From Ilumatobacteraceae bacterium (GTDB lineage: Bacteria; Actinomycetota; Acidimicrobiia; Acidimicrobiales; Ilumatobacteraceae), in contig JAWPMO010000001.1 of NCBI GenBank assembly GCA_033344875.1, positions 2,877,595 to 2,941,594 on the forward strand: 64,000 bases of DNA, written 5' to 3'. Each line of letters opens with the position of its first letter. Position 1 is the stretch's first letter. Both the position numbers and the translations under genes were made by a program. Shown piece by piece: positions 1 to 64,000 of this stretch. The notes under the pieces are model-generated. The model saw only the letters and a list, made by a program, of their open reading frames with translations, was not told the origin of the DNA and did no database searches.

Positions 1-1931
1 GTCAAGATCGTGAGCGGGTCCCCGTCGGGGTCGGTGTCGTTGGCGAGCACGGCCACGTCGATCGAGTCGTCCTCGTCCATCGCGACGGTGTCGTCGCGAG
101 CGATCGGGGGATCGGGTACCGCGCTGACCGAGATCACCACCGACGCCGACGAACGTGCGCCGCGGACGTCGACCGCCGTGTACCGGAAGGTCGTCTCACC
201 GGACCAGTTCGGCAAGGGGACGAACCGGAAACGGGTGGGGCCGACACGGGTGATCGTACCGTTCGCCGGCACCGAGTCGAGCGACGCCGACGTCACCCGT
301 GCGTCGTTGGCCGCAACGTCGATCTCGACCGGCGAACCCTCAGCGGTCGCCGCGAGGTCGTCGACCGCCACCGGCCCGGGCGGCGCCGTCGTGGTCGTCG
401 TCGTGGTGGTCGGAGTGGTCGTCGGAGTGGTCGTCGGAGTGGTCGTCGGAGTGGTCGTCGGAGTGGTCGTGGTCGACGTGGACGTGGTGACCGACGGGGT
501 GACCGGAGTGGACGGCGTGGTCGTGGGCGGCACGGGAGCCGACGGGATTCGACCGTCGGAGATCGAGATGTTCGGGCGGAACGGGAGCGTCACGACCACC
601 GTTGTCGTCGCGGCCGTGGACGGCGCCGACGTGGACGTCGACGGCCGGACGGTCGTGGTCGTGGTCGTGCTCGTCGGCGGGCTGGTCGTCGGCGCGGCGG
701 TCGGCACCACCGTGCTCGCGGGTGTGGTGGATTCCGGGATCGCGATCACCGCACCGGGCAGCACGATGGTGGTCGTGCTGGTCGTCACCGGCATCGTGAC
801 CACGACCTCCTGCCCCGCAGCCTCGACCACGGCGCGATCGGTCGCCGGCGGGTCGAGCAAGCCACCGGCGACGAGCGTCACCGCGGTCGCGGTGGCGCTC
901 ACCGCAGCGCCGGCGACCGAGCCGACCGGCATTCGACCGACGACGGGCAGCTGCGCCAACCACGACAGCGGACCCATGATGAGTCGGAGGCGACCGAGCG
1001 AGATGTTCATGAACGCCCGCACCACACGAGGATCGAACTGCGTGCCGGCACAGCGGGCCAGTTCCTGGCGGCCCTCGACGGCGGTGCCCGCCGCCTTGTA
1101 CGACCGAGCACTGGTGATCACGTCGTAGACGTCGGCGACCGACACGATCCGAGCTGCGAGCGAAATCTCCTCACCGGAGATCCCCGATGGGTAACCGCCA
1201 CCGTCCCAGCGCTCGTGGTGCTCACCGACGGCATCGACCCACTCGCCGAGCCAGCCCCGCAGCGGTTGGCACATCTCGGCGCCCCAACCCGGGTGCTGTT
1301 TGATGATCTCGAACTCGGCGTCGTCCAGCCGACCGGGTTTGTTGAGGATCTCGCCCGGGACGAACAGCTTCCCGACATCATGGGCGAGTCCGGCCCACTG
1401 GAGCAGGTCGAGCTCGTGCGAGTCGAGGCCGAGTTCTTCGCCGATCATCCGGCTGTAGGCCCGCACACGTTCGGCATGGCCACGGGTGAGGCGGTCGTGT
1501 GCGCTCAGATCGGCGACGAGCTCGATCAGCGTCTCTGCAGCGAGCGCTGGATCGTCAGGGAGACCGGTCTGGCGGAGTTCTGCGATCCGCAACTTGAGCT
1601 GATGCACAGTCTGCGTTCGCATGGCGGTCTTGAAGCGCGACGGCGCCTGATCCGGGAACACGAGCGAGAGTTGCAGGAGTGCGGCCAGCGGCAGCAGCTT
1701 GCGGGCGAGACGGTCGGCGACGAACAGCACGCCGGTCGCGAACACGCTGAGCGCGATCCACCAGACGATCGTCGAGAGGAGCTCCGCCGGTCGTGGAACC
1801 ACCTTCGAGATCAGATGGGTCGCCGCGACCGAGATGAGGATCGGGGCGATGAAGACAAGCGCCTTGATCCCGAACGCGGCGCGCGGACGCCCCGTCCAAC
1901 GACTCTGCTGCGGCCGCTCCTCAGCGCTCAT
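1..1931 (-). CDS. HD-GYP phosphodiesterase with Thr-rich linker and cadherin-like repeats (partial, runs off left edge)
   Basis: The frame is open from the ATG at 1931 to the window edge, with 643 codons visible. The N-terminus has two hydrophobic segments (about residues 17-36 and 47-66). An HD-GYP domain follows, with HD at about 184-185 (HDVGK) and the signature HHERWDGGGYP at about 237-247. Known HD-GYP domains hydrolyse cyclic di-GMP in the cytoplasm. After it come a further hydrophobic segment, a long Thr/Pro/Ser-rich stretch with runs of TTTPT, and then repeats of the type DDxxxxxEDxxxxIDVLANDTDxDGD, typical of cadherin-like or VCBS-like adhesion modules. The inferred layout is a cytoplasmic catalytic domain tied through the membrane to an extracellular adhesive region. 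The repetitive Val-coding reading on the other strand is only its shadow. The C-terminus is not visible. Confidence 0.85.
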   Translation of the reverse strand, partial: MSAEERPQQSRWTGRPRAAFGIKALVFIAPILISVAATHLISKVVPRPAELLSTIVWWIALSVFATGVLFVADRLARKLLPLAALLQLSLVFPDQAPSRFKTAMRTQTVHQLKLRIAELRQTGLPDDPALAAETLIELVADLSAHDRLTRGHAERVRAYSRMIGEELGLDSHELDLLQWAGLAHDVGKLFVPGEILNKPGRLDDAEFEIIKQHPGWGAEMCQPLRGWLGEWVDAVGEHHERWDGGGYPSGISGEEISLAARIVSVADVYDVITSARSYKAAGTAVEGRQELARCAGTQFDPRVVRAFMNISLGRLRLIMGPLSWLAQLPVVGRMPVGSVAGAAVSATATAVTLVAGGLLDPPATDRAVVEAAGQEVVVTMPVTTSTTTIVLPGAVIAIPESTTPASTVVPTAAPTTSPPTSTTTTTTVRPSTSTSAPSTAATTTVVVTLPFRPNISISDGRIPSAPVPPTTTPSTPVTPSVTTSTSTTTTPTTTPTTTPTTTPTTTPTTTTTTTTAPPGPVAVDDLAATAEGSPVEIDVAANDARVTSASLDSVPANGTITRVGPTRFRFVPLPNWSGETTFRYTAVDVRGARSSASVVISVSAVPDPPIARDDTVAMDEDDSIDVAVLANDTDPDGDPLTIL

Positions 1932-2015
1932 TCGCCGATCACATAGGTGTATCGGCTCGGTCCGCTACCGGGTTGAGACGAAACGACGAACTCGCCGGGC
2001 GTGCGATCGCCGGCG

Positions 2016-2837
2016 TCAGCTGCCGTAGCTGACGCCGAGACCGGCTCGGGCGTCGGCGTTCACCCCGTAGGGCGGGATCGGGTAGCGCAATCCGTTGCGC
2101 GAGAGCGCGTCGAGACCGTCGATCACCTTCGGGAGGTACGACGGCGGGATCGCCATGAGGAGTTCGTCCTCCATCACCCCGCCGTACCGACGCTCGGCGA
2201 AGCACGGGATCGAGAGGCTCGGCTCGCCGGTGGCCAATGCCCTGCCCCACGAGTCGGCGCACGACGACTCGCCGACGCAGCCCCACTCGAGCTTGCGGTA
2301 CCCGGTCCACTGGAGCCCGTTGACGAACAGGATCATCTGCGCCGGGGTGGCGTAGATCAGGCAGATGTCGGGCGGGTCGAGGCGTCCGCTCGCGAGCGGC
2401 GACACGGCGAGCGCTTCGTGCTCACCGAACGACGGGAGGTCCATCGCGGCCTGGTGCGCGGCGGCGTCGGCGGGTGTGGCGTACCAGACGCCGGAGTACT
2501 GCCGACCCTCGAGCCACTCGTCGTCTCGGGGGTGCAGGCCGACCACGGCCGCGCACTGGTCGCCGACCAGGTCGTCCACGGTGATGCCGACGGTCCATCC
2601 GTTGCGGGCGGCCTGTCCCACGATCTGGTCGGTGGTGTGGATCGCGCCGGGCCGCCGGATCTTCGGCACCGCCTCCATCTCGGCGACGGTCGCGAATCGC
2701 TTCATGCCGATCGGTGTGGTCCGGAGCCGGAGCAACCGGTTCAGGTCGTCGACGATCCTCCGTCCGTGGAACTCGTCGCCGACGCGAACCGGCGTGCCGT
2801 CTCCTGAGCTGCCGAGGCTGTCATCCGTCGTGACCAT
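2016..2837 (-). CDS. DUF169 family protein
   Basis: This 273-residue protein resembles the DUF169 family: an N-terminal IVDDLNRLLRLRTTPIGMKRF segment, a central CAAVVGLHP region, and a C-terminal half with LDPPDICLIYATPAQMILFVNGLQW and a Cys-containing GCVGESSCADSW patch. Members of the family are cytoplasmic and have no firmly known reaction; several sit near redox or methanogenesis-related genes. The ATG at 2837 is used; a GTG one codon further in is equally possible. There is no signal peptide or membrane segment. It lies downstream of the MaoC-like gene on the same strand, with a 38-base gap. Family call is fairly secure, function unknown. Confidence 0.75.
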   Translation of the reverse strand: MVTTDDSLGSSGDGTPVRVGDEFHGRRIVDDLNRLLRLRTTPIGMKRFATVAEMEAVPKIRRPGAIHTTDQIVGQAARNGWTVGITVDDLVGDQCAAVVGLHPRDDEWLEGRQYSGVWYATPADAAAHQAAMDLPSFGEHEALAVSPLASGRLDPPDICLIYATPAQMILFVNGLQWTGYRKLEWGCVGESSCADSWGRALATGEPSLSIPCFAERRYGGVMEDELLMAIPPSYLPKVIDGLDALSRNGLRYPIPPYGVNADARAGLGVSYGS

Positions 2838-2875
2838 GCGGCCACCGTACGACCTGGTGCCGGGCGACGCCGGAT

Positions 2876-3802
2876 TCAGAGGCGGTCGGCCGGGTACCCG
2901 GCGAACGAGGCCTTGAACACGCCGGAGTGCAACATCACGGTCGCGGCGTGGCGGCCGGTCGCGGCGGACATGACCCGGGTCTCGACCCAGTGCGACTCGA
3001 CCCGCCGGCTCTGTCCGATGGCCAGCACCTCACGTTCGAGGCGGTACTCCTCGCCGACGAACAACGGGCCGTCGATCGCACGGACCTCGAGGTCGATGAA
3101 CAGGCCGACGGCGGGTCCGCGCACCGGCAGCCGTGTCCCGACCTTGTGGGCGAGCACGCTGTACATCTCGAACGGCAGGATCGGGCGGCCCCACGGCGTG
3201 TCGTCGGTGTCGTACCAGGGGGTGCGTTCGGTGATCGCGTCGAGCTTGCGACGGAGCGAGAAGGGGTAGAGGTGGCCGTTGTCGGTGTCGAGTTCGACCG
3301 TCACCACCGGCGGCTCGCCGTGTACGGGACCGAGTTCGATCTGGTCGACGATGAACAGGTCGCCCGCGTCGCGGGCCTGCATCTTGGCCAGGCGGTCGCG
3401 GAGCTCGGTCGGCGCCGACGCGTCGACGGTGGCCGAACCGGTCAGAACCGGCGACCCGTCACCCTTCACCGCGTCGATGCGCGCGGCACCGTCGTCGCCA
3501 GGGGTGAACGAGGCGGTGACCGTCTCGCCCTCGACCACCATGTTCAGGAAGTGGGCGCTCACGCAGCCGGTCTCGAACCAGCGCTGCCCCCACTGGTCGA
3601 ACGCCAGCAGGTCGATCTGGCTGAAGTGGGTCGGTCCCTCGATCGGCGCGCCCGACAGACCGAGGTCGCCGGCGACGGCGTCGTCGTGCACACTCGCGTG
3701 ACCGTCGTACTCCTGATCGCCGAGGAGTTGGCGCGGTGCTCGTTCGGGGCCGTGCCGCACCCCTGCGTCGTCGGTGGTGATGGACGAGGTGTCGAACGCC
3801 AT
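2876..3802 (-). CDS. MaoC-like (hotdog-fold) dehydratase domain protein
   Basis: The 308-residue product has two halves with hotdog-like features. The first includes GDLGLSGAPIEGPTHFSQIDLLAFDQWGQRW and HFLNMVVEGETVTASF, similar to MaoC/enoyl-CoA hydratase 2 and FAS hydratase segments. The second includes LPFEMYSVLAHK and a region resembling a second hotdog unit. Known relatives hydrate enoyl-CoA or bind acyl thioesters; the substrate here cannot be read from sequence. The ATG at 3802 (MAFDTSS) is preferred over an upstream start at 3826, because the extra eight residues look like leader. The two-domain length fits a double-hotdog fold. Placement in the superfamily is moderately sure, specific function is not. 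Confidence 0.6.
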   Translation of the reverse strand: MAFDTSSITTDDAGVRHGPERAPRQLLGDQEYDGHASVHDDAVAGDLGLSGAPIEGPTHFSQIDLLAFDQWGQRWFETGCVSAHFLNMVVEGETVTASFTPGDDGAARIDAVKGDGSPVLTGSATVDASAPTELRDRLAKMQARDAGDLFIVDQIELGPVHGEPPVVTVELDTDNGHLYPFSLRRKLDAITERTPWYDTDDTPWGRPILPFEMYSVLAHKVGTRLPVRGPAVGLFIDLEVRAIDGPLFVGEEYRLEREVLAIGQSRRVESHWVETRVMSAATGRHAATVMLHSGVFKASFAGYPADRL

Positions 3803-3883
3803 CGTTCGATCGTAGGAGCCGACCACTCGCCGATCGTCAGCGTGCTCGTTCGGTGGCGATCGGTGCGTCGTCGGGTCGAACCG

Positions 3884-4354
3884 TCAGGTGTCGACGGTGC
3901 CGCTCTCGCCGACGTCGGGCGGCGAGTCCATCAGGAACGCCTTCGCCATCCCGGCCATCTGGGCGAGCTTGTTCGGGGCCGTCCAGTACTCCCACCGGTC
4001 GGCGTGCACCTGGAGCGCCACGGCGCTCTCCGGTCCGTCGGGGAAGTACGTGTCGGTCATCTCGTCCCACAGGTCGCTCAGCAGTGAGGTGCCCTCGACG
4101 TACTCGGCGCGGCCGACGACCGAGATCCAGGTGCGGCCATCGTCGACGAGCGAGACGTTCATCGCCTGTCCGCCGATCGCCCAGTCGGCCTCGCGGCCGA
4201 CGATGAAGTACACGTCGCCGTTCTCGTCGATGCGCTGCACCGTGAGTGGACGGGACGACAGCAGACCGTGCTCGTCGATGGTGGTCGCCATCACGATCCG
4301 GACCTCCTCGACCCGTTCGCGCAACTCGTCGATGGTCAATGGTTCGTCGCTCAT
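3884..4354 (-). CDS. pyridoxamine 5'-phosphate oxidase-like flavin-binding protein
   Basis: This 156-residue protein has the split-barrel pattern of the general-stress-protein 26/PNPOx-like group: RIVMATTIDEHGLLSSRPLTVQ, VYFIVGREADWAIGG, a VSLVDDGRTWISVVGRAEYVEG strand pair, and a C-terminal VHADRWEYWTAPNKLAQM segment. Known members bind FMN, F420 or heme and often respond to stress. The ATG at 4354 opens the domain directly. It is divergent from the SMP-30-like gene that starts at 4415, so the 60-base gap should hold promoters for both. Which cofactor it binds cannot be told from sequence alone. Confidence 0.8.
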   Translation of the reverse strand: MSDEPLTIDELRERVEEVRIVMATTIDEHGLLSSRPLTVQRIDENGDVYFIVGREADWAIGGQAMNVSLVDDGRTWISVVGRAEYVEGTSLLSDLWDEMTDTYFPDGPESAVALQVHADRWEYWTAPNKLAQMAGMAKAFLMDSPPDVGESGTVDT

Positions 4355-4414
4355 GGGCTTGGCGATACCCGGCTCGGCAGCGCCTCAACCGCGACCACGA
4401 CGTAGGTTCGGCGC

Positions 4415-5263
4415 ATGGACGAGTGGTCGCTGTTGGTGGACGGGGTCGATTTCGGGGAGGGGCCGCGCTGGCGCGACGGCGCACTCTGGTACTCCGATTT
4501 CCACCAGCGTGCGGTGTACCGGGTGAGCGCCGACGGCGAGCGCACGGCGGTGTACGACGGACTCGACGACCGACCTTCGGGGATGGGCTGGTTGCCCGAC
4601 GGCACGTTCCTCGTCGTGTTCATGACCAGCCGCCGTGTGATGTGCGACCGGGGCGACGGGCGGTTGGTCGAGTACGCCGACCTCTCGTCGATCGCCACCC
4701 ACCACTGCAACGACCTGATCGTCGATCGTCACGGCAACGCGTTCGTGGGCAACTTCGGGTTCGATCTCGAAGCGCTCGCGTCGTTCGCCCCGGCCGACCT
4801 CGCCGTCGTCCGCCCCGACGGATCGGTAGCGGTGGCGGCACCCGACATGGCGTTCCCGAACGGTGCGGTCATCACGCCCGACGACACCACGTTGATCGTC
4901 GGCCAGTCGTTCGGCGGGAACTACATCGCGTTCACGATGCACGACGACGGCACGCTGACCGACCGCCGGCAGTGGGCCGAGATCCCCGGCACCGCACCCG
5001 ACGGCTGCGCCCTCGACGACGCCGGTGGGATCTGGTTCAGCGACGCGCTCGGTTCACAGGTCGTGCGCGTCGAGGAGGGCGGCAACGTCACCGATCGCAT
5101 CGCCACACCGATGCCGACGTTCGCGTGCATGCTCGGCGGCGACGACGGCCGCACCCTGTTCGCGCTGTGCTCACCCGGTTCGCATCCCGACGAGAGCGCC
5201 GGCAAGGCCGCCGGGGCGATCTACACGCGCACGGTCGAACACGCCCACGCCGGTCGCCCGTAG
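4415..5263 (+). CDS. SMP-30/gluconolactonase-like hydrolase
   Basis: The 282-residue product fits a six-bladed beta-propeller of the SMP-30/gluconolactonase/LRE type. It opens with DGVDFGEGPRWRDGALWYSDF, carrying the metal-ligand Glu in the EGP motif, and has the later ligands expected at HCNDLIVDRHGNAFVGNFGF and PNGAVITPDD. DGCALDDAGGIWFSDA matches the last conserved blade. Known relatives hydrolyse sugar lactones or organophosphates with a divalent cation. It has no signal peptide. The exonuclease III gene begins one base after its stop, so the two probably share a transcript although their functions look unrelated. Confidence 0.85.
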   Translation: MDEWSLLVDGVDFGEGPRWRDGALWYSDFHQRAVYRVSADGERTAVYDGLDDRPSGMGWLPDGTFLVVFMTSRRVMCDRGDGRLVEYADLSSIATHHCNDLIVDRHGNAFVGNFGFDLEALASFAPADLAVVRPDGSVAVAAPDMAFPNGAVITPDDTTLIVGQSFGGNYIAFTMHDDGTLTDRRQWAEIPGTAPDGCALDDAGGIWFSDALGSQVVRVEEGGNVTDRIATPMPTFACMLGGDDGRTLFALCSPGSHPDESAGKAAGAIYTRTVEHAHAGRP

Positions 5264-5264
5264 C

Positions 5265-6038
5265 GTGCGGCTCGCCACCTGGAACGTCAACTCGATCCGC
5301 ACCCGGGTCGACGCCGTCGTCGCCTGGATCGAGCGACACGAACCCGACGTGCTGCTGTTGCAGGAGACCAAGTGCACCGACGCGATGTTCGACACTCCCG
5401 AGATCGCAGGTCGTCTCACGACACTCGGACACGAATTCGTGCACCACGGCACCAACCACTACAACGGGGTCGCGATCCTCAGCCGGTGCGGGCTCGGCGA
5501 CGTGTCCGTCGGGTTCGCTGACCGTCGCGACGGCGCGTTCGGAGAGGCCCGTCTGCTCGCCGCCACGTGCGCGGGCGTGCGGGTGCACAACGTGTACGTG
5601 CCGAACGGCCGCAAGGCGTACACACCACATTGGGAGGCCAAGGTGGCCTGGCTGCGCCACCTCCGCACCGTGGTCGACGCGACCGTGCCGACGATCGTCG
5701 CCGGTGACATGAACGTGCAGCGGGCCGACATCGACGTGTACGACCCGAAACGCTGGCGGAACCGCAACCACGCCACGCCGGAGGAACGCGCCGCGCTCGC
5801 TGCGCTGATCGACGCCGGGCTCCACGACGTCGTGCGCGACCGGCACCCTGACCCCGGCGTGTACACCTGGTGGAACCACGCCGCGGAACAGTTCAGCCGG
5901 AATCGCGGGATGCGGATCGACCTCGTCCTCGCCGGCCGCGCGGTGGCCGCCCGGGTGCGCGACGCCTGGATCGACACCGACGAACGCGGGCGCACTCGCA
6001 GCAGCGACCACGCCCCGGTCGTCGTCGACCTCACCTGA
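5265..6038 (+). CDS. xthA: exodeoxyribonuclease III (AP endonuclease)
   Basis: The product (257 residues from the GTG at 5265) is an exonuclease III/APE-type nuclease. It starts with the usual RLATWNVNSIRTR and has LLLQETKC with the metal-binding Glu. GDMNVQRADIDVYDP supplies the catalytic Asp and Asn, and the C-terminal SSDHAPVVVDL supplies the Asp-His pair. Such enzymes cut the backbone at abasic sites during base-excision repair. The GTG start is chosen because it places the conserved beta strand at the very N-terminus, one base after the stop of the upstream gene. Length is normal for the family. Confidence 0.93.
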   Translation: MRLATWNVNSIRTRVDAVVAWIERHEPDVLLLQETKCTDAMFDTPEIAGRLTTLGHEFVHHGTNHYNGVAILSRCGLGDVSVGFADRRDGAFGEARLLAATCAGVRVHNVYVPNGRKAYTPHWEAKVAWLRHLRTVVDATVPTIVAGDMNVQRADIDVYDPKRWRNRNHATPEERAALAALIDAGLHDVVRDRHPDPGVYTWWNHAAEQFSRNRGMRIDLVLAGRAVAARVRDAWIDTDERGRTRSSDHAPVVVDLT

Positions 6039-6097
6039 CGCCGTCGCCCACAACGCCGACCCGCCCGGTCACCCGAGCCCGTCCTCCACCGGAAGCC

Positions 6098-6324
6098 ATG
6101 TCGCGAGTCTGTGCCCTCCACGCACAGAACCGCGCCACGCCCTGCCGCGGCACGCTTCCATCGGGACCGTGTCGCCAACCCTGGCCCGCCCCATCCTTGA
6201 CCCGGAACCGTGTCGCGAAATCGGGCCCCACACGCACAAGACCGCGACACGGCCCCACAGACCCGGCCTGCACTCGAGGCCGTGTCGCGGCTTCAGGGCC
6301 CACACGCACAGAACCGCGACACGC
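6098..6324 (+). repeat. array A of GTGTCGCG-N25-CGCGACAC elements (2 intact, 2 degenerate)
   Basis: Left arms (GTGTCGCG or close) start at 6098, 6169, 6210 and 6282. The units at 6210 and 6282 are complete, with the right arm CGCGACAC exactly 25 bases after the left arm. The unit at 6098 has a damaged right arm and that at 6169 lacks one. The array fills the gap between the convergent xthA and GlsB-like genes, and no coding feature was seen in that gap (6039-6389). Confidence 0.85.
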
Positions 6325-6389
6325 CCTGCCGACGTGGGGTGCGCGGTCGGCCACCGGCGTCGCCGGCGCCCAGGCTGTCTTCGGGCGGG

Positions 6390-6668
6390 TCAGCGGCGGC
6401 GTGAACCGGACCGACGGGGGCCGAGACCGGCGATCGCCTGGAGCACCAGCAGGAACACCACGGCGCCGACCGCGGCGACGAGGATGCTGCGGATCGAGAA
6501 CTCGTCGACTCCCTCCTCGTCGATGGTGGCCATCAGCCACCCACCCACGATCGCTCCGACCACACCGACGATCATCGTGTAGATGCACCCCGCACGATCG
6601 TCCTTGACGATCCAGCGGGCCAGCCATCCGGCGAGCAACCCGACGACGATCCATCCGACCAGACTCAT
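6390..6668 (-). CDS. GlsB/YeaQ/YmgE family membrane protein
   Basis: This 92-residue protein has three hydrophobic segments and the glycine-rich pattern of the transglycosylase-associated (GlsB/YeaQ/YmgE) family: GWIVVGLLAGWLARWI at the start, then IYTMIVGVVGAIVGGWL, then a C-terminal ILVAAVGAVVFLLVL helix. Family members are small inner-membrane proteins linked to stress responses, with no established enzymatic role despite the old name. Its ATG overlaps the stop of the upstream cupin gene by four bases (ATGA), so the two are probably translationally coupled. Confidence 0.85.
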   Translation of the reverse strand: MSLVGWIVVGLLAGWLARWIVKDDRAGCIYTMIVGVVGAIVGGWLMATIDEEGVDEFSIRSILVAAVGAVVFLLVLQAIAGLGPRRSGSRRR

Positions 6669-6958
6669 GTGGCCACGGTATCCGCCGGTCGGTGGAACTC
6701 GACGACGAACCGCACCGGCCCGACGAGCGCGACGTGGTGCACCTGCTCGGGCGGGATCACGACCGATCCGCCCTCGGTGACGCCGAACTCGGCGTCGTCA
6801 CCGAATCCGAACCGCAGCGCGCCCGACCGCACCAGCAACCGACCCCACACGCCCGCCGCGACCCGGTGGTCGCGCAGGAGCCCGGCGGGAACGGAGTTCT
6901 CGTCGAACTCGTCGGTCGTCCGTGCCAGCACGAGTCCGGCGGGGAGATCGGCGGTCAT
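6665..6958 (-). CDS. small cupin-domain protein (TehB/YeaR-like)
   Basis: The 97-residue product reads as a single cupin barrel: SVPAGLLRDHRVAAGVWGRLLVRSGALRF, FGVTEGGSVVIPPEQVHHV and a C-terminal VRFVVEFHRP strand. This matches the DUF1971 (YeaR/TehB C-terminal) type, associated in enterobacteria with nitrite or tellurite response. The metal-binding His positions include those of DHR and QVHHV. It heads a two-gene unit with the GlsB-like membrane protein. Exact role is unknown. Confidence 0.75.
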   Translation of the reverse strand: MTADLPAGLVLARTTDEFDENSVPAGLLRDHRVAAGVWGRLLVRSGALRFGFGDDAEFGVTEGGSVVIPPEQVHHVALVGPVRFVVEFHRPADTVAT

Positions 6959-7107
6959 CGTGTTCGCTCTCGTTCAACGCACATCATCGGTCCCGGTCCT
7001 CCGTCGTCCGACCGTACCCCCATCGGGACATGGGCCGACGGTGCCCGAGCGCTAATGTCGCCGCAACGTCGGAGCACCACCGACGATCAGCGACGCAGGG
7101 GGCGCCC

Positions 7108-8556
7108 ATGACGACGGACTTGCATTGGTGGTCGGCCACCGATCTCGCTGCCGCGATCCGCGGGCGCGAGGTGTCGGCGGCCGAGGCACTGGAGCACCAG
7201 ATCGCGCGCATCGAACGCCTCGACGGCCCGGTCAACGCGATCGTCCACTGGGACGTCGAGCGTGCCCGCGAGGCCGCCCGCTCCGCCGATGCAGCGGTCG
7301 CGGCCGGCCACGACGTCGGGCCGCTGCACGGCGTGCCGATCACGATCAAGGACTCGTTCCAGACCGTGGGGTGTGTCACCACGTCGGGAGCGCCCGAACT
7401 CGCCGACTTCGTCCCGACCGAGGACGCCGCACCCGTCGCCCGCCTCCGCGCCGCCGGGGCCATCCCGTTCGCCAAGTCGAACCTGCCGATCTACGCCGGC
7501 GACATCCAGAGCTTCAACGAGGTGTACGGCACCACCAACAACCCGCACGATCTCGCCCGGACGCCCGGCGGATCGTCCGGCGGCTCGGCGGCAGCGCTCG
7601 CGATGGGATTCACCTCGCTCGAACTGGGCTCCGACATCGGCGGTTCGATCCGAGTGCCGGCCCACTACTCGGGCGTGTCGGGTCACAAGCCGAGCTACGG
7701 GATCGTGGCGGCGCACGGTCAGATCCCCGGCATGCCCGGGACCCTGTCGCAGGCCGACCTCGCGGTCGCCGGGCCCATGTCGCGGTCGGTCCGCGACCTC
7801 GAACTCGCGCTCGACGTGCTCGTCGGGCCCGATCGTTGGAACGCTCCGGCCTGGCGGATCGAACTGCCGCCGCCCCGAGGCGAGGCGCTCGACCAGCTCC
7901 GGATCGGCGCGTGGCTCGACGACGACCACTGCCCGGTCGATGCGTCCACCCGAACCGTGCTCGAGCATCTCGTCGGTCAGATCGAGGCCGCCGGTGGACG
8001 GGTCGACACCGAGGCCCGACCGGGGTTTACGCTCGAGAAGATCGACGGCGTGTTCCGCGATCTCCTCATGGCGGCGCTGGCCGGTGGCACCCCACCCGGC
8101 GAACTCGATCGGCTCGCCGCCACCGCGGGCGACAGCGCCGCCGAACGCGCGGCTCGCTCGACGGCGATGCGCCACCGCGAGTGGCTCGCCCACAACGAAC
8201 GGCGGCTCCAGATCCGCGAGCGCTGGCGTGAGTTCTTCGAGCGGTTCGACATCATCCTGATGCCGGTCCAGCCGCGTGGTGCCATCCCCCACGACCACTC
8301 GATGCCGCAGTGGGACCGCACCGTCGACATCGACGGCGTCGACCGGCCGTACCTCGACCTGTTCGGTTGGACCGGCCCGGCCGGCGCCGGGATGCTGCCG
8401 GCGACCGTCGTACCCGCCGGACTCGGCAGCGACGGTTTGCCGATCGGCGTCCAGATCGTCGGTCCGTACCTCCACGACCGCACGACCCTGCGCGCCGCGG
8501 CACTGATCGCCAAGCTCGCCGGGGGCTGCCCCAAGCCGGCACTCGCGCTCGCGTGA
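7108..8556 (+). CDS. amidase (amidase-signature family)
   Basis: The 482-residue product carries the amidase signature: the catalytic Lys in GVPITIKDSF (about residue 81), the glycine/serine-rich PGGSSGGSAAALAMG (cis-Ser at about 155) and GSDIGGSIRVPAHYSG with the nucleophilic Ser (about 180). The C-terminal half has ERFDIILMPVQPRGAIPHDH and LPIGVQIVGPYLHDRTTL. Such enzymes hydrolyse amides; the natural substrate cannot be read here. The ATG at 7108 is used; the frame extends upstream but the N-terminus is already complete. Its stop overlaps the GTG of thpR (GTGA), so the two are probably cotranscribed. Confidence 0.92.
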   Translation: MTTDLHWWSATDLAAAIRGREVSAAEALEHQIARIERLDGPVNAIVHWDVERAREAARSADAAVAAGHDVGPLHGVPITIKDSFQTVGCVTTSGAPELADFVPTEDAAPVARLRAAGAIPFAKSNLPIYAGDIQSFNEVYGTTNNPHDLARTPGGSSGGSAAALAMGFTSLELGSDIGGSIRVPAHYSGVSGHKPSYGIVAAHGQIPGMPGTLSQADLAVAGPMSRSVRDLELALDVLVGPDRWNAPAWRIELPPPRGEALDQLRIGAWLDDDHCPVDASTRTVLEHLVGQIEAAGGRVDTEARPGFTLEKIDGVFRDLLMAALAGGTPPGELDRLAATAGDSAAERAARSTAMRHREWLAHNERRLQIRERWREFFERFDIILMPVQPRGAIPHDHSMPQWDRTVDIDGVDRPYLDLFGWTGPAGAGMLPATVVPAGLGSDGLPIGVQIVGPYLHDRTTLRAAALIAKLAGGCPKPALALA

Positions 8557-9050
8557 CCCGTCTGTTCGTCGCCGCGTGGCCCGACGCCGAGACGGTCGAG
8601 CAGCTCTCGTCGCTCGACTGGCCGGTCGCGCCGGACATTCGTCGTGTGCCCGATCGGAACCTGCACATCACGCTCCGGTTCCTCGGCGACGTCGATCCAC
8701 GAGCGGCGACCGACCTCCTGAGCACCGCGACATTGCCGGTCGCGACCGCGACGCTCGGGCCATCGGTCGAGCGGCTCGACGGCCGACAGATCGTCGTGCC
8801 CGTCGCCGGTGTCGATCCGCTCGCCGCAGCGGTCCGGTCGGCGACGGCCGCGATCGGCCAACACGACCCACGCCCGTTCCGCGGCCACATCACGATCGCG
8901 CGGACCCGGCGAGGGGGGCCGTCGACCATCGTCGAGGCGCCGGTTCTCGGTACGTTCACGATCGCCGAGGTCGCGCTGGTGGCGAGCGATCTCCAACCCA
9001 CCGGAGCCGTCTATTCGACGCTGGCGACGTTCTCGACCACGCCACGCTGA
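8553..9050 (+). CDS. thpR: RNA 2',3'-cyclic phosphodiesterase (2H family)
   Basis: The 165-residue product has the two HxTx motifs that define the 2H phosphoesterase superfamily: HITLRFLG at about residues 35-42 and HITIARTR at about 111-118. It begins TRLFVAAWPDAET, as in ThpR/LigT proteins. Known members open 2',3'-cyclic phosphates in RNA and can ligate tRNA halves in vitro. The GTG start at 8553 overlaps the amidase stop by four bases, giving a tight two-gene unit. Length is near the family norm, though slightly short. Confidence 0.87.
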   Translation: MTRLFVAAWPDAETVEQLSSLDWPVAPDIRRVPDRNLHITLRFLGDVDPRAATDLLSTATLPVATATLGPSVERLDGRQIVVPVAGVDPLAAAVRSATAAIGQHDPRPFRGHITIARTRRGGPSTIVEAPVLGTFTIAEVALVASDLQPTGAVYSTLATFSTTPR

Positions 9051-9102
9051 CCTCGAACCCGCTCCCTGATGACGATCGAGCACCGGTCGGCGACCGACGC
9101 CG

Positions 9103-9963
9103 TCAGGACTCGACGCGTCCGACGAAGTCGATCACGGCCGAGTTGAAGACGTCGTTCTTGTCGCCGGCAACCATGTGACCGGCGTCGGCGACGTCGACGA
9201 CCTCGGCATGGGGAACCAGTTCACGGAGTTCACGGACGCTCTCGTCGCTCACGATGTCGCTCATGCGGCCGCGCACCAGCATCGTCGGCACCGTGACCCG
9301 CCGGGCCGCCGCGCACATCCGGTCGTGGTGGACCAGGCCGCTCTGACCGTCGACGCCCTCGTTGTTGCCGAGCCAGCGCGGGTCCCAGTGCCAGTACCAG
9401 CGTCCGTCGCCACGGCGACGCAGGTTCTTCTCGAGACCCGACAGGTCCTTCGGCCGTGGTCGGTGCGGGATGAACGCCGAGACCGAATCGGCCGCCTCTT
9501 CCAGCGTGTCGAAGCCGCGCATCCCGGCCCGCATGAACGACTGGATCTTCACCCGACCCTCGACCTCGATCCTCGGCGCGACGTCGACCAGCACGAGCGC
9601 CGTCGCGACCGGTGCGCTCGCTTCGCCGACCGCCACGAGCGACGCCAGGCCACCCAGCGACGCCCCGACGAGCGCCGGCCGGCGGCCCAGGCCGGCCGCC
9701 AACGCGTGGACGTCGGCAGCGAACTGCGTCATCCCGTAGAGGCCGTCGGGCGACCAGTCGCTGTGCCCGTGCCCGCGCAGGTCGATCGAGATCGCGAAAC
9801 GACCCGACGCCGCGAACGCGGCAGCGGCGCCTCCCCACGCGTGGCGGGTCTGGCCGCCGCCGTGCAGGAGCACCACCGGTGGGTCGGTCTCGTCGCCGTA
9901 CAGGTCGGCCGCCAACGACAGGCCGGCTCCGGGCAGCTTCACCGTTCGGGGTTCGATCGCCAT
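9103..9963 (-). CDS. alpha/beta hydrolase
   Basis: This is a typical alpha/beta hydrolase of 286 residues: VVLLHGGGQTRHAWGGAA carries the oxyanion-hole HGG motif, ISIDLRGHGHSDWS is the second conserved block, LVGASLGGLASL holds the nucleophilic Ser in GASLGG, and VADAGHMVAGD supplies the catalytic His. The acid is probably the Asp in the GRMSDIVSDE region. The ATG at 9963 is preferred, though a GTG at 10011, one base after the methyltransferase stop, would add 16 residues. It is the last gene of the selenoperoxidase-methyltransferase-hydrolase run. Substrate unknown. Confidence 0.85.
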   Translation of the reverse strand: MAIEPRTVKLPGAGLSLAADLYGDETDPPVVLLHGGGQTRHAWGGAAAAFAASGRFAISIDLRGHGHSDWSPDGLYGMTQFAADVHALAAGLGRRPALVGASLGGLASLVAVGEASAPVATALVLVDVAPRIEVEGRVKIQSFMRAGMRGFDTLEEAADSVSAFIPHRPRPKDLSGLEKNLRRRGDGRWYWHWDPRWLGNNEGVDGQSGLVHHDRMCAAARRVTVPTMLVRGRMSDIVSDESVRELRELVPHAEVVDVADAGHMVAGDKNDVFNSAVIDFVGRVES

Positions 9964-10012
9964 CACATCCCGCAAGCTAGGCGCAGCTCGCGATCCACGA
10001 CGGGTCGACACC

Positions 10013-10597
10013 TCAACCGGGGCGGCGGTGCACGCTGACGGCGTAGTCGCCGCCGGCGACGAACGGCGTGCCGTCCCAGGTGGCGAACCGTTCGACCAGC
10101 ACCAGACCGGCCGCCGAGCAGTCGGCGTCGTAACGCTCGAGGTCGTACGCTCGCCCCAACTGGAAGCCGGAGATCAGCACGCCCTCGGGCTCGAGGTGGC
10201 CCGCGAGGTTGGCGACCACGGCGGTCTCGGTACCGGGCTGGACGAAGATCATCACGTTGCCGGCCATGACCACGACGTCGAACCCGCGACCGAGGGCGAC
10301 CGTCTCGACGCTGCCGTCGACCCAGGTCAGCGACGGCGCTTTCGCCCGCGCCTCGGCGAGCATCGCGACGTCGAGGTCGACACCGACCGCGTCGACGCCG
10401 CGGGCGGCGAGTTCGATCGCGACCCGCCCCGTGCCACAACCGGCGTCGAGCACCGACTCCGGCTCGTAGCGACACACGAAGTCGACCTCACCGTGGACCG
10501 ACCGCCCGGCGGCTGCCATCCTGGCCCACCGCTCGTCGTAGTCGGCACCCCGCTGCACCGTGCGCTCGGAGTTCCAGCGCGAGGTCGGGTCGCTCAC
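10013..10597 (-). CDS. SAM-dependent methyltransferase
   Basis: The product (194 residues from the GTG at 10595-10597) is a class I SAM-dependent methyltransferase: ESVLDAGCGTGRVAIELAARG is motif I, AVGVDLDVAMLAEAR motif II, and GFDVVVMAGNVMIFV motif IV. It lacks an obvious substrate-specific domain. The start codon overlaps the stop of the glutathione peroxidase gene (GTGA), so translation is probably coupled. Sitting just behind a peroxidase suggests a stress or detoxification unit, but that is context only. Confidence 0.85.
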   Translation of the reverse strand: MSDPTSRWNSERTVQRGADYDERWARMAAAGRSVHGEVDFVCRYEPESVLDAGCGTGRVAIELAARGVDAVGVDLDVAMLAEARAKAPSLTWVDGSVETVALGRGFDVVVMAGNVMIFVQPGTETAVVANLAGHLEPEGVLISGFQLGRAYDLERYDADCSAAGLVLVERFATWDGTPFVAGGDYAVSVHRRPG

Positions 10598-11067
10598 AAG
10601 TGGTCGGGGATGACCGCCGCCACCTCGTCGGGCGTGGTCTGCGGGGGGAATCGGCGCACGACGGTGCCCGACTTGTCGACGAGGAACTTCTCGAAGTTCC
10701 ACGTGATGTCGGAGCTGTCACCGTCACCGGGTTGCTCGGACTTGAGGATCCGGTACAGCTCGGCTGCACCGTCGCCGTTGACGTCGATCTTGGAGAACAT
10801 CGGGAAATCCACGTCGAACTTCGACGTGACGAACTCGAGGATCTCGTCGTCGGTTCCCGGCTCCTGACCGCCGAACTGGTTACACGGGAAGCCGAGCACC
10901 TGGACGTCGTCGAACTGATGATGAAGCGCACGCAGACCTGCGTACTGAGGAGTGAGGCCTCAAGCGCTGGCGACGTTGACGATGAGCAGCACCTGGTCGC
11001 GGAACCGGTCGAAGTCGACCTGCTCGCCGGTGATGCTCTTCATCTGGAGATCGTGAATCGCTGACAT
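10594..11067 (-). CDS. glutathione peroxidase, predicted selenoprotein (in-frame TGA at 10960-10962)
   Basis: Read through the TGA, this is a full-length 157-residue glutathione peroxidase. Before the TGA comes QVLLIVNVASA and after it GLTPQYAGLRAL and LGFPCNQFGGQEPG, so selenocysteine falls at residue 36, where known GPx enzymes have Sec or Cys. The other catalytic residues are present: Gln68 (GGQE), Trp123 and Asn124 (TWNF). Known GPx proteins reduce hydroperoxides with thiols; many bacterial ones use thioredoxin. A hairpin with a GGUC loop lies downstream of the TGA, as expected for a bacterial SECIS. If TGA were a true stop, the product would be a 35-residue stub. Most bacterial homologues are Cys forms, so a Sec form is notable. 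Confidence 0.9.
10928..10945 (-). promoter_or_regulatory. candidate bacterial SECIS hairpin of the glutathione peroxidase gene
   Basis: On the coding strand a 7-bp stem (GUACGCA with UGCGUGC, one G-U pair) closes a four-base loop GGUC. The loop begins 22 bases after the TGA. Known bacterial SECIS elements lie just behind the UGA, with a guanine at the start of the loop; the E. coli fdhF element also has GGU in its loop. Fold and distance fit well; SelB binding is inferred. Confidence 0.75.
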
Positions 11068-11124
11068 GGCCCCAACCCTAGGCCGCGTTGCTCCGGAGCG
11101 AACCGGTTCCGTCAGACTGATGGT

Positions 11125-11745
11125 GTGGGTCCGCGACGGATCATCGGGATCGCCGGCTGCCCCGGCGCCGGCAAATCGACACTCGCGGCCGGACTGGTCG
11201 CCGAGCACCCCGACACGCACGTGCTCGTCCCGATGGACGGCTTCCACCTCGCCGACGAACAGCTCCGCCGCCTCGATCGCTCCGACCGCAAGGGCGCGCC
11301 CGACACGTTCGACGTCGACGGCTACGTCACGCTGCTCGGCCGGATCGCCGCCGACACGACCGACACCGTGTACGCCCCGCGCTTCGATCGCCGGATCGAA
11401 GCGTCGATCGCGAACGCCATCGCCGTCGAACCGCGTCACACCACCGTGATCACCGAGGGCAACTACCTGCTCCACGACGCCGACGGTTGGGAACGCGTCC
11501 GTCCACTGCTCGACGAGTGCTGGTACGTCGACTGCACGTACCCGACCCGGATCGTCCGATTGATCGGGCGCCACATCCGACACGGACGCTCGGCGGACGA
11601 GACGGCGGAGTGGGTTCGCTCGGTCGACGAGCCGAACGCCCGACTCATCCGCACGAAGATGAACACCGCCGACGTGATCATCCGCTCCGAGGACGGACGG
11701 CTGGCGCTACCGCTGCCGCCCGACTGGCGAACTCCCTGGTGGTGA
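11125..11745 (+). CDS. P-loop nucleoside/nucleotide kinase family protein (uridine kinase/phosphoribulokinase-like)
   Basis: The 206-residue product starts with a Walker A motif, GIAGCPGAGKSTLA (about residues 8-21), followed by VLVPMDGFHLADEQL, the PMDGFH motif found in YggC/PanK/uridine-kinase-like proteins. TTVITEGNYLLHDADGW is the Walker B region and VRLIGRHIRHGRSADETAEWV is the lid-like segment. Known relatives phosphorylate nucleosides, sugars or pantothenate; the substrate here is open. The GTG at 11125 is used. It is divergent from the selenoperoxidase gene, with 57 bases between starts. Confidence 0.8.
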   Translation: MGPRRIIGIAGCPGAGKSTLAAGLVAEHPDTHVLVPMDGFHLADEQLRRLDRSDRKGAPDTFDVDGYVTLLGRIAADTTDTVYAPRFDRRIEASIANAIAVEPRHTTVITEGNYLLHDADGWERVRPLLDECWYVDCTYPTRIVRLIGRHIRHGRSADETAEWVRSVDEPNARLIRTKMNTADVIIRSEDGRLALPLPPDWRTPWW

Positions 11746-11769
11746 CGGACGTCGGGCTACCGTCACGAC

Positions 11770-12048
11770 ATGGAACTCGCCGAGCTGCAAGACGTCATCG
11801 AGCGCACGTACGGCTCGCGCGATCGCGGCCGCGAGTTGTCGTACAGCATCGCCTGGCTCGCCGAGGAGTTCGGTGAACTCGCCCAGGCGATCCGCAAGGG
11901 CACGCCCGACCAGATCGAGCACGAGTTCAGCGACGTGCTCGCCTGGGTCGCCAGCCTCGCCAACCAGCTCGACGTCGACCTCACGTCGGTCATGCAGCGC
12001 TACGCACACGGCTGCCCCAAGTGCCAGGCGATCCCCTGCGCGTGTTGA
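11770..12048 (+). CDS. MazG-like nucleotide pyrophosphohydrolase
   Basis: The 92-residue product fits the all-alpha MazG-like NTP pyrophosphohydrolase fold: SIAWLAEEFGELAQAIRKG supplies the EExxE metal-binding helix, and IEHEFSDVLAWVASLANQLDVDL the ExxD helix. The C-terminus ends with a Cys-rich CPKCQAIPCAC tail, which could bind zinc. Relatives hydrolyse non-canonical or excess nucleotides. It follows the kinase by 24 bases and may share its transcript. From its stop to 12267 no gene was seen; that gap contains the short inverted repeat GTTC-N7-GAAC near 12181. Confidence 0.82.
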   Translation: MELAELQDVIERTYGSRDRGRELSYSIAWLAEEFGELAQAIRKGTPDQIEHEFSDVLAWVASLANQLDVDLTSVMQRYAHGCPKCQAIPCAC

Positions 12049-12267
12049 GGCTGCGCGGTTGGAGATGCGCCCGACGCGTTTCGGACGTCGACCGGCCCGG
12101 CGCCTGCCGAACCGGCACTCGAACCGGCCGAGATCGTGCGGGGTCGAGCATCCACCACCGCCCTGAGCAGGGAGAACGCTGTTCTATTTCGGAACGATGT
12201 CGGCCGGTAATTCGGGACTGACATCAAACGGGGTTGTGCCCCCACCCGGGGATGGCATGATCTGAGC

Positions 12268-12762
12268 ATGTTCATCGTCATCGGCATCGTCGGGGCGGTG
12301 TTGTTGCTGTCGTCGCTGTTGTTCGACGACGTGATCGACGGGTTGGTCCCCGATCTCGACTTCATCTCCGGCCCCGTCATCGGGTCGTTCCTCACCGCGT
12401 TCGGGCTGTTCGGCTGGTTCGCCGGCAGCGGCGTCGACCTCCCCGGACTCGTCGCGATCGTCATCGCTGCCGGCGGGGGCGCGATCTTCGCCGCGTTCAC
12501 GTTCAAGCTCACCGACGCGCTCGTCAACCAACCCACCGACGGCACACCGACCACGGCCTCGCTGATCGGGCAGACCGGTCGCGTCGTCACGCCCGTGCGT
12601 GCCGACGGCATCGGTGAAGTGCTGGTCGCACTCGGCGGCGCCTCGACGAAGTACACGGCGACCGCCGACACCGACCTCGCGACCGGCGTGCCGGTCGTCG
12701 TGGTCGGCGTCGAGTCGCCCACCAAAGTGCGCGTACAGTCCGAAGCCGAGTTCTGGGCGTGA
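12268..12762 (+). CDS. NfeD-like membrane protein
   Basis: This 164-residue protein has an N-terminal hydrophobic helix (MFIVIGIVGAVLLLSSLLF), two further hydrophobic segments (about residues 35-55 and 60-80), and a C-terminal OB-fold-like half: TASLIGQTGRVVTPVRADGIGEVLVALGG to the end. This is the layout of short NfeD/YuaF proteins, which pair with flotillin-type SPFH proteins and influence membrane microdomains. The neighbouring flotillin gene, 97 bases downstream, strengthens the call. Confidence 0.82.
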   Translation: MFIVIGIVGAVLLLSSLLFDDVIDGLVPDLDFISGPVIGSFLTAFGLFGWFAGSGVDLPGLVAIVIAAGGGAIFAAFTFKLTDALVNQPTDGTPTTASLIGQTGRVVTPVRADGIGEVLVALGGASTKYTATADTDLATGVPVVVVGVESPTKVRVQSEAEFWA

Positions 12763-12795
12763 CCCGCATCTCCCCACCCGTCGATCGACCGTCGG

Positions 12796-12849
12796 CGACA
12801 CACCGCCGTTCGGCGACACATCGTCGCTCAGCGACACCCCGTCGTTCAG
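12796..12849 (+). repeat. three 18-bp tandem repeats in the leader of the flotillin gene
   Basis: Three imperfect 18-base units, each starting CGACAC and ending near GTTCGG or CTCAG, run from 12796 to 12849 and end just before the AAAGGA ribosome-binding site of the flotillin gene. The flotillin frame is open through them but contains no start codon between the nfeD stop and the ATG at 12860, so they are probably untranslated leader. Confidence 0.75.
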
Positions 12850-12859
12850 AAAGGACGTC

Positions 12860-14377
12860 ATGAATCCCATCCTCGTCTTCCTCATCGTGGTCGCCGCGCT
12901 CGCGGTCTCGATCGTCGTGCTCGTCGCGAGTCGGTTCAAAGTCGCCGGTCCGAACGAGGCGTTCATCGTCACGGGCCGCAAGGGCAAGGCGGTCACCAAC
13001 CCGGAGACCGGTCGCATCTCGACCGACCTCTCGGGCCAGAAGGTCGTCATGGGTGCCAGCACCTTCGTGCTGCCGGTCGTCCAGAAGCTCGCGATCCTCG
13101 ATCTCTCGTCGCGCCAGATCGCGATCTCGGTCGGGTCGGCCGTGTCGGCCCAGGGCATCAAGTGCTCGCTCGAGGGTGTCGCGATCGTCAAGGTGGGCGG
13201 CACCGAAGACGCGGTGCGGGCATCTGCCCAGCGGTTCCTCGGACAGCAGAACGAGATCGAACCGTTCACCCAGGAGGTCCTCGCCGGTTCGCTCCGTGCG
13301 ATCGTCGGCCGCCTGTCGGTCGAGGAGATCGTCAAGGACCGCGCCGCGTTCGCCCGTGAGGTCGCCGAGGAAGCCGAGTCGTCGCTGACCAACCAGGGGC
13401 TCGTGCTCGACACGTTCCAGCTCCAGGACATCAAGACCGAGGGCAACTACCTCCAGGACCTCGGTCGGCCCGAGGCCGCTCGGGCCGAGATGGAAGCATC
13501 GGTGGCCGAGGCCAGGTCGCGCCGCGAGTCCGAGCAGGCCCGGATCAAAGCGGAGGAGGAGATCGCGATCGCCAACCGCGAACTCGAACTGCGCAAGGCA
13601 TCGATCCTCGCCGAGACCGACGCCGCGGCGGCCCAAGCCCGGGCGGCCGGCCCGATCGCCAAGGCCGCCAAGGACCAGGAGGTCATCCAGGCGCAGGAAC
13701 TCGTGGCCGAGCGCATGGCAGCGCTCAAGGAGCGCGAGCTCGACACCGAGGTCCGCAAGCCGGCCGACGCCGAGCGCTACGCCGTCGAGCAGAAGGCCGA
13801 AGCCGAGAAGACCAAGAAGGTCCGTGAGGCCGAGGCCAACCGCATCGCCTCGATCGAAGCGGCGCAGGCCCACGCCGAAGAGGACCGACTCGTCGGCGCC
13901 GGCGAACGCCAGCGCCGCGAAGAGTTGGCGAAGGCGCTCGAACTCGAGGGCAACGCGCAGGGTGCCGCCGACCGTGCCCGCCGTGTCGCCGCCGCCGAGG
14001 CACTCAGGTTGGAAGGTGACGCCGAGGCGGCATCGATCCTCGCTCGTGGCGACGCCGAGGCGACCGCCATGGAGAAGAAGGCGACGGCCTACGAGCAGTA
14101 CGGCCAGGCCGCGATCCTCGACCTGCTGGCCGACATGCTCCCCAAGCTCGTCCACGAGGCAGCGGCACCGCTGGGCAACGTCGACAAGATGACCGTCATC
14201 TCGACCGACGGAGCGAGCCAGATCACCAAGAATGCAGCACAGAACGTCACCCAGGGGCTGCAGCTCGCGAGCGACCTGCTCGGGGTCGACCTCGCCCAGA
14301 TGTTCCAGGGTCTCGCCGCCAACGCCGGCCGCAACGGCGACAGCGGCGATCCGTCCGACGACGTGATCGAGGTGTGA
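12860..14377 (+). CDS. flotillin (SPFH-domain) membrane protein
   Basis: The 505-residue product has one N-terminal membrane helix (ILVFLIVVAALAVSIVVLVA), an SPFH domain (about residues 26-200, with PNEAFIVTGRKGK and ALAGSLRAIVGRLSVEEI-type strands), then a long charged coiled coil rich in EA/AE repeats (about 200-420), and a flotillin C-terminus with KATAYEQYGQAAILDLLADMLPKL. Flotillins assemble into membrane scaffolds or microdomains. A GAAAGGA ribosome-binding site precedes the ATG. It is cotranscribed with nfeD and probably with the small membrane protein that follows by four bases. Confidence 0.92.
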   Translation: MNPILVFLIVVAALAVSIVVLVASRFKVAGPNEAFIVTGRKGKAVTNPETGRISTDLSGQKVVMGASTFVLPVVQKLAILDLSSRQIAISVGSAVSAQGIKCSLEGVAIVKVGGTEDAVRASAQRFLGQQNEIEPFTQEVLAGSLRAIVGRLSVEEIVKDRAAFAREVAEEAESSLTNQGLVLDTFQLQDIKTEGNYLQDLGRPEAARAEMEASVAEARSRRESEQARIKAEEEIAIANRELELRKASILAETDAAAAQARAAGPIAKAAKDQEVIQAQELVAERMAALKERELDTEVRKPADAERYAVEQKAEAEKTKKVREAEANRIASIEAAQAHAEEDRLVGAGERQRREELAKALELEGNAQGAADRARRVAAAEALRLEGDAEAASILARGDAEATAMEKKATAYEQYGQAAILDLLADMLPKLVHEAAAPLGNVDKMTVISTDGASQITKNAAQNVTQGLQLASDLLGVDLAQMFQGLAANAGRNGDSGDPSDDVIEV

Positions 14378-14381
14378 GCTC

Positions 14382-14684
14382 ATGGCCGGTAACGACTTTC
14401 TCGTCGGCTACTTCTTCGGTCGCCGAGGATTCAAGCGGTGGACCGGTCGCGAACGCACGCGTCCGAAGATGCCCTCCGGGCCGTGGCGGGCATCGGCGCT
14501 GCTGTGCACCGCGGCCGGCGTGCTCGTCGCCTGGCTGATCTTCGGGCGTTCCGACGCCGGGGGGTGGCGGCTGGTCGCCGGCGGCGTGGTCGGGTTCGCG
14601 GTCGGCATGTACGTGGTCGAGTCGATCTGGGAACGGCGGCACGCCGCACGCTCCGCGGCCGAGCCGATCGGTCGCCGTTCCTGA
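14382..14684 (+). CDS. small membrane protein of unknown function
   Basis: A 100-residue protein with two hydrophobic helices (ASALLCTAAGVLVAWLIF and LVAGGVVGFAVGMYVVESI) and a basic N-terminus and tail. No known domain was recognised. It lies four bases after the flotillin stop and 16 bases before the CYTH gene, so it belongs to the nfeD-flotillin transcript and may take part in the same membrane assembly. Confidence 0.7.
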   Translation: MAGNDFLVGYFFGRRGFKRWTGRERTRPKMPSGPWRASALLCTAAGVLVAWLIFGRSDAGGWRLVAGGVVGFAVGMYVVESIWERRHAARSAAEPIGRRS

Positions 14685-14700
14685 CCGGTGTGGTGATCCG

Positions 14701-15159
14701 GTGATCGAACGCGAACGACGGTTCCTGGTCCGCGAGGTTCCCGAGGCGCTCCCCGACGGGTCGCGGATCGTGCAGGGCTACCTGATGACGATGCCGGCAG
14801 CGGTCCGTGTCCGGCGCCGTGACACCGCCTGCACACTCACGATCAAGACCGGCACCGGGCTGGCCAGGACCGAGATCGAACGGTCGATCACGGACGACGA
14901 GTTCGACGCGCTCTGGGACGTCGCGAACGACCTCCGGATCGAGAAGCATCGCCACCTGATCCCGCTGGCCGATGGGCTGATCGCCGAACTCGATCTGTTC
15001 GCCGGGCCGCTCGCCGGCCGCCGGCTCGTCGAGGTCGAGTTCGACACCGACGACGCCGCTGCATTCGAACCACCGGCCTGGTTCGGCCGCGAGGTCACCG
15101 ACGACGGCCGCTACACCAACGCAGCGCTCGCCCGCGCCGGCTGGCCCGACGACGAGTAG
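14701..15159 (+). CDS. CYTH-domain protein (triphosphatase-like)
   Basis: The 152-residue product opens with IERERRFLV, the ExExK-type motif that defines CYTH (CyaB/thiamine-triphosphatase) domains. It has alternating charged beta strands typical of the triphosphate tunnel: AVRVRRRDTACTLTIKTGTGL, RTEIERSIT, IEKHRHLI, IAELDLFAGPLAGRRLVEVEFD. Known members hydrolyse tripolyphosphate or thiamine triphosphate, or form cAMP. The GTG at 14701 places the motif at residues 2-6. The substrate is open. The last arm of the tunnel appears complete. Confidence 0.88.
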   Translation: MIERERRFLVREVPEALPDGSRIVQGYLMTMPAAVRVRRRDTACTLTIKTGTGLARTEIERSITDDEFDALWDVANDLRIEKHRHLIPLADGLIAELDLFAGPLAGRRLVEVEFDTDDAAAFEPPAWFGREVTDDGRYTNAALARAGWPDDE

Positions 15160-15241
15160 CCCCGGAACGGGGTCCGACTCGTCGGGCTCGTCGTCGCCCC
15201 ACCTAGGGTGGGCGACGATCACGAACCTGGGGGGTTCCGAC

Positions 15242-17197
15242 ATGTTGAAACGCGCACTCGCGCTCGCCGCGGCGACCGCACTGCTCGCCACACCCGTGAT
15301 GGCCGCACCGGGAGGCAACGGCAACGGACCGAAGGGCGGGCCGCCGATCGTCAAGGTCGGGGCCGCCTCGCGATCCGTGCTCCCGACCGTGGACGGTTCG
15401 CACGACTACCTCGACGACGTCGACCCCGATCCCACCGATCCCTACTCCCCCGGCCTGCTCGTGCCGAACTGGGATCAGGGGCGGGTCGCGGTCGGCAACG
15501 GCGAGCCCGAGTCGTACTGGGTCCACGACGACATGCGCGTCACCGCCGTCGCGTTCCAGGAGCAGCGCGGCAAACACACGACCGTCGTCGTCGCCGCCAA
15601 TCTCTACATGATCTTCCGCAACGACGCCGAGGCGATCCGCGCCGCCGTGGCCGAACGCGTCAGCCCGGCGGTCTTCGACCGACTCGACATCGCGATCCAT
15701 GCCGATCACAACCACCACGGCCCCGACACGGCCTTCGACGTCAACCACGAGTGGTACGACTTCATGATCGAGCAGACCGCCGACGCGGTCGTCGACGCGA
15801 TCGACGACGTTCGCCCGGCTCGCCTCGACGTCGCCGAGACCGAGCACTGGTTCGGTCTGCGCGACTCGCGTGACGTCCAGGTGCTCGACCCGACGCTCGG
15901 CGTGCTCCGAGCGACCGCCACCAACGGCGACACGATCGCGACGCTGATGTTCTGGGCGAACCACCCGGAGGTCACCCTCTTCTGGGACCCGCCGGTGAGC
16001 GCGATCGCCGACGACTGCGTCGTGCTCGGCCTCGAGGGCAGCGACTGCAGCGCCGGCGACCGCTACTTCACGGGCGACTTCCCCGGGTGGGCGAATCGGA
16101 TCGTCTCCGACGAGATCGGCGGCGAGACGCTGTTCATCAACGGTGCGATCGGCGACCTGATCACCCCGCTCGGCGCGACGGTCTGGGAGGTCACCGACGA
16201 CGCGCCGCTCGGCAACGGTCTCACCGCACCCGCCGGTGCAGAACCGCCGATGGGCGCCTCGAGCTTCACCGAACGCAACTTCCGCCGCACGTACCTCGTC
16301 GGTCGCGAACTGGCCACGGCGGCGCTCGACGCACTCGAGTCGGCCGAACCGATCACCGACCCCTCGATCGACTACACGGTCGAGCCGATCTACACCCGCA
16401 TGTCGAACATCGGGTTCCGGCTGCTCTCGGTCGTCGGCGACAACGGGTACGCATCGCTCGGCCACACCCTCGGCGACCTCTACCACTGCCCGCCGCTCGG
16501 CCCGAAGACGGCCGACACGTGCGTGCCCGACGGGCTGGCCGTCGAGACCGACCCGCTGCTCGGCGAGATCCGGGCCGGCGACCACGCCCGTTCGGAAGTG
16601 GCCTACCTCGAGATCGGGCCGGTCGGCATGATGTGGCTGCCCGCCGAGGTCGGACCCGAGTCGACGATCGGCCTACCGGCCGACTACCTGAGCACCCCGG
16701 AAGCGTGGCATCTCGACGATCCGTCGCTGCACGCGTTCGGCGAGGCCAATCAGCCGTCCGGCTTCGTGAAGAACCGGATGGACGACGAGTACCGATGGGT
16801 CGGGCTCGGCAACGACGAGATGGGGTACGCCGTGCCGCTGTCCGACTACCGCGTCTACTGCGTCGCCGATGACCTCGCCGGCGACGGCACGTGCCAGTTC
16901 CTGTACGACAACGGGCTGATCGAGTACCCCGACGCGGTCGCCGGCGCCACGTGCAAGGCGGTGACCGAGGACCCGTCGCTCCTTGCGAACTACGGCCCTG
17001 CCGCCGAGGCGATCGCCGGGTCGTGCCGATACGGCCAGGCCTTCGAGGAGGCCGAGGACCACTACGAGGAGACGAACTCGGTCGGTTGGGACATGGAAAC
17101 CGACATCCTCGCCGCGGTCGCACGGCTGACCGGCAACGACGACCCCGCGGTGATCAACCCCGACTTCCCCGGTTGGTGGTCGGGTCTGACACCCTGA
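15242..17197 (+). CDS. secreted neutral/alkaline ceramidase-like protein
   Basis: The 651-residue product has a signal peptide (MLKRALALAAATALLATPVMAAPGG) and regions like those of neutral/alkaline non-lysosomal ceramidases: VVVAANLYMIFRNDAEAIRAAV, DIAIHADHNHHGPDT with a metal-binding His cluster, TLMFWANHPEVT with a conserved His, and FTGDFPGWANRIVSDEIGGETLFINGAIGDL, close to the family's active-site region with its Gly-Asp motif. Known relatives cleave the N-acyl bond of ceramides with zinc. Several Cys pairs in the second half may form disulfides. A strong GGGGGG-type ribosome-binding site precedes the ATG. The real substrate may be another amidated lipid. Confidence 0.7.
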   Translation: MLKRALALAAATALLATPVMAAPGGNGNGPKGGPPIVKVGAASRSVLPTVDGSHDYLDDVDPDPTDPYSPGLLVPNWDQGRVAVGNGEPESYWVHDDMRVTAVAFQEQRGKHTTVVVAANLYMIFRNDAEAIRAAVAERVSPAVFDRLDIAIHADHNHHGPDTAFDVNHEWYDFMIEQTADAVVDAIDDVRPARLDVAETEHWFGLRDSRDVQVLDPTLGVLRATATNGDTIATLMFWANHPEVTLFWDPPVSAIADDCVVLGLEGSDCSAGDRYFTGDFPGWANRIVSDEIGGETLFINGAIGDLITPLGATVWEVTDDAPLGNGLTAPAGAEPPMGASSFTERNFRRTYLVGRELATAALDALESAEPITDPSIDYTVEPIYTRMSNIGFRLLSVVGDNGYASLGHTLGDLYHCPPLGPKTADTCVPDGLAVETDPLLGEIRAGDHARSEVAYLEIGPVGMMWLPAEVGPESTIGLPADYLSTPEAWHLDDPSLHAFGEANQPSGFVKNRMDDEYRWVGLGNDEMGYAVPLSDYRVYCVADDLAGDGTCQFLYDNGLIEYPDAVAGATCKAVTEDPSLLANYGPAAEAIAGSCRYGQAFEEAEDHYEETNSVGWDMETDILAAVARLTGNDDPAVINPDFPGWWSGLTP

Positions 17198-17208
17198 GGT
17201 CGCTCCGC

Positions 17209-18108
17209 TCAGGTGACGACGGTGACGGTGTCGCCGATGTCGAGCCAGTTCCAGATCAGCTCGGCGTCGTCGGGGAGCACGCGGATGCACCCGGACGAGT
17301 CACCGTGGAGTTCGGCGGTGCCGACGCTGTCGAGCGGCTGCACGTACTCGCCGCTCGAGTACGTGGGGATGCTGTGGAACGCGATCCGCGCGCCCTGGTA
17401 CTTGCCGTAGGTGAACGCCACGAAGTGCGTCATCTCGGAGTACTCGCCGCTGAGCGTCGACGAGGCGTTCATGTCCTTGGCGTACACCTCGTAGGTGCCC
17501 GGATCGGGCTGTGAGAGCGCGCTGGTCATCGGCATTACCTCGGTGATGTCTCCGGACTCGCACAGCCATGCCCGCTGGTTGAACCGGTCGACCACCGCCG
17601 ACCGGCCCGTGGCCGGGCACGTGGCCGGGTCGGGCGGCAGCACATCGGGCCCGACCCAGGCGCCGATCTGGGTCGCCGTCTGTGGGCCGACGACGCCGTC
17701 GACGACGAGTCCGTTGCGCGCCTGGAAGGTTCGGACCGCGGCGTCGGTCGCGTCGTCGAACGTTGCGTCGGGCGCCGCGCCGACCAGGACACCGGCGGCG
17801 ATCAACTGCGACTCGAGACATGCGACCTCGTCGTGCTCGTCGCCGAGTTCGAGACGAACCGACAGCGTGCAGTCCGGGTCGATCACCACGGTCGGCTCGA
17901 GATCGGGTTCGTCACGCACGCCGTCGGCGAGTGCGGCGGTGTCGGTATCGGTGTCCGCGGCGGTGACGGCGTCCAGGTCAGCCGCCTCGACCGGATCGAA
18001 CGCGGCGAGGTCGGTACCGGCGTCGTCACCTGACGCCACGTGCGCGATGCCGGCCAGGCCGACCACGCCGACGAGGGCGGCAGCGAGGATCGGGTACGAA
18101 CGCGACAT
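17209..18108 (-). CDS. L,D-transpeptidase (YkuD) with peptidoglycan-binding domain
   Basis: The 299-residue product has an N-terminal membrane or signal helix (YPILAAALVGVVGLAGIAHVA), an acidic linker, a peptidoglycan-binding domain 1 (GDEHDEVACLESQLIAAG to DGVVGPQTATQIG), and a C-terminal YkuD domain whose catalytic motif is LHGDSSGCIRVL with the nucleophilic Cys. Such enzymes form 3-3 cross-links in the cell wall or attach proteins to it. The protein probably acts outside the membrane. It is convergent with the ceramidase-like gene. Confidence 0.88.
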   Translation of the reverse strand: MSRSYPILAAALVGVVGLAGIAHVASGDDAGTDLAAFDPVEAADLDAVTAADTDTDTAALADGVRDEPDLEPTVVIDPDCTLSVRLELGDEHDEVACLESQLIAAGVLVGAAPDATFDDATDAAVRTFQARNGLVVDGVVGPQTATQIGAWVGPDVLPPDPATCPATGRSAVVDRFNQRAWLCESGDITEVMPMTSALSQPDPGTYEVYAKDMNASSTLSGEYSEMTHFVAFTYGKYQGARIAFHSIPTYSSGEYVQPLDSVGTAELHGDSSGCIRVLPDDAELIWNWLDIGDTVTVVT

Positions 18109-18156
18109 CGATGGCGATTCTACGGAACGGAGCGAGCGGTGTCGGCTCGACCGACG

Positions 18157-19380
<1,224 letters not shown>

Positions 19381-19428
19381 TCAGATCAGATTCGAGCGAA
19401 CGGGGGGAAGCGAGTGAGCTCGACGGAC

Positions 19429-20253
19429 TCAGGTCACGGTGGCGATGAGCCACCAGTGATGGGGGTTGATGCCTTCGAAGGTGCGCATGTTGGCGCCGTA
19501 CGCCGACAGCTTGCTCTTCGGGTTGGTCCAGACCTCGATACCGGTGAGCTGCGGCGAGAGCGGACCGGTGACCTGGTCGGGGTGCAGCCGCGATGCCTGC
19601 CACGCGAGGCGCGTCACCATCCGCTGGCGCGACAGCCAGTCGCCGACCTTGGGCAGGCGGTACATGCTGCGCACCACCGCTCCGGCGGGGACGACCAGCG
19701 AGTCGGACATCGCCGGTCCACGGAAGTTGAGGGCGATCTTGCCGCCTGGTCGCACGACACGCACGGCCTCGGACGCCAGCTCGAGCGCGTCGTCTTCGTT
19801 GCAGTGCTGCAGCGTGATGTAGCTGAACGCGAGGTCGGCGCTGTTGGGCGGCAGCGACAGGGTGCGACCATCGGCGACCTCGAGCGTGCGCAGCCGGTCG
19901 CGCTTGCCGAAGCGGGCGACGGTCTCGTGGCATCGTTCGAGGAAGCCCTGGTCGAGGTCGCAGGCGATCACGTGACCGAACTCGCGGGTGAACGCACACG
20001 TCATCCGACCGATGCCGGCACCGATCTCGACGATCGTCTGCTGCTGCGTGTGCTCACCGCGCAGACCGAAGGTCTCGAGGTACGCCGGGACCTCGTCGTC
20101 GCCGGTCGCCACGAACTCGGCGAGCGTCAGTTGATCACCGGTCGCGTTGTTGAAGACCCACCCGGTCTCGCGTACGACATCGTCGCCGCTCGCCATGCGC
20201 TCGGACACGCGTCCGGCCACCTTCCAGGGAACGAGCTGACTCCGGCGGCGCAT
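19429..20253 (-). CDS. SAM-dependent methyltransferase
   Basis: The 274-residue product has a class I methyltransferase core: TIVEIGAGIGRMTCAFTREFG (motif I), HVIACDLDQGFLERCHETV (motif II), NSADLAFSYITLQHCNEDDAL (motif IV) and VRVVRPGGKIALNF. The N-terminal part (GWVFNNATGDQLTLAEFVATGDDEVPAYL) and the C-terminal SPQLTGIEVWTNPKSKL resemble methyltransferases of polysaccharide or lipid modification, but the substrate is unknown. It lies between asd and lysC on the same strand. The gap 19180-19428 upstream of asd holds no gene I can support. Confidence 0.78.
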   Translation of the reverse strand: MRRRSQLVPWKVAGRVSERMASGDDVVRETGWVFNNATGDQLTLAEFVATGDDEVPAYLETFGLRGEHTQQQTIVEIGAGIGRMTCAFTREFGHVIACDLDQGFLERCHETVARFGKRDRLRTLEVADGRTLSLPPNSADLAFSYITLQHCNEDDALELASEAVRVVRPGGKIALNFRGPAMSDSLVVPAGAVVRSMYRLPKVGDWLSRQRMVTRLAWQASRLHPDQVTGPLSPQLTGIEVWTNPKSKLSAYGANMRTFEGINPHHWWLIATVT

Positions 20254-20339
20254 CAGTGCAATTGTGCCAGATGACGAGGGTGTTCGTTCAACGGCCGACC
20301 GGAATCGGCACCGGGTCGACGATCATCGGCGGCGGCCGA

Positions 20340-21590
20340 TCACGTGCGCTCGGGCAGGGGCGCCGAGTACGCCGCTCCGGAATCGAGACCGAACGCCGTG
20401 TGCAGGGCGCGGGCGGCGCGCTCCATGTCGGCGGCGGGCAGGATCACCGACACCCGGATCGTCGACGTGGAGATCATCTGGATGTTGACGTCTTCGTCGG
20501 CGAGCACCCGGAACATCTTCGCGGCGATGCCGGGCGACGACTTCATGCCGGCGCCGACGAGCGAGACCTTCGCGATGTCGTCGTCGTGGGTCACGGCGGT
20601 GGCGCCGATCTCCGACGCGATCTGCTGGACGATCGTCTCGGCCTGGGCCAGGTCGGCCATCGGCATCGTGAAGCTGATGTCGGTCGTGCCGTCGGTCGAG
20701 GTGTTCTGCACGATCATGTCGACGTTGACGTTGGCGTCGGCGAGCGGTTCGAAGAGGGCGGCGGAGATGCCCGGCTTGTCGGGCACGCCGAGCACGGTGA
20801 CCTTGGCCTCGGTCATGTCGGTGACGACGCCGGAGATGATTGGATCTTCCACGGAGGGCTCCTCGTTGGTGACCCACGTGCCCTGCTCCCAGGTGAAGGC
20901 GGAGCGCACGTGGAGTGGGACATCATGGTTGCGGGCGAACTCGACCGAGCGCAGCGCGAGCACCTTCGAACCGGCACCGGCCATCTCGAGCATCTCGTCG
21001 AAGTGCACCTTGGCGAGCTTGCGGGCTTGCGGGACGATGCGCGGGTCGGCGGTGAACACACCGGTGACGTCGGTGTAGATCTCGCAGGCGTCGGCCTGCA
21101 TCGCCTGGGCGAGCGCCGACGCCGTGAGGTCGGAGGCACCGCGACCCATCGTGGTGATCTCCTTGTCGGTGCTGACCCCCTGGAAGCCGGCGATCACGCA
21201 GACCTTGCCCTCGGCGAGCGATGCTCGCACCCGGTCGCCCTTGACCTCGACGATCTTGGCCTTGCGATGGGCGGTGTCGGTGATGATGCCGACCTGGCTG
21301 CCGGTGTAGCTGACGGCGTCGATGCCTCGATCCTGCAGCGCCATGGTCATCAGCGCCGCGGTCTGGCGTTCGCCGGTCGTGAGCAGCATGTCCATCTCGC
21401 GGCCGGACTGGTGCTTGGCGACCGAATCGGCGAGCGCGATCAGGTTGTCGGTCGCCTTGCCCATCGCGGACACGACGACGATGACGTCGTTGCCGCGCTT
21501 CTTGGTGATCGCGACGTTGTCCGCGCAGGCGCGAATCCGGTCGGGATCGGCCACCGAGGTGCCGCCGTACTTCTGGACGATCAGAGCCAC
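20340..21590 (-). CDS. lysC: aspartate kinase
   Basis: The 416-residue product starts ALIVQKYGGTSVADPDRI, the aspartokinase signature, with MGKATDNLIALADSV, FQGVSTDKEITTMGRGASDLTA and two C-terminal ACT domains (about 265-330 and 340-405, including VPDKPGISAALFEPLADANVNVDMI). It phosphorylates aspartate, the first step of the aspartate pathway, and is normally inhibited by lysine and/or threonine through the ACT domains. The GTG at 21590 is used. Many actinobacterial lysC genes also yield a beta subunit from an internal start; no strong internal site was evident here. Confidence 0.95.
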   Translation of the reverse strand: MALIVQKYGGTSVADPDRIRACADNVAITKKRGNDVIVVVSAMGKATDNLIALADSVAKHQSGREMDMLLTTGERQTAALMTMALQDRGIDAVSYTGSQVGIITDTAHRKAKIVEVKGDRVRASLAEGKVCVIAGFQGVSTDKEITTMGRGASDLTASALAQAMQADACEIYTDVTGVFTADPRIVPQARKLAKVHFDEMLEMAGAGSKVLALRSVEFARNHDVPLHVRSAFTWEQGTWVTNEEPSVEDPIISGVVTDMTEAKVTVLGVPDKPGISAALFEPLADANVNVDMIVQNTSTDGTTDISFTMPMADLAQAETIVQQIASEIGATAVTHDDDIAKVSLVGAGMKSSPGIAAKMFRVLADEDVNIQMISTSTIRVSVILPAADMERAARALHTAFGLDSGAAYSAPLPERT

Positions 21591-21724
21591 GGTCGACGAG
21601 CCTACGAGGCCACCGCGACCGTCACGACACCTGTTCGGAAGAGGAATTCCTGTTCCGGACGGCGCGCCCGAAGGCAGAGCTGATCCGAACCGCTCGTCAG
21701 GGAGCCGGCGGAGAGGCGGGGGGA

Positions 21725-22063
21725 CTACTTCGCCTGGGTGAGCGAGACGACGTCGAACTCGAGCAGGCTGGCGCCCGTCGCCACGGGATGCTGCGGCTTG
21801 GCGTCGCCCTTGCCCTCGTCGTCGTGGGTCTCGCGGTGCTGGTGCTGGAACGCCTGGCCGCTGCGCCAGTTCTGGAACGCCTCTTCGGACTCCCAGCGGG
21901 TCAGCACGAAGTAGCGGTCGTCGCCGGCGGTCGGGCGGAGCAGCATGAACTCCTCGAACCCGGGTTCCTGGTCGACCATCCCGGCGCGGGCGGCGAACCG
22001 CTGCTCGAGCTCGGGCCCGGCACCTTCGGGGATCTCGATGGCATTGATCTTCACGACGGACAT
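21725..22063 (-). CDS. antibiotic biosynthesis monooxygenase-domain protein (MhuD-like)
   Basis: The 112-residue product has the ABM ferredoxin-like fold and closely follows the actinobacterial MhuD/HmoA-like pattern: VVKINAIEIPEGAGPELEQRFAARAG, DQEPGFEEFMLLRPTAGDDRYFVLTRWESEEAFQNW and a His-rich RSGQAFQHQHRETH segment. Known relatives (MhuD, IsdG) degrade heme. The HQH cluster could supply the heme ligand. The C-terminal tail (PVATGASLLEFDVVSLTQAK) also fits. No iron-uptake genes are adjacent, so the heme role is inferred from family only. Confidence 0.75.
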   Translation of the reverse strand: MSVVKINAIEIPEGAGPELEQRFAARAGMVDQEPGFEEFMLLRPTAGDDRYFVLTRWESEEAFQNWRSGQAFQHQHRETHDDEGKGDAKPQHPVATGASLLEFDVVSLTQAK

Positions 22064-22090
22064 GCCATCGAGGCTAGAGGCCGCCGATCG

Positions 22091-23230
22091 TCACCAGTCG
22101 ATGTCGTAGACGAACGGGTCGTCGGGGAGCTCGATCACGGTGACGGCGGCGCCGGGCGCGACCGTCACCGGCTCGAACGACGACACGACGATCTGGTCGT
22201 CGGACGACACGCCGACCGCCATGTAGGCGCCGGCGGACGCGATCAGCGTCGCCTCACCCGACGCCGGGTCGATCGAGTAGGCGTCGGTGCTGCCTTCGTC
22301 GCCGAAGTCGACGGTGATCAGTGCGTCGGCCGTGGCGGCGATCGGGCCGCCGACCACCTCCGGCAATGCGACGGGATGATCCTGGATGACGCCCGAGCCG
22401 TCGATGTCGACGTTGATCAGCCGCCCGTCGCCGAGCAACACGAGGAGACCACCGCTCGGGCTGAACCCGGCGCCGAGCACCATGCTGGGCGACGCGTAGT
22501 CCTCGGGGGGCGTGTCGGTGACGAACTCCCGCTCCTCGCCCGTCTCGAGCATCCGCACGACGACACGGTCGGGTGGCGTCAGGACCCAGAAATCGGGCTG
22601 TTCGGGGTCGGGCAGGCACAGGCTCGACGTGACGTAGGAGATCAACTCGCCGTTGGGCGACGGCTCGACACCACCGCCGACACCCAGCACCTCGACCTCA
22701 CCGGTCGCGGCGTCGATCCGGCCGAAGCTCCCGATCGAGGTCTCGCAGCCGTACCAGCCGTCTTCGTACCCTTCGCTGAACCAAATCGTGGCGCCGTCGG
22801 GGCTGAGCCGCAGACCACCGCGGAACACGCCCTCACCGCTGAAGAATTCCTGGAGCACCCGGATCGTCTCGCCCGTGGCGGCATCGACCTCGAGCAGCGC
22901 CTCGTCGGCGCTGACGAACGCCGTCGCCGGCGTGGGGTTCGCCGGTTCGGTGGTCGGCGGGGCGGTCGTGGCCGGCGGCTCGGTGGTGGCCGGCGGCTGG
23001 GTGGTTGCCGGCGCGGTCGTCGGGGGCGCGGTGGTGGGCGGGGGCTCGGTGGTCGGCGGCACCGTCGTGTCGACCACGGTGGTCGGGGGCGCGGTCGTGG
23101 CAGGTGGCGAGGTCGTCGAGACCGTCGATGACGACACCTCCGTCGACCCGCCGCAGGCGGCCGACACCAACATGGCGGCGACCCCGGATGCGACGGCAGC
23201 GGCTCGGACCGAACGTGACGAAGTCCTCAT
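22091..23230 (-). CDS. lipoprotein with Thr/Pro-rich stalk and beta-propeller-like domain
   Basis: The 379-residue product has a lipoprotein signal with lipobox VSAAC, followed by a long Thr/Pro-rich stretch (about residues 33-97) resembling a wall-spanning stalk. It then has repeated strands of WD40/PQQ-like propellers: VDAATGETIRVLQEF, LSPDGATIWFSEG, SPSGGLLVLLGDGRLI, SIDPASGEATLIA. It is probably anchored outside the membrane. Function unknown; similar stalked propeller lipoproteins occur at several places in this kind of genome, and the lipoprotein at 28441-29793 is comparable. The ATG at 23230 opens the signal peptide. Confidence 0.78.
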   Translation of the reverse strand: MRTSSRSVRAAAVASGVAAMLVSAACGGSTEVSSSTVSTTSPPATTAPPTTVVDTTVPPTTEPPPTTAPPTTAPATTQPPATTEPPATTAPPTTEPANPTPATAFVSADEALLEVDAATGETIRVLQEFFSGEGVFRGGLRLSPDGATIWFSEGYEDGWYGCETSIGSFGRIDAATGEVEVLGVGGGVEPSPNGELISYVTSSLCLPDPEQPDFWVLTPPDRVVVRMLETGEEREFVTDTPPEDYASPSMVLGAGFSPSGGLLVLLGDGRLINVDIDGSGVIQDHPVALPEVVGGPIAATADALITVDFGDEGSTDAYSIDPASGEATLIASAGAYMAVGVSSDDQIVVSSFEPVTVAPGAAVTVIELPDDPFVYDIDW

Positions 23231-23306
23231 TCGTTGCACCGTAGTTCGGGCCGCCGCCGCACCGACGGCGACATCGGACGGCACCTCGACCACTCTCCGG
23301 TCGATT

Positions 23307-23343
23307 TGTTCCACGCTGGTGACAGGATGGAACATCTCTGTCA
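23307..23343. promoter_or_regulatory. overlapping inverted repeats upstream of the aminotransferase gene (candidate operator)
   Basis: Two interleaved inverted repeats lie 10-45 bases upstream of the aminotransferase ATG: TGTTCCA (23307-23313) with TGGAACA (23328-23334), and TGACAG (23320-23325) with CTGTCA (23338-23343). This placement in the divergent region with the lipoprotein gene suits a repressor site, but the regulator is unknown. Confidence 0.4.
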
Positions 23344-23353
23344 GAATGGGCGC

Positions 23354-24670
23354 ATGACGACGCTCGAGACGCCCATCGGAACGGCCGGCGACGCCGTGCC
23401 GCACATCATCACCGAGCTGCCAGGCCCCAAGGCGCAGGTCGTGATCGATCAGGACGAGGCGGTGAGCAGTCCGTCGCTCACCCGCGTCTACCCGCTCGTC
23501 GTCGCTCGCGGCGAGGGTGCGATCATCGAGGACGTCGACGGCAACCGCTTCCTCGACTTCAACGCCGGCATCGGCGTCAACGCGACCGGCCACGCTCACC
23601 CCGAGGTCATGGCGGCCGTGCACCGGCAGGTCGACGCGTGCCTGCACTACTGCTCGTCCGACTTCTACCACCCGGTCCACGCCGAACTGTGCGAGCGGCT
23701 GGCCGATTCGGTGCCCGACGGCATGGGCCCGGCCAAGGTGTTCCTGGCCAACTCGGGCACCGAGGCGGTCGAAGGTGCGCTCAAGTTGGCCCGCCATCAC
23801 ACGGGTCGCCCGAACGTGATCGCCTTCTACGGCGCGTTCCACGGTCGTTCGCTCGGCAGCCTGTCGCTCACGTCGTCCAAGGCGAAGTACCGCAGCGGAT
23901 TCGGGATCGTCACGCCCGGCAGCTACCACGCCCCGTTCGCACACGACGGCGAGGTCACTGGCGCCGACTACATCCGCAACGTGCTGTTCACGCACATGAC
24001 CGAGCCGGGCGACGTCGCGGCGATCTTCGTCGAGCCGGTGCAGGGCGAAGGCGGCTACATCGTCCCGCCGGCCGGCTGGCTGCAGGATCTCCGCGACCTG
24101 TGCGACGAGCACGGCATCCTGCTCGTGATGGACGAGGTCCAGTCCGGCGTTGGCCGCACCGGCACGATGTGGGCCTGCGAGCACGACGGCGTCGTGCCCG
24201 ACATCATCACCGCCGGCAAGGGCCTCGCCAGCGGCCTGCCGCTCTCGGCGATCATCGCCCGCGGCTCGATCATGGAGTGGGCGCCCGGCAAGCACGGCTC
24301 CACCTTCGGCGGCAACCCCGTCGCCTGCGCGGCAGCGCTCGCCACGATCGACGTCGTCGAGCGCGAACTGATGACCAACGCGACCGCCCGCGGCGAACAA
24401 CTGCTCGCCGGTCTGCGCGAACTGTCCGAGCGCCAGCCGCTGATCACCGGCGTACGTGGCCGCGGGCTGATGGTCGGCTTCGACCTGCCCGACCACGACA
24501 CCGCGGTCGCCCTCGAAGCGGCCTGCTTCGAGCGCGGTCTGCTCGGCCTGACCTGCGGCAAGCGCGGCTTCCGCTTCGCTCCCCCGCTGGTGATCACCGA
24601 GGAGCAGGCCGACATCGCCCTCGCGATCGTCGCCGACGCGTGCGAGGCTCTGACCACCAACCGCCCCTGA
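23354..24670 (+). CDS. class III (PLP-dependent) aminotransferase, GabT-like
   Basis: The 438-residue product is a class III aminotransferase: FLDFNAGIGVNATGHAHPEV near the N-terminus, ANSGTEAVEGALKLARHHTG, AFYGAFHGRSLGSLSLT with the conserved His-Gly-Arg, ILLVMDEVQSGVGRTGTMWA with the PLP-pairing Asp, and the Schiff-base Lys in TAGKGLASGLP (about residue 289). It resembles 4-aminobutyrate aminotransferases, but the ALDH7-type dehydrogenase directly downstream suggests that it may act on the epsilon-amino group of lysine to feed the dehydrogenase. That assignment is inference. Confidence 0.9.
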   Translation: MTTLETPIGTAGDAVPHIITELPGPKAQVVIDQDEAVSSPSLTRVYPLVVARGEGAIIEDVDGNRFLDFNAGIGVNATGHAHPEVMAAVHRQVDACLHYCSSDFYHPVHAELCERLADSVPDGMGPAKVFLANSGTEAVEGALKLARHHTGRPNVIAFYGAFHGRSLGSLSLTSSKAKYRSGFGIVTPGSYHAPFAHDGEVTGADYIRNVLFTHMTEPGDVAAIFVEPVQGEGGYIVPPAGWLQDLRDLCDEHGILLVMDEVQSGVGRTGTMWACEHDGVVPDIITAGKGLASGLPLSAIIARGSIMEWAPGKHGSTFGGNPVACAAALATIDVVERELMTNATARGEQLLAGLRELSERQPLITGVRGRGLMVGFDLPDHDTAVALEAACFERGLLGLTCGKRGFRFAPPLVITEEQADIALAIVADACEALTTNRP

Positions 24671-24674
24671 CCCC

Positions 24675-24705
24675 ATCACGAGTTGTGCCAGGCACAACTC
24701 GTGAT
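24675..24705. promoter_or_regulatory. 31-bp perfect palindrome between aminotransferase and dehydrogenase genes
   Basis: The arm ATCACGAGTTGTGCC (24675-24689) is followed by one A and then its exact reverse complement (24691-24705). It sits four bases after the aminotransferase stop and 25 bases before the dehydrogenase ATG. No run of T follows, so a simple intrinsic terminator is unlikely; an operator or an RNA attenuator/processing hairpin would both fit. Confidence 0.7.
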
Positions 24706-24730
24706 GTTCCGGACACATGGAGACCATTCG

Positions 24731-26251
24731 ATGAGCACACTCCCCACCACCGACCAACTGGTCGAACACACGACCCGGCTGTTGGCCGCCTGCGGCGCCG
24801 ACGTCGGATCCGGCGACCAGACGGCGCGCACCCCGATCACCGGCGGCTCGCTCGGGTCAGCCGGCGCGTCCCGCGACGTCGACGACGCCGTCGAGCGTGC
24901 CACCGCTGCGTTCCGCACGTGGCGCACCACGCCGGCGCCGGTGCGCGGCAACGTGGTTCGTCGCCTCGGCGAACTGCTCCGCGAGCACAAGGCCGACCTC
25001 GGTGAGCTCGTCTCGATCGAGGCCGGCAAGATCCGCTCCGAGGGCCTCGGCGAGGTGCAGGAGATGATCGACATCTGCGACTTCGCGGTGGGGCTGTCGC
25101 GACAGTTGCACGGGTTGACGATCGCGTCCGAGCGCCCAGGCCACCGGCTGATGGAGAGCTGGCATCCGATGGGGCCGGTCGGCGTCATCAGCGCGTTCAA
25201 CTTCCCGGTCGCGGTGTGGTCGTGGAACACGACGCTCGCGCTCGTCGCCGGCGACCCGGTGATCTGGAAGCCGAGCGACAAGACCCCGCTCACCGCGCTG
25301 GCGTGCAACGGGCTGCTCCAACGGGCGGTCGGCGACGTCGGCGCACCGGCCGATCTCGTGCAGGTCGTGCTCGGCGGTGTCGAGGTCGGTGAGGCGCTCG
25401 TCGCACACGAGGGAGTGCCGGTCATCTCGGCAACCGGTTCCACCGCGATGGGCCGCAAGGTCGCGCCGGTCGTGGCAGCCCGCTTCGGACGGTCGATCCT
25501 CGAACTGGGCGGCAACAACGCCGCGGTCATCGCCCCGTCGGCCGATCTCGATCTCACGCTGCGCGGCATCGTGTTCTCCGCCGCCGGAACGGCCGGTCAG
25601 CGGTGCACCTCGTTGCGTCGGCTGATCGTGCACCGCTCGGTGCACGACGAACTCGTCGAGCGGATCGGCCGGGCCTATTCATCCCTGCCCATCGGCAGCC
25701 CCTTGGCCGAGGGCACCCTGGTCGGTCCGCTCGTCGATGCCTCCTCGTTCGATCGCATGCAGCAGTCGCTGCAGACGGCCACGGCCGACGGAGGCACGAT
25801 CGTCGCCGGCGGCGAACGCGCACTGGCCGACGAGGCGCCCGACGCCTACTACGCCCGTCCGGCGATCGTCACGATGCCCGGCCAGACCGACGTGGTGCGG
25901 GCCGAGACGTTCGCGCCGATCCTGTACTCGATGGTCTACGACGACCTCGACGAGGCGATCGAGTTGCACAACGGCGTGCCGCAAGGCTTGGCGTCGTCGA
26001 TCTTCACGACCGACCTCCGCGAGGCCGAGACCTTCATCGGTGCGGCCGGGAGCGACTGCGGCATCGCCAACGTCAACATCGGCCCGTCGGGCGCCGAGAT
26101 CGGTGGCGCCTTCGGTGGCGAGAAGGAGACCGGCGGCGGACGCGAGTCGGGCAGCGACGCCTGGAAGGGCTACATGCGCCGTCAGACGAACACGATCAAC
26201 TACTCGACCGAACTCCCCCTCGCGCAGGGCGTCAGCTTCGACATCGACTGA
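24731..26251 (+). CDS. ALDH7-type aldehyde dehydrogenase (probable alpha-aminoadipate-semialdehyde/L-piperideine-6-carboxylate dehydrogenase)
   Basis: The 506-residue product matches the antiquitin (ALDH7) group: GVISAFNFPVAVWSWN, ILELGGNNAAVIAPSADL with the catalytic Glu (about residue 257), AAGTAGQRCTSLRRLIVH with the catalytic Cys (about 290), and the group-specific C-terminus ANVNIGPSGAEIGGAFGGEK and GGGRESGSDAWKGYMRR. Known ALDH7 enzymes oxidise alpha-aminoadipate semialdehyde in lysine breakdown. A GGAGA ribosome-binding site precedes the ATG at 24731. Paired with the upstream aminotransferase, it suggests lysine to aminoadipate conversion. Confidence 0.9.
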   Translation: MSTLPTTDQLVEHTTRLLAACGADVGSGDQTARTPITGGSLGSAGASRDVDDAVERATAAFRTWRTTPAPVRGNVVRRLGELLREHKADLGELVSIEAGKIRSEGLGEVQEMIDICDFAVGLSRQLHGLTIASERPGHRLMESWHPMGPVGVISAFNFPVAVWSWNTTLALVAGDPVIWKPSDKTPLTALACNGLLQRAVGDVGAPADLVQVVLGGVEVGEALVAHEGVPVISATGSTAMGRKVAPVVAARFGRSILELGGNNAAVIAPSADLDLTLRGIVFSAAGTAGQRCTSLRRLIVHRSVHDELVERIGRAYSSLPIGSPLAEGTLVGPLVDASSFDRMQQSLQTATADGGTIVAGGERALADEAPDAYYARPAIVTMPGQTDVVRAETFAPILYSMVYDDLDEAIELHNGVPQGLASSIFTTDLREAETFIGAAGSDCGIANVNIGPSGAEIGGAFGGEKETGGGRESGSDAWKGYMRRQTNTINYSTELPLAQGVSFDID

Positions 26252-26270
26252 CGCCGTCGGCTCGCTCGGT

Positions 26271-27017
26271 TCAGCCGGGCACGCCGGTGTCCGGGTCGCG
26301 GCACGTCAGGCAGTACTCGACGCCGGCCGGGTCGGTCATCACCGTCCACCATCGGAACGGGGCGACGACGCTCGCTCCGAGCGCGACGTGCGCGGCGACC
26401 GCGGTCGGGATGTCGTCGCACGCCAGGTCGAGGTGGCACGCGGTGGGCCTCCCGGCGTCGCCCGCGCCTCGCCGCTGGAGCAGGAACCGGAACGGCTGGC
26501 CTGCGGGTCGCTCGAGCACCGCGTACTCGGGTTCGGCCCCGGGCCGGAGCGTCCAGCCGGTCAGCTCGGCCCAGAACCGGCACTCGCGGTCGAAGCGGTC
26601 GGGCGCGACGTCGATGCTGACCTGATCGACGAGTGTGCGCGCACCGGGCGCACCGACCGGCGTGGGGCGTTCGTGCTCGCCGTCATGGGCGACGAGACAG
26701 AACGTCAACCCGCCCGGCGAGCGCACGACGACCATTGTGTCGTGATCCTCGACGACGGTGGCACCGAGGTCGGTCGCTGCGTTCGTGCTCGCGCCGACGT
26801 CGTCGACGTGCAGGTCGATGTGCGAACCGGCCGAGCCGTCGAGCGTCCGTTGGATGCGGAGGCAGGCGTCGGCGCTCGCCGGCAGCAGCGTGGCGAACTC
26901 GTCGTGTTCACCGCGAGTCGGCGACGGTGTCGTGTCGGTGACCGTCGACCAGAACTCGGTTGCGGCGGCGAACCCGTCGGCCGGGCGGTCGAGGAACACG
27001 GTCGTCCAGCGGATCAT
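26271..27017 (-). CDS. two-domain VOC (glyoxalase/bleomycin-resistance-like) protein
   Basis: The 248-residue product has two VOC modules, about residues 1-120 (RWTTVFLDRPADGFAAATEFWSTVT to GGLTFCLVAHDG) and 130-245 (VDQVSIDVAPDRFDRECRFWAELTGW to PAGVEYCLTCRDP). The second half keeps HLDLACDD and a C-terminal Glu expected for metal binding. It lacks signals for export. Known two-domain VOC proteins include dioxygenases, lyases and binding proteins, so function stays open. It is the last gene of the minus-strand run behind the MFS transporter. Confidence 0.8.
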   Translation of the reverse strand: MIRWTTVFLDRPADGFAAATEFWSTVTDTTPSPTRGEHDEFATLLPASADACLRIQRTLDGSAGSHIDLHVDDVGASTNAATDLGATVVEDHDTMVVVRSPGGLTFCLVAHDGEHERPTPVGAPGARTLVDQVSIDVAPDRFDRECRFWAELTGWTLRPGAEPEYAVLERPAGQPFRFLLQRRGAGDAGRPTACHLDLACDDIPTAVAAHVALGASVVAPFRWWTVMTDPAGVEYCLTCRDPDTGVPG

Positions 27018-27047
27018 CCGCCCAGCGTGGCACGGTCGGGAACCCGC

Positions 27048-28328
27048 TCAGTCGTCGGACCCGGTCGACAGCCCGCGATCGCCGACCAGCATCGTGGCGG
27101 CGGCCGCTACCACTGCGACCGTCGCCGCCACGCCGATCGCCGCGCGGACGCCCACCAGGTCGGCGATCCCACCGTCGACGAGCGCCGCGAGCGGCCGACA
27201 CCCGAGGAACGCGACCGACCACCACGCCATCACACGTCCACGGAGCGCCTCGGGCATCGCCTTCTGCAGTTCGGCGTTGGTCCCGGTCACGCCGAGCAGG
27301 AACCCGGACCCCGAGACCGCGGCGCCGATGAGCGCGACGGCGGTCACCGGTGCCGCCGCGGTCACGGTGAGTCCGATCGAGGTGACCACGAGGCCGAGAG
27401 GGATCACGCTGGATCGCCCGACCCGCCGTCGGATGCGGTCGGACGTGGGTGCCGTGAGCGCGGCGCCGAGCCCGAACGCTCCGACGAGCAACCCGACGGT
27501 GGCGTCGCCGCCGCCGAGGTCGTCGGCGAGTGCGGGCATCAGCGTGCTGAACGGATCGGACGTCCACCCGACGGCCAGGGTCGCGGCGAGCACCGCCACG
27601 ACGGATGGCCGCTCGCGAATCCAGTCGAGACCGACGCGGACCGACCCGGCGCCGTCGGTGGGTCGTTCGGCCGGCTCGACGTCGCCGCGCGGTGTGATGA
27701 GCACGAGCACGACGAGCAGCGGCAGGTAGCTGACGGCGTTGATGCCGAACGCCCATTTCGCGCCGACGGCGGCGATCACGGAACCGGCCGCGATCGGACC
27801 GATCGCCCGCGCGATGTTGAACGTCATCGAGTTGAGCGCGATCGCCCGATCGAGGTCGCGCGGGCGCACGAGGGCGGGCACGATCGCCTGGAGCGACGGG
27901 AGGATCACGGCCGCGCCGAGACCGATCACGCCGGTCGCGAGATAGATCGGCCACGGCCCGGGGAGCCCGTCGATCCCGACCGTGAACACGACGATCGCGA
28001 GCGACGTCGCGCCGACGAACGCGATCGCCTGGCCCGCGAACAGCATCCGCTGCCGGTTGATCCGGTCGGTCACGCCGCCCATCCACGGGGTGAGCAGCAG
28101 CGTGAACATGAACTGCACGATCGACACGGCGCCGACCGCCGTGTTCGATCCGGTGAGGTCGTACACGACGATCCCGGCGGCCACGTTCTGGAACCAGTTG
28201 CCGGTGCTCGACAGCGAGTTGGCGAAGAAGAACGGAGCGAACACCCGGTCGGTCAGCAGTGCGCCGAACCCGTGCTCCGCATCGGCGTCGATCGTGCGGT
28301 CAGGTCGCTCGGAGGTGGGTGCGGACAC
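27048..28328 (-). CDS. MFS transporter (EntS-like)
   Basis: The product (426 residues from the GTG at 28328) has about 12 hydrophobic helices and the pattern of the EntS/drug-exporter MFS group: FFANSLSSTGNWFQNVAAGIVVYDLTGS near the N-terminus, LTPWMGGVTDRINRQRMLF as the motif A-like loop, and ALNSMTFNIARAIGPIAAGSVIA. The upstream frame is longer but lacks homology and looks spurious. Such proteins export siderophores or small drugs; the substrate is not predictable. The gap 28329-28440 upstream holds no gene. Confidence 0.82.
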   Translation of the reverse strand: MSAPTSERPDRTIDADAEHGFGALLTDRVFAPFFFANSLSSTGNWFQNVAAGIVVYDLTGSNTAVGAVSIVQFMFTLLLTPWMGGVTDRINRQRMLFAGQAIAFVGATSLAIVVFTVGIDGLPGPWPIYLATGVIGLGAAVILPSLQAIVPALVRPRDLDRAIALNSMTFNIARAIGPIAAGSVIAAVGAKWAFGINAVSYLPLLVVLVLITPRGDVEPAERPTDGAGSVRVGLDWIRERPSVVAVLAATLAVGWTSDPFSTLMPALADDLGGGDATVGLLVGAFGLGAALTAPTSDRIRRRVGRSSVIPLGLVVTSIGLTVTAAAPVTAVALIGAAVSGSGFLLGVTGTNAELQKAMPEALRGRVMAWWSVAFLGCRPLAALVDGGIADLVGVRAAIGVAATVAVVAAAATMLVGDRGLSTGSDD

Positions 28329-28440
28329 CGCCCGGTCGTACCCGTGGCCACCGGGAGCGAAACGAGACCCGACGGTCGGTGCCCGAGCGATCTGGCGCTC
28401 CGCTCCTGTTCGGTCCGGTCGAATCCCCCCGGCGCCGACG

Positions 28441-29793
28441 TCAGTCGACGACGAGGTGGACGACTCGGCCGAGCCAGTCTGGCCGGTAGAAGTGACCGAA
28501 GCTCGCCCACTGGTCGCCGATGGCCTGCAACCCGTCGTCGTCCCAGGCGAACGCCGTCGGCGCGTCGCCGAACATGCGGACCGCCGGGTGGACCAGACCC
28601 TCGGCATGGACGTGGGCCACGAAACCCGAGCGCTCCGGATCGGCGACGTGGACCGCCTCGTCGTCCGCCGTGATCAGCGGGGCGTCGTCGCCCGGGGCGA
28701 CGGCGTCGACGACCCAGTCCATCGTCGGCGACAGGCCGGGGTCGCTCAGCGACGGGATCGGGTAGGCGCCGACCTTGCCGTTGGCGCTGGCGACGTACAG
28801 CCGGTCACCGCCCGCGGCGAGGCTGCCCGGCAGCCGGTCGAGTTCGAGTTCCGGGTCGACCTCGAGGCACCACACGCCGTCGGCGAAGTCGAGGGTGTGC
28901 ACGAACGCGTACGGCTCACCGTCGGGGGTGCCGTCGATCGTGCCCCGGTACAGGGTGAACAGCAGACCGTGCTCCTCGGCGACGACCTGCGAGCGGCTGA
29001 AGCCGGCCATCCGTTCGTCGACCTGCTGGCTCTTGTCGCGCAGGTTGAGCGGGAGCGACACCTCGCCGGTCTCGGTCGACAGCACCCGCACCCGGTAGAA
29101 CCGCGGCGCCTCGGCCGGGAAGTACTCGAGCAGGAACACGAGCGACGGGACGCCGTCGGCGTTGGTGGTGCGGCTGAACGCCTCGGGCACGAAGTTGCCG
29201 TCGAGCGTCTGGCTGAACACCGTGCCGTCGTCGCGGGAGATGATCTCGATCTCGCTCGTGCGGCGCGCGCCGGCGATGGCGTCGCCGATCGCTTCGCCGG
29301 CTCGCGTGGTGAACCCGGCGAACGTGCCGTCGAGCGACGTCGCCGTGAGTTCGCTCGCCGTCCGCATCGTCTGTTCGGCGAGCGGTTCGCCCTCGGGCAG
29401 ACTCGCCCACATCACCGGTCGTTCTGGCCCGATGCCCTGGATGTGGGGGCCGAGCGTCATGACCGCGACGGTACGGTCGGGCGAGGGGAACGCGTCGAAC
29501 TTGACCCAGTCGTTCCGGACGGTTCCGTCGGTGATCAACCCGAGTCTGCCGGTGTCGTCGATGAGCGCGATCGACGCGTCGCGGGTGATCGCCGGCTCGG
29601 CCCCCGACTTCGGTTCGTCGGCGTCTGGGCCCGTGGTGTCGGCGACGGGAGGCATCGTCACCAGCGACGACTCGTCGACGTCTGCGTCAGCGCCGGCACC
29701 GCGCCCGTCGTCGGCGAGTTCGGACGAACCGGTGCAGGCGGAGACGATCAGCGCCGCCGCGATCACCACGGGTTGGATCTTCGTGCGGCTCAT
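28441..29793 (-). CDS. lipoprotein with propeller-like repeats, in the sigma/anti-sigma run
   Basis: The 450-residue product has a lipoprotein signal (VIAAALIVSACTGSS, lipobox VSAC), an acidic linker, then strands typical of a beta-propeller: IALIDDTGRLGLITDG, SPDRTVAVMTLGPHIQ, TNADGVPSLVFLLEY, RLYVASANGKVGAYPIP, FVAHVHAEGLVHP. It is probably anchored outside the membrane. It follows the anti-sigma gene by 72 bases with a hairpin between, so it may be part of that operon and sense the signal for the sigma system (inference). Confidence 0.75.
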   Translation of the reverse strand: MSRTKIQPVVIAAALIVSACTGSSELADDGRGAGADADVDESSLVTMPPVADTTGPDADEPKSGAEPAITRDASIALIDDTGRLGLITDGTVRNDWVKFDAFPSPDRTVAVMTLGPHIQGIGPERPVMWASLPEGEPLAEQTMRTASELTATSLDGTFAGFTTRAGEAIGDAIAGARRTSEIEIISRDDGTVFSQTLDGNFVPEAFSRTTNADGVPSLVFLLEYFPAEAPRFYRVRVLSTETGEVSLPLNLRDKSQQVDERMAGFSRSQVVAEEHGLLFTLYRGTIDGTPDGEPYAFVHTLDFADGVWCLEVDPELELDRLPGSLAAGGDRLYVASANGKVGAYPIPSLSDPGLSPTMDWVVDAVAPGDDAPLITADDEAVHVADPERSGFVAHVHAEGLVHPAVRMFGDAPTAFAWDDDGLQAIGDQWASFGHFYRPDWLGRVVHLVVD

Positions 29794-29838
29794 GTGGTGT
29801 CCGACACCGCCGACCCGCGACGGGTTCCCGACGCCGAC

Positions 29839-29859
29839 GGAGAGGGTCAGACCCCCTCC
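29839..29859. promoter_or_regulatory. hairpin between anti-sigma and lipoprotein genes
   Basis: The arms GGAGAGGGTC (29839-29848) and GACCCCCTCC (29850-29859) pair with one mismatch around a single A. It lies in the 72-base gap behind the anti-sigma stop. No T run follows, so it may be a weak terminator or attenuator rather than a full stop. Confidence 0.45.
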
Positions 29860-29865
29860 GCGCGG

Positions 29866-30585
29866 TCACGGCTCGATGTGTTCGGCGTACTCGATCGCGG
29901 CGGCGACGTCGGCGAAGCCCTCCAGGCGGCGGACGACGTCACCGTCCTGCCACAGCAGCGTGTTGCCGGCGAACCGCTCGAACACGATGTCGCCCTCGTC
30001 GTCGAGGAACGACACGTCGTGCGGTGCCCCGTCGATCCAGATGCCCACCTGCCCGCCGACGTCGACCTGTCGCACGTTCGTGCCGTCGCCGACGGTCTTG
30101 CCGATCGCCGGGTTGTCGAGCGTGCCCACGAACTCCGACACGAGGATGTCGGTGCCGTCGACATCCACCACGGTGCCGATCGAGCCGGCAGCCGGGTCGT
30201 CCGAGACATCAGCACCGTCGGCCCCGGTCGTCGGGGCGTCGTCGAACGGGTCGGGCGTCGAGACGGTGGGTGCGGCGGGCCGGCGCTCGATCCTGGCGCC
30301 GTCGAAGCCGAACCAGTCGGCGACCGTCCGGCGCGACGACGGCACGGCGACGGCCACGAGGGCGACCACGATGACGAGGGCGGCGGCAACCCGCAGCACG
30401 GTGTGCCCTCGGCGAACCGGTGGCTCGTCGAGCCGGGCGAGCACGGCCGCGGCCAACGCCGATTCGACCGGTGCGCCGCCCGAGCGGGTTGCCTCGGCCT
30501 CGGTTGGGTCTGCGCCGGTTGCTCGGCCGGGTTCGAGGTCGAGCGCGTCGCCGAGTGAGCGCAGGCGTTCTTCCAGCATGGTCAT
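29866..30585 (-). CDS. putative anti-sigma factor, single membrane helix
   Basis: The product (239 residues from the ATG at 30585) has a cytoplasmic N-terminal part of about 70 residues with no Cys, so no zinc anti-sigma motif, then a single helix VLRVAAALVIVVALVAVAVP, and an extracytoplasmic domain with DGTDILVSEFVG and IWIDGAPHDVSFLDDEGD. The call as anti-sigma factor rests on its place right behind an ECF sigma gene and on its topology. Its start overlaps the preceding mini-ORF (ATGA), and a GGAGGA ribosome-binding site lies just upstream. The N-terminal MLEERLRSLGDALDLE is echoed in the two mini-ORFs. Confidence 0.7.
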   Translation of the reverse strand: MTMLEERLRSLGDALDLEPGRATGADPTEAEATRSGGAPVESALAAAVLARLDEPPVRRGHTVLRVAAALVIVVALVAVAVPSSRRTVADWFGFDGARIERRPAAPTVSTPDPFDDAPTTGADGADVSDDPAAGSIGTVVDVDGTDILVSEFVGTLDNPAIGKTVGDGTNVRQVDVGGQVGIWIDGAPHDVSFLDDEGDIVFERFAGNTLLWQDGDVVRRLEGFADVAAAIEYAEHIEP

Positions 30586-30704
30586 GTCGTTCCTCCCAGT
30601 TCGGCCCGCAGCCGCTCGAGCGCACGCGACGTGTTCGCCTCGACGCGGCGAGCGAGATCGGGCGCGTCGCCGAGCAAGCGCACACGCTCCACGAGCACGG
30701 TCAT
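30582..30704 (-). CDS. mini-ORF B: anti-sigma-like head joined to sigma-factor tail (duplication product)
   Basis: A 40-codon frame that begins MTVLVERVRLLGDAPDLA, like the start of the anti-sigma protein, and ends TSRALERLRAELGG, like the end of the sigma factor. Its start overlaps the stop of mini-ORF A and its stop overlaps the anti-sigma start (ATGA in both cases), so ribosomes could pass down the chain. It arose by duplication of the sigma/anti-sigma junction. Whether the peptide has a role is unknown. Confidence 0.45.
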   Translation of the reverse strand: MTVLVERVRLLGDAPDLARRVEANTSRALERLRAELGGTT

Positions 30705-30895
30705 GACACTCCTCCCCATTCGCCGCCCAATTCGACCCGCAGCCGCTCGAGCGCACGCGACGTGTCCGCCTCGACCCCGCGAACGAGAACGGGCGCGTCG
30801 CCGAGCAAGCGCACACGCTCCACGAGCACGGTCATGACACTCCTCCCCATTCGCCGCCCAATTCGACCCGCAGCCGCTCGAGCGCACGCGACGTG
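30605..30895 (-). repeat. 131-bp tandem duplication of the sigma/anti-sigma junction
   Basis: A box beginning CCCGCAGCCGCTCGAG recurs at 30605, 30736 and 30867, exactly 131 bases apart. It encodes the end of the sigma factor (the third copy on the plus axis) and of the two mini-ORFs. The start sites (CAT on the plus strand) recur at 30585, 30704 and 30835, spaced 119 and 131. The first copy is 12 bases shorter. Confidence 0.85.
30701..30835 (-). CDS. mini-ORF A: anti-sigma-like head joined to sigma-factor tail (duplication product)
   Basis: A 44-codon frame starting MTVLVERVRLLGDAPVLV and ending TSRALERLRVELGGEWGGVS, the latter identical to the sigma factor C-terminus. Its ATG overlaps the sigma stop. 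It has its own upstream GGGGAGGAG ribosome-binding site, copied along with the sigma gene end. It may only preserve translational coupling; no independent function can be claimed. Confidence 0.45.
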   Translation of the reverse strand: MTVLVERVRLLGDAPVLVRGVEADTSRALERLRVELGGEWGGVS

Positions 30896-31404
30896 CGCGA
30901 CTTCACGGTGCCGCTGGCGATCCCGAGCACGGTCGCGGTCTCGGCTTCGGACAGGTCGGCGACGAACCGGCAGCCGAGCACGGCTCGGTCGTTCGCCCCG
31001 AGCCGGCCGAGCGCGTCGGCGAGCGCTTCGTGTTCGATTCGGTCGAAGGCGGCCGTGTCGGCACCCGTGGTGATCCGGAGTTCACGAGCCGAAGCACGGT
31101 CGTCACGGCGCAGCCGCCTGACCCGACCCCGCACGTGGTTCTTCGCCTCGTTGGCGACGACCCGGAGCATCCACGAGCGCACCGAGCTGGTGCCGCGATA
31201 GGTGTCGAGGCTCCGGTACGCCTTGACCATGGCGTCTTGCACGATGTCGTTCGCCTCCTCCGTCGAACTGCTGATCACCGCCGCCACCCGCAACGCCGCC
31301 CGCTGATGACGCTCGACGAGCGCGCCGAAGGCGTCGCGGTCGCCGGAGCGAACACGAGCGACGAGTTCGTCGTCGTCGAACACGGTCAGATCGAGTGGTG
31401 GCAT
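30832..31404 (-). CDS. ECF-type RNA polymerase sigma factor
   Basis: The 190-residue product has sigma region 2 (DRDAFGALVERHQRAALRVAAVI to DIVQDAMVKAYRSLDTYRG to VRSWMLRVVANEAKNHVRGRVRR) and region 4 with a helix-turn-helix (LGANDRAVLGCRFVADLSEAETATVLGIASGTVKSRTSRALERLR). ECF factors redirect RNA polymerase when released by an anti-sigma protein, here probably the product of 29866-30585. The ATG at 31404 (MPPLDLTVFDDDEL) fits. The upstream frame runs into a repeat array and is not part of the gene. Confidence 0.92.
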   Translation of the reverse strand: MPPLDLTVFDDDELVARVRSGDRDAFGALVERHQRAALRVAAVISSSTEEANDIVQDAMVKAYRSLDTYRGTSSVRSWMLRVVANEAKNHVRGRVRRLRRDDRASARELRITTGADTAAFDRIEHEALADALGRLGANDRAVLGCRFVADLSEAETATVLGIASGTVKSRTSRALERLRVELGGEWGGVS

Positions 31405-31497
31405 CGCTGATGACAGCCTGTCGCACCGTCCGACACCACGCACACCCCATCGGTTCCCCGCCGTCCGCTGCTGCCGCCCCCATCCCCACCCCGGAGC

Positions 31498-32073
31498 GTG
31501 TCGCGATCCCGGGCTCACCACCCCCAAGACCGCGACACGGCCCCACCTCCGCCGACCGACCCACGCATGTCGCGACCTTGTGGCCACCAGCCCCAAGACC
31601 GCGACACGGCCCCACCTCCGCCGACCGCCCACGTATGTCGCGACCTTGTGGCCACCAGCCCCAAGACCGCGACACGGCCCCACCTCCGCCGACCGGGACT
31701 CCGCACACACGCCCAGGGCGTGTCGCGATCCCGGGCCCACCACCCCCAAGACCGCGACACAGTCCACCCACCACCCGGGCTCCGCACACCACCAGGGCTT
31801 GTCGCGATCTCGCGCCCACCGCCCCCGCAACCGCGACACGGCCCACCTTCCGCCGACCGAGACTCCGCACCCAGGGCGTGTCGCGATCCCAGGCCCACCA
31901 GCCCCACAAACGCGACACGGTCCACCCTCCGCCGACCGACGCAGGTATGTCGCGATCTTGTGGCCACCAGCCACGAGACCGCGACGCGGCCCCACCTCCG
32001 CCGACCTGACTCCGCACACTCACCCAGGGCGTGTCGCGATCCCAGGCCCGCCGGCCCCACAAACGCGGCATGG
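31498..32073 (+). repeat. array B of GTGTCGCG-N25-CGCGACAC elements (8 units)
   Basis: Left arms start at 31498, 31567, 31635, 31720, 31799, 31878, 31947 and 32031. Spacers between units are Pro/Ala-codon-like, CACCTCCGCCGACC-rich sequence. The last unit has a decayed right arm. Some left arms read ATGTCGCG or TTGTCGCG. The array lies in the divergent gap between the sigma gene and the DUF1579-like gene (31405-32162); no gene is seen in that gap. Confidence 0.9.
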
Positions 32074-32162
32074 CCGGACGAGGCCCGTGATCCGAGACCG
32101 GCCACCATGGCCAGGGGCCAACGCCGGGACCAGGCGCTTCGGGGGTGGCGTACGCTCGCGGC

Positions 32163-32582
32163 ATGGAACTCGACGAGCATGGGTTCGACTTCTGGGTCGG
32201 TGAGTGGGACTGCACCTTCGAGGGTGGGCATGCGATCAACACGATCACCCGTGAGTTCGGTGGGCACGTCCTCACCGAGCGCTTCGAGATGGATGCCCCA
32301 CAGGTGTGGAGCGGCACGAGCATGTCGGTGTTCCATCCGAAGCGCCACGTCTGGCAGCAGACCTGGGTCGACCAGGGTGGTGCCTACTGGCATTTCGTCG
32401 GCGGACTCGTCGACGGGAACCCCTCGTTCGCCACCCCCGGCCCCGTCGACGAGCCGGCGCTGTACAAGCGGATGGTGTTCTCCGACGTCGCCGCCGACTC
32501 GTTCGAGTGGCGGTGGGAATCATCGCCCGACCAGGCCGGCTGGACCGAGAACTGGGCGATCTCCTACGAGCGACGTTCATGA
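32163..32582 (+). CDS. DUF1579-like protein of unknown function
   Basis: This 139-residue protein begins MELDEHGFDFWVGEWDCTFEGG, similar to the FDFWxGEWD start of DUF1579-like proteins, and continues with beta-rich segments (HVLTERFEMDAPQVWSGTSMSVFHPKRHVWQQTWVDQGGAYWHFVGG and WTENWAISYERRS). No catalytic residues can be named. The ATG at 32163 fits the family start. It overlaps the DNA ligase start by four bases (ATGA), so the two are translationally coupled, though a shared function is not evident. Confidence 0.7.
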   Translation: MELDEHGFDFWVGEWDCTFEGGHAINTITREFGGHVLTERFEMDAPQVWSGTSMSVFHPKRHVWQQTWVDQGGAYWHFVGGLVDGNPSFATPGPVDEPALYKRMVFSDVAADSFEWRWESSPDQAGWTENWAISYERRS

Positions 32583-33655
32583 GCCTCCCGATCCAGCAAC
32601 CGATCAAACCCATGCTCGCCAAGCTGGCCCGGTCGATCCCCGACACCGCCGACGTGCTCTACGAGCCGAAGTGGGACGGCTTCCGGTGCATCGTGTTCCG
32701 TGACGGCGACGACATCCAGCTCGCGAGCCGCAACCAGAAGCCATTCAACCGGTACTTCCCCGAGCTGGTGCCGGTGCTCGCCGATGCGTTGCCCGAGCGG
32801 TGTGTCGTCGACGGGGAGATCGTCGTCGCCCACGCCGAAGGTCACGGTCTCGACTTCGACGCGCTCCAGCAGCGCATCCACCCAGCGGCCTCGCGGGTCG
32901 ACATGCTCGCCGAACAGACGCCGGCCCAGTTCGTCGCGTTCGACATCCTGGCGCTCGGCGACGACGACCTGATGGACACACCGTTCGGTGAGCGGCGCTC
33001 GTTGCTCGAACGTCACCTCGATCCGAACGACAGCGTGCATCTGACGCCGGCCACGACCGACCCCGCCATCGCCGAGCGGTGGTTCACCCGGTTCGAGGGG
33101 GCTGGGCTCGACGGCCTGATGGTGAAGCCGCTCGACGGTGTCTACGCACCCGACAAGCGCACGCTCGTCAAGGTCAAGCACGAGCGCACGGCCGATTGTG
33201 TGGTCGCCGGCTTCCGGATTCACAAGGACGGTGAGGGCGTCGGTTCGCTCCTGCTCGGGTTGTACGGCGACGACGACCGGCTCCACCACGTCGGTGTGTG
33301 CGCGGCGTTCACGGCCAAGTTCCGCAAGGAGCTCGTCGACGAGCTCGGCCCGCTCACCGAGAACGCGCTCGACGGGCACCCGTGGCAGGGATGGGCCGAG
33401 GCACAGGCCGACAGCACGCAGCGCATGCCCGGCGGGTTCTCACGCTGGAACGTGAACAAGGACCTCTCGTTCGTGCCGCTCCGGCCGGAACGGGTGGTCG
33501 AGGTGACGTTCGGCCAACTCGAGTCGGGCCGGTTCCGGCACGGCGTGAAGTTCCAACGTTGGCGTCCGGATCGCACACCCGAGTCGTGTCGCTACGACCA
33601 GCTCGACGTCGCGAGTCCGGTGCGGTTCGACGACCTGCTCGCCGAATCCGGCTGA
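32579..33655 (+). CDS. ATP-dependent DNA ligase (LigC-like)
   Basis: The 358-residue product has ligase motif I in VLYEPKWDGFRCIVFRDG (catalytic Lys at about residue 28), motif III (AQFVAFDILALGDDDL), motif IV (EGAGLDGLMVKPLDG) and motif V (TLVKVKHERTADCVV), followed by an OB-fold domain. It has no polymerase or nuclease domain, so it is a stand-alone LigC-type ligase. Known LigC enzymes act in actinobacterial base-excision repair or minor end-joining. The normal replicative NAD-dependent ligase should be elsewhere. Confidence 0.9.
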   Translation: MSLPIQQPIKPMLAKLARSIPDTADVLYEPKWDGFRCIVFRDGDDIQLASRNQKPFNRYFPELVPVLADALPERCVVDGEIVVAHAEGHGLDFDALQQRIHPAASRVDMLAEQTPAQFVAFDILALGDDDLMDTPFGERRSLLERHLDPNDSVHLTPATTDPAIAERWFTRFEGAGLDGLMVKPLDGVYAPDKRTLVKVKHERTADCVVAGFRIHKDGEGVGSLLLGLYGDDDRLHHVGVCAAFTAKFRKELVDELGPLTENALDGHPWQGWAEAQADSTQRMPGGFSRWNVNKDLSFVPLRPERVVEVTFGQLESGRFRHGVKFQRWRPDRTPESCRYDQLDVASPVRFDDLLAESG

Positions 33656-33682
33656 CCCGAATCACCGCCCGCGCCGCGGGCC

Positions 33683-33871
33683 GTGTCGCGAAACCAGGCC
33701 GGCCACTCACACCACCGCGACACGGCACCCCGACCCGCCGCCGCGCCACGGGCCGTGTCGCGAAACCAGGCCCACCACTCACACCACCGCGACACGGCAC
33801 CCCGACCCACCGCGTCACCCACCGTCCGTGTCGCGATTCCGGTCCCACCGCTCCCACCACCCCGACGCGGC
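33683..33871 (+). repeat. array C of GTGTCGCG-N25-CGCGACAC elements (3 units)
   Basis: Left arms start at 33683, 33755 and 33828 (72-73 base spacing). The first two units are intact with a 25-base loop; the third has a degenerate right arm. The array lies between the convergent DNA ligase and CopCD-like genes, in a 261-base gap without other features. Confidence 0.9.
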
Positions 33872-33916
33872 CGGTGCGGCCCGGCCGACGCGCGACGGCC
33901 CGCGGGTGTCGGCGGG

Positions 33917-35848
33917 TCAGCCCTCGGGCGGGGCGGTGGTCGGCGTGGTCGGCGGCGGGGTCGTCGTGGTCGTCGCGAACGGCGCCGTCGTGTTGCTCTG
34001 TTCGACCACGGAGATCTGGGTCGGCGTGGAGACCGGCACCTGCGGCGTCACGACTTCGTTGCCGTCGGCGTCGAACACCTGGAACGTGCGGGTCGCTCCG
34101 TCGAGCGTCCCGGTCGCCGTGCTCACGCTGACCTGCAACGTCCACACGCCACCGACCTGGAACGGCAGGCCGTCGGCGATGGCGAGTTGCGCCGTGCCCC
34201 ACGTCGTCAGCGGGATCGGCTGTTCGAGCGTCGGGAGGTTGCTGCCCTCCGGTGGGATGAACCGCAGTGTCAGGTTGTTGATGTTCTCGGCGGGAGCGTC
34301 GACCTCGATCCGGAACCCGTTGCGGCCGACCTGGGCCGGACCGATGTAGACCACCGCGTCGAGGCCGGTCGCCTCGTCGGTGAACGGCAGCTCGCGCGGG
34401 AGGTCCTCGCGGGGGAAGTCGTCGATCTTCGACGGCGTGAGACCGATCAGCCAACCGCTGAACGCGAGGGCGACGACCCCGAGCGCGGCCTCGGCGCCGA
34501 ACGCGCGACGGAACCGGTCGGCGGCGGGCGCGGTCAGTTCGTGTGCGCGGTCGAGCCGCATGGTCACCTGCTGTCGTACGGCGAGCGCCACGGCCAACAT
34601 GGCAGCGACGGCGACCACCTTCAGGAGCAGGACCCGGCCGTGGCTCGAACCGAACAGGTCGCCACCGTCGAGTCGGATGAGCTGCATGATCCCGGTCACG
34701 CAGGCCACGAGGATCGCGGGAATCGAGATCCGGCTGAAGGTGCGCGTCGCCTGGACGAGGTCGTCCTCGCCCGGTCCGGCGAGCACGACCCGGGCCACGA
34801 GTGCGGCTCCTCCGAACCAGATCGCGACCGACAGCACGTGGACGAACCCGATGACGAAACCGATCGGAGCGGCGGGACCGTCGGTGCGGCTGAGCGAGAC
34901 GGCGACGAGTGCGAACCCGGGTAGCGCCCAGGCCCACATGGCGCTCTGCGGGTCGATGATCCGTTCGGGACGGATCGCAACCCAACCGGTGGCGCCAATG
35001 AACACCAGGCGCAACAGTGCACCGCGGCCGCGCCATCCGTCGTCGTAGAGGTCGAGCCACTGCCCGGGGCTCATCGCCGAGCCGAGGGACGTCCCGCTGA
35101 AGTCGGCGGCGTAGGCGATCAGGTAGAGGAACGTGCCGAGCAGCGCCAGCGCCCACGCGGCACGGAGGAAGCGGACGGTGACGACGTACTCCGGGCCCTC
35201 GGGCCAACCGACGCTGATCAGGGCGAGGCCGCCGAACACGACGAGGATGCCGAGGGTCGACAGCATCCGGCCGAGCCAGAGGGCGCCGCCGGTGCTGCCC
35301 TGGTCGACGGGTTCGCTCGCGGCGGCAGCAGCCGGGGTCGCGTCGGTCCGGATGAACGGGTCGGTCGTCGTGGCGGCCGCCGCTCCGGCATCGGGCGGGT
35401 CGGTCGCGGTGGCGGGCGGATCGTTGGTGACGGTGAACGACGTCGTGCTGCTCAGCAGGGTCTCGCCGGCGACGTCCCTGAGCGACCAGGCGATCGTGCA
35501 CGCACCCTTGGGCAACGGGGTGTTGATCGGGGTGGTGACGATCAGTCGGTCGTCGTCGGCCTCGGGGACGCCCGTGTCCTGCGGTTGGAAACTGCACGAC
35601 AGATTGACGGCGACCTCGTCGTCGACCGCGAGCTCCTGCGTGAACACCAGCTGGATCTCGGTCGGCGACTCGGAGAGCGACGCGCCGTCTTGCGGCGTGA
35701 TCGACTGGAGCGAGTTCGTGTCCTGCGCGGCGGCGGGCGAGCCGACCGCGAGCGCAACCAGGACCGCCGCGACGGCGAGGAGCATCGACCTGACCCGGTC
35801 GGCGACCGGTGCGCCCACGCGCGAGGGAACAGAGGTTCGAACGCTCAC
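33917..35848 (-). CDS. CopC/CopD-type copper-resistance-like membrane protein
   Basis: The 643-residue product has a signal helix (MLLAVAAVLVALAVGSPAAAQ), a CopC-like beta domain (SITPQDGASLSESPTEIQLVFTQEL), a Pro/Thr/Ala linker, about eight membrane helices forming a CopD domain (about residues 185-465, including GFVHVLSVAIWFGGAALVA with a conserved His), and a C-terminal beta domain with a Thr/Pro tail. Known YcnJ/CopCD proteins move copper across the membrane. The His normally at the mature CopC N-terminus is missing here, so copper binding may differ. The GTG start at 35848 is chosen; the Met 25 codons in is an alternative. Confidence 0.8.
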   Translation of the reverse strand: MSVRTSVPSRVGAPVADRVRSMLLAVAAVLVALAVGSPAAAQDTNSLQSITPQDGASLSESPTEIQLVFTQELAVDDEVAVNLSCSFQPQDTGVPEADDDRLIVTTPINTPLPKGACTIAWSLRDVAGETLLSSTTSFTVTNDPPATATDPPDAGAAAATTTDPFIRTDATPAAAAASEPVDQGSTGGALWLGRMLSTLGILVVFGGLALISVGWPEGPEYVVTVRFLRAAWALALLGTFLYLIAYAADFSGTSLGSAMSPGQWLDLYDDGWRGRGALLRLVFIGATGWVAIRPERIIDPQSAMWAWALPGFALVAVSLSRTDGPAAPIGFVIGFVHVLSVAIWFGGAALVARVVLAGPGEDDLVQATRTFSRISIPAILVACVTGIMQLIRLDGGDLFGSSHGRVLLLKVVAVAAMLAVALAVRQQVTMRLDRAHELTAPAADRFRRAFGAEAALGVVALAFSGWLIGLTPSKIDDFPREDLPRELPFTDEATGLDAVVYIGPAQVGRNGFRIEVDAPAENINNLTLRFIPPEGSNLPTLEQPIPLTTWGTAQLAIADGLPFQVGGVWTLQVSVSTATGTLDGATRTFQVFDADGNEVVTPQVPVSTPTQISVVEQSNTTAPFATTTTTPPPTTPTTAPPEG

Positions 35849-35959
35849 GCCGACCACGGTAGTCAGGGTCGGCGGTGTTCGTTCACCATCACCCGACGCG
35901 TCGACACCGGCCGAGGGTGGCCGAGTCCGACCGTTCACCCACTGAGTAGGCTCGGCTCG

Positions 35960-37975
35960 ATGGCAACCCAGTCCCTCTACCGCCGCTATCGGCCGCGTCG
36001 ATTCAGCGAACTCAAGGGTCAGGATCATGTGGTTCGGGCGCTTCGCGACGCCGTGATGTCGGGCCGCGAAGGCCAGGCGTACCTGTTCTCCGGGCCGCGC
36101 GGCACCGGCAAGACCACGTCGGCGCGCATCCTGGCCAAGGTCCTCAACTGCGAGAACGTGATCGACGGCGAGCCGTGCTGCGCGTGCGAATCGTGCCTGT
36201 CGGTCGAACGTGGCACGAGCTACGACGTGCACGAACTCGACGCCGCGTCGAACAACGGCGTCGATTCGATCCGCGACCTGGTCGAGAAGGCCTCGCTCGG
36301 CACACCGGGCCGGCACAAGGTGTACATCCTCGACGAGGTCCACATGCTCTCCAAGGCGGCCGAGGCGGCGCTGCTCAAGACGCTCGAGGAGCCTCCTCCG
36401 CACGTCGTGTTCGTCCTGGCCACGACCGACCCGCAGAAGATGAGCGACACGATCCGGTCGCGAACCCAGCACCTGCAGTTCCACCTGTTGCCGTCCGACA
36501 CGCTCGCCGAACACGTGCAGTGGGTCGCCCAGGACGCCGGCCTCGACCTGTCGCAGGCGGCGCTCGACGCGGCGTTGACCCGGGGTGGCGGCTCGGCTCG
36601 CGACACGTTGTCGGCACTCGAACTGCTCGCGTCGACGGGCGGCGATGTCAGCGACGTCATCGATCTCGACGAGTTCCTGACCGGCCTGATCGAGCGCGAT
36701 TCCGGTCGTGTCCTCACCGCGATGGGCCACGCGGTCGGGTTGGGCCGCGACCCGCGCACGGTCACCGAAGACATCGTGCGGCACCTCCGCAACGCATTCC
36801 TGGCGTTGATGGCGCCCGAACTGGTCGTGCTGCCGTCCGACCGGGTCGATGCGATCGCGACCCAGGCACAGCAGCTCGGTGCGGCGGCACTCGTCCGAGC
36901 GATCGAGCGGCTCGGATCGGCGTTGCTCGACATGCGCCATGCGCCCGACCCGCGGATCCTCGTCGAGGTGGCGCTGGTGCAGCTCACCCACGACGACGTC
37001 GGGAGCGACACCGAAGCGTTGATGGCCCGGATCGAGCGTTTGGAGAACACGGTCAAGCAGCTGCGCGAGTCGGGCGCCGCCGCGGCCGCGGTGCCGAAGG
37101 ATCCGTCGACGGGCAGGGCGGTGCTCGGCGGCGCGGCGCGGCGCCCGACGCCGACCCGAACGGCCGAGCCATCGACTGCCCAGACGCCTGCCGACCAGAC
37201 GCCTGCCCAGACGCCTGCTGCCGAGCCGCCGGCTGCCCAGTCACCTGCTGGCCAGACTCCTGCTGCCCAGTCACCTGCTGCCCAGTCACCTGCTGGCCAG
37301 ACGCCTGCTGCCCAGACGCCGGCCGCATCACCCGAACCTGCCGAGACGGCATCGCCCCGCACCGCGCCCGCCGACGCACCGGCGGCCCCGGCACCGACCC
37401 CGGCGCCCGAGCCGGCGGCACCGCCCGCCCCGTCGATCTCGGTGCCCGATGCGTGGGAGCACACGGTCAAGGGCCAGGTCAAGCCGCTCGTCCGTGCGCT
37501 GTACTCGGCCGGTTCGTTCGTCGGCAACCGTGGCGACACGTGGATGTTCTCGGTCCCGAACGAGGCGCACGGCAACAAGTGCAACGAGTTCCGTGCCGAC
37601 GTCGAAGCCGCCCTCGCCCGCGCCGTCGGCACGCCGGTCACGATCGAGTTCGTCAGCGGCGGTGGCGCCGTGGGCGACGAGCCTCGGTCGACGCCGACCC
37701 GGCCCGAGCCCAGCCGCGAGCCGCCGGCTCCCGCCTCGTCACCCGGGCCGTCGTCGACGTCCGCGGCGTCGACTCCCGCCTCGGCCCCTGCCGCACCTCG
37801 GCCGCGGCCCGAGCCCGAGCCCGAGCCCGACGTCGAACCCGAGCCGTACGTCCCCGAGGCCGACGAAGACGTCGACCTGCACGAGCTGACCGACGCCCCA
37901 CCCGAATCGGTCAAGACGCCGATCGATCGGCTCGCCGAGGCATTCCCCGGCTCCGAGCTGATGACCGACGACTGA
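35960..37975 (+). CDS. dnaX: DNA polymerase III subunit gamma/tau
   Basis: The 671-residue product begins SLYRRYRPRRFSELKGQDHVV, with Walker A AYLFSGPRGTGKTTSA (about residues 38-53), the zinc-binding Cys cluster CENVIDGEPCCACESC, Walker B KVYILDEVHMLS and sensor ATTDPQKMSDTIRSRTQ. This is the clamp-loader ATPase of replication. Domain III ends near residue 370. A long Pro/Ala/Gln linker (about 400-490) and an acidic tail (SGGGAVGDE to the end) follow, with a tau-like segment (DAWEHTVKGQVKPLVRALYSAGSF) between them. No clear frameshift signal for a gamma form was noted. recR follows by three bases. Confidence 0.95.
   Translation: MATQSLYRRYRPRRFSELKGQDHVVRALRDAVMSGREGQAYLFSGPRGTGKTTSARILAKVLNCENVIDGEPCCACESCLSVERGTSYDVHELDAASNNGVDSIRDLVEKASLGTPGRHKVYILDEVHMLSKAAEAALLKTLEEPPPHVVFVLATTDPQKMSDTIRSRTQHLQFHLLPSDTLAEHVQWVAQDAGLDLSQAALDAALTRGGGSARDTLSALELLASTGGDVSDVIDLDEFLTGLIERDSGRVLTAMGHAVGLGRDPRTVTEDIVRHLRNAFLALMAPELVVLPSDRVDAIATQAQQLGAAALVRAIERLGSALLDMRHAPDPRILVEVALVQLTHDDVGSDTEALMARIERLENTVKQLRESGAAAAAVPKDPSTGRAVLGGAARRPTPTRTAEPSTAQTPADQTPAQTPAAEPPAAQSPAGQTPAAQSPAAQSPAGQTPAAQTPAASPEPAETASPRTAPADAPAAPAPTPAPEPAAPPAPSISVPDAWEHTVKGQVKPLVRALYSAGSFVGNRGDTWMFSVPNEAHGNKCNEFRADVEAALARAVGTPVTIEFVSGGGAVGDEPRSTPTRPEPSREPPAPASSPGPSSTSAASTPASAPAAPRPRPEPEPEPDVEPEPYVPEADEDVDLHELTDAPPESVKTPIDRLAEAFPGSELMTDD
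37181..37323 (+). repeat. 15-bp Pro/Ala/Gln-coding tandem repeats inside dnaX
   Basis: Units close to CAGACGCCTGCTGCC recur about nine times and code for repeats of QTPAA or QSPAA/QSPAG. They form a flexible linker between the ATPase core and the tau-like domain. The copy number is likely to vary between strains. Confidence 0.8.
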
Positions 37976-37978
37976 TCC

Positions 37979-38584
37979 ATGGCCAGCGCGTACACCCCTC
38001 CCGTCCAATCACTGATCGACGAACTCGGCCGATTGCCCGGCATCGGACCCAAGTCGGCGCAACGGATCGCGTTCCACCTGCTCAAGGTCCCGGCCGACGA
38101 CGCCCACCGACTCGCTCACGCGATCCGCGAGGCGAAGGACAAGGTGCGCTTCTGCGAACGGTGCTTCAACGTCTCGGAGCGTGAGCTCTGCACCTACTGC
38201 AGCGACGACCGGCGCGACTCCTCGATCATCTGTGTCGTCGAAGAGTCGCGCGACATCGTGTCGGTCGAGCGCACCGGTGAGTTCAACGGGCGCTACCACG
38301 TGCTGCTCGGTGCCATGAGCCCGCTCGAGGGCATCGGGCCCGAACAGCTGAAGATCCGCGAGTTGCTCGAGCGGCTGGGCCCGGAAGATGTCCAAGAGGT
38401 CATCGTGTGCACCAACCCCAACACCGAGGGCGAGGTGACCGCCATGTACCTGGCCCGCATGCTGAAGCCGCTGGGCCTGAAGGTCACCCGGCTGGCTTCC
38501 GGTCTGCCGGTCGGTGGCGATCTCGAGTACGCCGACGAGTTGACCCTCGGTCGGGCGCTCGAGGGCCGCCGTTCGATCGACTGA
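37979..38584 (+). CDS. recR: recombination mediator protein RecR
   Basis: The 201-residue product is a full-length RecR: helix-hairpin-helix [24 protein letters not shown], the C4 zinc finger [16 protein letters not shown], and a Toprim domain with [14 protein letters not shown] and [18 protein letters not shown]. RecR works with RecO/RecF to load RecA at gaps. It starts three bases after dnaX; dnaX-recR pairing is common in bacteria. From its stop to the thiolase gene at 40122 there is a 1.5-kb stretch without genes, filled with a 105-bp duplication and array D. Confidence 0.96.
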
Positions 38585-38683
38585 CGACCGAGCCGGGGCC
38601 ACCCGTCGCCCGTCGGACAGATCGCCGGATCGACGGGTCGCCGCACGCCAGGTCGCACCGAGTTGCTTCGCCACGTCGTCCGG

Positions 38684-38893
38684 CCGAACGGCGCTCCGGA
38701 CGACGCCATCGACGCGACGGCCGAACGACGCCATACTCGACGGGCGGCCGGCGCCGACCCGAATCGGGGAGCGAAGCCAAGCCGACGGCCGAACGGCTCT
38801 CCGGACGACGCCATCGATCCGACGGCCGAACGACGCCATGCCCGACGGGCGGCCGGCGCCGACCCGAACCGGCGCAACGAGGCCAAGCCGACG
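38684..38893 (+). repeat. 105-bp tandem duplication downstream of recR
   Basis: Two copies of about 105 bases lie head to tail (38684-38788 and 38789-38893), each starting CCGAACGGC and ending AAGCCGACGG, with some substitutions between them. Internally each carries CGACGCCATCGA and CGACGCCAT sub-repeats. The rest of 38585-39252 shows no gene that I can support. Confidence 0.8.
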
Positions 38894-39252
38894 GCCGAGC
38901 GACCAGCCACGGCCGACCGAACCGAACCCCGATGCTCGAACCGCGCCACCGAGCGGCCGGAGCAGGTATCGCCATCGACCCGGCGCCACCCAACCGCCGT
39001 TGCCGACATCGAGCGGCTGGAGGTCTCCTGAGGGCCACATAACGTTCGACCGACCGACCTGCGTGCGGACGCGAACGAGGCGCCATGCCTTCCGAGTCGG
39101 TAGCGGGCGGACGGGCCGACTCGGTTGGAATGACGCCTCATTCGTATGTGTCAGTTACGTTACGAAAACGAACCTCAAGCGTCAACGCCTGGCGTGCAAA
39201 GATCCCGTCAACACCCACCGATCACCCGATCGAGTGGCCCAGAGCACGATCC

Positions 39253-40023
39253 GTGTCGCGAATCCAGCCCGAGGGCGCACACCAACGCGACACGGCCGCC
39301 GGCCATCGACCCGGGTCCCCGACCGTGTCGCGATCCCGAGCCCGGGGTCCACGCCAGCGCGACACGGCTGACGACGATGAAGCCCGGGACCCCGGCCCCA
39401 CCACGACCGTGTCGCGAATCCGGGCCCGGAGTCCACGCCAGCGACACAGCCGACCGAACTCGACTCCAGACACAGCCGTGTCGCGATTCCGGGCCCGGGG
39501 CGCACACCTGAGCCCCCGGCCCCAGCCCCAGCCCCAGCCCCAGCCCCAGCCCCAGCCCCAGACCGTGTCGCGAATCAGGGGCCAGGGCGCACAAACTCGC
39601 GACACGGCCGCCGGCGATCGACCCGGGACCCCAACCGTGTCGCGAATCAGGGGCCAGGGCGCACAAACTCGCGACACGGCCGCCGGCCATCAAACACCCC
39701 TAAGCCCCCAGCCTCGGACCGTGTCGCGAATCCAGCGCAGGGCGCACAACAACGCGACACGGCCAGCGGCCATCAAGCACCTCTGACCCCCCAGCCTCAG
39801 CCCCAGCCTCGGGCCGTGTCGCGAATCCAGCGCAGGGCGCACAACAACGCGACGCGGCCGGCGGCCATCAAGCACCCCTCAGCCTCAGCCTCAGCCCCAG
39901 CCTCGGGCCGTGTCGCGAATCCGGGCGCAGGGGGCGCAACAACGCGACACGGCCGCCGGCGATCGACGCGGGACCCCAACCGTGTCGCGAATCCGGGGTC
40001 AGGGCGCACAACAACGCGACACG
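39253..40023 (+). repeat. array D of GTGTCGCG-N25-CGCGACAC elements (10 units)
   Basis: Left arms start at 39253, 39325, 39409, 39478, 39565, 39637, 39721, 39816, 39910 and 39982. Most have the 25-base loop and intact right arms; the interior is typically AATCCGGGC at its left and GCGCACAACAA at its right. Spacers include GCCGCCGGCCATCGACCCGG-like segments and CAGCCTCAGCCCCAG runs. It lies between the convergent recR and thiolase genes. Confidence 0.92.
39519..39560 (+). repeat. hexanucleotide GCCCCA x7 inside array D
   Basis: Seven perfect copies of GCCCCA lie between two 41-bp elements of array D. Shorter, related CAGCCTCAGCCCCAG runs occur in neighbouring spacers. This looks like slippage growth. 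Confidence 0.85.
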
Positions 40024-40121
40024 GCTAGTGGCGGGCCGGGCCGGTAGGGGCCGGGTGGGACGGCGGCCGGGTGGGACGGCGGGCTGGTGGGGCCGGTCGG
40101 ACGGTGGCCGCCGGCTCGGGG

Positions 40122-41303
<1,182 letters not shown>

Positions 41304-41381
41304 GCTCCGACGCTATCGCGGCACGCGAATGTGCCCACAAGCGCGCCCGAACGCACGCGCATCCGTGCTACACCCGCGGGG

Positions 41382-42314
41382 ATGCACGACGTGACGACCT
41401 CGCTGTCCGTGGTCGGCGCCAGCCATCGTTTCGACGGGCGTCAGGTGCTCGACGGCATCGACCTCGACGTCCCGGCGGGCCGGGTGGTGGGTCTGCTCGG
41501 GCCGAACGGCGCCGGCAAGACGACGCTCATGCGGATCATCTTCGGCGTGCTCGAACCCGATGCCGGCGAGGTGCGCTGGGACGGACGCGAGGCCACGGCG
41601 GCCGATCGTCGGCGTTGGGGGTACATGCCACAGGAGCGTGGCCTGTACCGCGAGATGCGCACGATCGACCACCTCGTCTGGCTCGCCCGCCTGTACGGCA
41701 TCGGGCGGACGGAGGCGCGCGAACGTGCGGGCGATCTGCTCGAGCGACTCGGGCTCAGCGACCGCATGCGTGACCCGATCCGAGAGCTCTCGGGCGGCAT
41801 GGCGCAGCGGGTGCAGTTGGCGGCGGCGATGGTGCACGGCCCGGAGCTCCTCGTCCTCGACGAACCGTTCGCGGGGCTCGATCCGGGTGCGATCGAGTTC
41901 CTCACCGACGTCATCCACGATCACGTGAACGGTGGTGGCCATCTCGTGTTCTCGAGCCACCAACTCGATCTCGTCGAGGACCTCTGCGAGACGATCGTGA
42001 TGTTGCACGACGGGCGGGTGGTGTTACAGGGCGCGGTCCGCGACCTGAAGCGGGCGAGTTCCGATCGGTTCCTGCAGGTCGACGTCGACGTCGATGCGTC
42101 GTGGCTGTCCGACACCGGCGCGCACGTCGCCTCGTCCGACGCGACCGGTACCCGCCTCGCGCTCGATCCGGGGATCGACGCGGCACTGGTGCTCGACCGG
42201 GTGCGCACGCACACGGCGGTGACCGACTTCGGCGTCGAGGCGCCCACGCTGTCCGAGTTGTTCCTCGCGGCGAGGCGACCGATCACCACCACCGGCAGCG
42301 AGGTGACCTCATGA
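41382..42314 (+). CDS. ABC transporter ATP-binding protein (NatA/CcmA-like)
   Basis: The 310-residue product has Walker A GLLGPNGAGKTTLMRIIFG (about residues 36-54), the ABC signature IRELSGGMAQRVQLAAAMV, Walker B ELLVLDEPFAGLDPG, and the switch His in LVFSSHQLDLVEDL. It has an extra C-terminal domain of about 80 residues. It is cotranslated with the permease (ATGA overlap), forming a two-component exporter of the NatAB type. Substrate unknown; such pairs export sodium, peptides or drugs. Confidence 0.92.
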   Translation: MHDVTTSLSVVGASHRFDGRQVLDGIDLDVPAGRVVGLLGPNGAGKTTLMRIIFGVLEPDAGEVRWDGREATAADRRRWGYMPQERGLYREMRTIDHLVWLARLYGIGRTEARERAGDLLERLGLSDRMRDPIRELSGGMAQRVQLAAAMVHGPELLVLDEPFAGLDPGAIEFLTDVIHDHVNGGGHLVFSSHQLDLVEDLCETIVMLHDGRVVLQGAVRDLKRASSDRFLQVDVDVDASWLSDTGAHVASSDATGTRLALDPGIDAALVLDRVRTHTAVTDFGVEAPTLSELFLAARRPITTTGSEVTS

Positions 42315-43453
42315 GCACCCGAGCGACCCGGCTCGTGATCGAGCGGGAGATCCGAGAGTCGGCGCGCCGCAAGGGCGTGTGGGCGCTGATCGCATTCACG
42401 TTCCTCGGCGCGAGTGCGCTGATGGTGTTGCCGAGCGTGCTGTCGGGCGACGACAGCGCCCGCCGGGTGATGATCGTCGGCGACGACGAGATCGGGCTCC
42501 GGGAGTCGCTCGAGGCCTCGACCGATCCCGAGTTCGAGATCACGGCGGGGGCCGACCGTGTCGCCGCGGCCGTCGCGATCACCGACGAAGCGACCGAACT
42601 CGCCGTGTTGCTGACCGACGCGCCCACGCTGCTCGTCGACGACGAGAACGCGGAGGTGGTCGGTGTGGTCGCGCAGATCGTCGCCGACCGGATGGCGGCG
42701 GTGCGGTTGACCGAGCTCGGCATCGACCCGGCCGAGGTTCGCGACGCGTTCGTCGACGCCACCCCGACGATCGAGCCGATCGACGTCGACCGTGAGGGCC
42801 GTGAAGCGTCGGCGTTCGGCATCACGCTGGTGCTCTACATGCTCACCGTGGTGCTCACCAGCCAGGCGGCGGGTGGTGTCGCGGTGGAGAAGTCGAACCG
42901 GGTCAGCGAGGTGCTGCTCGCGATCGTGCCGCCTCGTGCGCTGCTGTTCGGCAAGGTGATCGGCGTCGGGTGCGTCGGGCTCGTCACGCTGTTGGCCGGG
43001 GCGACACCGGTGGCGATCAAGTTCGCGATCGGCGGAGATCTGCCGTCGGGCCTCGGACGGACGCTGCTCGGGTCGTCGGTGTGGTTCGTCGGCGGCCTGG
43101 CGCTCTACCTCATCCTGGCCGGATCACTCGGTGCGCTCGTGTCCCGCCAGGAGGAGGCCGGCGCCGTCGTCGTGCCGCTGACGATGCTGCTGGTGGTCGG
43201 CTACTTCGTGGCGCTGTCGTCGGCCGAGTCGACCGTCGGCGCGGTGCTCGCCTACGTCCCCTTCATGTCGCCCATGATCGAGCCGTACCGGATCGCGATC
43301 GGTGCCGGGTCGACGACCGAGTACGTGATCTCGGCGGTCGTGCTGTTCGCGAGCGTCGTGGTCGTGGCGCGGGTCGGCGCCGTGGTGTTCCGGCGTGCGA
43401 TCGTGCAGACCGGCCGGCGGATCCGTTGGCGCGATCTTCGATCGAGTCGCTGA
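42311..43453 (+). CDS. ABC transporter permease (NatB/ABC-2-like)
   Basis: The 380-residue product has a first membrane helix (VWALIAFTFLGASALMVLP), a large extracytoplasmic region of about 150 residues, then five to six further helices, with GVAVEKSNRVSEVLLAIVPPRALLFGKVIGVG, typical of NatB/ABC-2 permeases. ALVSRQEEAGAVVVPLTMLLVV is the conserved segment near the end. Its start overlaps the stop of the ATP-binding gene, so the two are made together. Predicted to sit in the cytoplasmic membrane. Confidence 0.9.
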   Translation: MSTRATRLVIEREIRESARRKGVWALIAFTFLGASALMVLPSVLSGDDSARRVMIVGDDEIGLRESLEASTDPEFEITAGADRVAAAVAITDEATELAVLLTDAPTLLVDDENAEVVGVVAQIVADRMAAVRLTELGIDPAEVRDAFVDATPTIEPIDVDREGREASAFGITLVLYMLTVVLTSQAAGGVAVEKSNRVSEVLLAIVPPRALLFGKVIGVGCVGLVTLLAGATPVAIKFAIGGDLPSGLGRTLLGSSVWFVGGLALYLILAGSLGALVSRQEEAGAVVVPLTMLLVVGYFVALSSAESTVGAVLAYVPFMSPMIEPYRIAIGAGSTTEYVISAVVLFASVVVVARVGAVVFRRAIVQTGRRIRWRDLRSSR

Positions 43454-43497
43454 CTCGCTTCGTTCCCGGCGGTTACCGCTGGGTAATGTGATCGCGC

Positions 43498-44835
43498 ATG
43501 GACGAGATCCTTGCAGCGATTCAGGCGAATGCATCCGGTGACGAGCTCGCCGCGATCCCGATCCCCGAGTCATTTCGGGCGGCGTTCGTACGTCGCGACG
43601 AGACCGAGATGTTCGAGGGCGTCGAGTCGGCGGAGAAGGACCCGACGAAGTCGATCCACATCGACGACGTGCCGACACCTGATCTCGCACCCGACGAGGT
43701 CTACCTCGCCGTCATGGCGAGCTCGATCAACTTCAACACGGTCTGGACCTCGATCTTCGAGCCGCTCCCCACGTTCGGGTTCCTCGATCGGTTGGCTCGC
43801 GAGTCGGAGATCGCCAAACGCCACTCGCAGCCGTTCCACGTGATCGGTTCCGACGCGTCTGGTGTCGTGTTGCGCGTCGGTGAGGCCGTGCGCAACTGGA
43901 AGCCCGGCGATCGGGTGACGGTGCACTGCAACCACGTCGACGGTCAGGACCACAGCGCCCACAACGACTCGATGCTCGCCAACAACCAGCGGATCTGGGG
44001 GTTCGAGACGAATTACGGCGGGCTCGCCGACCTGTCGGTCGTGAAGGCCAACCAGCTGATGCCGAAGCCGACGCACCTCACCTGGGAGGAGGCGGCGGTC
44101 AACGCGCTGTGCAACTCGACGTCGTACCGGATGCTCGTCGGCGACAACGGGGCCCGGATGAAGCAGGGCGACTCGGTCCTGATCTGGGGTGCCACCGGCG
44201 GGATCGGTGGCTACGCCGTGCAGTACGTGCTCAACGGCGGTGGCACGCCGGTCGGCGTGGTCTCGTCGCCCGAGCGGGCCCAACTCCTCAACGACATGGG
44301 GTGCGAGGCCGTGATCGATCGTCGCGCCGAGGGCTACCAGTTCTGGTCCGACGAGCACACCCAGGACGAGTCCGAGTGGCGGCGGTTCGGCAAGAAGATC
44401 CGCGAGCTGACCGGCGACGACCCCGACATCGTGTTCGAGCACCCGGGCCGTTCGACGATGGGAGCCTCGATCTTCGCGGCGAAGCGGGGCGGCACCGTCG
44501 TCACGTGCGCGGCCACATCGGGCTACATGGTCGAGTTCGACAACCGGCACTTCTGGATGAAGCTGAAGAAGCTGATCTCGTCGCACTTCGCCAACTACGA
44601 GGAAGCGTGGGCCGCCAACCGGCTGATCGACCAGGGCAGGATCCACCCGATCATGAGCGACGTGTACGCACTCGATCAGGTCGGCGAGGCGGCACTGGCG
44701 GTGCACCGCAACGAGGCCGAGGGCAAATTGGGCGTGCTGTGCCTGTCGCCCGAGGAGGGGCAGGGCGTCGCCGACCCCGAGAAGCGCGATCGGATCGGCG
44801 AAGCAAACATCACCCGCTTCCGCTCCGCGTCATAG
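43498..44835 (+). CDS. ccr: crotonyl-CoA carboxylase/reductase
   Basis: The 445-residue product is an MDR-superfamily reductase of the CCR type: DEVYLAVMASSINFNTVWTSIFEPLPTF near the N-terminus, PFHVIGSDASGVVLRVG, GDRVTVHCNHVDGQ, the NADPH-binding VLIWGATGGIGGYAVQYVLNGG (about residues 225-248), and DDPDIVFEHPGRSTMGASIFAAKRGGTVVTCAATSGY. Known CCR converts crotonyl-CoA, CO2 and NADPH into ethylmalonyl-CoA, the key step of acetate assimilation without a glyoxylate shunt. The length and motifs fit CCR rather than simple quinone reductases. Confidence 0.93.
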   Translation: MDEILAAIQANASGDELAAIPIPESFRAAFVRRDETEMFEGVESAEKDPTKSIHIDDVPTPDLAPDEVYLAVMASSINFNTVWTSIFEPLPTFGFLDRLARESEIAKRHSQPFHVIGSDASGVVLRVGEAVRNWKPGDRVTVHCNHVDGQDHSAHNDSMLANNQRIWGFETNYGGLADLSVVKANQLMPKPTHLTWEEAAVNALCNSTSYRMLVGDNGARMKQGDSVLIWGATGGIGGYAVQYVLNGGGTPVGVVSSPERAQLLNDMGCEAVIDRRAEGYQFWSDEHTQDESEWRRFGKKIRELTGDDPDIVFEHPGRSTMGASIFAAKRGGTVVTCAATSGYMVEFDNRHFWMKLKKLISSHFANYEEAWAANRLIDQGRIHPIMSDVYALDQVGEAALAVHRNEAEGKLGVLCLSPEEGQGVADPEKRDRIGEANITRFRSAS

Positions 44836-44974
44836 CGACGCGCGCGAAGTGACAACAGTCACATAAATCTCGTCGCGATGGGTCGCGCGGGGTGCCGACG
44901 TGCCTACAGTTTCCGATGTCCCGGCTCGACCACCTGGCCGGGCTGCTCCGACGAGGGGACCGAACGTGGGCACG

Positions 44975-45235
44975 ATGACTTGGCCGTCAGGCCTCGCACA
45001 GACCGAGAACGAGGGACGCACATCGTGTCGCGTGCGTCCACTCCCCCACACGGTTCGGCCGTGTGATCCCGTCGAGACCGCCGAGATCCAGGCCGCCGAG
45101 AACGATTTCGTGCCTCCGCACGACATGTTCCCGGTCCACCACGTCGCCGCCTGGTGCGTGATCGGCACGGTGGCCTGGGCGGCCATCATCACGGCCAGCC
45201 GCGTCGCCGTCGACATCCTCACGCACCTCGGCTGA
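44975..45235 (+). CDS. small membrane protein of unknown function (uncertain)
   Basis: A frame of 86 codons from the ATG at 44975 ends in a convincing hydrophobic helix, VHHVAAWCVIGTVAWAAIITA, preceded by an acidic segment (ETAEIQAAENDFVPP). A GTG at 44900 would add 25 residues of little appeal. No family was recognised. Codon use in the C-terminal half looks coding; the N-terminal third does not. Treat as provisional. The rest of 44836-45389 contains the 22-bp minisatellite and no other gene. Confidence 0.4.
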   Translation: MTWPSGLAQTENEGRTSCRVRPLPHTVRPCDPVETAEIQAAENDFVPPHDMFPVHHVAAWCVIGTVAWAAIITASRVAVDILTHLG

Positions 45236-45267
45236 GCCTCGGAGGCCACCCGTCGGTGGCTAGTCGA

Positions 45268-45349
45268 TCGCTCATCGGTGGTTCGTCGGTCGCTCATCGG
45301 TGGTTCGTCGGTCGCTCGTCGGTGGTTCGTCGGTCGCTCGTCGGCGGCG
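45268..45349 (+). repeat. 22-bp tandem repeat (about 3.7 copies) upstream of the epimerase gene
   Basis: Units of 22 bases starting TCGCTCATCGG or TCGCTCGTCGG begin at 45268, 45290, 45312 and 45334; the last is partial. The copies differ at one or two positions. They sit 41-122 bases upstream of the epimerase ATG, in its likely promoter/leader region. Confidence 0.85.
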
Positions 45350-45389
45350 ATGACGTCCCGACCTCGCGACCGAACGGCAGAATGGGGGC

Positions 45390-45791
45390 ATGATCCTCAC
45401 CGAGATCGACCATGTCGCCATCGCCGTCCGTGACCTCGAGGCCGCGATCGAGTACTACGCCGAGGCGTTCGGTGCCGAGGTGCACCATCGCGAGATCGTC
45501 GAGAGCGACGGTGTCGAGGAGGCGCTCGTCAAGGTCGCCGACAGTTACATCCAGCTCACGGCGGCGACCCGCCCCGACTCGCCGATCGCGAAGTCGATCG
45601 AGAAGCGCGGTGAGGGTCTGCACCACGTCGGCTACCGGGTCGACGATTGCGCCGCCGCGCTGCAGGCGATGATCGACGCCGGCGCGACGCCGATCGACAA
45701 GGAGCCTCGCCCCGGTTCGCGCGGCACGACGGTGGCGTTCGTGCACCCGAAGGGCAGCTTCGGCACCCTGATCGAACTCGTCCAGGAGTGA
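45390..45791 (+). CDS. mce: methylmalonyl-CoA/ethylmalonyl-CoA epimerase
   Basis: The 133-residue product is a single VOC protein with the epimerase pattern: EIDHVAIAVRDLEAAIEYYAEAFGAEVHHREI, then LTAATRPDSPIAKSIEKRGEGLHHVGYRVDD with the metal-binding His, and a C-terminal GTLIELVQE with the metal-binding Glu. Known epimerases interconvert the R and S forms of methylmalonyl-CoA and ethylmalonyl-CoA. It lies 555 bases after ccr on the same strand, supporting a working ethylmalonyl-CoA pathway. Confidence 0.93.
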   Translation: MILTEIDHVAIAVRDLEAAIEYYAEAFGAEVHHREIVESDGVEEALVKVADSYIQLTAATRPDSPIAKSIEKRGEGLHHVGYRVDDCAAALQAMIDAGATPIDKEPRPGSRGTTVAFVHPKGSFGTLIELVQE

Positions 45792-45805
45792 CCCCTCCCC
45801 CAGCC

Positions 45806-46590
45806 GTGTCGCGCTTCCAGGCGTCCCACACGCAAGACCGCGACACGCCCCAGCCCGACCGCCACCCCCAGCCAGCCGTGTCGCGCTTCTGCGCGCCCCA
45901 CCCGCAAGTCCGCGACACACCCACGACCGACCACCACCCCCAGCCAGCCGTGTCGCGCTTCTGGGCGCCCCACACGCAAGACCGCGACACAGCCCACGAC
46001 CGACCGCCGGCCTCACCCCACCCGACCATGTCGCTCTCTCGGGCGCCCCACACGCAAGACCGCGACACACCCCAGCCCGACCAACACCCCCCGCCGACCA
46101 TGTCGCGCTCTCGTGCATCCCACGCACAAGACCGCGACACAGCCCACGACCGACCGCCGGCCCCACCCCAGCCAGCCGTGTCGCGCTCCCGCGCGCCCCA
46201 CACGCAAGACCGCGACACGCCCCAGCCCGACCGCCACCCCCAGCCAGCCATGTCGCGCTTCTGCGCGCCCCACACACAAGACCGCGACACGCCCGCGACC
46301 GACCACCACCCCCAGCCGACCATGTCGCGCTCCTGCGCGCCCCACGCGCACCACCGCGACACAGCCCACGACCGACCGCCGGCCCCGCCCCAGCCGACCA
46401 CGTCGCGCTCCTGGGCGCCCCACACGCAAGACCGCGACACACCCCAGCCCGACCGTCCACCCCAGCCAGCCGTGTCGCGCTCCCGCGCGCCCCACACGCA
46501 AGACCGCGACACAGCCCACGGCCGACCGCCGGTCCCTCCTCAGCCGACCGTGTCGCGGTTCTGGGCCGACCGTCCTCGCGAGCGCGACGC
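45806..46590 (+). repeat. array E of GTGTCGCG-N25-CGCGACAC elements (11 units)
   Basis: Left arms start at 45806, 45878, 45950, 46028, 46100, 46178, 46250, 46322, 46400, 46472 and 46550. The spacing is either 72 or 78 bases. The 41-bp units mostly have the interior ending CCCACACGCAAGAC. Two kinds of spacer occur, a shorter CCCAGCCCGACC type and a longer CCCACGACCGACCGCCGG type. The array fills the gap between the epimerase and the HAD-GH18 gene (45792-46623). Confidence 0.92.
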
Positions 46591-46623
46591 CGTCCGTCCT
46601 CGCGAGCGCGACGGGGTGGTCGG

Positions 46624-48615
46624 ATGAGTGACGCCGGCGATCCGCTCCAGGCGGGCGGGGAGGGAACGAGCGGCGAGGTCGAGGTGCTGCTGCCCGCCGC
46701 CGTCCTCTGGGACATGGACGGGACGCTCGTCGACACCGAGCCGTACTGGTTCGCATCCGAGCGCGACCTCGTCGACCGGTACGGGCACGGCGACTGGCCC
46801 GACCACCACGCGCACGCGATGGTCGGGTTCGACCTGCTCGACGCGGCGGCGTACCTGCAGGAGCACGGCGGTGTCGATCTGCCGGCCGAGGAGATCGTCG
46901 AGCGGTTGCTCGACGGTGTGATCGCCCGCCTGCACCGCAAGATCCCGTGGCGGCCCGGCGCCCGCGAGCTGTTGGCCGATCTGAACGAGGCGGGCGTGCC
47001 GTGTGCGCTCGTGACGATGTCGTGGCGACGGTTCGCCGACCCGGTCCTGGCGGCGCTGCCGCCGCGGTCGTTCGTCGCCTCGATCACCGGCGACGAAGTG
47101 CCGCGCGGCCGCGGCAAACCGCACCCCGACCCGTACCTGCTCGGCGCCGAGGCGTGCGGTCTCGCACCCGAGGACTGCCTCGCGATCGAGGACTCCCCGA
47201 CCGGCATCCGTTCGGCCCTCGCGGCAGGTTGCCGAGTGATCGGCGTACCGAACGTCAAGGCTCTGGCTCGTGAACCGGGCCTGACGATCGTCGAGTCGCT
47301 CGACGATCTGCGACTCCGCGATCTCGCCGAGATCATGTCGGCACCCGCCGAGCCGACGCCACGCACCTTGCCGTTCGACCTCGACCGACGCCGGCTCGCC
47401 GTCATCCTCGGTGCGGTGGCGGTGCTCGTGCTGGCGAGCGTCTGGCTCCTGAACCGGGGCGACGACGGACCCGAGCCGATCGCGCTCCCGCCCGGCGCGA
47501 TCCCGGTCGACGTGTGGGCGCCGTACTGGACGCTCGACGAGACGCTGCCCGAGGCCGAACTGCGGTTGGCCGACGTTCGCGAAGCCTCGCCGTTCTGGTT
47601 CGGGGCGCGCGGGGTCGACCGGATCGTGGTCGACGAGAACGCGTCGGCCGAGCGAACCGCCGAGTTCATCGACCGCATCGATGCCGCGCCGGCGCTGTTC
47701 GTCCCGTCGATCCGCGACGAGATGCCCGCCGGCGAGATGGCGGCGATCCTCGCCGACCCGGTCACCCGGCAGCAGCACATCGACACGATCATGGCGTTCG
47801 CCCGCGACCTCGACGTCGACGGCATCGACCTCGACTACGAGCAGTTCGCGTTCGCCGACGGGCGCGACTCCTGGGCGACGACCCGGCCGGACTGGGTCGC
47901 GTTCGTCACCGAACTCGCCGAGGAACTGCACGCCGACGACCTGACGCTGACCGTGAGCATTCCACCGGTGTGGGGTCTCGCACCTGATGTGATCGAAGAG
48001 GCGGCGACCGGGGGCGACGACGACTCGTCGACGACGGTGCCGATCGACACGGCGAGCGGCTACTGGGTCTACGACCACGGCGCGATCGCCGAGGTGGTCG
48101 ACGCGATCCGGATCATGACGTACGACTACTCGGTCGCCGAGCCGGGCCCGATCGCTCCGATCTGGTGGATCGCCGACGCGGTCGCGAGCACGTCGGCGGT
48201 CGTGCCGGAGGAGTTCCACGACAAGCTCGTACTCGGTGTGGCGTCGTACGGATCGAACTGGGTCGTCACCACGCTCGGCGACTGCCCGGCGAACGCGGAG
48301 GGGAAGACGAACGTGACCGCCAGGTCGGTGTTCGAGCTCGCCGACCTGCGTGGCGGCGCCCCGCTGTTCGATCCGGTCACCGCCGAGTGGTCGTTCGCGT
48401 ATGCCCTCACGGTCGAGGACGACACGGCGTCGTGCGTGCAGAACCGCCAGGTGCACTGGGTCGACGCCGAGGGCGGGGCGGCCCGCGCCGAGATCGCCCG
48501 ACGGGCCGGCTGGGGCGGCGTGGCGCTGTGGGCGCTCGGCTACGAGGACGACGACGTGTGGCAGGCGATCCTGTCGGCGAGCCGCGATCCGCTGACTGCG
48601 GAACCCGCCCCCTGA
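46624..48615 (+). CDS. fusion of HAD-family phosphatase, membrane helix and GH18-like domain
   Basis: One uninterrupted 663-residue frame combines two domains rarely joined. Residues 1-240 form a HAD-IA phosphatase with AVLWDMDGTLVDTEPYW (motif I), VTMSWRRFAD (motif II) and GKPHPDPYLLGAEACGLAPEDCLAIEDSPTGIRSA (motifs III and IV). Residues about 257-276 are a membrane helix (LAVILGAVAVLVLASVWLL). Residues 285-655 resemble glycoside hydrolase 18: VDVWAPYWT, DLDVDGIDLDYEQF carrying the catalytic Glu of the DxxDxDxE motif, and IRIMTYDYS. The layout implies a cytoplasmic phosphatase and an exported chitinase-like domain. A sequencing error that removed a stop between two genes is possible. Confidence 0.8.
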   Translation: MSDAGDPLQAGGEGTSGEVEVLLPAAVLWDMDGTLVDTEPYWFASERDLVDRYGHGDWPDHHAHAMVGFDLLDAAAYLQEHGGVDLPAEEIVERLLDGVIARLHRKIPWRPGARELLADLNEAGVPCALVTMSWRRFADPVLAALPPRSFVASITGDEVPRGRGKPHPDPYLLGAEACGLAPEDCLAIEDSPTGIRSALAAGCRVIGVPNVKALAREPGLTIVESLDDLRLRDLAEIMSAPAEPTPRTLPFDLDRRRLAVILGAVAVLVLASVWLLNRGDDGPEPIALPPGAIPVDVWAPYWTLDETLPEAELRLADVREASPFWFGARGVDRIVVDENASAERTAEFIDRIDAAPALFVPSIRDEMPAGEMAAILADPVTRQQHIDTIMAFARDLDVDGIDLDYEQFAFADGRDSWATTRPDWVAFVTELAEELHADDLTLTVSIPPVWGLAPDVIEEAATGGDDDSSTTVPIDTASGYWVYDHGAIAEVVDAIRIMTYDYSVAEPGPIAPIWWIADAVASTSAVVPEEFHDKLVLGVASYGSNWVVTTLGDCPANAEGKTNVTARSVFELADLRGGAPLFDPVTAEWSFAYALTVEDDTASCVQNRQVHWVDAEGGAARAEIARRAGWGGVALWALGYEDDDVWQAILSASRDPLTAEPAP

Positions 48616-48675
48616 GCCGCGAAAGTTTCACGAAACGCCCCGGTGCCGGCGGCGAACCGCTGCGAGACTGCGCTC

Positions 48676-49542
48676 ATGCGCCGCCGAGGGACGATCATGC
48701 TGATGGGAGCGACGCTCGCCCTCGCAGCGTGTGGATCGACCGAGGGCGACACGCCCACCGCCGCCGAACCGGCGACGATCACGGCGGGGACGACGGCGCC
48801 GTCGACCGCCACCGAACCGGGCGATGCAGGCGATCCCGGCGAGGCGACCCCCAACGCGACCGATCCCGACACCGACCCGGCCGGCACCGACCCGACCGAC
48901 ACCGACCCGGCCGCGACCGACCCCGGCACCGACCCGGGCGGCACCACGGGGAGCACCGGGGCTGCACCTGACACCGACTCGGGTGCCGCACCGGCGACCA
49001 GCGCACCCACCACTCCGCCGCCCACCGAGCCCCGGGCCGAGGATGGCTGTTCGCCCGACAACTCGCCGACCGAGACCGACGTGGCCGACGGACCCGTCCC
49101 GTCGATCGAGGTACGGGCCGCGTCGGCCGGCAACACGCTGCCCGATCTGGCGGTCCGCCGCGTCAACTGCGGCGGCGGATGGGTCAATCTCAAGAACGAG
49201 GTGCCCGCCGACCTGCCACTGCTCGTCTGGTTCTGGGCGCCGCATTGACCGGTGTGCCGGGCCGAGGCGCCCGACGTCGAGCAGTTCGCTCGAGCACACG
49301 CCGACGAGGTCCGAGTGATCGGGCTGGGCACGCAGGACAGTGGCGGCGAAGCCGCTGAGTTCGTCCGCGACTACCTCACGTATTCGTTCCCGATGTACTG
49401 GGACGAGACGTACGAGTCGTGGTCCGCATTCGGCATCACCGGTCAGCCGGCGGCCGTGATGCTGTCGGCCGACGGCGAGGTCGTCGCCGAGTGGCGGGGC
49501 GTGTTCCCCGAGGACGAGGTCCTCGCACTCGCACGAGGCTGA
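48676..49542 (+). CDS. thioredoxin-fold lipoprotein, predicted selenoprotein with UxxC (in-frame TGA at 49246-49248)
   Basis: Reading through the TGA gives a 288-residue lipoprotein. It has a signal peptide with lipobox LAAC (about residues 16-19), then an extended Asp/Thr/Pro-rich region of about 115 residues that could span the wall. A TlpA/MPT53-like thioredoxin domain follows. Around the TGA the sequence is LVWFWAPH-Sec-PVCRAEAPDVEQF, so Sec191 takes the place of the first Cys of the CxxC motif. Downstream come VIGLGTQDSGGEAAEF and the cis-Pro segment GITGQPAAVML. Known relatives drive disulfide exchange outside the membrane. The domain after the TGA is intact and similar to its neighbour, so this is not decay. 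It may regulate redox of the nearby pilins (inference). Confidence 0.9.
49256..49275 (+). promoter_or_regulatory. candidate SECIS hairpin of the first UxxC lipoprotein gene
   Basis: CGGGC (49258-49262) pairs with GCCCG (49269-49273) around the six-base loop CGAGGC; with one C-A mismatch the stem extends to 49256-49275. The loop begins 15 bases after the TGA and has G in its second position. The same loop and inner stem are found in the paralogue at 50974. Coding constraints also act here, so the evidence is moderate. Confidence 0.55.
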
Positions 49543-49600
49543 ACCGCACCAACGTGCGGCGGGCCGTGCCGCGGGTCAGCCGCCGAGGCCAGCTGCCAGA

Positions 49601-49771
49601 TCAGCCGCCGAGGTCGTCGAGCACGGGGATCGGCGGCGCGTCGTCGCCGTAGATGTACGACCGGAATCCGATGTAGCCGGCGACGCTGACGATCACGGCA
49701 AGCACGACGCTGATCGTGAACACGCGCGACCGGTTCGAGCGACCTCGTGGTGTTGGCGCCGGTCCTGACAT
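49601..49771 (-). CDS. small single-helix membrane protein of the prepilin cassette
   Basis: A 56-residue product: basic N-terminus (PTPRGRSNRSR), one helix VFTISVVLAVIVSVAGYIGFRSYIYG and a short acidic tail. The helix end (AGYIGFRSYIYGDD) resembles the helix ends of the proteins at 53111, 54616 and 55977 (such as AAGWFGYQAYQDQQ), so these may be a family of pilin-associated membrane proteins. It is the third gene behind the prepilin at 50003-50434. Function unknown. Confidence 0.65.
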   Translation of the reverse strand: MSGPAPTPRGRSNRSRVFTISVVLAVIVSVAGYIGFRSYIYGDDAPPIPVLDDLGG

Positions 49772-49775
49772 CGGC

Positions 49776-50009
49776 TCAGGCGGCGACGTCGGCGTACGGG
49801 GCCGGATCGAAGTGGATCGGTCCGGAGGCGACCAGACGGTGCCAGACCGGCGACACGGTGGTCTCGGGGGTGTGGGCGTCGGCGGCGGTGTCACGATCGG
49901 TGAGGACCAGTGCCCGCAGTGCCGGCTGCTCGAGCAGATCTCGGATCGCGAGCGGGTCGTCCCCGGCGGGAACCGGGGTGAGGCGGCGGCGCTTGAAGAA
50001 TTTCAGCAT
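49776..50009 (-). CDS. small protein of the prepilin cassette, unknown function
   Basis: A 77-residue product starting MLKFFKRRRLTPVPAGDDPLAIRDLLEQPALRALVLTD, with no membrane helix. Its ATG lies inside the end of the prepilin gene (7-base overlap), and a GAAGGGAAC ribosome-binding site precedes it, so it is translationally coupled to the prepilin. The next small gene starts four bases after its stop. No family was recognised; it might be a cytoplasmic partner of the pilin. Confidence 0.6.
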   Translation of the reverse strand: MLKFFKRRRLTPVPAGDDPLAIRDLLEQPALRALVLTDRDTAADAHTPETTVSPVWHRLVASGPIHFDPAPYADVAA

Positions 50010-50434
50010 GGTGAGTTCCCTTCGGGGGTGGCGGCGCCCGTGGCGTCCAGGTCGTGGTAGGTGCTGACGTCGCGGAGGAATCCGGCGGCGACGAGCGTCT
50101 GCTCGAAACGGTCGTGGTCGGTGCCGGTGGCGGGGAGGCTCGAGCTGCGGGTCTCGGCGAAGTAGCTCTCGGCCGCGACGGCGAGGCTGCGATGGTCGGT
50201 ACCGCAACTCGATGTCGAGGCTTCGGCCCGCATCCCGCTGATGGCGAACACGACGGCCAGGGCGAGGATGCCGAGGATCAGGATGACGAGCAGGATCTCG
50301 ACGAGCGTCCAACCGCCGTCGTGGTCGCGCTGCGTGGTCAGGCTCGCGGTCGTGGCCGTGGCGGTGTGGGCGGGGGCGAACTCGAGGGTGTCCTCGGTCG
50401 CTGGTTCGGTGGTGGGGTGCATCGTGTGGCTCAT
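50003..50434 (-). CDS. type IV prepilin-like protein 1 (GspG/PilA-like)
   Basis: The 143-residue product has a long hydrophilic leader (about 40 residues) ending GG, then the prepilin motif WTLVEILLVILILGILALAVVFAISG with the conserved Glu at +5. Cleavage is expected after the second Gly. The mature part contains exactly two Cys, one soon after the N-terminal helix (TSSCGTD) and one at the C-terminal end (GNSPC), which could form a disulfide. DHRSLAVAAESYFAE is the typical conserved segment of this group. It faces away from the second selenoprotein gene (divergent, 229 bases). Confidence 0.88.
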   Translation of the reverse strand: MSHTMHPTTEPATEDTLEFAPAHTATATTASLTTQRDHDGGWTLVEILLVILILGILALAVVFAISGMRAEASTSSCGTDHRSLAVAAESYFAETRSSSLPATGTDHDRFEQTLVAAGFLRDVSTYHDLDATGAATPEGNSPC

Positions 50435-50663
50435 CGCGGTGGTCGTGGGAACGGGGTGTTTCCCGTCATTCGAGTTTGCAGGAACTTGACGCACTTGTGG
50501 TTCAAGAGGCGCCGAAGGTTTCTGAACTCCGTCAACAGCCCGCACCGGTGGATTCACGAAGCGTGGCCGAACTTGACGAGTTCCAGACGAACGGCGAGGT
50601 CGGCGGCGTCGCGGGTGGTTTCCCGTCGGGAATACCGGTCGACGTCGACAGGGTTCCGGCGCC

Positions 50664-51269
50664 ATGCAGACACGAGCGGTGACCTCTCGGATCGTCGCGG
50701 CCGCGGTCGCCGGGGGCCTCACGCTCGCGGCATGCGGTGGCGGCAACGACCCGGCGTCGGTCGGTGCCGACGGGGCCGCCGTCACCGTGCCCGCTCCCGC
50801 CGACGGGCCGATCCCACAGCTTCCCGTCACCCCCGAGGCGGCCGCCGGCAGCCCACTCCCCGAGATCACCGTGCGTCGGATCAACGGCGAGGGTGGGTTC
50901 GTCCAGCTCAAGAACGCGTTGCCGTCCGATCGGCCGCTGCTCGTCTGGTTCTGGGCCCCGCATTGACCGTTCTGTCGGGCCGAGGCGCCCGACGTCGAGC
51001 AGTTCGCTCGAGAACACGGTGATGTGGTCGAGGTGATCGGGCTCGGCACGCAGGACAGCGCCGAGGAGGCGGCCGAGTTCGTGGAGCGCGGCGGCACCCA
51101 CAGCTTCCCGATGTACTGGGACGAGACGTTCGAGTCCTGGGAGGCGTTCGGTATCGCCAGTCAACCGGCCGCTGCGCTGCTCGCTCCCGACGGCGAGTTG
51201 CTCGCCGGGTGGTTGGGTGCGTTCGACCAGGACGAGGTGTTGCGGATCGCGGCCGAACTGGCCGGCTGA
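50664..51269 (+). CDS. thioredoxin-fold lipoprotein, predicted selenoprotein with UxxC, paralogue of 48676 (in-frame TGA at 50964-50966)
   Basis: Reading through the TGA gives a 201-residue lipoprotein. Its signal ends in lipobox LAAC, then a short linker (about 50 residues, much shorter than in the paralogue) and the same thioredoxin-like domain. The key region is LVWFWAPH-Sec-PFCRAEAPDVEQF, Sec101 replacing the first Cys of CxxC, followed by VIGLGTQDSAEEAAEF, FPMYWDETFESWEAFGI and the cis-Pro QPAAALL. Sec recoding at the same place as in the paralogue makes chance stop codons unlikely. Predicted to act outside the membrane. Gene order suggests that the pair arose by duplication around the prepilin cassette. 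Confidence 0.9.
50974..50993 (+). promoter_or_regulatory. candidate SECIS hairpin of the second UxxC lipoprotein gene
   Basis: GTCGGGC (50974-50980) pairs perfectly with GCCCGAC (50987-50993) around the loop CGAGGC. The stem starts 7 bases and the loop 15 bases after the TGA. The longer perfect stem makes it the better of the two paralogous candidates. Confidence 0.6.
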
Positions 51270-51331
51270 CGACGGGCCGACGCCCGCGTGACCACCTGCG
51301 GTCACCGGTCGAGGTGACACACTGGCTGACG

Positions 51332-52918
51332 ATGAGCTCGTCGGAATACAAGGCCGCGATCGACATCGGGACGAACTCGATGCACCTCGTGGTGGCCCGT
51401 CTGGCCGATCACGGCGGTTTCGAGATGCTCACCACCGAGAAGGAGATGGTGCGGCTCGGGGCCGGTGGCGGCGAGATGAAGTCGCTGGCGCCCGACGCCA
51501 TCGAGCGAAGCCTGGTCACGCTCGCCCGTATGAAGCAGGTCGCCGGCAGTTTCGGCGACGTGGAGATCGCGGCCGTCGCGACGAGCGCCGTGCGCGAAGC
51601 GAAGAACCGCGACAAGTTCCTCGTGCGGGCCCGCGACGACGTCGGGGTGCCGGTCGAGGTGATCAGCGGGTTCGAAGAGGCCCGGCTGATCCACCTCGGG
51701 GTCCTCCAGGCACTCCCCGTGTTCGACCAGCGGTTGCTCGTGGTCGACATCGGTGGCGGGAGCACCGAGTTCTGCGTCGGCAAGGGCGAGCAGGTGATCG
51801 AGGCCCGCAGCATGAAGCTCGGCGCGATCCGGCTCACGCAGCGCTTCTTCGCCGGCGTGACCGACGCCGATCATGACGGGTCGGTCGGCCGCAAGGCGGT
51901 GAAGGAGTGTCGCAAGTACGTGCGGTCCGCGCTCGCACCGGTGGCGCACGAACTCGGCGGGCATCAGCCGGAGGTCACGGTCGGCAGTTCGGGCACGGCG
52001 TCGACCCTGGCCGCCATGGCGCTCGCCCGACGTGGGGAGAAGCCGCGTCAGCTGAACGGGACCTCGTTCACCGCCGGCGAGTTGCGGGAGCTGGTCGACG
52101 AGTTGACGTCGCGCACGACCGAGCAGCGACTCTCACTGGCAGGACTCGACGCGAAGCGCGTCGACATCATCGTCGCCGGCGCACTGCTGCTCGACGAGAT
52201 CTTCCGGGCGTTCTCGATCGAGGAGATGGTGATCTCCGACTACGCGCTGCGTGAAGGTGTGCTGTTCGACCGGTTCGGCGGCGACGCCGGGCGTGAGCTG
52301 AGCGGGCTGCGGGCGACCAACGTGCGCCGGCTGTCGCAGCAGCTCGACCCCGACCCGTCCCACGCCGAGCACACGGCACGTCTGGCGACCGAGCTGTTCG
52401 ACCGCACGGCGACGCTGCACGGGCTCGACGATCACGCCCGTGAGCTCCTCGAGGCGGCGGCGATCGTGCACAACGTCGGGCTGTTCATCAGCCATTCGAG
52501 CCACCACAAGCACTCGTACTACGTCGTTCGCAACAGCGAGCAGCTGACCGGCTTCTCCGAACACGAAGTCGAGCTGATCGCCGTCGTCGCCCGGTATCAC
52601 CGCAAGAGCCGCCCGTCCGACAAACACCCCGAGTTCGCGGCGTTGTCGAAGTCCGACCAGCAACTGGTGCGGGTGTTGGCCGGGTTGCTGCGGGTGGCGA
52701 TCGGTCTCGACCGCCGTCACGCCGAGTCGGTGCGTTCGGTCCGGGTGTTCATCGACGACGAGCAGGTGCGGATCGAGCCGGTCGGCGCCCCTGATGCCGA
52801 CCTCGACGTGGAGATCTACGCGGCGCGGGAGCGGTCGATGCTCCTGGCCGAGGGGCTCGGTGTCGAGGTCATGATCGAACGTCCTGAGGCGATCGCCGCC
52901 GACACCCTGTCGTCCTGA
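51332..52918 (+). CDS. ppx: exopolyphosphatase / Ppx-GppA phosphatase family
   Basis: The 528-residue product has the ASKHA-type Ppx/GppA fold: AAIDIGTNSMHLVVARL at the start, AAVATSAVREAKNRDKFL, the second phosphate loop LVVDIGGGSTEFCVG (about residues 140-154) and TVGSSGTASTLAAMA. A C-terminal HD-like helical domain contains HNVGLFISHSSHHKHSYYVV and ARYHRKSRPSDKHPEF. Known members hydrolyse polyphosphate or pppGpp. The length fits the long, two-domain class. It follows the second selenoprotein gene by 62 bases. Confidence 0.92.
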   Translation: MSSSEYKAAIDIGTNSMHLVVARLADHGGFEMLTTEKEMVRLGAGGGEMKSLAPDAIERSLVTLARMKQVAGSFGDVEIAAVATSAVREAKNRDKFLVRARDDVGVPVEVISGFEEARLIHLGVLQALPVFDQRLLVVDIGGGSTEFCVGKGEQVIEARSMKLGAIRLTQRFFAGVTDADHDGSVGRKAVKECRKYVRSALAPVAHELGGHQPEVTVGSSGTASTLAAMALARRGEKPRQLNGTSFTAGELRELVDELTSRTTEQRLSLAGLDAKRVDIIVAGALLLDEIFRAFSIEEMVISDYALREGVLFDRFGGDAGRELSGLRATNVRRLSQQLDPDPSHAEHTARLATELFDRTATLHGLDDHARELLEAAAIVHNVGLFISHSSHHKHSYYVVRNSEQLTGFSEHEVELIAVVARYHRKSRPSDKHPEFAALSKSDQQLVRVLAGLLRVAIGLDRRHAESVRSVRVFIDDEQVRIEPVGAPDADLDVEIYAARERSMLLAEGLGVEVMIERPEAIAADTLSS

Positions 52919-52921
52919 ACC

Positions 52922-53037
52922 GTGTCGCGACCTCGCGGCCACAGCGCCCAGAACCGCGACACAGCCCCCCAACCCGCACCCGGCCGCCGGTGCCGTGTCG
53001 CGGACTTGGGGGTGTGGGGCACACCTCCGCGACACGG
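52922..53037 (+). repeat. array F of GTGTCGCG-N25-CGCGACAC elements (2 units)
   Basis: Two intact units start at 52922 and 52995, 73 bases apart, each with exactly 25 bases between the arms. They lie between the convergent ppx and the membrane-protein gene at 53111; the gap holds nothing else recognised. Confidence 0.9.
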
Positions 53038-53110
53038 GTGGGTGGTCATGACGCAGGGGGCTGGTGCTGGTCGCCGAGGTTCATCACGGCGGGCTGGTCA
53101 CCGAGCGGGC

Positions 53111-54532
53111 TCAGGGTGCGTCGACCCATGTTCCTTCCCCGAACTCCAGGCGCGCTGATTCGTCCGAGTAACCGCCCATCACATAGACGACCCGGAGGTC
53201 TTCCTGCGGCGAGATCACCGACGCCATCTCGACGATTCCTTGTTCGGTTATTCCGAAGACGATCGCCGTCTCGTTGTCGAACGGTTCGAACTCGTACTCG
53301 CTCAGGTCCTCGACCGTCCGCTGCTGCAGGGGACCGGCGTCCATGGCCTCGGCGAGCTGGACCTGTTCGGTCCCCGGCTCGATCAGATCGATGTGGGCAC
53401 CGGATGCGGTGGCCCACAAACTTCTCCATTCCAGATACGAATCGGGATCAGCCGCTCGGAACCCAGCGACGTCGAGGAAGTAGCTGTAGTGCGTGACCGG
53501 AGTGCCGTCGACGCCGATCTCACCACTCGCACTCTCCACGAGGAGCGTCGCGAACGGGCGTGCGGTACGTGGGAAGACATCGAACTCACCGAGCATCCCG
53601 GCGAGCGGCGTGTCCGGCCCGGGCTCGACACTGAGCGGGCTGCGTCGGACCCGCCGTGACACACCGTCGGGTCCGATCGAGTACCGCCACGCTCCGTCGA
53701 ACGAGACGAGGCTGGTGTCTCCGGACGCCGAGTCGTGGGCCACGCCGTAGTAGCTGTCGCGCTCGGTGTCGTAGGTGACGTCGAAGTCACGGAACGTCGC
53801 ACCGGTGGCCGCTCCGTCGTACTGCCTGACGTAGTAGGTGATCGTCCGGTAGTCAGGCCGCCGAGCGACTCGAGGCGGCGGCAGCGGCTCAGGCGAGAAG
53901 GGTCCCTCGATCGTCTTCGGCGGAAGCACCTGGGTCAGGTCTCGTGCGTCGTCGATCGCGCCGAGCAGGCCGCCGGCGCTGGATCGTGCGGTGTTGTTCA
54001 GATCGCCCATCGCTTCGACGATCTCTTGTTGTTCGCCGAGCGGGGTGAGCGCCGCGATCGCCGATTCGGCGCCCGAGTCCTCGTCGGCGGCCTCCGCAGC
54101 TGCGGCGGCACGTTCGGCGGCGTCACGATCCTGCTGGTCCTGGTAGGCCTGGTAGCCGAACCAGCCGGCGGCGGCGAGGCCGCCGACGAGCACGACGGCG
54201 AGGGCACGGCCGAACAGCAGGTTGAGACGACGCTTCCGGCGGGCCTTCGCCCGGAGTCGTTGGGCGGCCTCACGATTGGCTTCGCTGCCGGTGGGCAGCG
54301 CGCCGTAGGCGGGATTGGTCGCGTAGTGCTTCTGCGAGTCGACCATCGCCTTGGCGTCGAAGGGCGCCGGTTCGACCGGTGGCGGTTCGACGGGTGGGGC
54401 CGCGGGCACGAACGGCGCGTCCGAGGCGGGGGGTGTGGTCGGCTGCGCTGGACCCGTGCTGACGGGCTGCGCCGCGGGGAGGTATGGCGCCTCGTCGTGG
54501 TCGGCACCATCCCGTTCGGTTGGTGTGGTCAT
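53111..54532 (-). CDS. single-helix membrane protein, paralogue of 54616-55914, unknown function
   Basis: The 473-residue product has a Pro/Ala-rich cytoplasmic N-terminus, the segment FDAKAMVDSQKHYATNPAYGALPTGSEANREAAQRLRAKARRKRR, one membrane helix ALAVVLVGGLAAAGWFGYQAYQ (about residues 109-130), a short Ala/Glu-rich coil and a large exported domain of alternating strands with many Tyr and Asp. No known domain was recognised. It shares order and several motifs with the next gene (54616-55914). The nearby prepilin genes suggest a part in a pilus or secretion system. Confidence 0.7.
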   Translation of the reverse strand: MTTPTERDGADHDEAPYLPAAQPVSTGPAQPTTPPASDAPFVPAAPPVEPPPVEPAPFDAKAMVDSQKHYATNPAYGALPTGSEANREAAQRLRAKARRKRRLNLLFGRALAVVLVGGLAAAGWFGYQAYQDQQDRDAAERAAAAAEAADEDSGAESAIAALTPLGEQQEIVEAMGDLNNTARSSAGGLLGAIDDARDLTQVLPPKTIEGPFSPEPLPPPRVARRPDYRTITYYVRQYDGAATGATFRDFDVTYDTERDSYYGVAHDSASGDTSLVSFDGAWRYSIGPDGVSRRVRRSPLSVEPGPDTPLAGMLGEFDVFPRTARPFATLLVESASGEIGVDGTPVTHYSYFLDVAGFRAADPDSYLEWRSLWATASGAHIDLIEPGTEQVQLAEAMDAGPLQQRTVEDLSEYEFEPFDNETAIVFGITEQGIVEMASVISPQEDLRVVYVMGGYSDESARLEFGEGTWVDAP

Positions 54533-54615
54533 TGCACGACCAGTCTCTCACGCGCGCCGGCGGGCCGACAGAGGCAGCCGGCGCGTGGGGATCGTCCACG
54601 GCGCGGTTGGCGTCG

Positions 54616-55914
54616 TCAGGGAGCCGGCGACCAGACCCGTTCGCCGAGGTCGGCGATGGCCGGCATGTCGCCGAAGTCGGTGAGGTAGTACTCGATCCGG
54701 AAGTCGGCGGTGGTGTCGATGATCGTCACGACCTGGACGTGTCCTGCCGGCGCGATCATGTACGACAGTCCGGCGCCGGGCGCGACGCGTTCGAGCGCGT
54801 CGCCGACCGGTTGCGGTGGCGGCGCCACGGGAACCGATGCGCGATCGAACCCGTCGGTGCTGATCTCTCGCGTGGCGAGGTCGACGAGTGAGTTGTCGTT
54901 CGCGGGCCGAGAGTTCCACCTGCTCACCCACACGAAGTACGAGCCCGGGTCCGCTGCCCGCCACTGCTCGGTGTCGATGGAGTACGTGTAGGCGTCACCG
55001 AACCCGGACCCGGGCGTGCTGTCTTCCAGGACGGCGAACGGCCGGGCGGGTTCGGGGAGGACGTCGCTCTCTCGGAACACGTTGGCGAGGGCGACGTCCG
55101 GGGCGACGTCGAGGCTCGCCACGTTGCGCCGCACTCGTTCGACCACGCCGTCGGTTCCGACCGAGTAGCGGTAGCCGGCGTCGGCGCCGACGATCGTGAC
55201 CTCGCCGCCCTGTCGGACTTCTCCGGCATAGGTGTCGGCGACCCGGTCGTATCGGTAGTAGTACTCGGCCATCGGCGAGCCCGCTGCGGCTGCCTCCCAT
55301 CGGCGGTAGAGGAACTCCACGGAACGGGCCGCGAACGAGTCGGCCAGGAGGTCGGCGGACGCGGCGTCGCCCGACGGTTCGTCGTTCGACTGGACGGAGA
55401 CCTCGGGTGGCAGGGTGACGGGCGGCGACAGCGAGGCGACCTCGTCGGCGCTCCCGTCGCCGGCGGGCGAGGGTTCGGCGTCGAGTTGCTGGTCGTCTTG
55501 ATACGCCCGGTACCCGAACCAGCCGGCGGCTCCGAGGCCTCCGATCACGGTGAGGACGACGACCCGACTCAGCACCCGATTCCGGCGTCGGCGTCGGCGG
55601 GCCTCGGCGCGCAGCTGCTGGGCGGCGGCGCGGCTGGCCCCGGTGGCGGCGGGGAGCGGGCCGTAGGCGGGCTTCGGTCGATAGCCCTTCTGCGCTTCGA
55701 CCATCGCTTTCGCGTCGAACGTCGTCTCCGGGTCGGGGTCGCGCGACTCAGCACCCGGGACGTACAGGGCGTCGCGGATCTCTGGCCCCTTCGGCTCCCT
55801 CGGCTCGGCGGGTCCGGTCGAGCCGGAACGTACGGTCGGGAGGTAGGGCGTGTCGGTCGGGAGGTAAGGCGTGTCGGATCGACTGGCGCCGTCCCCCTCG
55901 GCGGGTTCTGTCAT
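54616..55914 (-). CDS. single-helix membrane protein, paralogue of 53111-54532, unknown function
   Basis: The 432-residue product has the same plan as its downstream neighbour: Pro-rich N-terminus with repeated DTPYLPT, FDAKAMVEAQKGYRPKPAYGPLPAATGASRAAAQQLRAEARRRRR, the helix VVLTVIGGLGAAGWFGYRAYQ, then an exported domain of about 280 residues containing VSRWNSRPANDNSLVDLA and a C-terminal TADFRIEYYLTDFGDMPAIADLGERVWSPAP. Two tandem paralogues next to prepilins suggest pilus-associated or minor-pilin-like accessory proteins. No catalytic motif is seen. Confidence 0.7.
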   Translation of the reverse strand: MTEPAEGDGASRSDTPYLPTDTPYLPTVRSGSTGPAEPREPKGPEIRDALYVPGAESRDPDPETTFDAKAMVEAQKGYRPKPAYGPLPAATGASRAAAQQLRAEARRRRRRNRVLSRVVVLTVIGGLGAAGWFGYRAYQDDQQLDAEPSPAGDGSADEVASLSPPVTLPPEVSVQSNDEPSGDAASADLLADSFAARSVEFLYRRWEAAAAGSPMAEYYYRYDRVADTYAGEVRQGGEVTIVGADAGYRYSVGTDGVVERVRRNVASLDVAPDVALANVFRESDVLPEPARPFAVLEDSTPGSGFGDAYTYSIDTEQWRAADPGSYFVWVSRWNSRPANDNSLVDLATREISTDGFDRASVPVAPPPQPVGDALERVAPGAGLSYMIAPAGHVQVVTIIDTTADFRIEYYLTDFGDMPAIADLGERVWSPAP

Positions 55915-55976
55915 TGCGGGGGAGATTCTCCCACACGCGCCCGGATGGGCAACAGGGCGGCACCGTCGCCGCCGGA

Positions 55977-56399
55977 TCAGCCTCCGCTGTCGGGAACGGT
56001 CGGGGGCGGGGTGACCTCGATCCGGTTCTCGTCGGGGCGCTCACCGACGCCGAACGTCGGGTTGCCCGGGCCGTTCCAGGCGGGTGAGTTCTCGAGCTCG
56101 TCGATCGCGTCGCGCAGATCGTTGCCGCTGCCCTGCCGGTCGAGTTCGGCCTGCCGTTGTTCGGTCTCGAGCCGGTCGCTGGCCTGCTGCTCGGTGTAGA
56201 TCGTGTAGCCGACGTAGGCGACCGAGGCGACGACGGCCATCGCGACGATCGCGCCGGCTGCGCCGAACACCTTGTCTTTGAACTGGCTGCGGCGCTGGCG
56301 GCGTCGGGCGTGCTCCCGACCGGCTTCGAGCCCGAACACGGCGGAGGGCCCGAGGGGGTTGTGCGCCCGCTGCTGCTCTGGTGGTCGTCGGCGTGGCAT
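55977..56399 (-). CDS. small single-helix membrane protein, pilin-associated
   Basis: A 140-residue product with a very basic N-terminus (EHARRRQRRSQFKDKV), one helix VFGAAGAIVAMAVVASVAYVGYTIYTEQQ followed by a short coil (DRLETEQRQAELDRQ) and a Pro-rich tail. Its layout mirrors the two larger neighbours but without the exported domain. It follows the second prepilin gene by 38 bases and is probably in the same operon. Function unknown. Confidence 0.65.
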   Translation of the reverse strand: MPRRRPPEQQRAHNPLGPSAVFGLEAGREHARRRQRRSQFKDKVFGAAGAIVAMAVVASVAYVGYTIYTEQQASDRLETEQRQAELDRQGSGNDLRDAIDELENSPAWNGPGNPTFGVGERPDENRIEVTPPPTVPDSGG

Positions 56400-56437
56400 G
56401 TCTGCCTATCGGCGGGTGGTGGCGGGTTCTGAAGTGC

Positions 56438-56785
56438 TCAGCAGGGCGTCACGCCGATCAGGTATCCCTCGGCCGCGACGTCCCAGTATTGCGACAGGCT
56501 ACGGCTCAGCCCGGCGTCGACCAGCGTCTGCTCGTACCGAGTCGCTCCCGACCCGGTGGCCGGAATGGTGGAGCTGCCTTCCTGCGCGAAGTACGCCTCG
56601 ACGGCGGTCGCGAGCGTGCGGGCATCTTGTGCGCAGGCGTTGTCCTGGCCGCGATCGGTGATGCCGCGAACGGAGAACACGACCACCGTCCCCAGAATGC
56701 CGAGGATGACGATCACGATCAGCAACTCGATCAGCGAAAAGCCATCGGCCTCGTCGGTTGCTCGGCGCTCCAATGCAAAGTTCAC
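56438..56785 (-). CDS. type IV prepilin-like protein 2
   Basis: The product (115 residues from the GTG at 56785; a TTG at 56794 is an alternative) has a leader ending in Gly (ATDEADG), the cleavage motif FSLIELLIVIVILGILGTVVVFSVRG with Glu at +5, and a C-terminal domain with two Cys (DNACAQD and GVTPC). TLATAVEAYFAQ matches the conserved segment of prepilin 1. No ribosome-binding site is clear for either start. It is one of two close prepilins, 133 bases from the third. Confidence 0.88.
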   Translation of the reverse strand: MNFALERRATDEADGFSLIELLIVIVILGILGTVVVFSVRGITDRGQDNACAQDARTLATAVEAYFAQEGSSTIPATGSGATRYEQTLVDAGLSRSLSQYWDVAAEGYLIGVTPC

Positions 56786-56917
56786 GTGAATCAACTTAAC
56801 ACAGAGGTGACTGACGGGGGCTCAAGGTCTCGGCAAGAACGGAGGGCCCACGACGTGGCGCAGTGCCCTGCGCGAGGGCCGATGAATCGGCCACTTCTCG
56901 GCCGCGACCGGTCATCG

Positions 56918-57283
56918 TCAGACGGACGTGCAGCGCGACGAAACCGACACGAGCACGGCTCCATCGGAGTTCATGTCGTACAGATTCGAGGTTTCCCGGA
57001 GCAGGCCGTCATTGGCGAGGGTGCGCTCCACGGCCTCGGCGTCGACGCCGTCGGGCGGGATCGAGTCGCCGCCGTGCTTGGCGAAGTAGGCCTCCGCTGC
57101 ATTCGAGAGCGTCCGGACGTCTGCATCGCAGGTGGCCTGTTCGCCACGATCGGTGATGCCCTGGACGCTCATGATGACCACCGTCGCAAGGATGCCGAGG
57201 ACGACGATGACGATCAAGAGTTCGATCAACGTGAAGCCCTTGTCACCGCTGCTCCCGCTCGACGTGATCTCTCGCTCGCTCAT
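56918..57283 (-). CDS. type IV prepilin-like protein 3
   Basis: The 121-residue product (ATG at 57283, MSEREIT) has a leader ending in KG and the motif FTLIELLIVIVVLGILATVVIMSVQG. Its mature part again has exactly two Cys, in QATCDAD and near the C-terminus (SSRCTSV), and TLSNAAEAYFAKHG aligns with the other two. Three prepilins of one subtype in 7 kb suggest a pilus or pseudopilus with related minor subunits; the ATPase, prepilin peptidase and inner-membrane parts are not in this window. Confidence 0.9.
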   Translation of the reverse strand: MSEREITSSGSSGDKGFTLIELLIVIVVLGILATVVIMSVQGITDRGEQATCDADVRTLSNAAEAYFAKHGGDSIPPDGVDAEAVERTLANDGLLRETSNLYDMNSDGAVLVSVSSRCTSV

Positions 57284-57484
57284 GCTGTTGCTATCGGCAT
57301 GCGCTTGGCGCGATTGAGACAAACTTTGCTCAAGGCACACCAGACTCAACCGTGACTGGTTGTCAAGCTGGCATCAAGATCGTCATCAGCCGTGCCGATG
57401 ACCAACCACCGACCAACCACGAGGTCGACCGCTCGTCGTTCGACCGACGGCTACTCTGATCATCCGCATCGAAAGCAGCAATCC

Positions 57485-59323
57485 ATGACGAGTGACAACG
57501 ACGAGCGATGGGGGCAGCGTGCTGTGAGCGCCATGCGCCGTCGGCTTCCGGTCGTGCACTATCTGGTCGACTGCCTGGTCTGGCTCGTCGCGCTGCCGTT
57601 GACGACGTTCAGCCGGTACGACTTCTCGCTGACTGAACTCGAGTTCGACGCCACCGCACGTTCGTGGATCGTCGCCATCGTCGCCCAAGGCGCTTTCGGC
57701 ATCGGCACCGGCCTCTACACGCGGCGCTGGCGGTACGGCAGTTTCGACGAGGTTGCCGCGCTCGCTGCCACCGTGCTCCTGACCGGCGTCGTGATGACGG
57801 TCGTGCACTTCGGTTGGTTCATGGACGGAGCGCCACGCTCGGTGCCGGCACTCACATCAGCCGTTGCGATCGCCGGCACCGTCGCCGTTCGATCTGCTTG
57901 GCGGCTCTACCAGCAGAAGCAGTCGAAGCGGGAGCTGCTCGGCGCTGCACCGCTGATCATCGTGGGCACGGGCGAAGCAGCCGAGCAAATCGTCAAGGCA
58001 CTGCTCGCCGACGCCAACAGCCGCTACCAGCCGGTGGCACTGCTCGACGACAAGCCCGACCGGCGGCGTTACTCGATCTCGGGCGTCAAGGTGCAAGGGC
58101 CGATCAGCCAGATGCGAGAAGTCGCCGCCCGGTATTCGGCGGAAGACGTGCTGCTCGCGATGCCGAGCGCAGAGAGCGAGCTGATCCGCGACGTCGACGC
58201 GATCGCCAACAATGCCGGTCTGAGATTGCTGGTGTTGCCGTCGGCACACCAGATGTTCGGCGACGTAGGCGTCCGCGACATCCGCCCGGTGTCGGAGGCC
58301 GACCTGCTCGGTCGTCGACCGGCCGACATCGACGCCGACGCGGTGTCCGACTACATCACCGGCAAGCGGGTGCTCGTGACCGGCGCCGGCGGCTCGATCG
58401 GCAGTGAGCTCTGCCGACAGCTCGCCCGCTTCGAGCCCGCTTCGTTGATGAAACTCGACCGGGACGAGAGCGGCCTCCACGCGGTGCAGCTCTCGATCCA
58501 TGGCCGGGCGTTGCTCGACGGCAACGACCTGCTGCTCGGTGACATTCGTGACCGCGATCGATTGTTCGAGCTGTTCGAGGAGCATCGACCCGAGGTCGTG
58601 TTCCATGCCGCTGCGTTGAAGCACCTCCCGCTGCTCGAGGCGGCTCCGCAGGAGGGCTGGAAGACGAACGTGGTCGGCACCCAGAACGTGCTCGATGCCG
58701 CTGAACACGTCGGCGTGACCCACTTCGTGAACGTCAGTACCGACAAGGCTGCAAACCCGACGAGCGTGCTCGGTTACACGAAGCAGTTGACCGAACGGTT
58801 GACGGCGCACAAGGGCGCAACCGCTCCGGGCACGTACGTGTCGGTGCGGTTCGGCAACGTGCTCGGCTCTCGCGGGTCGGTGCTACCGGCCTTCCGTGAA
58901 CAGGCACGCCGAGGCGGCCCGATCACCGTGACGCATCCCGACATCACTCGCTACTTCATGCTCGTGGAAGAGGCAGCGCTGTTGGTGATCAACGCCGGTG
59001 CCATCGGTCGTGACGGCGAGGTGCTCGTGCTCGACATGGGTGAGCCGGTCAAGATCGCCGACGTCGCCAAACGCTTCGCCGAACAACACACACCGCCGTT
59101 GGAGATCGTGTTCACCGGCCTCCGCCAGGGCGAGAAGCTCCACGAGGATCTCATCGCCGACGGCGAGCACGGCGAACGCCCCTTCCACCCGATGATCACG
59201 CACGTGCACTCGGAACCGGTCGAGCTGAAGGACCTACTCGACTCCTCGGGAGTTCTGGCGATCAGCGGCGATGTGGACGGCGGCCTGCTTCGACGCAGCG
59301 CCTGGCACCACCTACAAGACTGA
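57485..59323 (+). CDS. membrane-bound NDP-sugar 4,6-dehydratase (CapD/WbpM/PglF-like)
   Basis: The 612-residue product has four N-terminal membrane helices (about residues 25-160), a first nucleotide-binding domain (PLIIVGTGEAAEQIVKALL) and a C-terminal SDR domain with VLVTGAGGSIGSELCRQLARF, DIRDRDRLFELFEEHRPEVVFHAAALKHLPLLE and VNVSTDKAANPTSVLGYTKQLTE. Known relatives turn UDP-GlcNAc into a 4-keto-6-deoxy sugar at the start of capsule, O-antigen or glycan synthesis. The ATG at 57485 opens the protein; the upstream frame is leader. It begins the polysaccharide locus that runs to the right edge. The gap 57284-57484 holds its promoter. Confidence 0.93.
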   Translation: MTSDNDERWGQRAVSAMRRRLPVVHYLVDCLVWLVALPLTTFSRYDFSLTELEFDATARSWIVAIVAQGAFGIGTGLYTRRWRYGSFDEVAALAATVLLTGVVMTVVHFGWFMDGAPRSVPALTSAVAIAGTVAVRSAWRLYQQKQSKRELLGAAPLIIVGTGEAAEQIVKALLADANSRYQPVALLDDKPDRRRYSISGVKVQGPISQMREVAARYSAEDVLLAMPSAESELIRDVDAIANNAGLRLLVLPSAHQMFGDVGVRDIRPVSEADLLGRRPADIDADAVSDYITGKRVLVTGAGGSIGSELCRQLARFEPASLMKLDRDESGLHAVQLSIHGRALLDGNDLLLGDIRDRDRLFELFEEHRPEVVFHAAALKHLPLLEAAPQEGWKTNVVGTQNVLDAAEHVGVTHFVNVSTDKAANPTSVLGYTKQLTERLTAHKGATAPGTYVSVRFGNVLGSRGSVLPAFREQARRGGPITVTHPDITRYFMLVEEAALLVINAGAIGRDGEVLVLDMGEPVKIADVAKRFAEQHTPPLEIVFTGLRQGEKLHEDLIADGEHGERPFHPMITHVHSEPVELKDLLDSSGVLAISGDVDGGLLRRSAWHHLQD

Positions 59324-59328
59324 CCATC

Positions 59329-60675
59329 GTGCCAGGCCAAGACTGCGACGACTCGCAGCCCGAACGCATCGACAGCCGCATATGGCGACCCGGAGCTCTG
59401 TTGACCGACGCCGGTTCCGTTGCAGGCCTGCGGGGCCTCGGGCTCATAGCGAGCCTGGGATTCAGCTTGCTGCTTGCTCGGGACACCGGAGGCCAAGGAG
59501 CTGGTACCTACTTCATTTCCGTCACGCTGGTGCTCATCACTGCTGTGATCGCTCGCCTCGGGTCTGACAGCGCACTTGTTCGTCTCATCTCCGGACACCG
59601 CCACAACGGTGTCCTGGTCGTCGCGACCGCCCGTGCAGCGATCCGGTTCACTACCGTGCTATCCGTTGCGGCGACTGGAGGGCTCCTCCTGCTGGCCCCG
59701 CTCTTATCTGACGAGCTCTTCCAGGACAGCACGATCACAACACCGCTGCGTATTGTCTCCCTGGCAATTCCCCCTACCGCCCTGACGTCGGTATTCGGAC
59801 GCTGCCTGATCGGTGCGCATCGGGTACTCGTAGGGGTAGCGATCGAAGGCGCTGCACTCCCGATCGCCCAGCTCATCCTCTACGTCACGCTCCTGCGCCG
59901 CTGGGGGGTCTCCGGAGCAGCGACATCGCTGGTAGTTGCCAACATGCTCGTGCTCGGCGTAGGCATTGCCGTGTGGGCTCGATCGACCGCGACCCATGAC
60001 CGACCCGCCAAGAATCAGGTCCTCGAGGCCAAGCGGCTCCTCATCCAGGCATCGCTACCTCTACTCGGATCAAACTTGATCCGAACTGTTCTGGCATACA
60101 CCGGAACGCTCGTGCTCGGCGTCTTCTCTACGAGCTCTGCTGCTGGTGTCTACGCTATCTGCGCGCGTATTGCGAGAGTTGGGGTCCTCCCACTCTCGTC
60201 GTTGAACACGGCAGTCGCTCCTCGACTGGCCGCGTTCCACGCAGACCATGCCACCACAGAACTTCGCGACATCACGCGCCGCGCGCTCACGGCGAGCGCA
60301 GTGCTTGCTACGTGTGTCAACGTTCCACTCATCGCTGCAGCACCGCTACTTCTGCGAACCTTCGGAGGTGAGTTCGCCGGGGCGACGGCCACGCTCCGAA
60401 TCCTGCTCGTAGCGAGCGCCATTGACATGGCCACCGGTCCAGTTGCCATGTTCTTGCAGATGACGGAACGGGAGCGAGCCCTCCTGCATGTGTCGATGCT
60501 TACGTTCGTTACCCAAGTTGCAATCGCTGCAGCGCTCACGCCTGTCTTTGACGCAAACGGTCCCGCTAGCGCCGAGGTCATCAGCCAGCTCCTGTTCAAC
60601 GCGCTGGTCATGATCCTGGTGGTGAGATACTTCCGGGATGCAAATGCTGGCTCCCCTGACGTTCACCGCAGTTGA
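59329..60675 (+). CDS. polysaccharide flippase (Wzx/MviN-like family)
   Basis: The 448-residue product has about 12 hydrophobic segments with the pattern of oligosaccharide flippases: GLRGLGLIASLGFSLLLARDTGG, GTYFISVTLVLITAVIARLGSDSALVRLIS, LLGSNLIRTVLAYTGTLVLGVFSTSSAAGVYAICARIAR and VLPLSSLNTAVAPRLAAFHADH. Wzx proteins move lipid-linked sugars across the membrane. The GTG start lies five bases after the dehydratase stop. Codon use and GC are visibly lower here than in flanking genes, as is often seen in transferred polysaccharide genes. Confidence 0.87.
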   Translation: MPGQDCDDSQPERIDSRIWRPGALLTDAGSVAGLRGLGLIASLGFSLLLARDTGGQGAGTYFISVTLVLITAVIARLGSDSALVRLISGHRHNGVLVVATARAAIRFTTVLSVAATGGLLLLAPLLSDELFQDSTITTPLRIVSLAIPPTALTSVFGRCLIGAHRVLVGVAIEGAALPIAQLILYVTLLRRWGVSGAATSLVVANMLVLGVGIAVWARSTATHDRPAKNQVLEAKRLLIQASLPLLGSNLIRTVLAYTGTLVLGVFSTSSAAGVYAICARIARVGVLPLSSLNTAVAPRLAAFHADHATTELRDITRRALTASAVLATCVNVPLIAAAPLLLRTFGGEFAGATATLRILLVASAIDMATGPVAMFLQMTERERALLHVSMLTFVTQVAIAAALTPVFDANGPASAEVISQLLFNALVMILVVRYFRDANAGSPDVHRS

Positions 60676-60823
60676 GCTACAGAGCACCACTCCTTGACTG
60701 AGCCGCCGACTCGACGAGGTAACCGCCGTCCAGTTCTCCGGGGCGCAATGCCCGATGGGCTGGAACGCTCGACCGATCATCGCAGCACTACCCCAACCGC
60801 CAATCAGAGCACGACGTGTCTGC

Positions 60824-61555
60824 TCACACGGGCCTGAGCCCAGCGAGGGCGGCTCCAGCGAGGTTCAGCGATCGGTCGAACTCGCGGGCAACTCGAGAGC
60901 GCTCTTCCCGACGGTCCTCGAAAGCATAGTCGAACCGCACCAGGTCGCCGCAATATCGCTCGCGAACGGCCAAGATCTCGCTATCCCGATAGAAGTGCGA
61001 GTAATGATGACTCCGGTAGCGCCCGCGATTGGTAAATCCGGCAGTACTCACGTCGAAGCCCCGACTCGACAACTCCGAGAGTGTCGTCGACAAGTCTTCG
61101 AAGCGCCCAACGTGGTCAGCGGCTTCTTGCCCGTCCAGCATCACATAATCACTCTGGGGACGGATGTGATCACCCCGATAGCGAGGACCCGATCGATCTT
61201 GGAGCAACGCTCGCCAACCTCCCTCGCCACAGAGCATCTCGCGGAACGATCCGGCACGGCTCGTCTTCCGGCGCAAGAAGAAGTAGTCGGAGACGGCGCG
61301 ATCGAACGGGTTGCGAACCACCGTGAACGTGAAGAAGTCGGCCGCTTCCGTTCGGTCTAGCAGCCCAAAGTCCACGAGTTCCTGCAACGTGGCATGCTGC
61401 AGCCACGCACGACGAACCGGGCACCAGCCATATGCCCGCTCATAGTCAGGCGGAGCAGCAGGGTCGTTCACATTTGGGTCAAGCAGCCGTTCGATCGTCG
61501 TACCAGCAGCTTTCGGGACGTGAATGAAGACCATCCGACGCTCACGGAGTATCAC
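60824..61555 (-). CDS. sulfotransferase family 2 domain protein
   Basis: The 243-residue product starts MILRERRMVFIHVPKAAGTTIERLL, whose HVPKAAGTT is the 5'-phosphosulfate loop of PAPS-dependent sulfotransferases, and has FFTFTVVRNPFDRAVSDYFFLRR as the 3'-phosphate-binding segment. Known family-2 members sulfate carbohydrates. The GTG at 61555 overlaps a GGAGG stretch; the ATG at 61534 is an alternative. It lies on the opposite strand within the polysaccharide locus and probably decorates its product. The gap 60676-60823 shows no gene. Confidence 0.85.
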   Translation of the reverse strand: MILRERRMVFIHVPKAAGTTIERLLDPNVNDPAAPPDYERAYGWCPVRRAWLQHATLQELVDFGLLDRTEAADFFTFTVVRNPFDRAVSDYFFLRRKTSRAGSFREMLCGEGGWRALLQDRSGPRYRGDHIRPQSDYVMLDGQEAADHVGRFEDLSTTLSELSSRGFDVSTAGFTNRGRYRSHHYSHFYRDSEILAVRERYCGDLVRFDYAFEDRREERSRVAREFDRSLNLAGAALAGLRPV

Positions 61556-61575
61556 CTCCGTATCATGGCGAACTT

Positions 61576-62589
61576 GTGGGCACTTTGCGCGAACCTTCAG
61601 CGCGGGTCCAGTGGTTCACGCGGTATGGCTGGGAGGGAGCCTCAGCACGGTACCGGGCTCTCCAGTACGTTGAGCGGCTCGACCCCTATGGCTTTCAAAG
61701 CGGCATACGACCACTCGCTCGGTGGGGCGCTCACCCTCATGAGCAGCTCGCGGGCGTCATCCGTCGGAGACGACAGCTACGGTCACTGGAGGCTGACGTT
61801 CTCGTCATTCAGAAGGAAGCCGTCAGCCCAGCCCTGTTCTGGCCACTCATCCGCCCCTGTATCGAAAATTGCACTGCACCGATCATCTGGGACATCGATG
61901 ACGCCGTCTGGATCGGGCGCCGCGGGTCGGGAACCATGGCAGCTGACCTAGCTCGTCGAGCGACGATAGTGGTCGCTGGAAATCACTTGATCGCAGACTG
62001 GGCGGTGAGCTCCGGAGCTCGCGACGTTCGGATCATTCCCACATGCTATGAACCGCTCGTCACCTCGGCTCAACGCTCCAGCCCTCTCGTTGAGATCGTC
62101 TGGATTGGTTCACCGTCGACGGCGGCATACCTGGAAGTCGAACGGGATCGACTCAAACCCCTCCGCCACCTCCCGAACACTCGAGTAACATTTGTCGGCG
62201 GCCGCGCTCCGACATCGCTTCGAGGACTCCCCAACGTCCGCGAGCTGAGCTGGACGGCTGCCATCGAGCACGACGTACTCAGTACGGCCGACTATGGATT
62301 GGCCATTCAACCGAGAACACCGTACGCGGACCACAAGTGTGGCTTCAAGATCGTTCAGTACATGGCCTATGGCGTGGTTCCCGTCGCTACGCCGAACCCA
62401 GTTCATGAGTCGATCATCGGCCCGACGGGATTACTTCTGGGTCCGGCAGTTCGGGAGAACCTCGCCGAGCAACTCTCACAGAAGCCGACCGCTGAGCAAC
62501 GAGCAGCCGTGGCCGACCGTTGGGAGTCTGCGTTCTCCACCAGCTCTGGCACCCAGAAGTGGGCCAGATTGCTGCGCTCGATCTCTTGA
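61576..62589 (+). CDS. glycosyltransferase (family 4-like)
   Basis: The 337-residue product has GT-B features: an N-terminal VQWFTRYGWEGASARYRALQYVERL, then DVLVIQKEAVSPALFWPLIR and IIWDIDDAVWIG, and a C-terminal donor-binding half with VEIVWIGSPSTAAYL, TRVTFVGG, HDVLSTADYGLAIQPRTPYADHKCGFKIVQYMAYGVVPVATPNPVHESII. Such enzymes add sugars to the growing glycan. The GTG start at 61576 is divergent from the sulfotransferase, with only 20 bases between starts. Moderately low GC like the flippase gene. Confidence 0.85.
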   Translation: MGTLREPSARVQWFTRYGWEGASARYRALQYVERLDPYGFQSGIRPLARWGAHPHEQLAGVIRRRRQLRSLEADVLVIQKEAVSPALFWPLIRPCIENCTAPIIWDIDDAVWIGRRGSGTMAADLARRATIVVAGNHLIADWAVSSGARDVRIIPTCYEPLVTSAQRSSPLVEIVWIGSPSTAAYLEVERDRLKPLRHLPNTRVTFVGGRAPTSLRGLPNVRELSWTAAIEHDVLSTADYGLAIQPRTPYADHKCGFKIVQYMAYGVVPVATPNPVHESIIGPTGLLLGPAVRENLAEQLSQKPTAEQRAAVADRWESAFSTSSGTQKWARLLRSIS

Positions 62590-62657
62590 GTGCCGGGGCG
62601 AGGGCGCCGATGCCGGCGCGTGGATCCTCCCCGCTATGGCGATAGCGGAGCGAGACG

Positions 62658-63611
62658 CTACGAGCGATCGTCAAGTTCGAAGATCTGAGCTGGATCAGCG
62701 GGGGCAGGATCATTGCTCGGCTTCCGCCGACCGACAAAGTACCCACCAATCGCATAGTCGCGCCGCCAACGGGCATCGACCAGGCGGTCGATGGAACGGA
62801 GCGGCAACGTCAGTAGGTAGGCAGCCTTCGCAATCGCTTGGCTTCGAATCAGTCCACCCACGAGCCCGCGGCAAGCGAGATTTATCAAGGCGCCCGGCCC
62901 CCCGATCGGCCCGCATCGCAACTCATCGCATCCGGAGAACAACAGCCGGTGGCCCGACACCGTGTAGCGGGTGAAGTCGTAGGCCCCCTCGTGCACCGGT
63001 TGCATGAACGGTGTCTCGGCATAGACCAAACCACCGGCCCGCACCACCCGCTCGACCTCGGCGACGACGACCTCGGGCCGGTACACGTGCTCCAACACGG
63101 CTTGGACAATGACCCCATCTACCGATTCATCAGCGAGAGGAATTCGATGGGCGTCGGCAACAAACGCCGTCTCATCAGTCGGATAAATGTCGAACGCGAC
63201 CACCCGGACCCCGTCCGATCGGAGCAGGGCGGCTAGCGCATCGCCTTCGGTTGCCCCGCCTACGACGAGCAGGAGAGGTGAGGCGCCAGCACTCGCTAAC
63301 AGCTCACCGAATTCGTTAACCGCGTCACGTCTACTGCCGGCCGGTTCGAACACCCGCTTCACTAGCTTCGCTATGCGCCGTCCGCGGCGCTGCGGCTTTG
63401 GCCGCTGAAGATCACCCACAACGATCGGTGGAAACCGCCAGCCACTCAGCTCCAGTCCGTCGGGCGACAGGAAGACCGGCTGACCGTCAACGAACTCAAA
63501 ACGGCGACCGGTTTCCGACACGAGCGCAACGCCTCTCGCGGCCTCGGCCAGCGGGCTGTGATCTTCTGGGTCGACGAGCAGATCGCGTATCTCGGACCAT
63601 TCAGCCTTCAC
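62658..63611 (-). CDS. SAM-dependent methyltransferase with Trm112-like N-terminus
   Basis: The product (317 residues from the GTG at 63611) has an N-terminal Trm112-like strand region (WSEIRDLLVDPEDHSPLAEA to GRRFEFVDGQPVFL) and a class I methyltransferase core (LLLVVGGATEGDALAALL, VVAFDIYPTDETAFVADAHRIPLADESVDGVIVQAVLEHVYRP, VERVVRAGGLVYAETPFMQPVH). A GGAGGG ribosome-binding site five bases upstream decides the start. Known relatives methylate glycans or lipid carriers. It overlaps the end of the epimerase gene by 11 bases and is probably cotranscribed with it. Confidence 0.85.
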   Translation of the reverse strand: MKAEWSEIRDLLVDPEDHSPLAEAARGVALVSETGRRFEFVDGQPVFLSPDGLELSGWRFPPIVVGDLQRPKPQRRGRRIAKLVKRVFEPAGSRRDAVNEFGELLASAGASPLLLVVGGATEGDALAALLRSDGVRVVAFDIYPTDETAFVADAHRIPLADESVDGVIVQAVLEHVYRPEVVVAEVERVVRAGGLVYAETPFMQPVHEGAYDFTRYTVSGHRLLFSGCDELRCGPIGGPGALINLACRGLVGGLIRSQAIAKAAYLLTLPLRSIDRLVDARWRRDYAIGGYFVGRRKPSNDPAPADPAQIFELDDRS

Positions 63612-64000
63612 GATTGCCCTCCGTCGCGCATCGGTGAGATCGGAACGCTCGTCGCACGTTTGCCAACGTACCGCGCTCGTGTCGTTCGAAGTCTCTATGG
63701 CCAGATCCGCGTTCAGCGATCGTGTCAAGAGCCTCGGCCACGGCATCGAGGAACACCATCGGTGCGAGCACCGGCAGCCGGACCGGCGGCATCAGCACGC
63801 TCGGCCAATAGCGCAGGAAGCGGAGGCGGGCGATCTTGCCGGCATCGAACGGCGGGAACAGCAGGGCGAGCGGTCGCACGATCACCAGGCTCAGGCCGGC
63901 CTCCGCGAAACGACTTCCGAACTCAGCCTCCAACCGCCGATCGGCTTCGTACTTCGACTGTCCGTACTCCGTGGTGGCATCGGCGGTCGCCTTCACCGAC
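63601..64000 (-). CDS. NAD-dependent epimerase/dehydratase family protein (partial, runs off right edge)
   Basis: The C-terminal 132 codons of a protein whose start lies beyond the window. TEYGQSKYEADRRLEAEF carries the Tyr and Lys of the extended SDR YxxxK motif, and LSLVIVRPLALLFPPFDAGKIARLRFLRYW matches the substrate-loop region of NDP-sugar epimerases. The stop overlaps the start of the downstream methyltransferase. With that gene and the glycosyltransferase it belongs to the sugar-modification part of the locus. Confidence 0.8.
   Translation of the reverse strand, partial: SVKATADATTEYGQSKYEADRRLEAEFGSRFAEAGLSLVIVRPLALLFPPFDAGKIARLRFLRYWPSVLMPPVRLPVLAPMVFLDAVAEALDTIAERGSGHRDFERHERGTLANVRRAFRSHRCATEGNREG

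Follow-up and report, generated by a model that had tools for sequence, protein, structure and literature searches.

Selenoproteins with Sec at the first position of a UxxC motif are already on record in several groups related to thioredoxins. These include thiol-disulfide isomerase-like/TlpA proteins (cd02966) and redoxins (PF08534), as tabulated in PMC13188914 (Table 1) and PMC2398784 (Table 2), as well as Prx-like thiol:disulfide oxidoreductases (PF00578) and Trx-like 1 proteins (COG0526), listed in the same two sources. Two genes predicted to encode proteins of this kind were found in the window, which is the whole stretch of 64,000 nucleotides analyzed here, from the genome of an Ilumatobacteraceae bacterium. 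With the tabulated proteins they would share Sec at the first UxxC position in a thioredoxin/redoxin domain. Judged by the published descriptions only, the window family differs in being lipoproteins, in occurring as paired copies, in having a pilin neighbor in one family, and in its wide distribution across a single actinobacterial order.

The words Acidimicrob, Actinomycetota, Actinobacteri, lipoprotein, and periplasm are absent from the main text of PMC13188914, and the available parts of PMC9312934, PMC5029168, PMC1088965, and PMC5330540 do not describe the family of the window selenoproteins. The literature search found nothing on UxxC thioredoxin-like selenoproteins of actinobacteria and no work tying selenoprotein thioredoxin lipoproteins to pilins. 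A possible prior report is that of Haft and Tolstoy 2025 (PMC12013261), which PMC13188914 cites for a related thioredoxin-like selenoprotein. Judging from the literature covered, the window proteins form a new family within the known UxxC TlpA/redoxin selenoproteins and no new category; the additions are the family itself, its wide occurrence in the order, the lipoprotein anchor, and the pilin genes nearby. The original prediction had regarded the arrangement as undescribed. No prior report of the family was found, but the UxxC thioredoxin/TlpA/redoxin kind appears in the tables of PMC13188914 and PMC2398784, so the novelty is lower than had been claimed.

The first gene (48676..49542, + strand) encodes 288 residues followed by a stop, comprising a lipoprotein signal, a low-complexity linker, and a C-terminal thioredoxin/redoxin domain with the putative UxxC. 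The second gene (50664..51269, + strand) encodes a lipoprotein of 201 residues followed by a stop, with a domain and motif of the same type. Each gene has a sole internal TGA, located on the + strand at 49246..49248 (residue 191) and at 50964..50966 (residue 101), respectively, and in both genes this codon occupies the first position of the thioredoxin C/UxxC motif. With the TGA translated as a residue, the motifs read WFWAPH-U-PVC-RAEAPDVEQF in the first product and WFWAPH-U-PFC-RAEAPDVEQF in the second. The terminal codon is TGA too, 98 and 101 codons past the internal one. Lipoboxes were found in both products (LALAACG and LTLAACG), and of the 54 rows scored, Sec and Cys forms pooled, 51 have the lipobox, as judged by pattern match rather than by a signal-peptide predictor. 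By this pattern, the window proteins would be exported through a lipoprotein signal, export being expected of extracytoplasmic thioredoxins of the TlpA/DsbE/DsbF type. Both the shared position of the single in-frame TGA and the two lipoprotein signals had been read correctly in the original prediction. The two paralogues that it described are real, but the set was incomplete: a third UxxC paralogue is located outside the window, at G000:C1:1267450-1267773.

The best Pfam matches of the window proteins, P0001 and P0002, were Redoxin (PF08534; 2e-12 for both) and AhpC-TSA (PF00578; 9.8e-11 and 6.4e-12). The best solved relatives detected by phmmer were Mycobacterium tuberculosis DsbF (3ios, 4.7e-16) and MPT53 (1lu4, 5.3e-11). 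An AlphaFold2 model of P0002, built with Cys for Sec, had a mean pLDDT of 81.9 and values above 90 over most of the domain; in a Foldseek search of this model against the PDB, DsbF 3ios and MPT53 1lu4 took the first two ranks, followed by ResA. The earlier assignment to TlpA/MPT53-type thioredoxins agrees with these top hits by sequence and by fold. Both the N-terminal active-site motif and the Pro of the QP motif, expected of a thioredoxin/redoxin fold, were located from the Pfam matches, the model, and the conserved columns.

DsbF (3ios) and MPT53/DsbE (1lu4) are like the window proteins in domain sequence and fold, whereas their active sites, WFWAPWCPTC and WFWTPWCPFC, have Cys at the position of the predicted Sec. 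The extracytoplasmic thioredoxins TlpA, ResA, StoA, and CcmG have the same fold, and the exposed thioredoxin Etrx2 (2yp6) is, by its PDB title, a lipoprotein like the window proteins. No NCBIfam model was found at its cut-off for P0001 or P0002, and neither protein reached the curated cut-offs of the ResA, StoA, and DsbE models. The ResA and DsbE models were matched by all 32 aligned members at E <= 0.1; P0002 is far under the ResA cut-off (37.3 of 170 bits), and its predicted Sec replaces the Cys of ResA. The model for SelL-related redox proteins (NF040769) was weakly matched by 22 of the 32 members, P0002 scoring 26.6 bits where the cut-off is 120. Weak matches to ResA-like WAxxUGC proteins (NF041054), in which UGC differs from UxxC, were found in 15 of the 32 members, and P0002 was unmatched. 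The HUIPC motif thioredoxin-like selenoprotein model (NF047660) was absent from the 17 families matched by P0002 and from the families listed for the 32 members (25 of 30).

Given the thioredoxin fold, the window proteins would be expected to catalyze as exported selenol/thiol oxidoreductases. Each product would be a membrane-anchored extracytoplasmic thioredoxin-fold oxidoreductase of the DsbF/MPT53/TlpA type, with Sec as the first active-site residue. By analogy of fold and motif, the Sec selenolate would attack an exported substrate at a disulfide or an oxidized thiol, and the intermediate would be resolved by the UxxC Cys. The oxidized selenenylsulfide might then be re-reduced, most likely via the CcdA/DsbD-type membrane protein of the genome.

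Two CcdA/DsbD-type matches (1.6e-16 for the transporter) and four VKOR matches (best 6.3e-43) were found in the genome, so reducing and oxidizing routes both exist. DsbF and MPT53 are usually described as oxidants. Because of this and of the VKOR matches, the reductive direction is proposed here as somewhat probable only. The proteins might instead receive Sec and still act as oxidants recharged by VKOR, which we consider possible though doubtful. M. tuberculosis DsbF and MPT53 are the nearest solved relatives, and the VKOR matches point the same way, but the CcdA/DsbD-type transporter is also present, and selenenylsulfides are in general more reducing than disulfides, which disfavors an oxidant role.

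For both genes, insertion of Sec into an exported thioredoxin-fold protein is very probable from genomic evidence. The replacement of the first CxxC Cys by Sec, as originally proposed, is supported by the Sec machinery, Cys-form homologues, the conserved TGA, and an RNA hairpin. The genome is a single contig of 4,968,626 bases and is 99.65% complete. One tRNA-Sec was found in it with Rfam (66.6 bits vs. a gathering score of 47), and the same gene was called tRNA-SeC, with anticodon tca, by ARAGORN. The genes selB (275.9 bits) and selA (396.1 bits) are adjacent, and these two and selD (367.2 bits) exceed their cut-offs. The selD gene itself has one internal TGA, in the context GAG-U-GCKLA as read by eye. 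Machinery matches under the cut-off were left out of the count because they are common in control genomes as well. The check that had been suggested for selA, selB, selD, and tRNA-Sec therefore found all four over their family cut-offs. The window itself yielded nothing with Rfam at gathering thresholds or with ARAGORN; the machinery is located elsewhere in the genome.

All 10 genomes of the genus match the domain at E <= 0.001, and close relatives of the window genes were found in seven of them (G000, G002, G003, G005, G006, G007, and G009). The three genomes having no close relative are 74, 79, and 83% complete. Among the matches listed, TGA is present in 10 of 10 rows that cover the codon and have at least 56% identity, which bears out the earlier argument that the two TGAs go beyond chance or twin pseudogenization. 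Frames are broken in the drafts of G003 and of the second copy of G006.

Of the 397 genomes searched in the order, 165 have a match at E <= 1e-12. Counts of the two forms rest on the better rows among the matches listed, with 94 TGA-form and 13 no-stop genomes; the other 58 matched genomes, having weaker rows only, stay outside the Sec/Cys count. In G219, the no-stop row misses the codon, and the TGA row was used for this genome. All 13 no-stop genomes among the matches listed have TGC or TGT at the codon; the in-frame UGA is thus found where homologues have Cys, as the proposed comparison of homologues had anticipated.

The selA gene was found in 237 of the 397 genomes of the order. Among the matches listed, it is present in 91 of 94 TGA-form vs. 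2 of 13 Cys-form genomes (Fisher p 8.6e-11, which overstates the significance because the genomes are related and not independent), subfamilies being mixed both in the TGA rows and in the 13 Cys-form genomes. The TGA-form genomes having no selA match are G178 (83% complete), G307 (93%), and G384 (73%); the Cys-form genomes with selA are G333 and G027. A WFWAPHC motif was found in five Cys-form genomes (G333, G027, G309, G317, and G070), and in the others the row that was read has the motif APF or APW. Only two of the five WFWAPHC genomes have selA, so within the subfamily Sec and Cys forms differ less clearly in selA. A quick tree was built from 76 domains, 69 with Sec and 7 with Cys; many of its forks are unresolved, and row L033 stems from a frame-shifted gene. 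The Sec/Cys label needs 2 changes in this tree, vs. an average of 6.9 for shuffled labels. The placement of four Cys forms among Sec forms would fit a Sec-to-Cys loss. A search of 396 genomes of the phylum found Sec-form matches beyond the order, one of them close (G502, 50% identity, 3.7e-40) and the rest weaker. A phage search gave weak matches only, in 2 unannotated records.

A bSECIS-like hairpin, UCGAGC-AGUUC-GCUCGA, was found downstream of the UGA in the first gene (49277..49293, + strand), and a hairpin of identical sequence was found in the second (50995..51011, + strand). SelB and tRNA-Sec would decode the internal UGA under the direction of this hairpin, and the terminal UGA of each gene would act as a stop. 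The AGUUC loop is 5 nt long, its second base being G and its third U; the stem has 6 bp, the spacing from the UGA is 34 nt, and the energy of the hairpin is -8.0 kcal/mol. The bacterial SECIS model given in Fig. 2A of PMC13188914 has a loop of 3-9 nt, a stem of 4-16 bp, G in the first two loop positions, a distance of 16-37 nt from the UGA, and an MFE <= -7.5; the window hairpin is within all of these limits as given in that figure.

The same sequence or its variants are present at columns 32-48 past the UGA in the WFWAPH group of 41 rows. In the 39 distinct rows, the hairpin is paired in 96.6% of 234 cells, and three pairs are changed on both sides. None of 500 shuffles reached the observed values for cells paired, for pairs and cells changed on both sides, or for the covariation score; a further covariation measure, the number of further pair types, was not above the shuffles (192 of 500 reached the observed value). 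Control structures slid along the alignment pair in 15-47% of cells vs. 96.6% for the hairpin, and the same helix was recovered unaided by RNAalifold. In L068, several stem positions are altered together, and the encoded amino acids as well. From the UGA to +48, the mean codon-shuffle z is -2.11 in the 41 Sec rows vs. -0.62 in five Cys rows, in which the hairpin is not kept; flanking windows of the Sec rows have z between -0.14 and -0.58. The prediction of a three-helix junction in the window genes was rejected: in a fixed register, its outer stem is paired in 57.5% and its first hairpin in 63.6% of cells. Because of this weak pairing, the claim is limited to the hairpin at columns 32-48. In the third-paralogue group (8 rows), a different hairpin, with the loop GGUC, occurs 26 nt past the UGA, and 98.2% of its 56 cells are paired. 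This candidate rests on the pair counts; the codon-shuffle energy test was negative in the 8 rows (mean z -0.18), and the both-side pair changes were matched by 52 of 500 shuffles.

These observations bear on whether the internal TGAs are real stops, leaving pseudogenes or a second half made separately from a GTG start, for which we see very little chance. A GTG-started ORF of 96 codons directly past the first TGA and the broken frames of some draft relatives (G003, the second copy of G006, and G219) would suit this reading. However, dozens of relatives share the TGA at the same codon with open flanking frames, compensatory changes preserve the RNA hairpin, and Cys occupies the codon mainly in genomes having no selA; a fragment begun past the Sec would also be missing its active-site residue and the initial strands of the fold. 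Translation of the TGA as some amino acid other than Sec, or through general readthrough, for which the open frame is the only argument, is highly improbable, since both genes terminate at TGA, the internal TGA replaces a catalytic Cys that the no-stop relatives have, and tRNA-Sec is present in the genome.

With Sec insertion as the preferred reading, the neighboring genes suggest a possible client. A prepilin-type gene with Cys at mature positions 37 and 103 is located between the two selenoprotein genes (50003..50422, - strand), and two further prepilin-type genes of the same island (56438..57349, - strand), each with Cys37 and a Cys at or near the C-terminus, are probably members of the system. 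Of 17 Ilumatobacteraceae loci, 10 (the window, L084, L086, L096, L097, L098, L112, L114, L117, and L137) have a pilin-type ORF at most 2.7 kb from the selenoprotein; none was found at the other seven (L085, L099, L107, L108, L109, L110, and L113). In this count, each distinct locus is taken once (L104 and L105 repeat L097 and L098), some loci share a genome, and the L137 gene is broken in its draft. In other families, the strict pattern found a pilin in none of 13 loci, nor was one found in 9 further records (L121 repeats L087). A match in L095 under a looser pattern is non-hydrophobic and about 7 kb off, and was rejected as a chance match. Some of the loci, in whichever family, are cut off at contig ends. 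Paired copies around a pilin gene were found in the window, G007, and G006 (second copy broken in the draft). The flanking of a prepilin gene noted originally is thus shared with these two genomes. Pilin orientation varies, being convergent in L086 and in the same direction in L112, L114, and L117.

The window genome contains 9 pilin-type matches over the cut-off, distributed over 7 sites, so adjacency by chance is unlikely, although the loci are non-independent by shared descent. In each of the 12 linked pilins, and in the 2 others from the window, mature position 37 is Cys and a second Cys lies at most 5 residues from the C-terminus. The same pair is found in the L158 pilin, 22 kb away, so it is not strictly dependent on adjacency; it is absent from four other pilin-type ORFs of the genome (L159, L161, and L162), and L160 has no pilin pattern match. 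Since no pilin was found at 7 of 17 Ilumatobacteraceae loci or at any locus examined in other families, pilins cannot be the general substrate. Within Ilumatobacteraceae, the likeliest local client may, speculatively, be the neighboring prepilin-type protein with its conserved Cys pair. That the Sec lipoproteins of this family are dedicated partners of a two-Cys pseudopilin, making, breaking, or repairing a Cys37-to-C-terminal disulfide and so controlling surface filament assembly, we consider unlikely; if true, it would place a selenium-dependent step in pilus or type II secretion system biogenesis, in an aerobe.

According to the review sections of PMC13188914, aerobic bacteria rarely keep selenoproteins, Sec being too reactive in oxygen, and PMC3910706 calls I. 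coccineum an aerobic bacterium. The order including Ilumatobacter, with selA in the 237 genomes counted above, is predicted to keep exported Sec lipoproteins widely. Gene finders that take TGA as a stop would split such genes. Because close relatives carry Sec and Cys forms, what Sec offers outside the cytoplasm could be tested directly. One relative, L052, carries UxxU.

A third paralogue of the UxxC lipoproteins, in which U is the predicted selenocysteine, was found in the genome that carries the window (G000:C1:1267450-1267773; loci L022 and L163), with the motif WFWAPW-U-STC-NREAPSVEE. Its SECIS-like hairpin differs from that of the window genes and has the loop GGUC. No match to the pilin pattern was found in the surrounding 9 kb. 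A lipoprotein relative with the motif WFWAPW-U-PF-U-RREAP (L052, G007:C184:41606-41929) contains two TGA codons within this single motif, forming a UxxU predicted from sequence, and a CCAC-GGUC-GUGG hairpin is located 3' of it. This UxxU form was found in only one genome, the draft G007.

Tandem pairs of Sec-thioredoxin genes were also found in other families of Acidimicrobiales (loci L073, L079, L062, L122, L077, and L078), all of them without a pilin-pattern match. At another locus (L086), a Sec-thioredoxin gene is adjoined by two prepilin-type ORFs. This locus belongs to G142, whose 4,830,181 bases equal the published length of the I. coccineum chromosome (PMC3910706). These ORFs contrast with a statement in that publication, according to which genes necessary for pili are absent from the I. 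coccineum genome (PMC3910706).

The window additionally contains a diverged tandem-repeat array (45800-46613; called periods 24, 72, 150, 222, and 372) with many GCGCCCCACACGCAAGACCGCGACAC units. On the minus strand between the pilin genes (53111-55914) lies a pair of ORFs, 473 and 432 aa long, that look like paralogues of each other. Both have a hydrophobic stretch and, as judged by eye, the motif FDAKAMV-x-x-QK in common.
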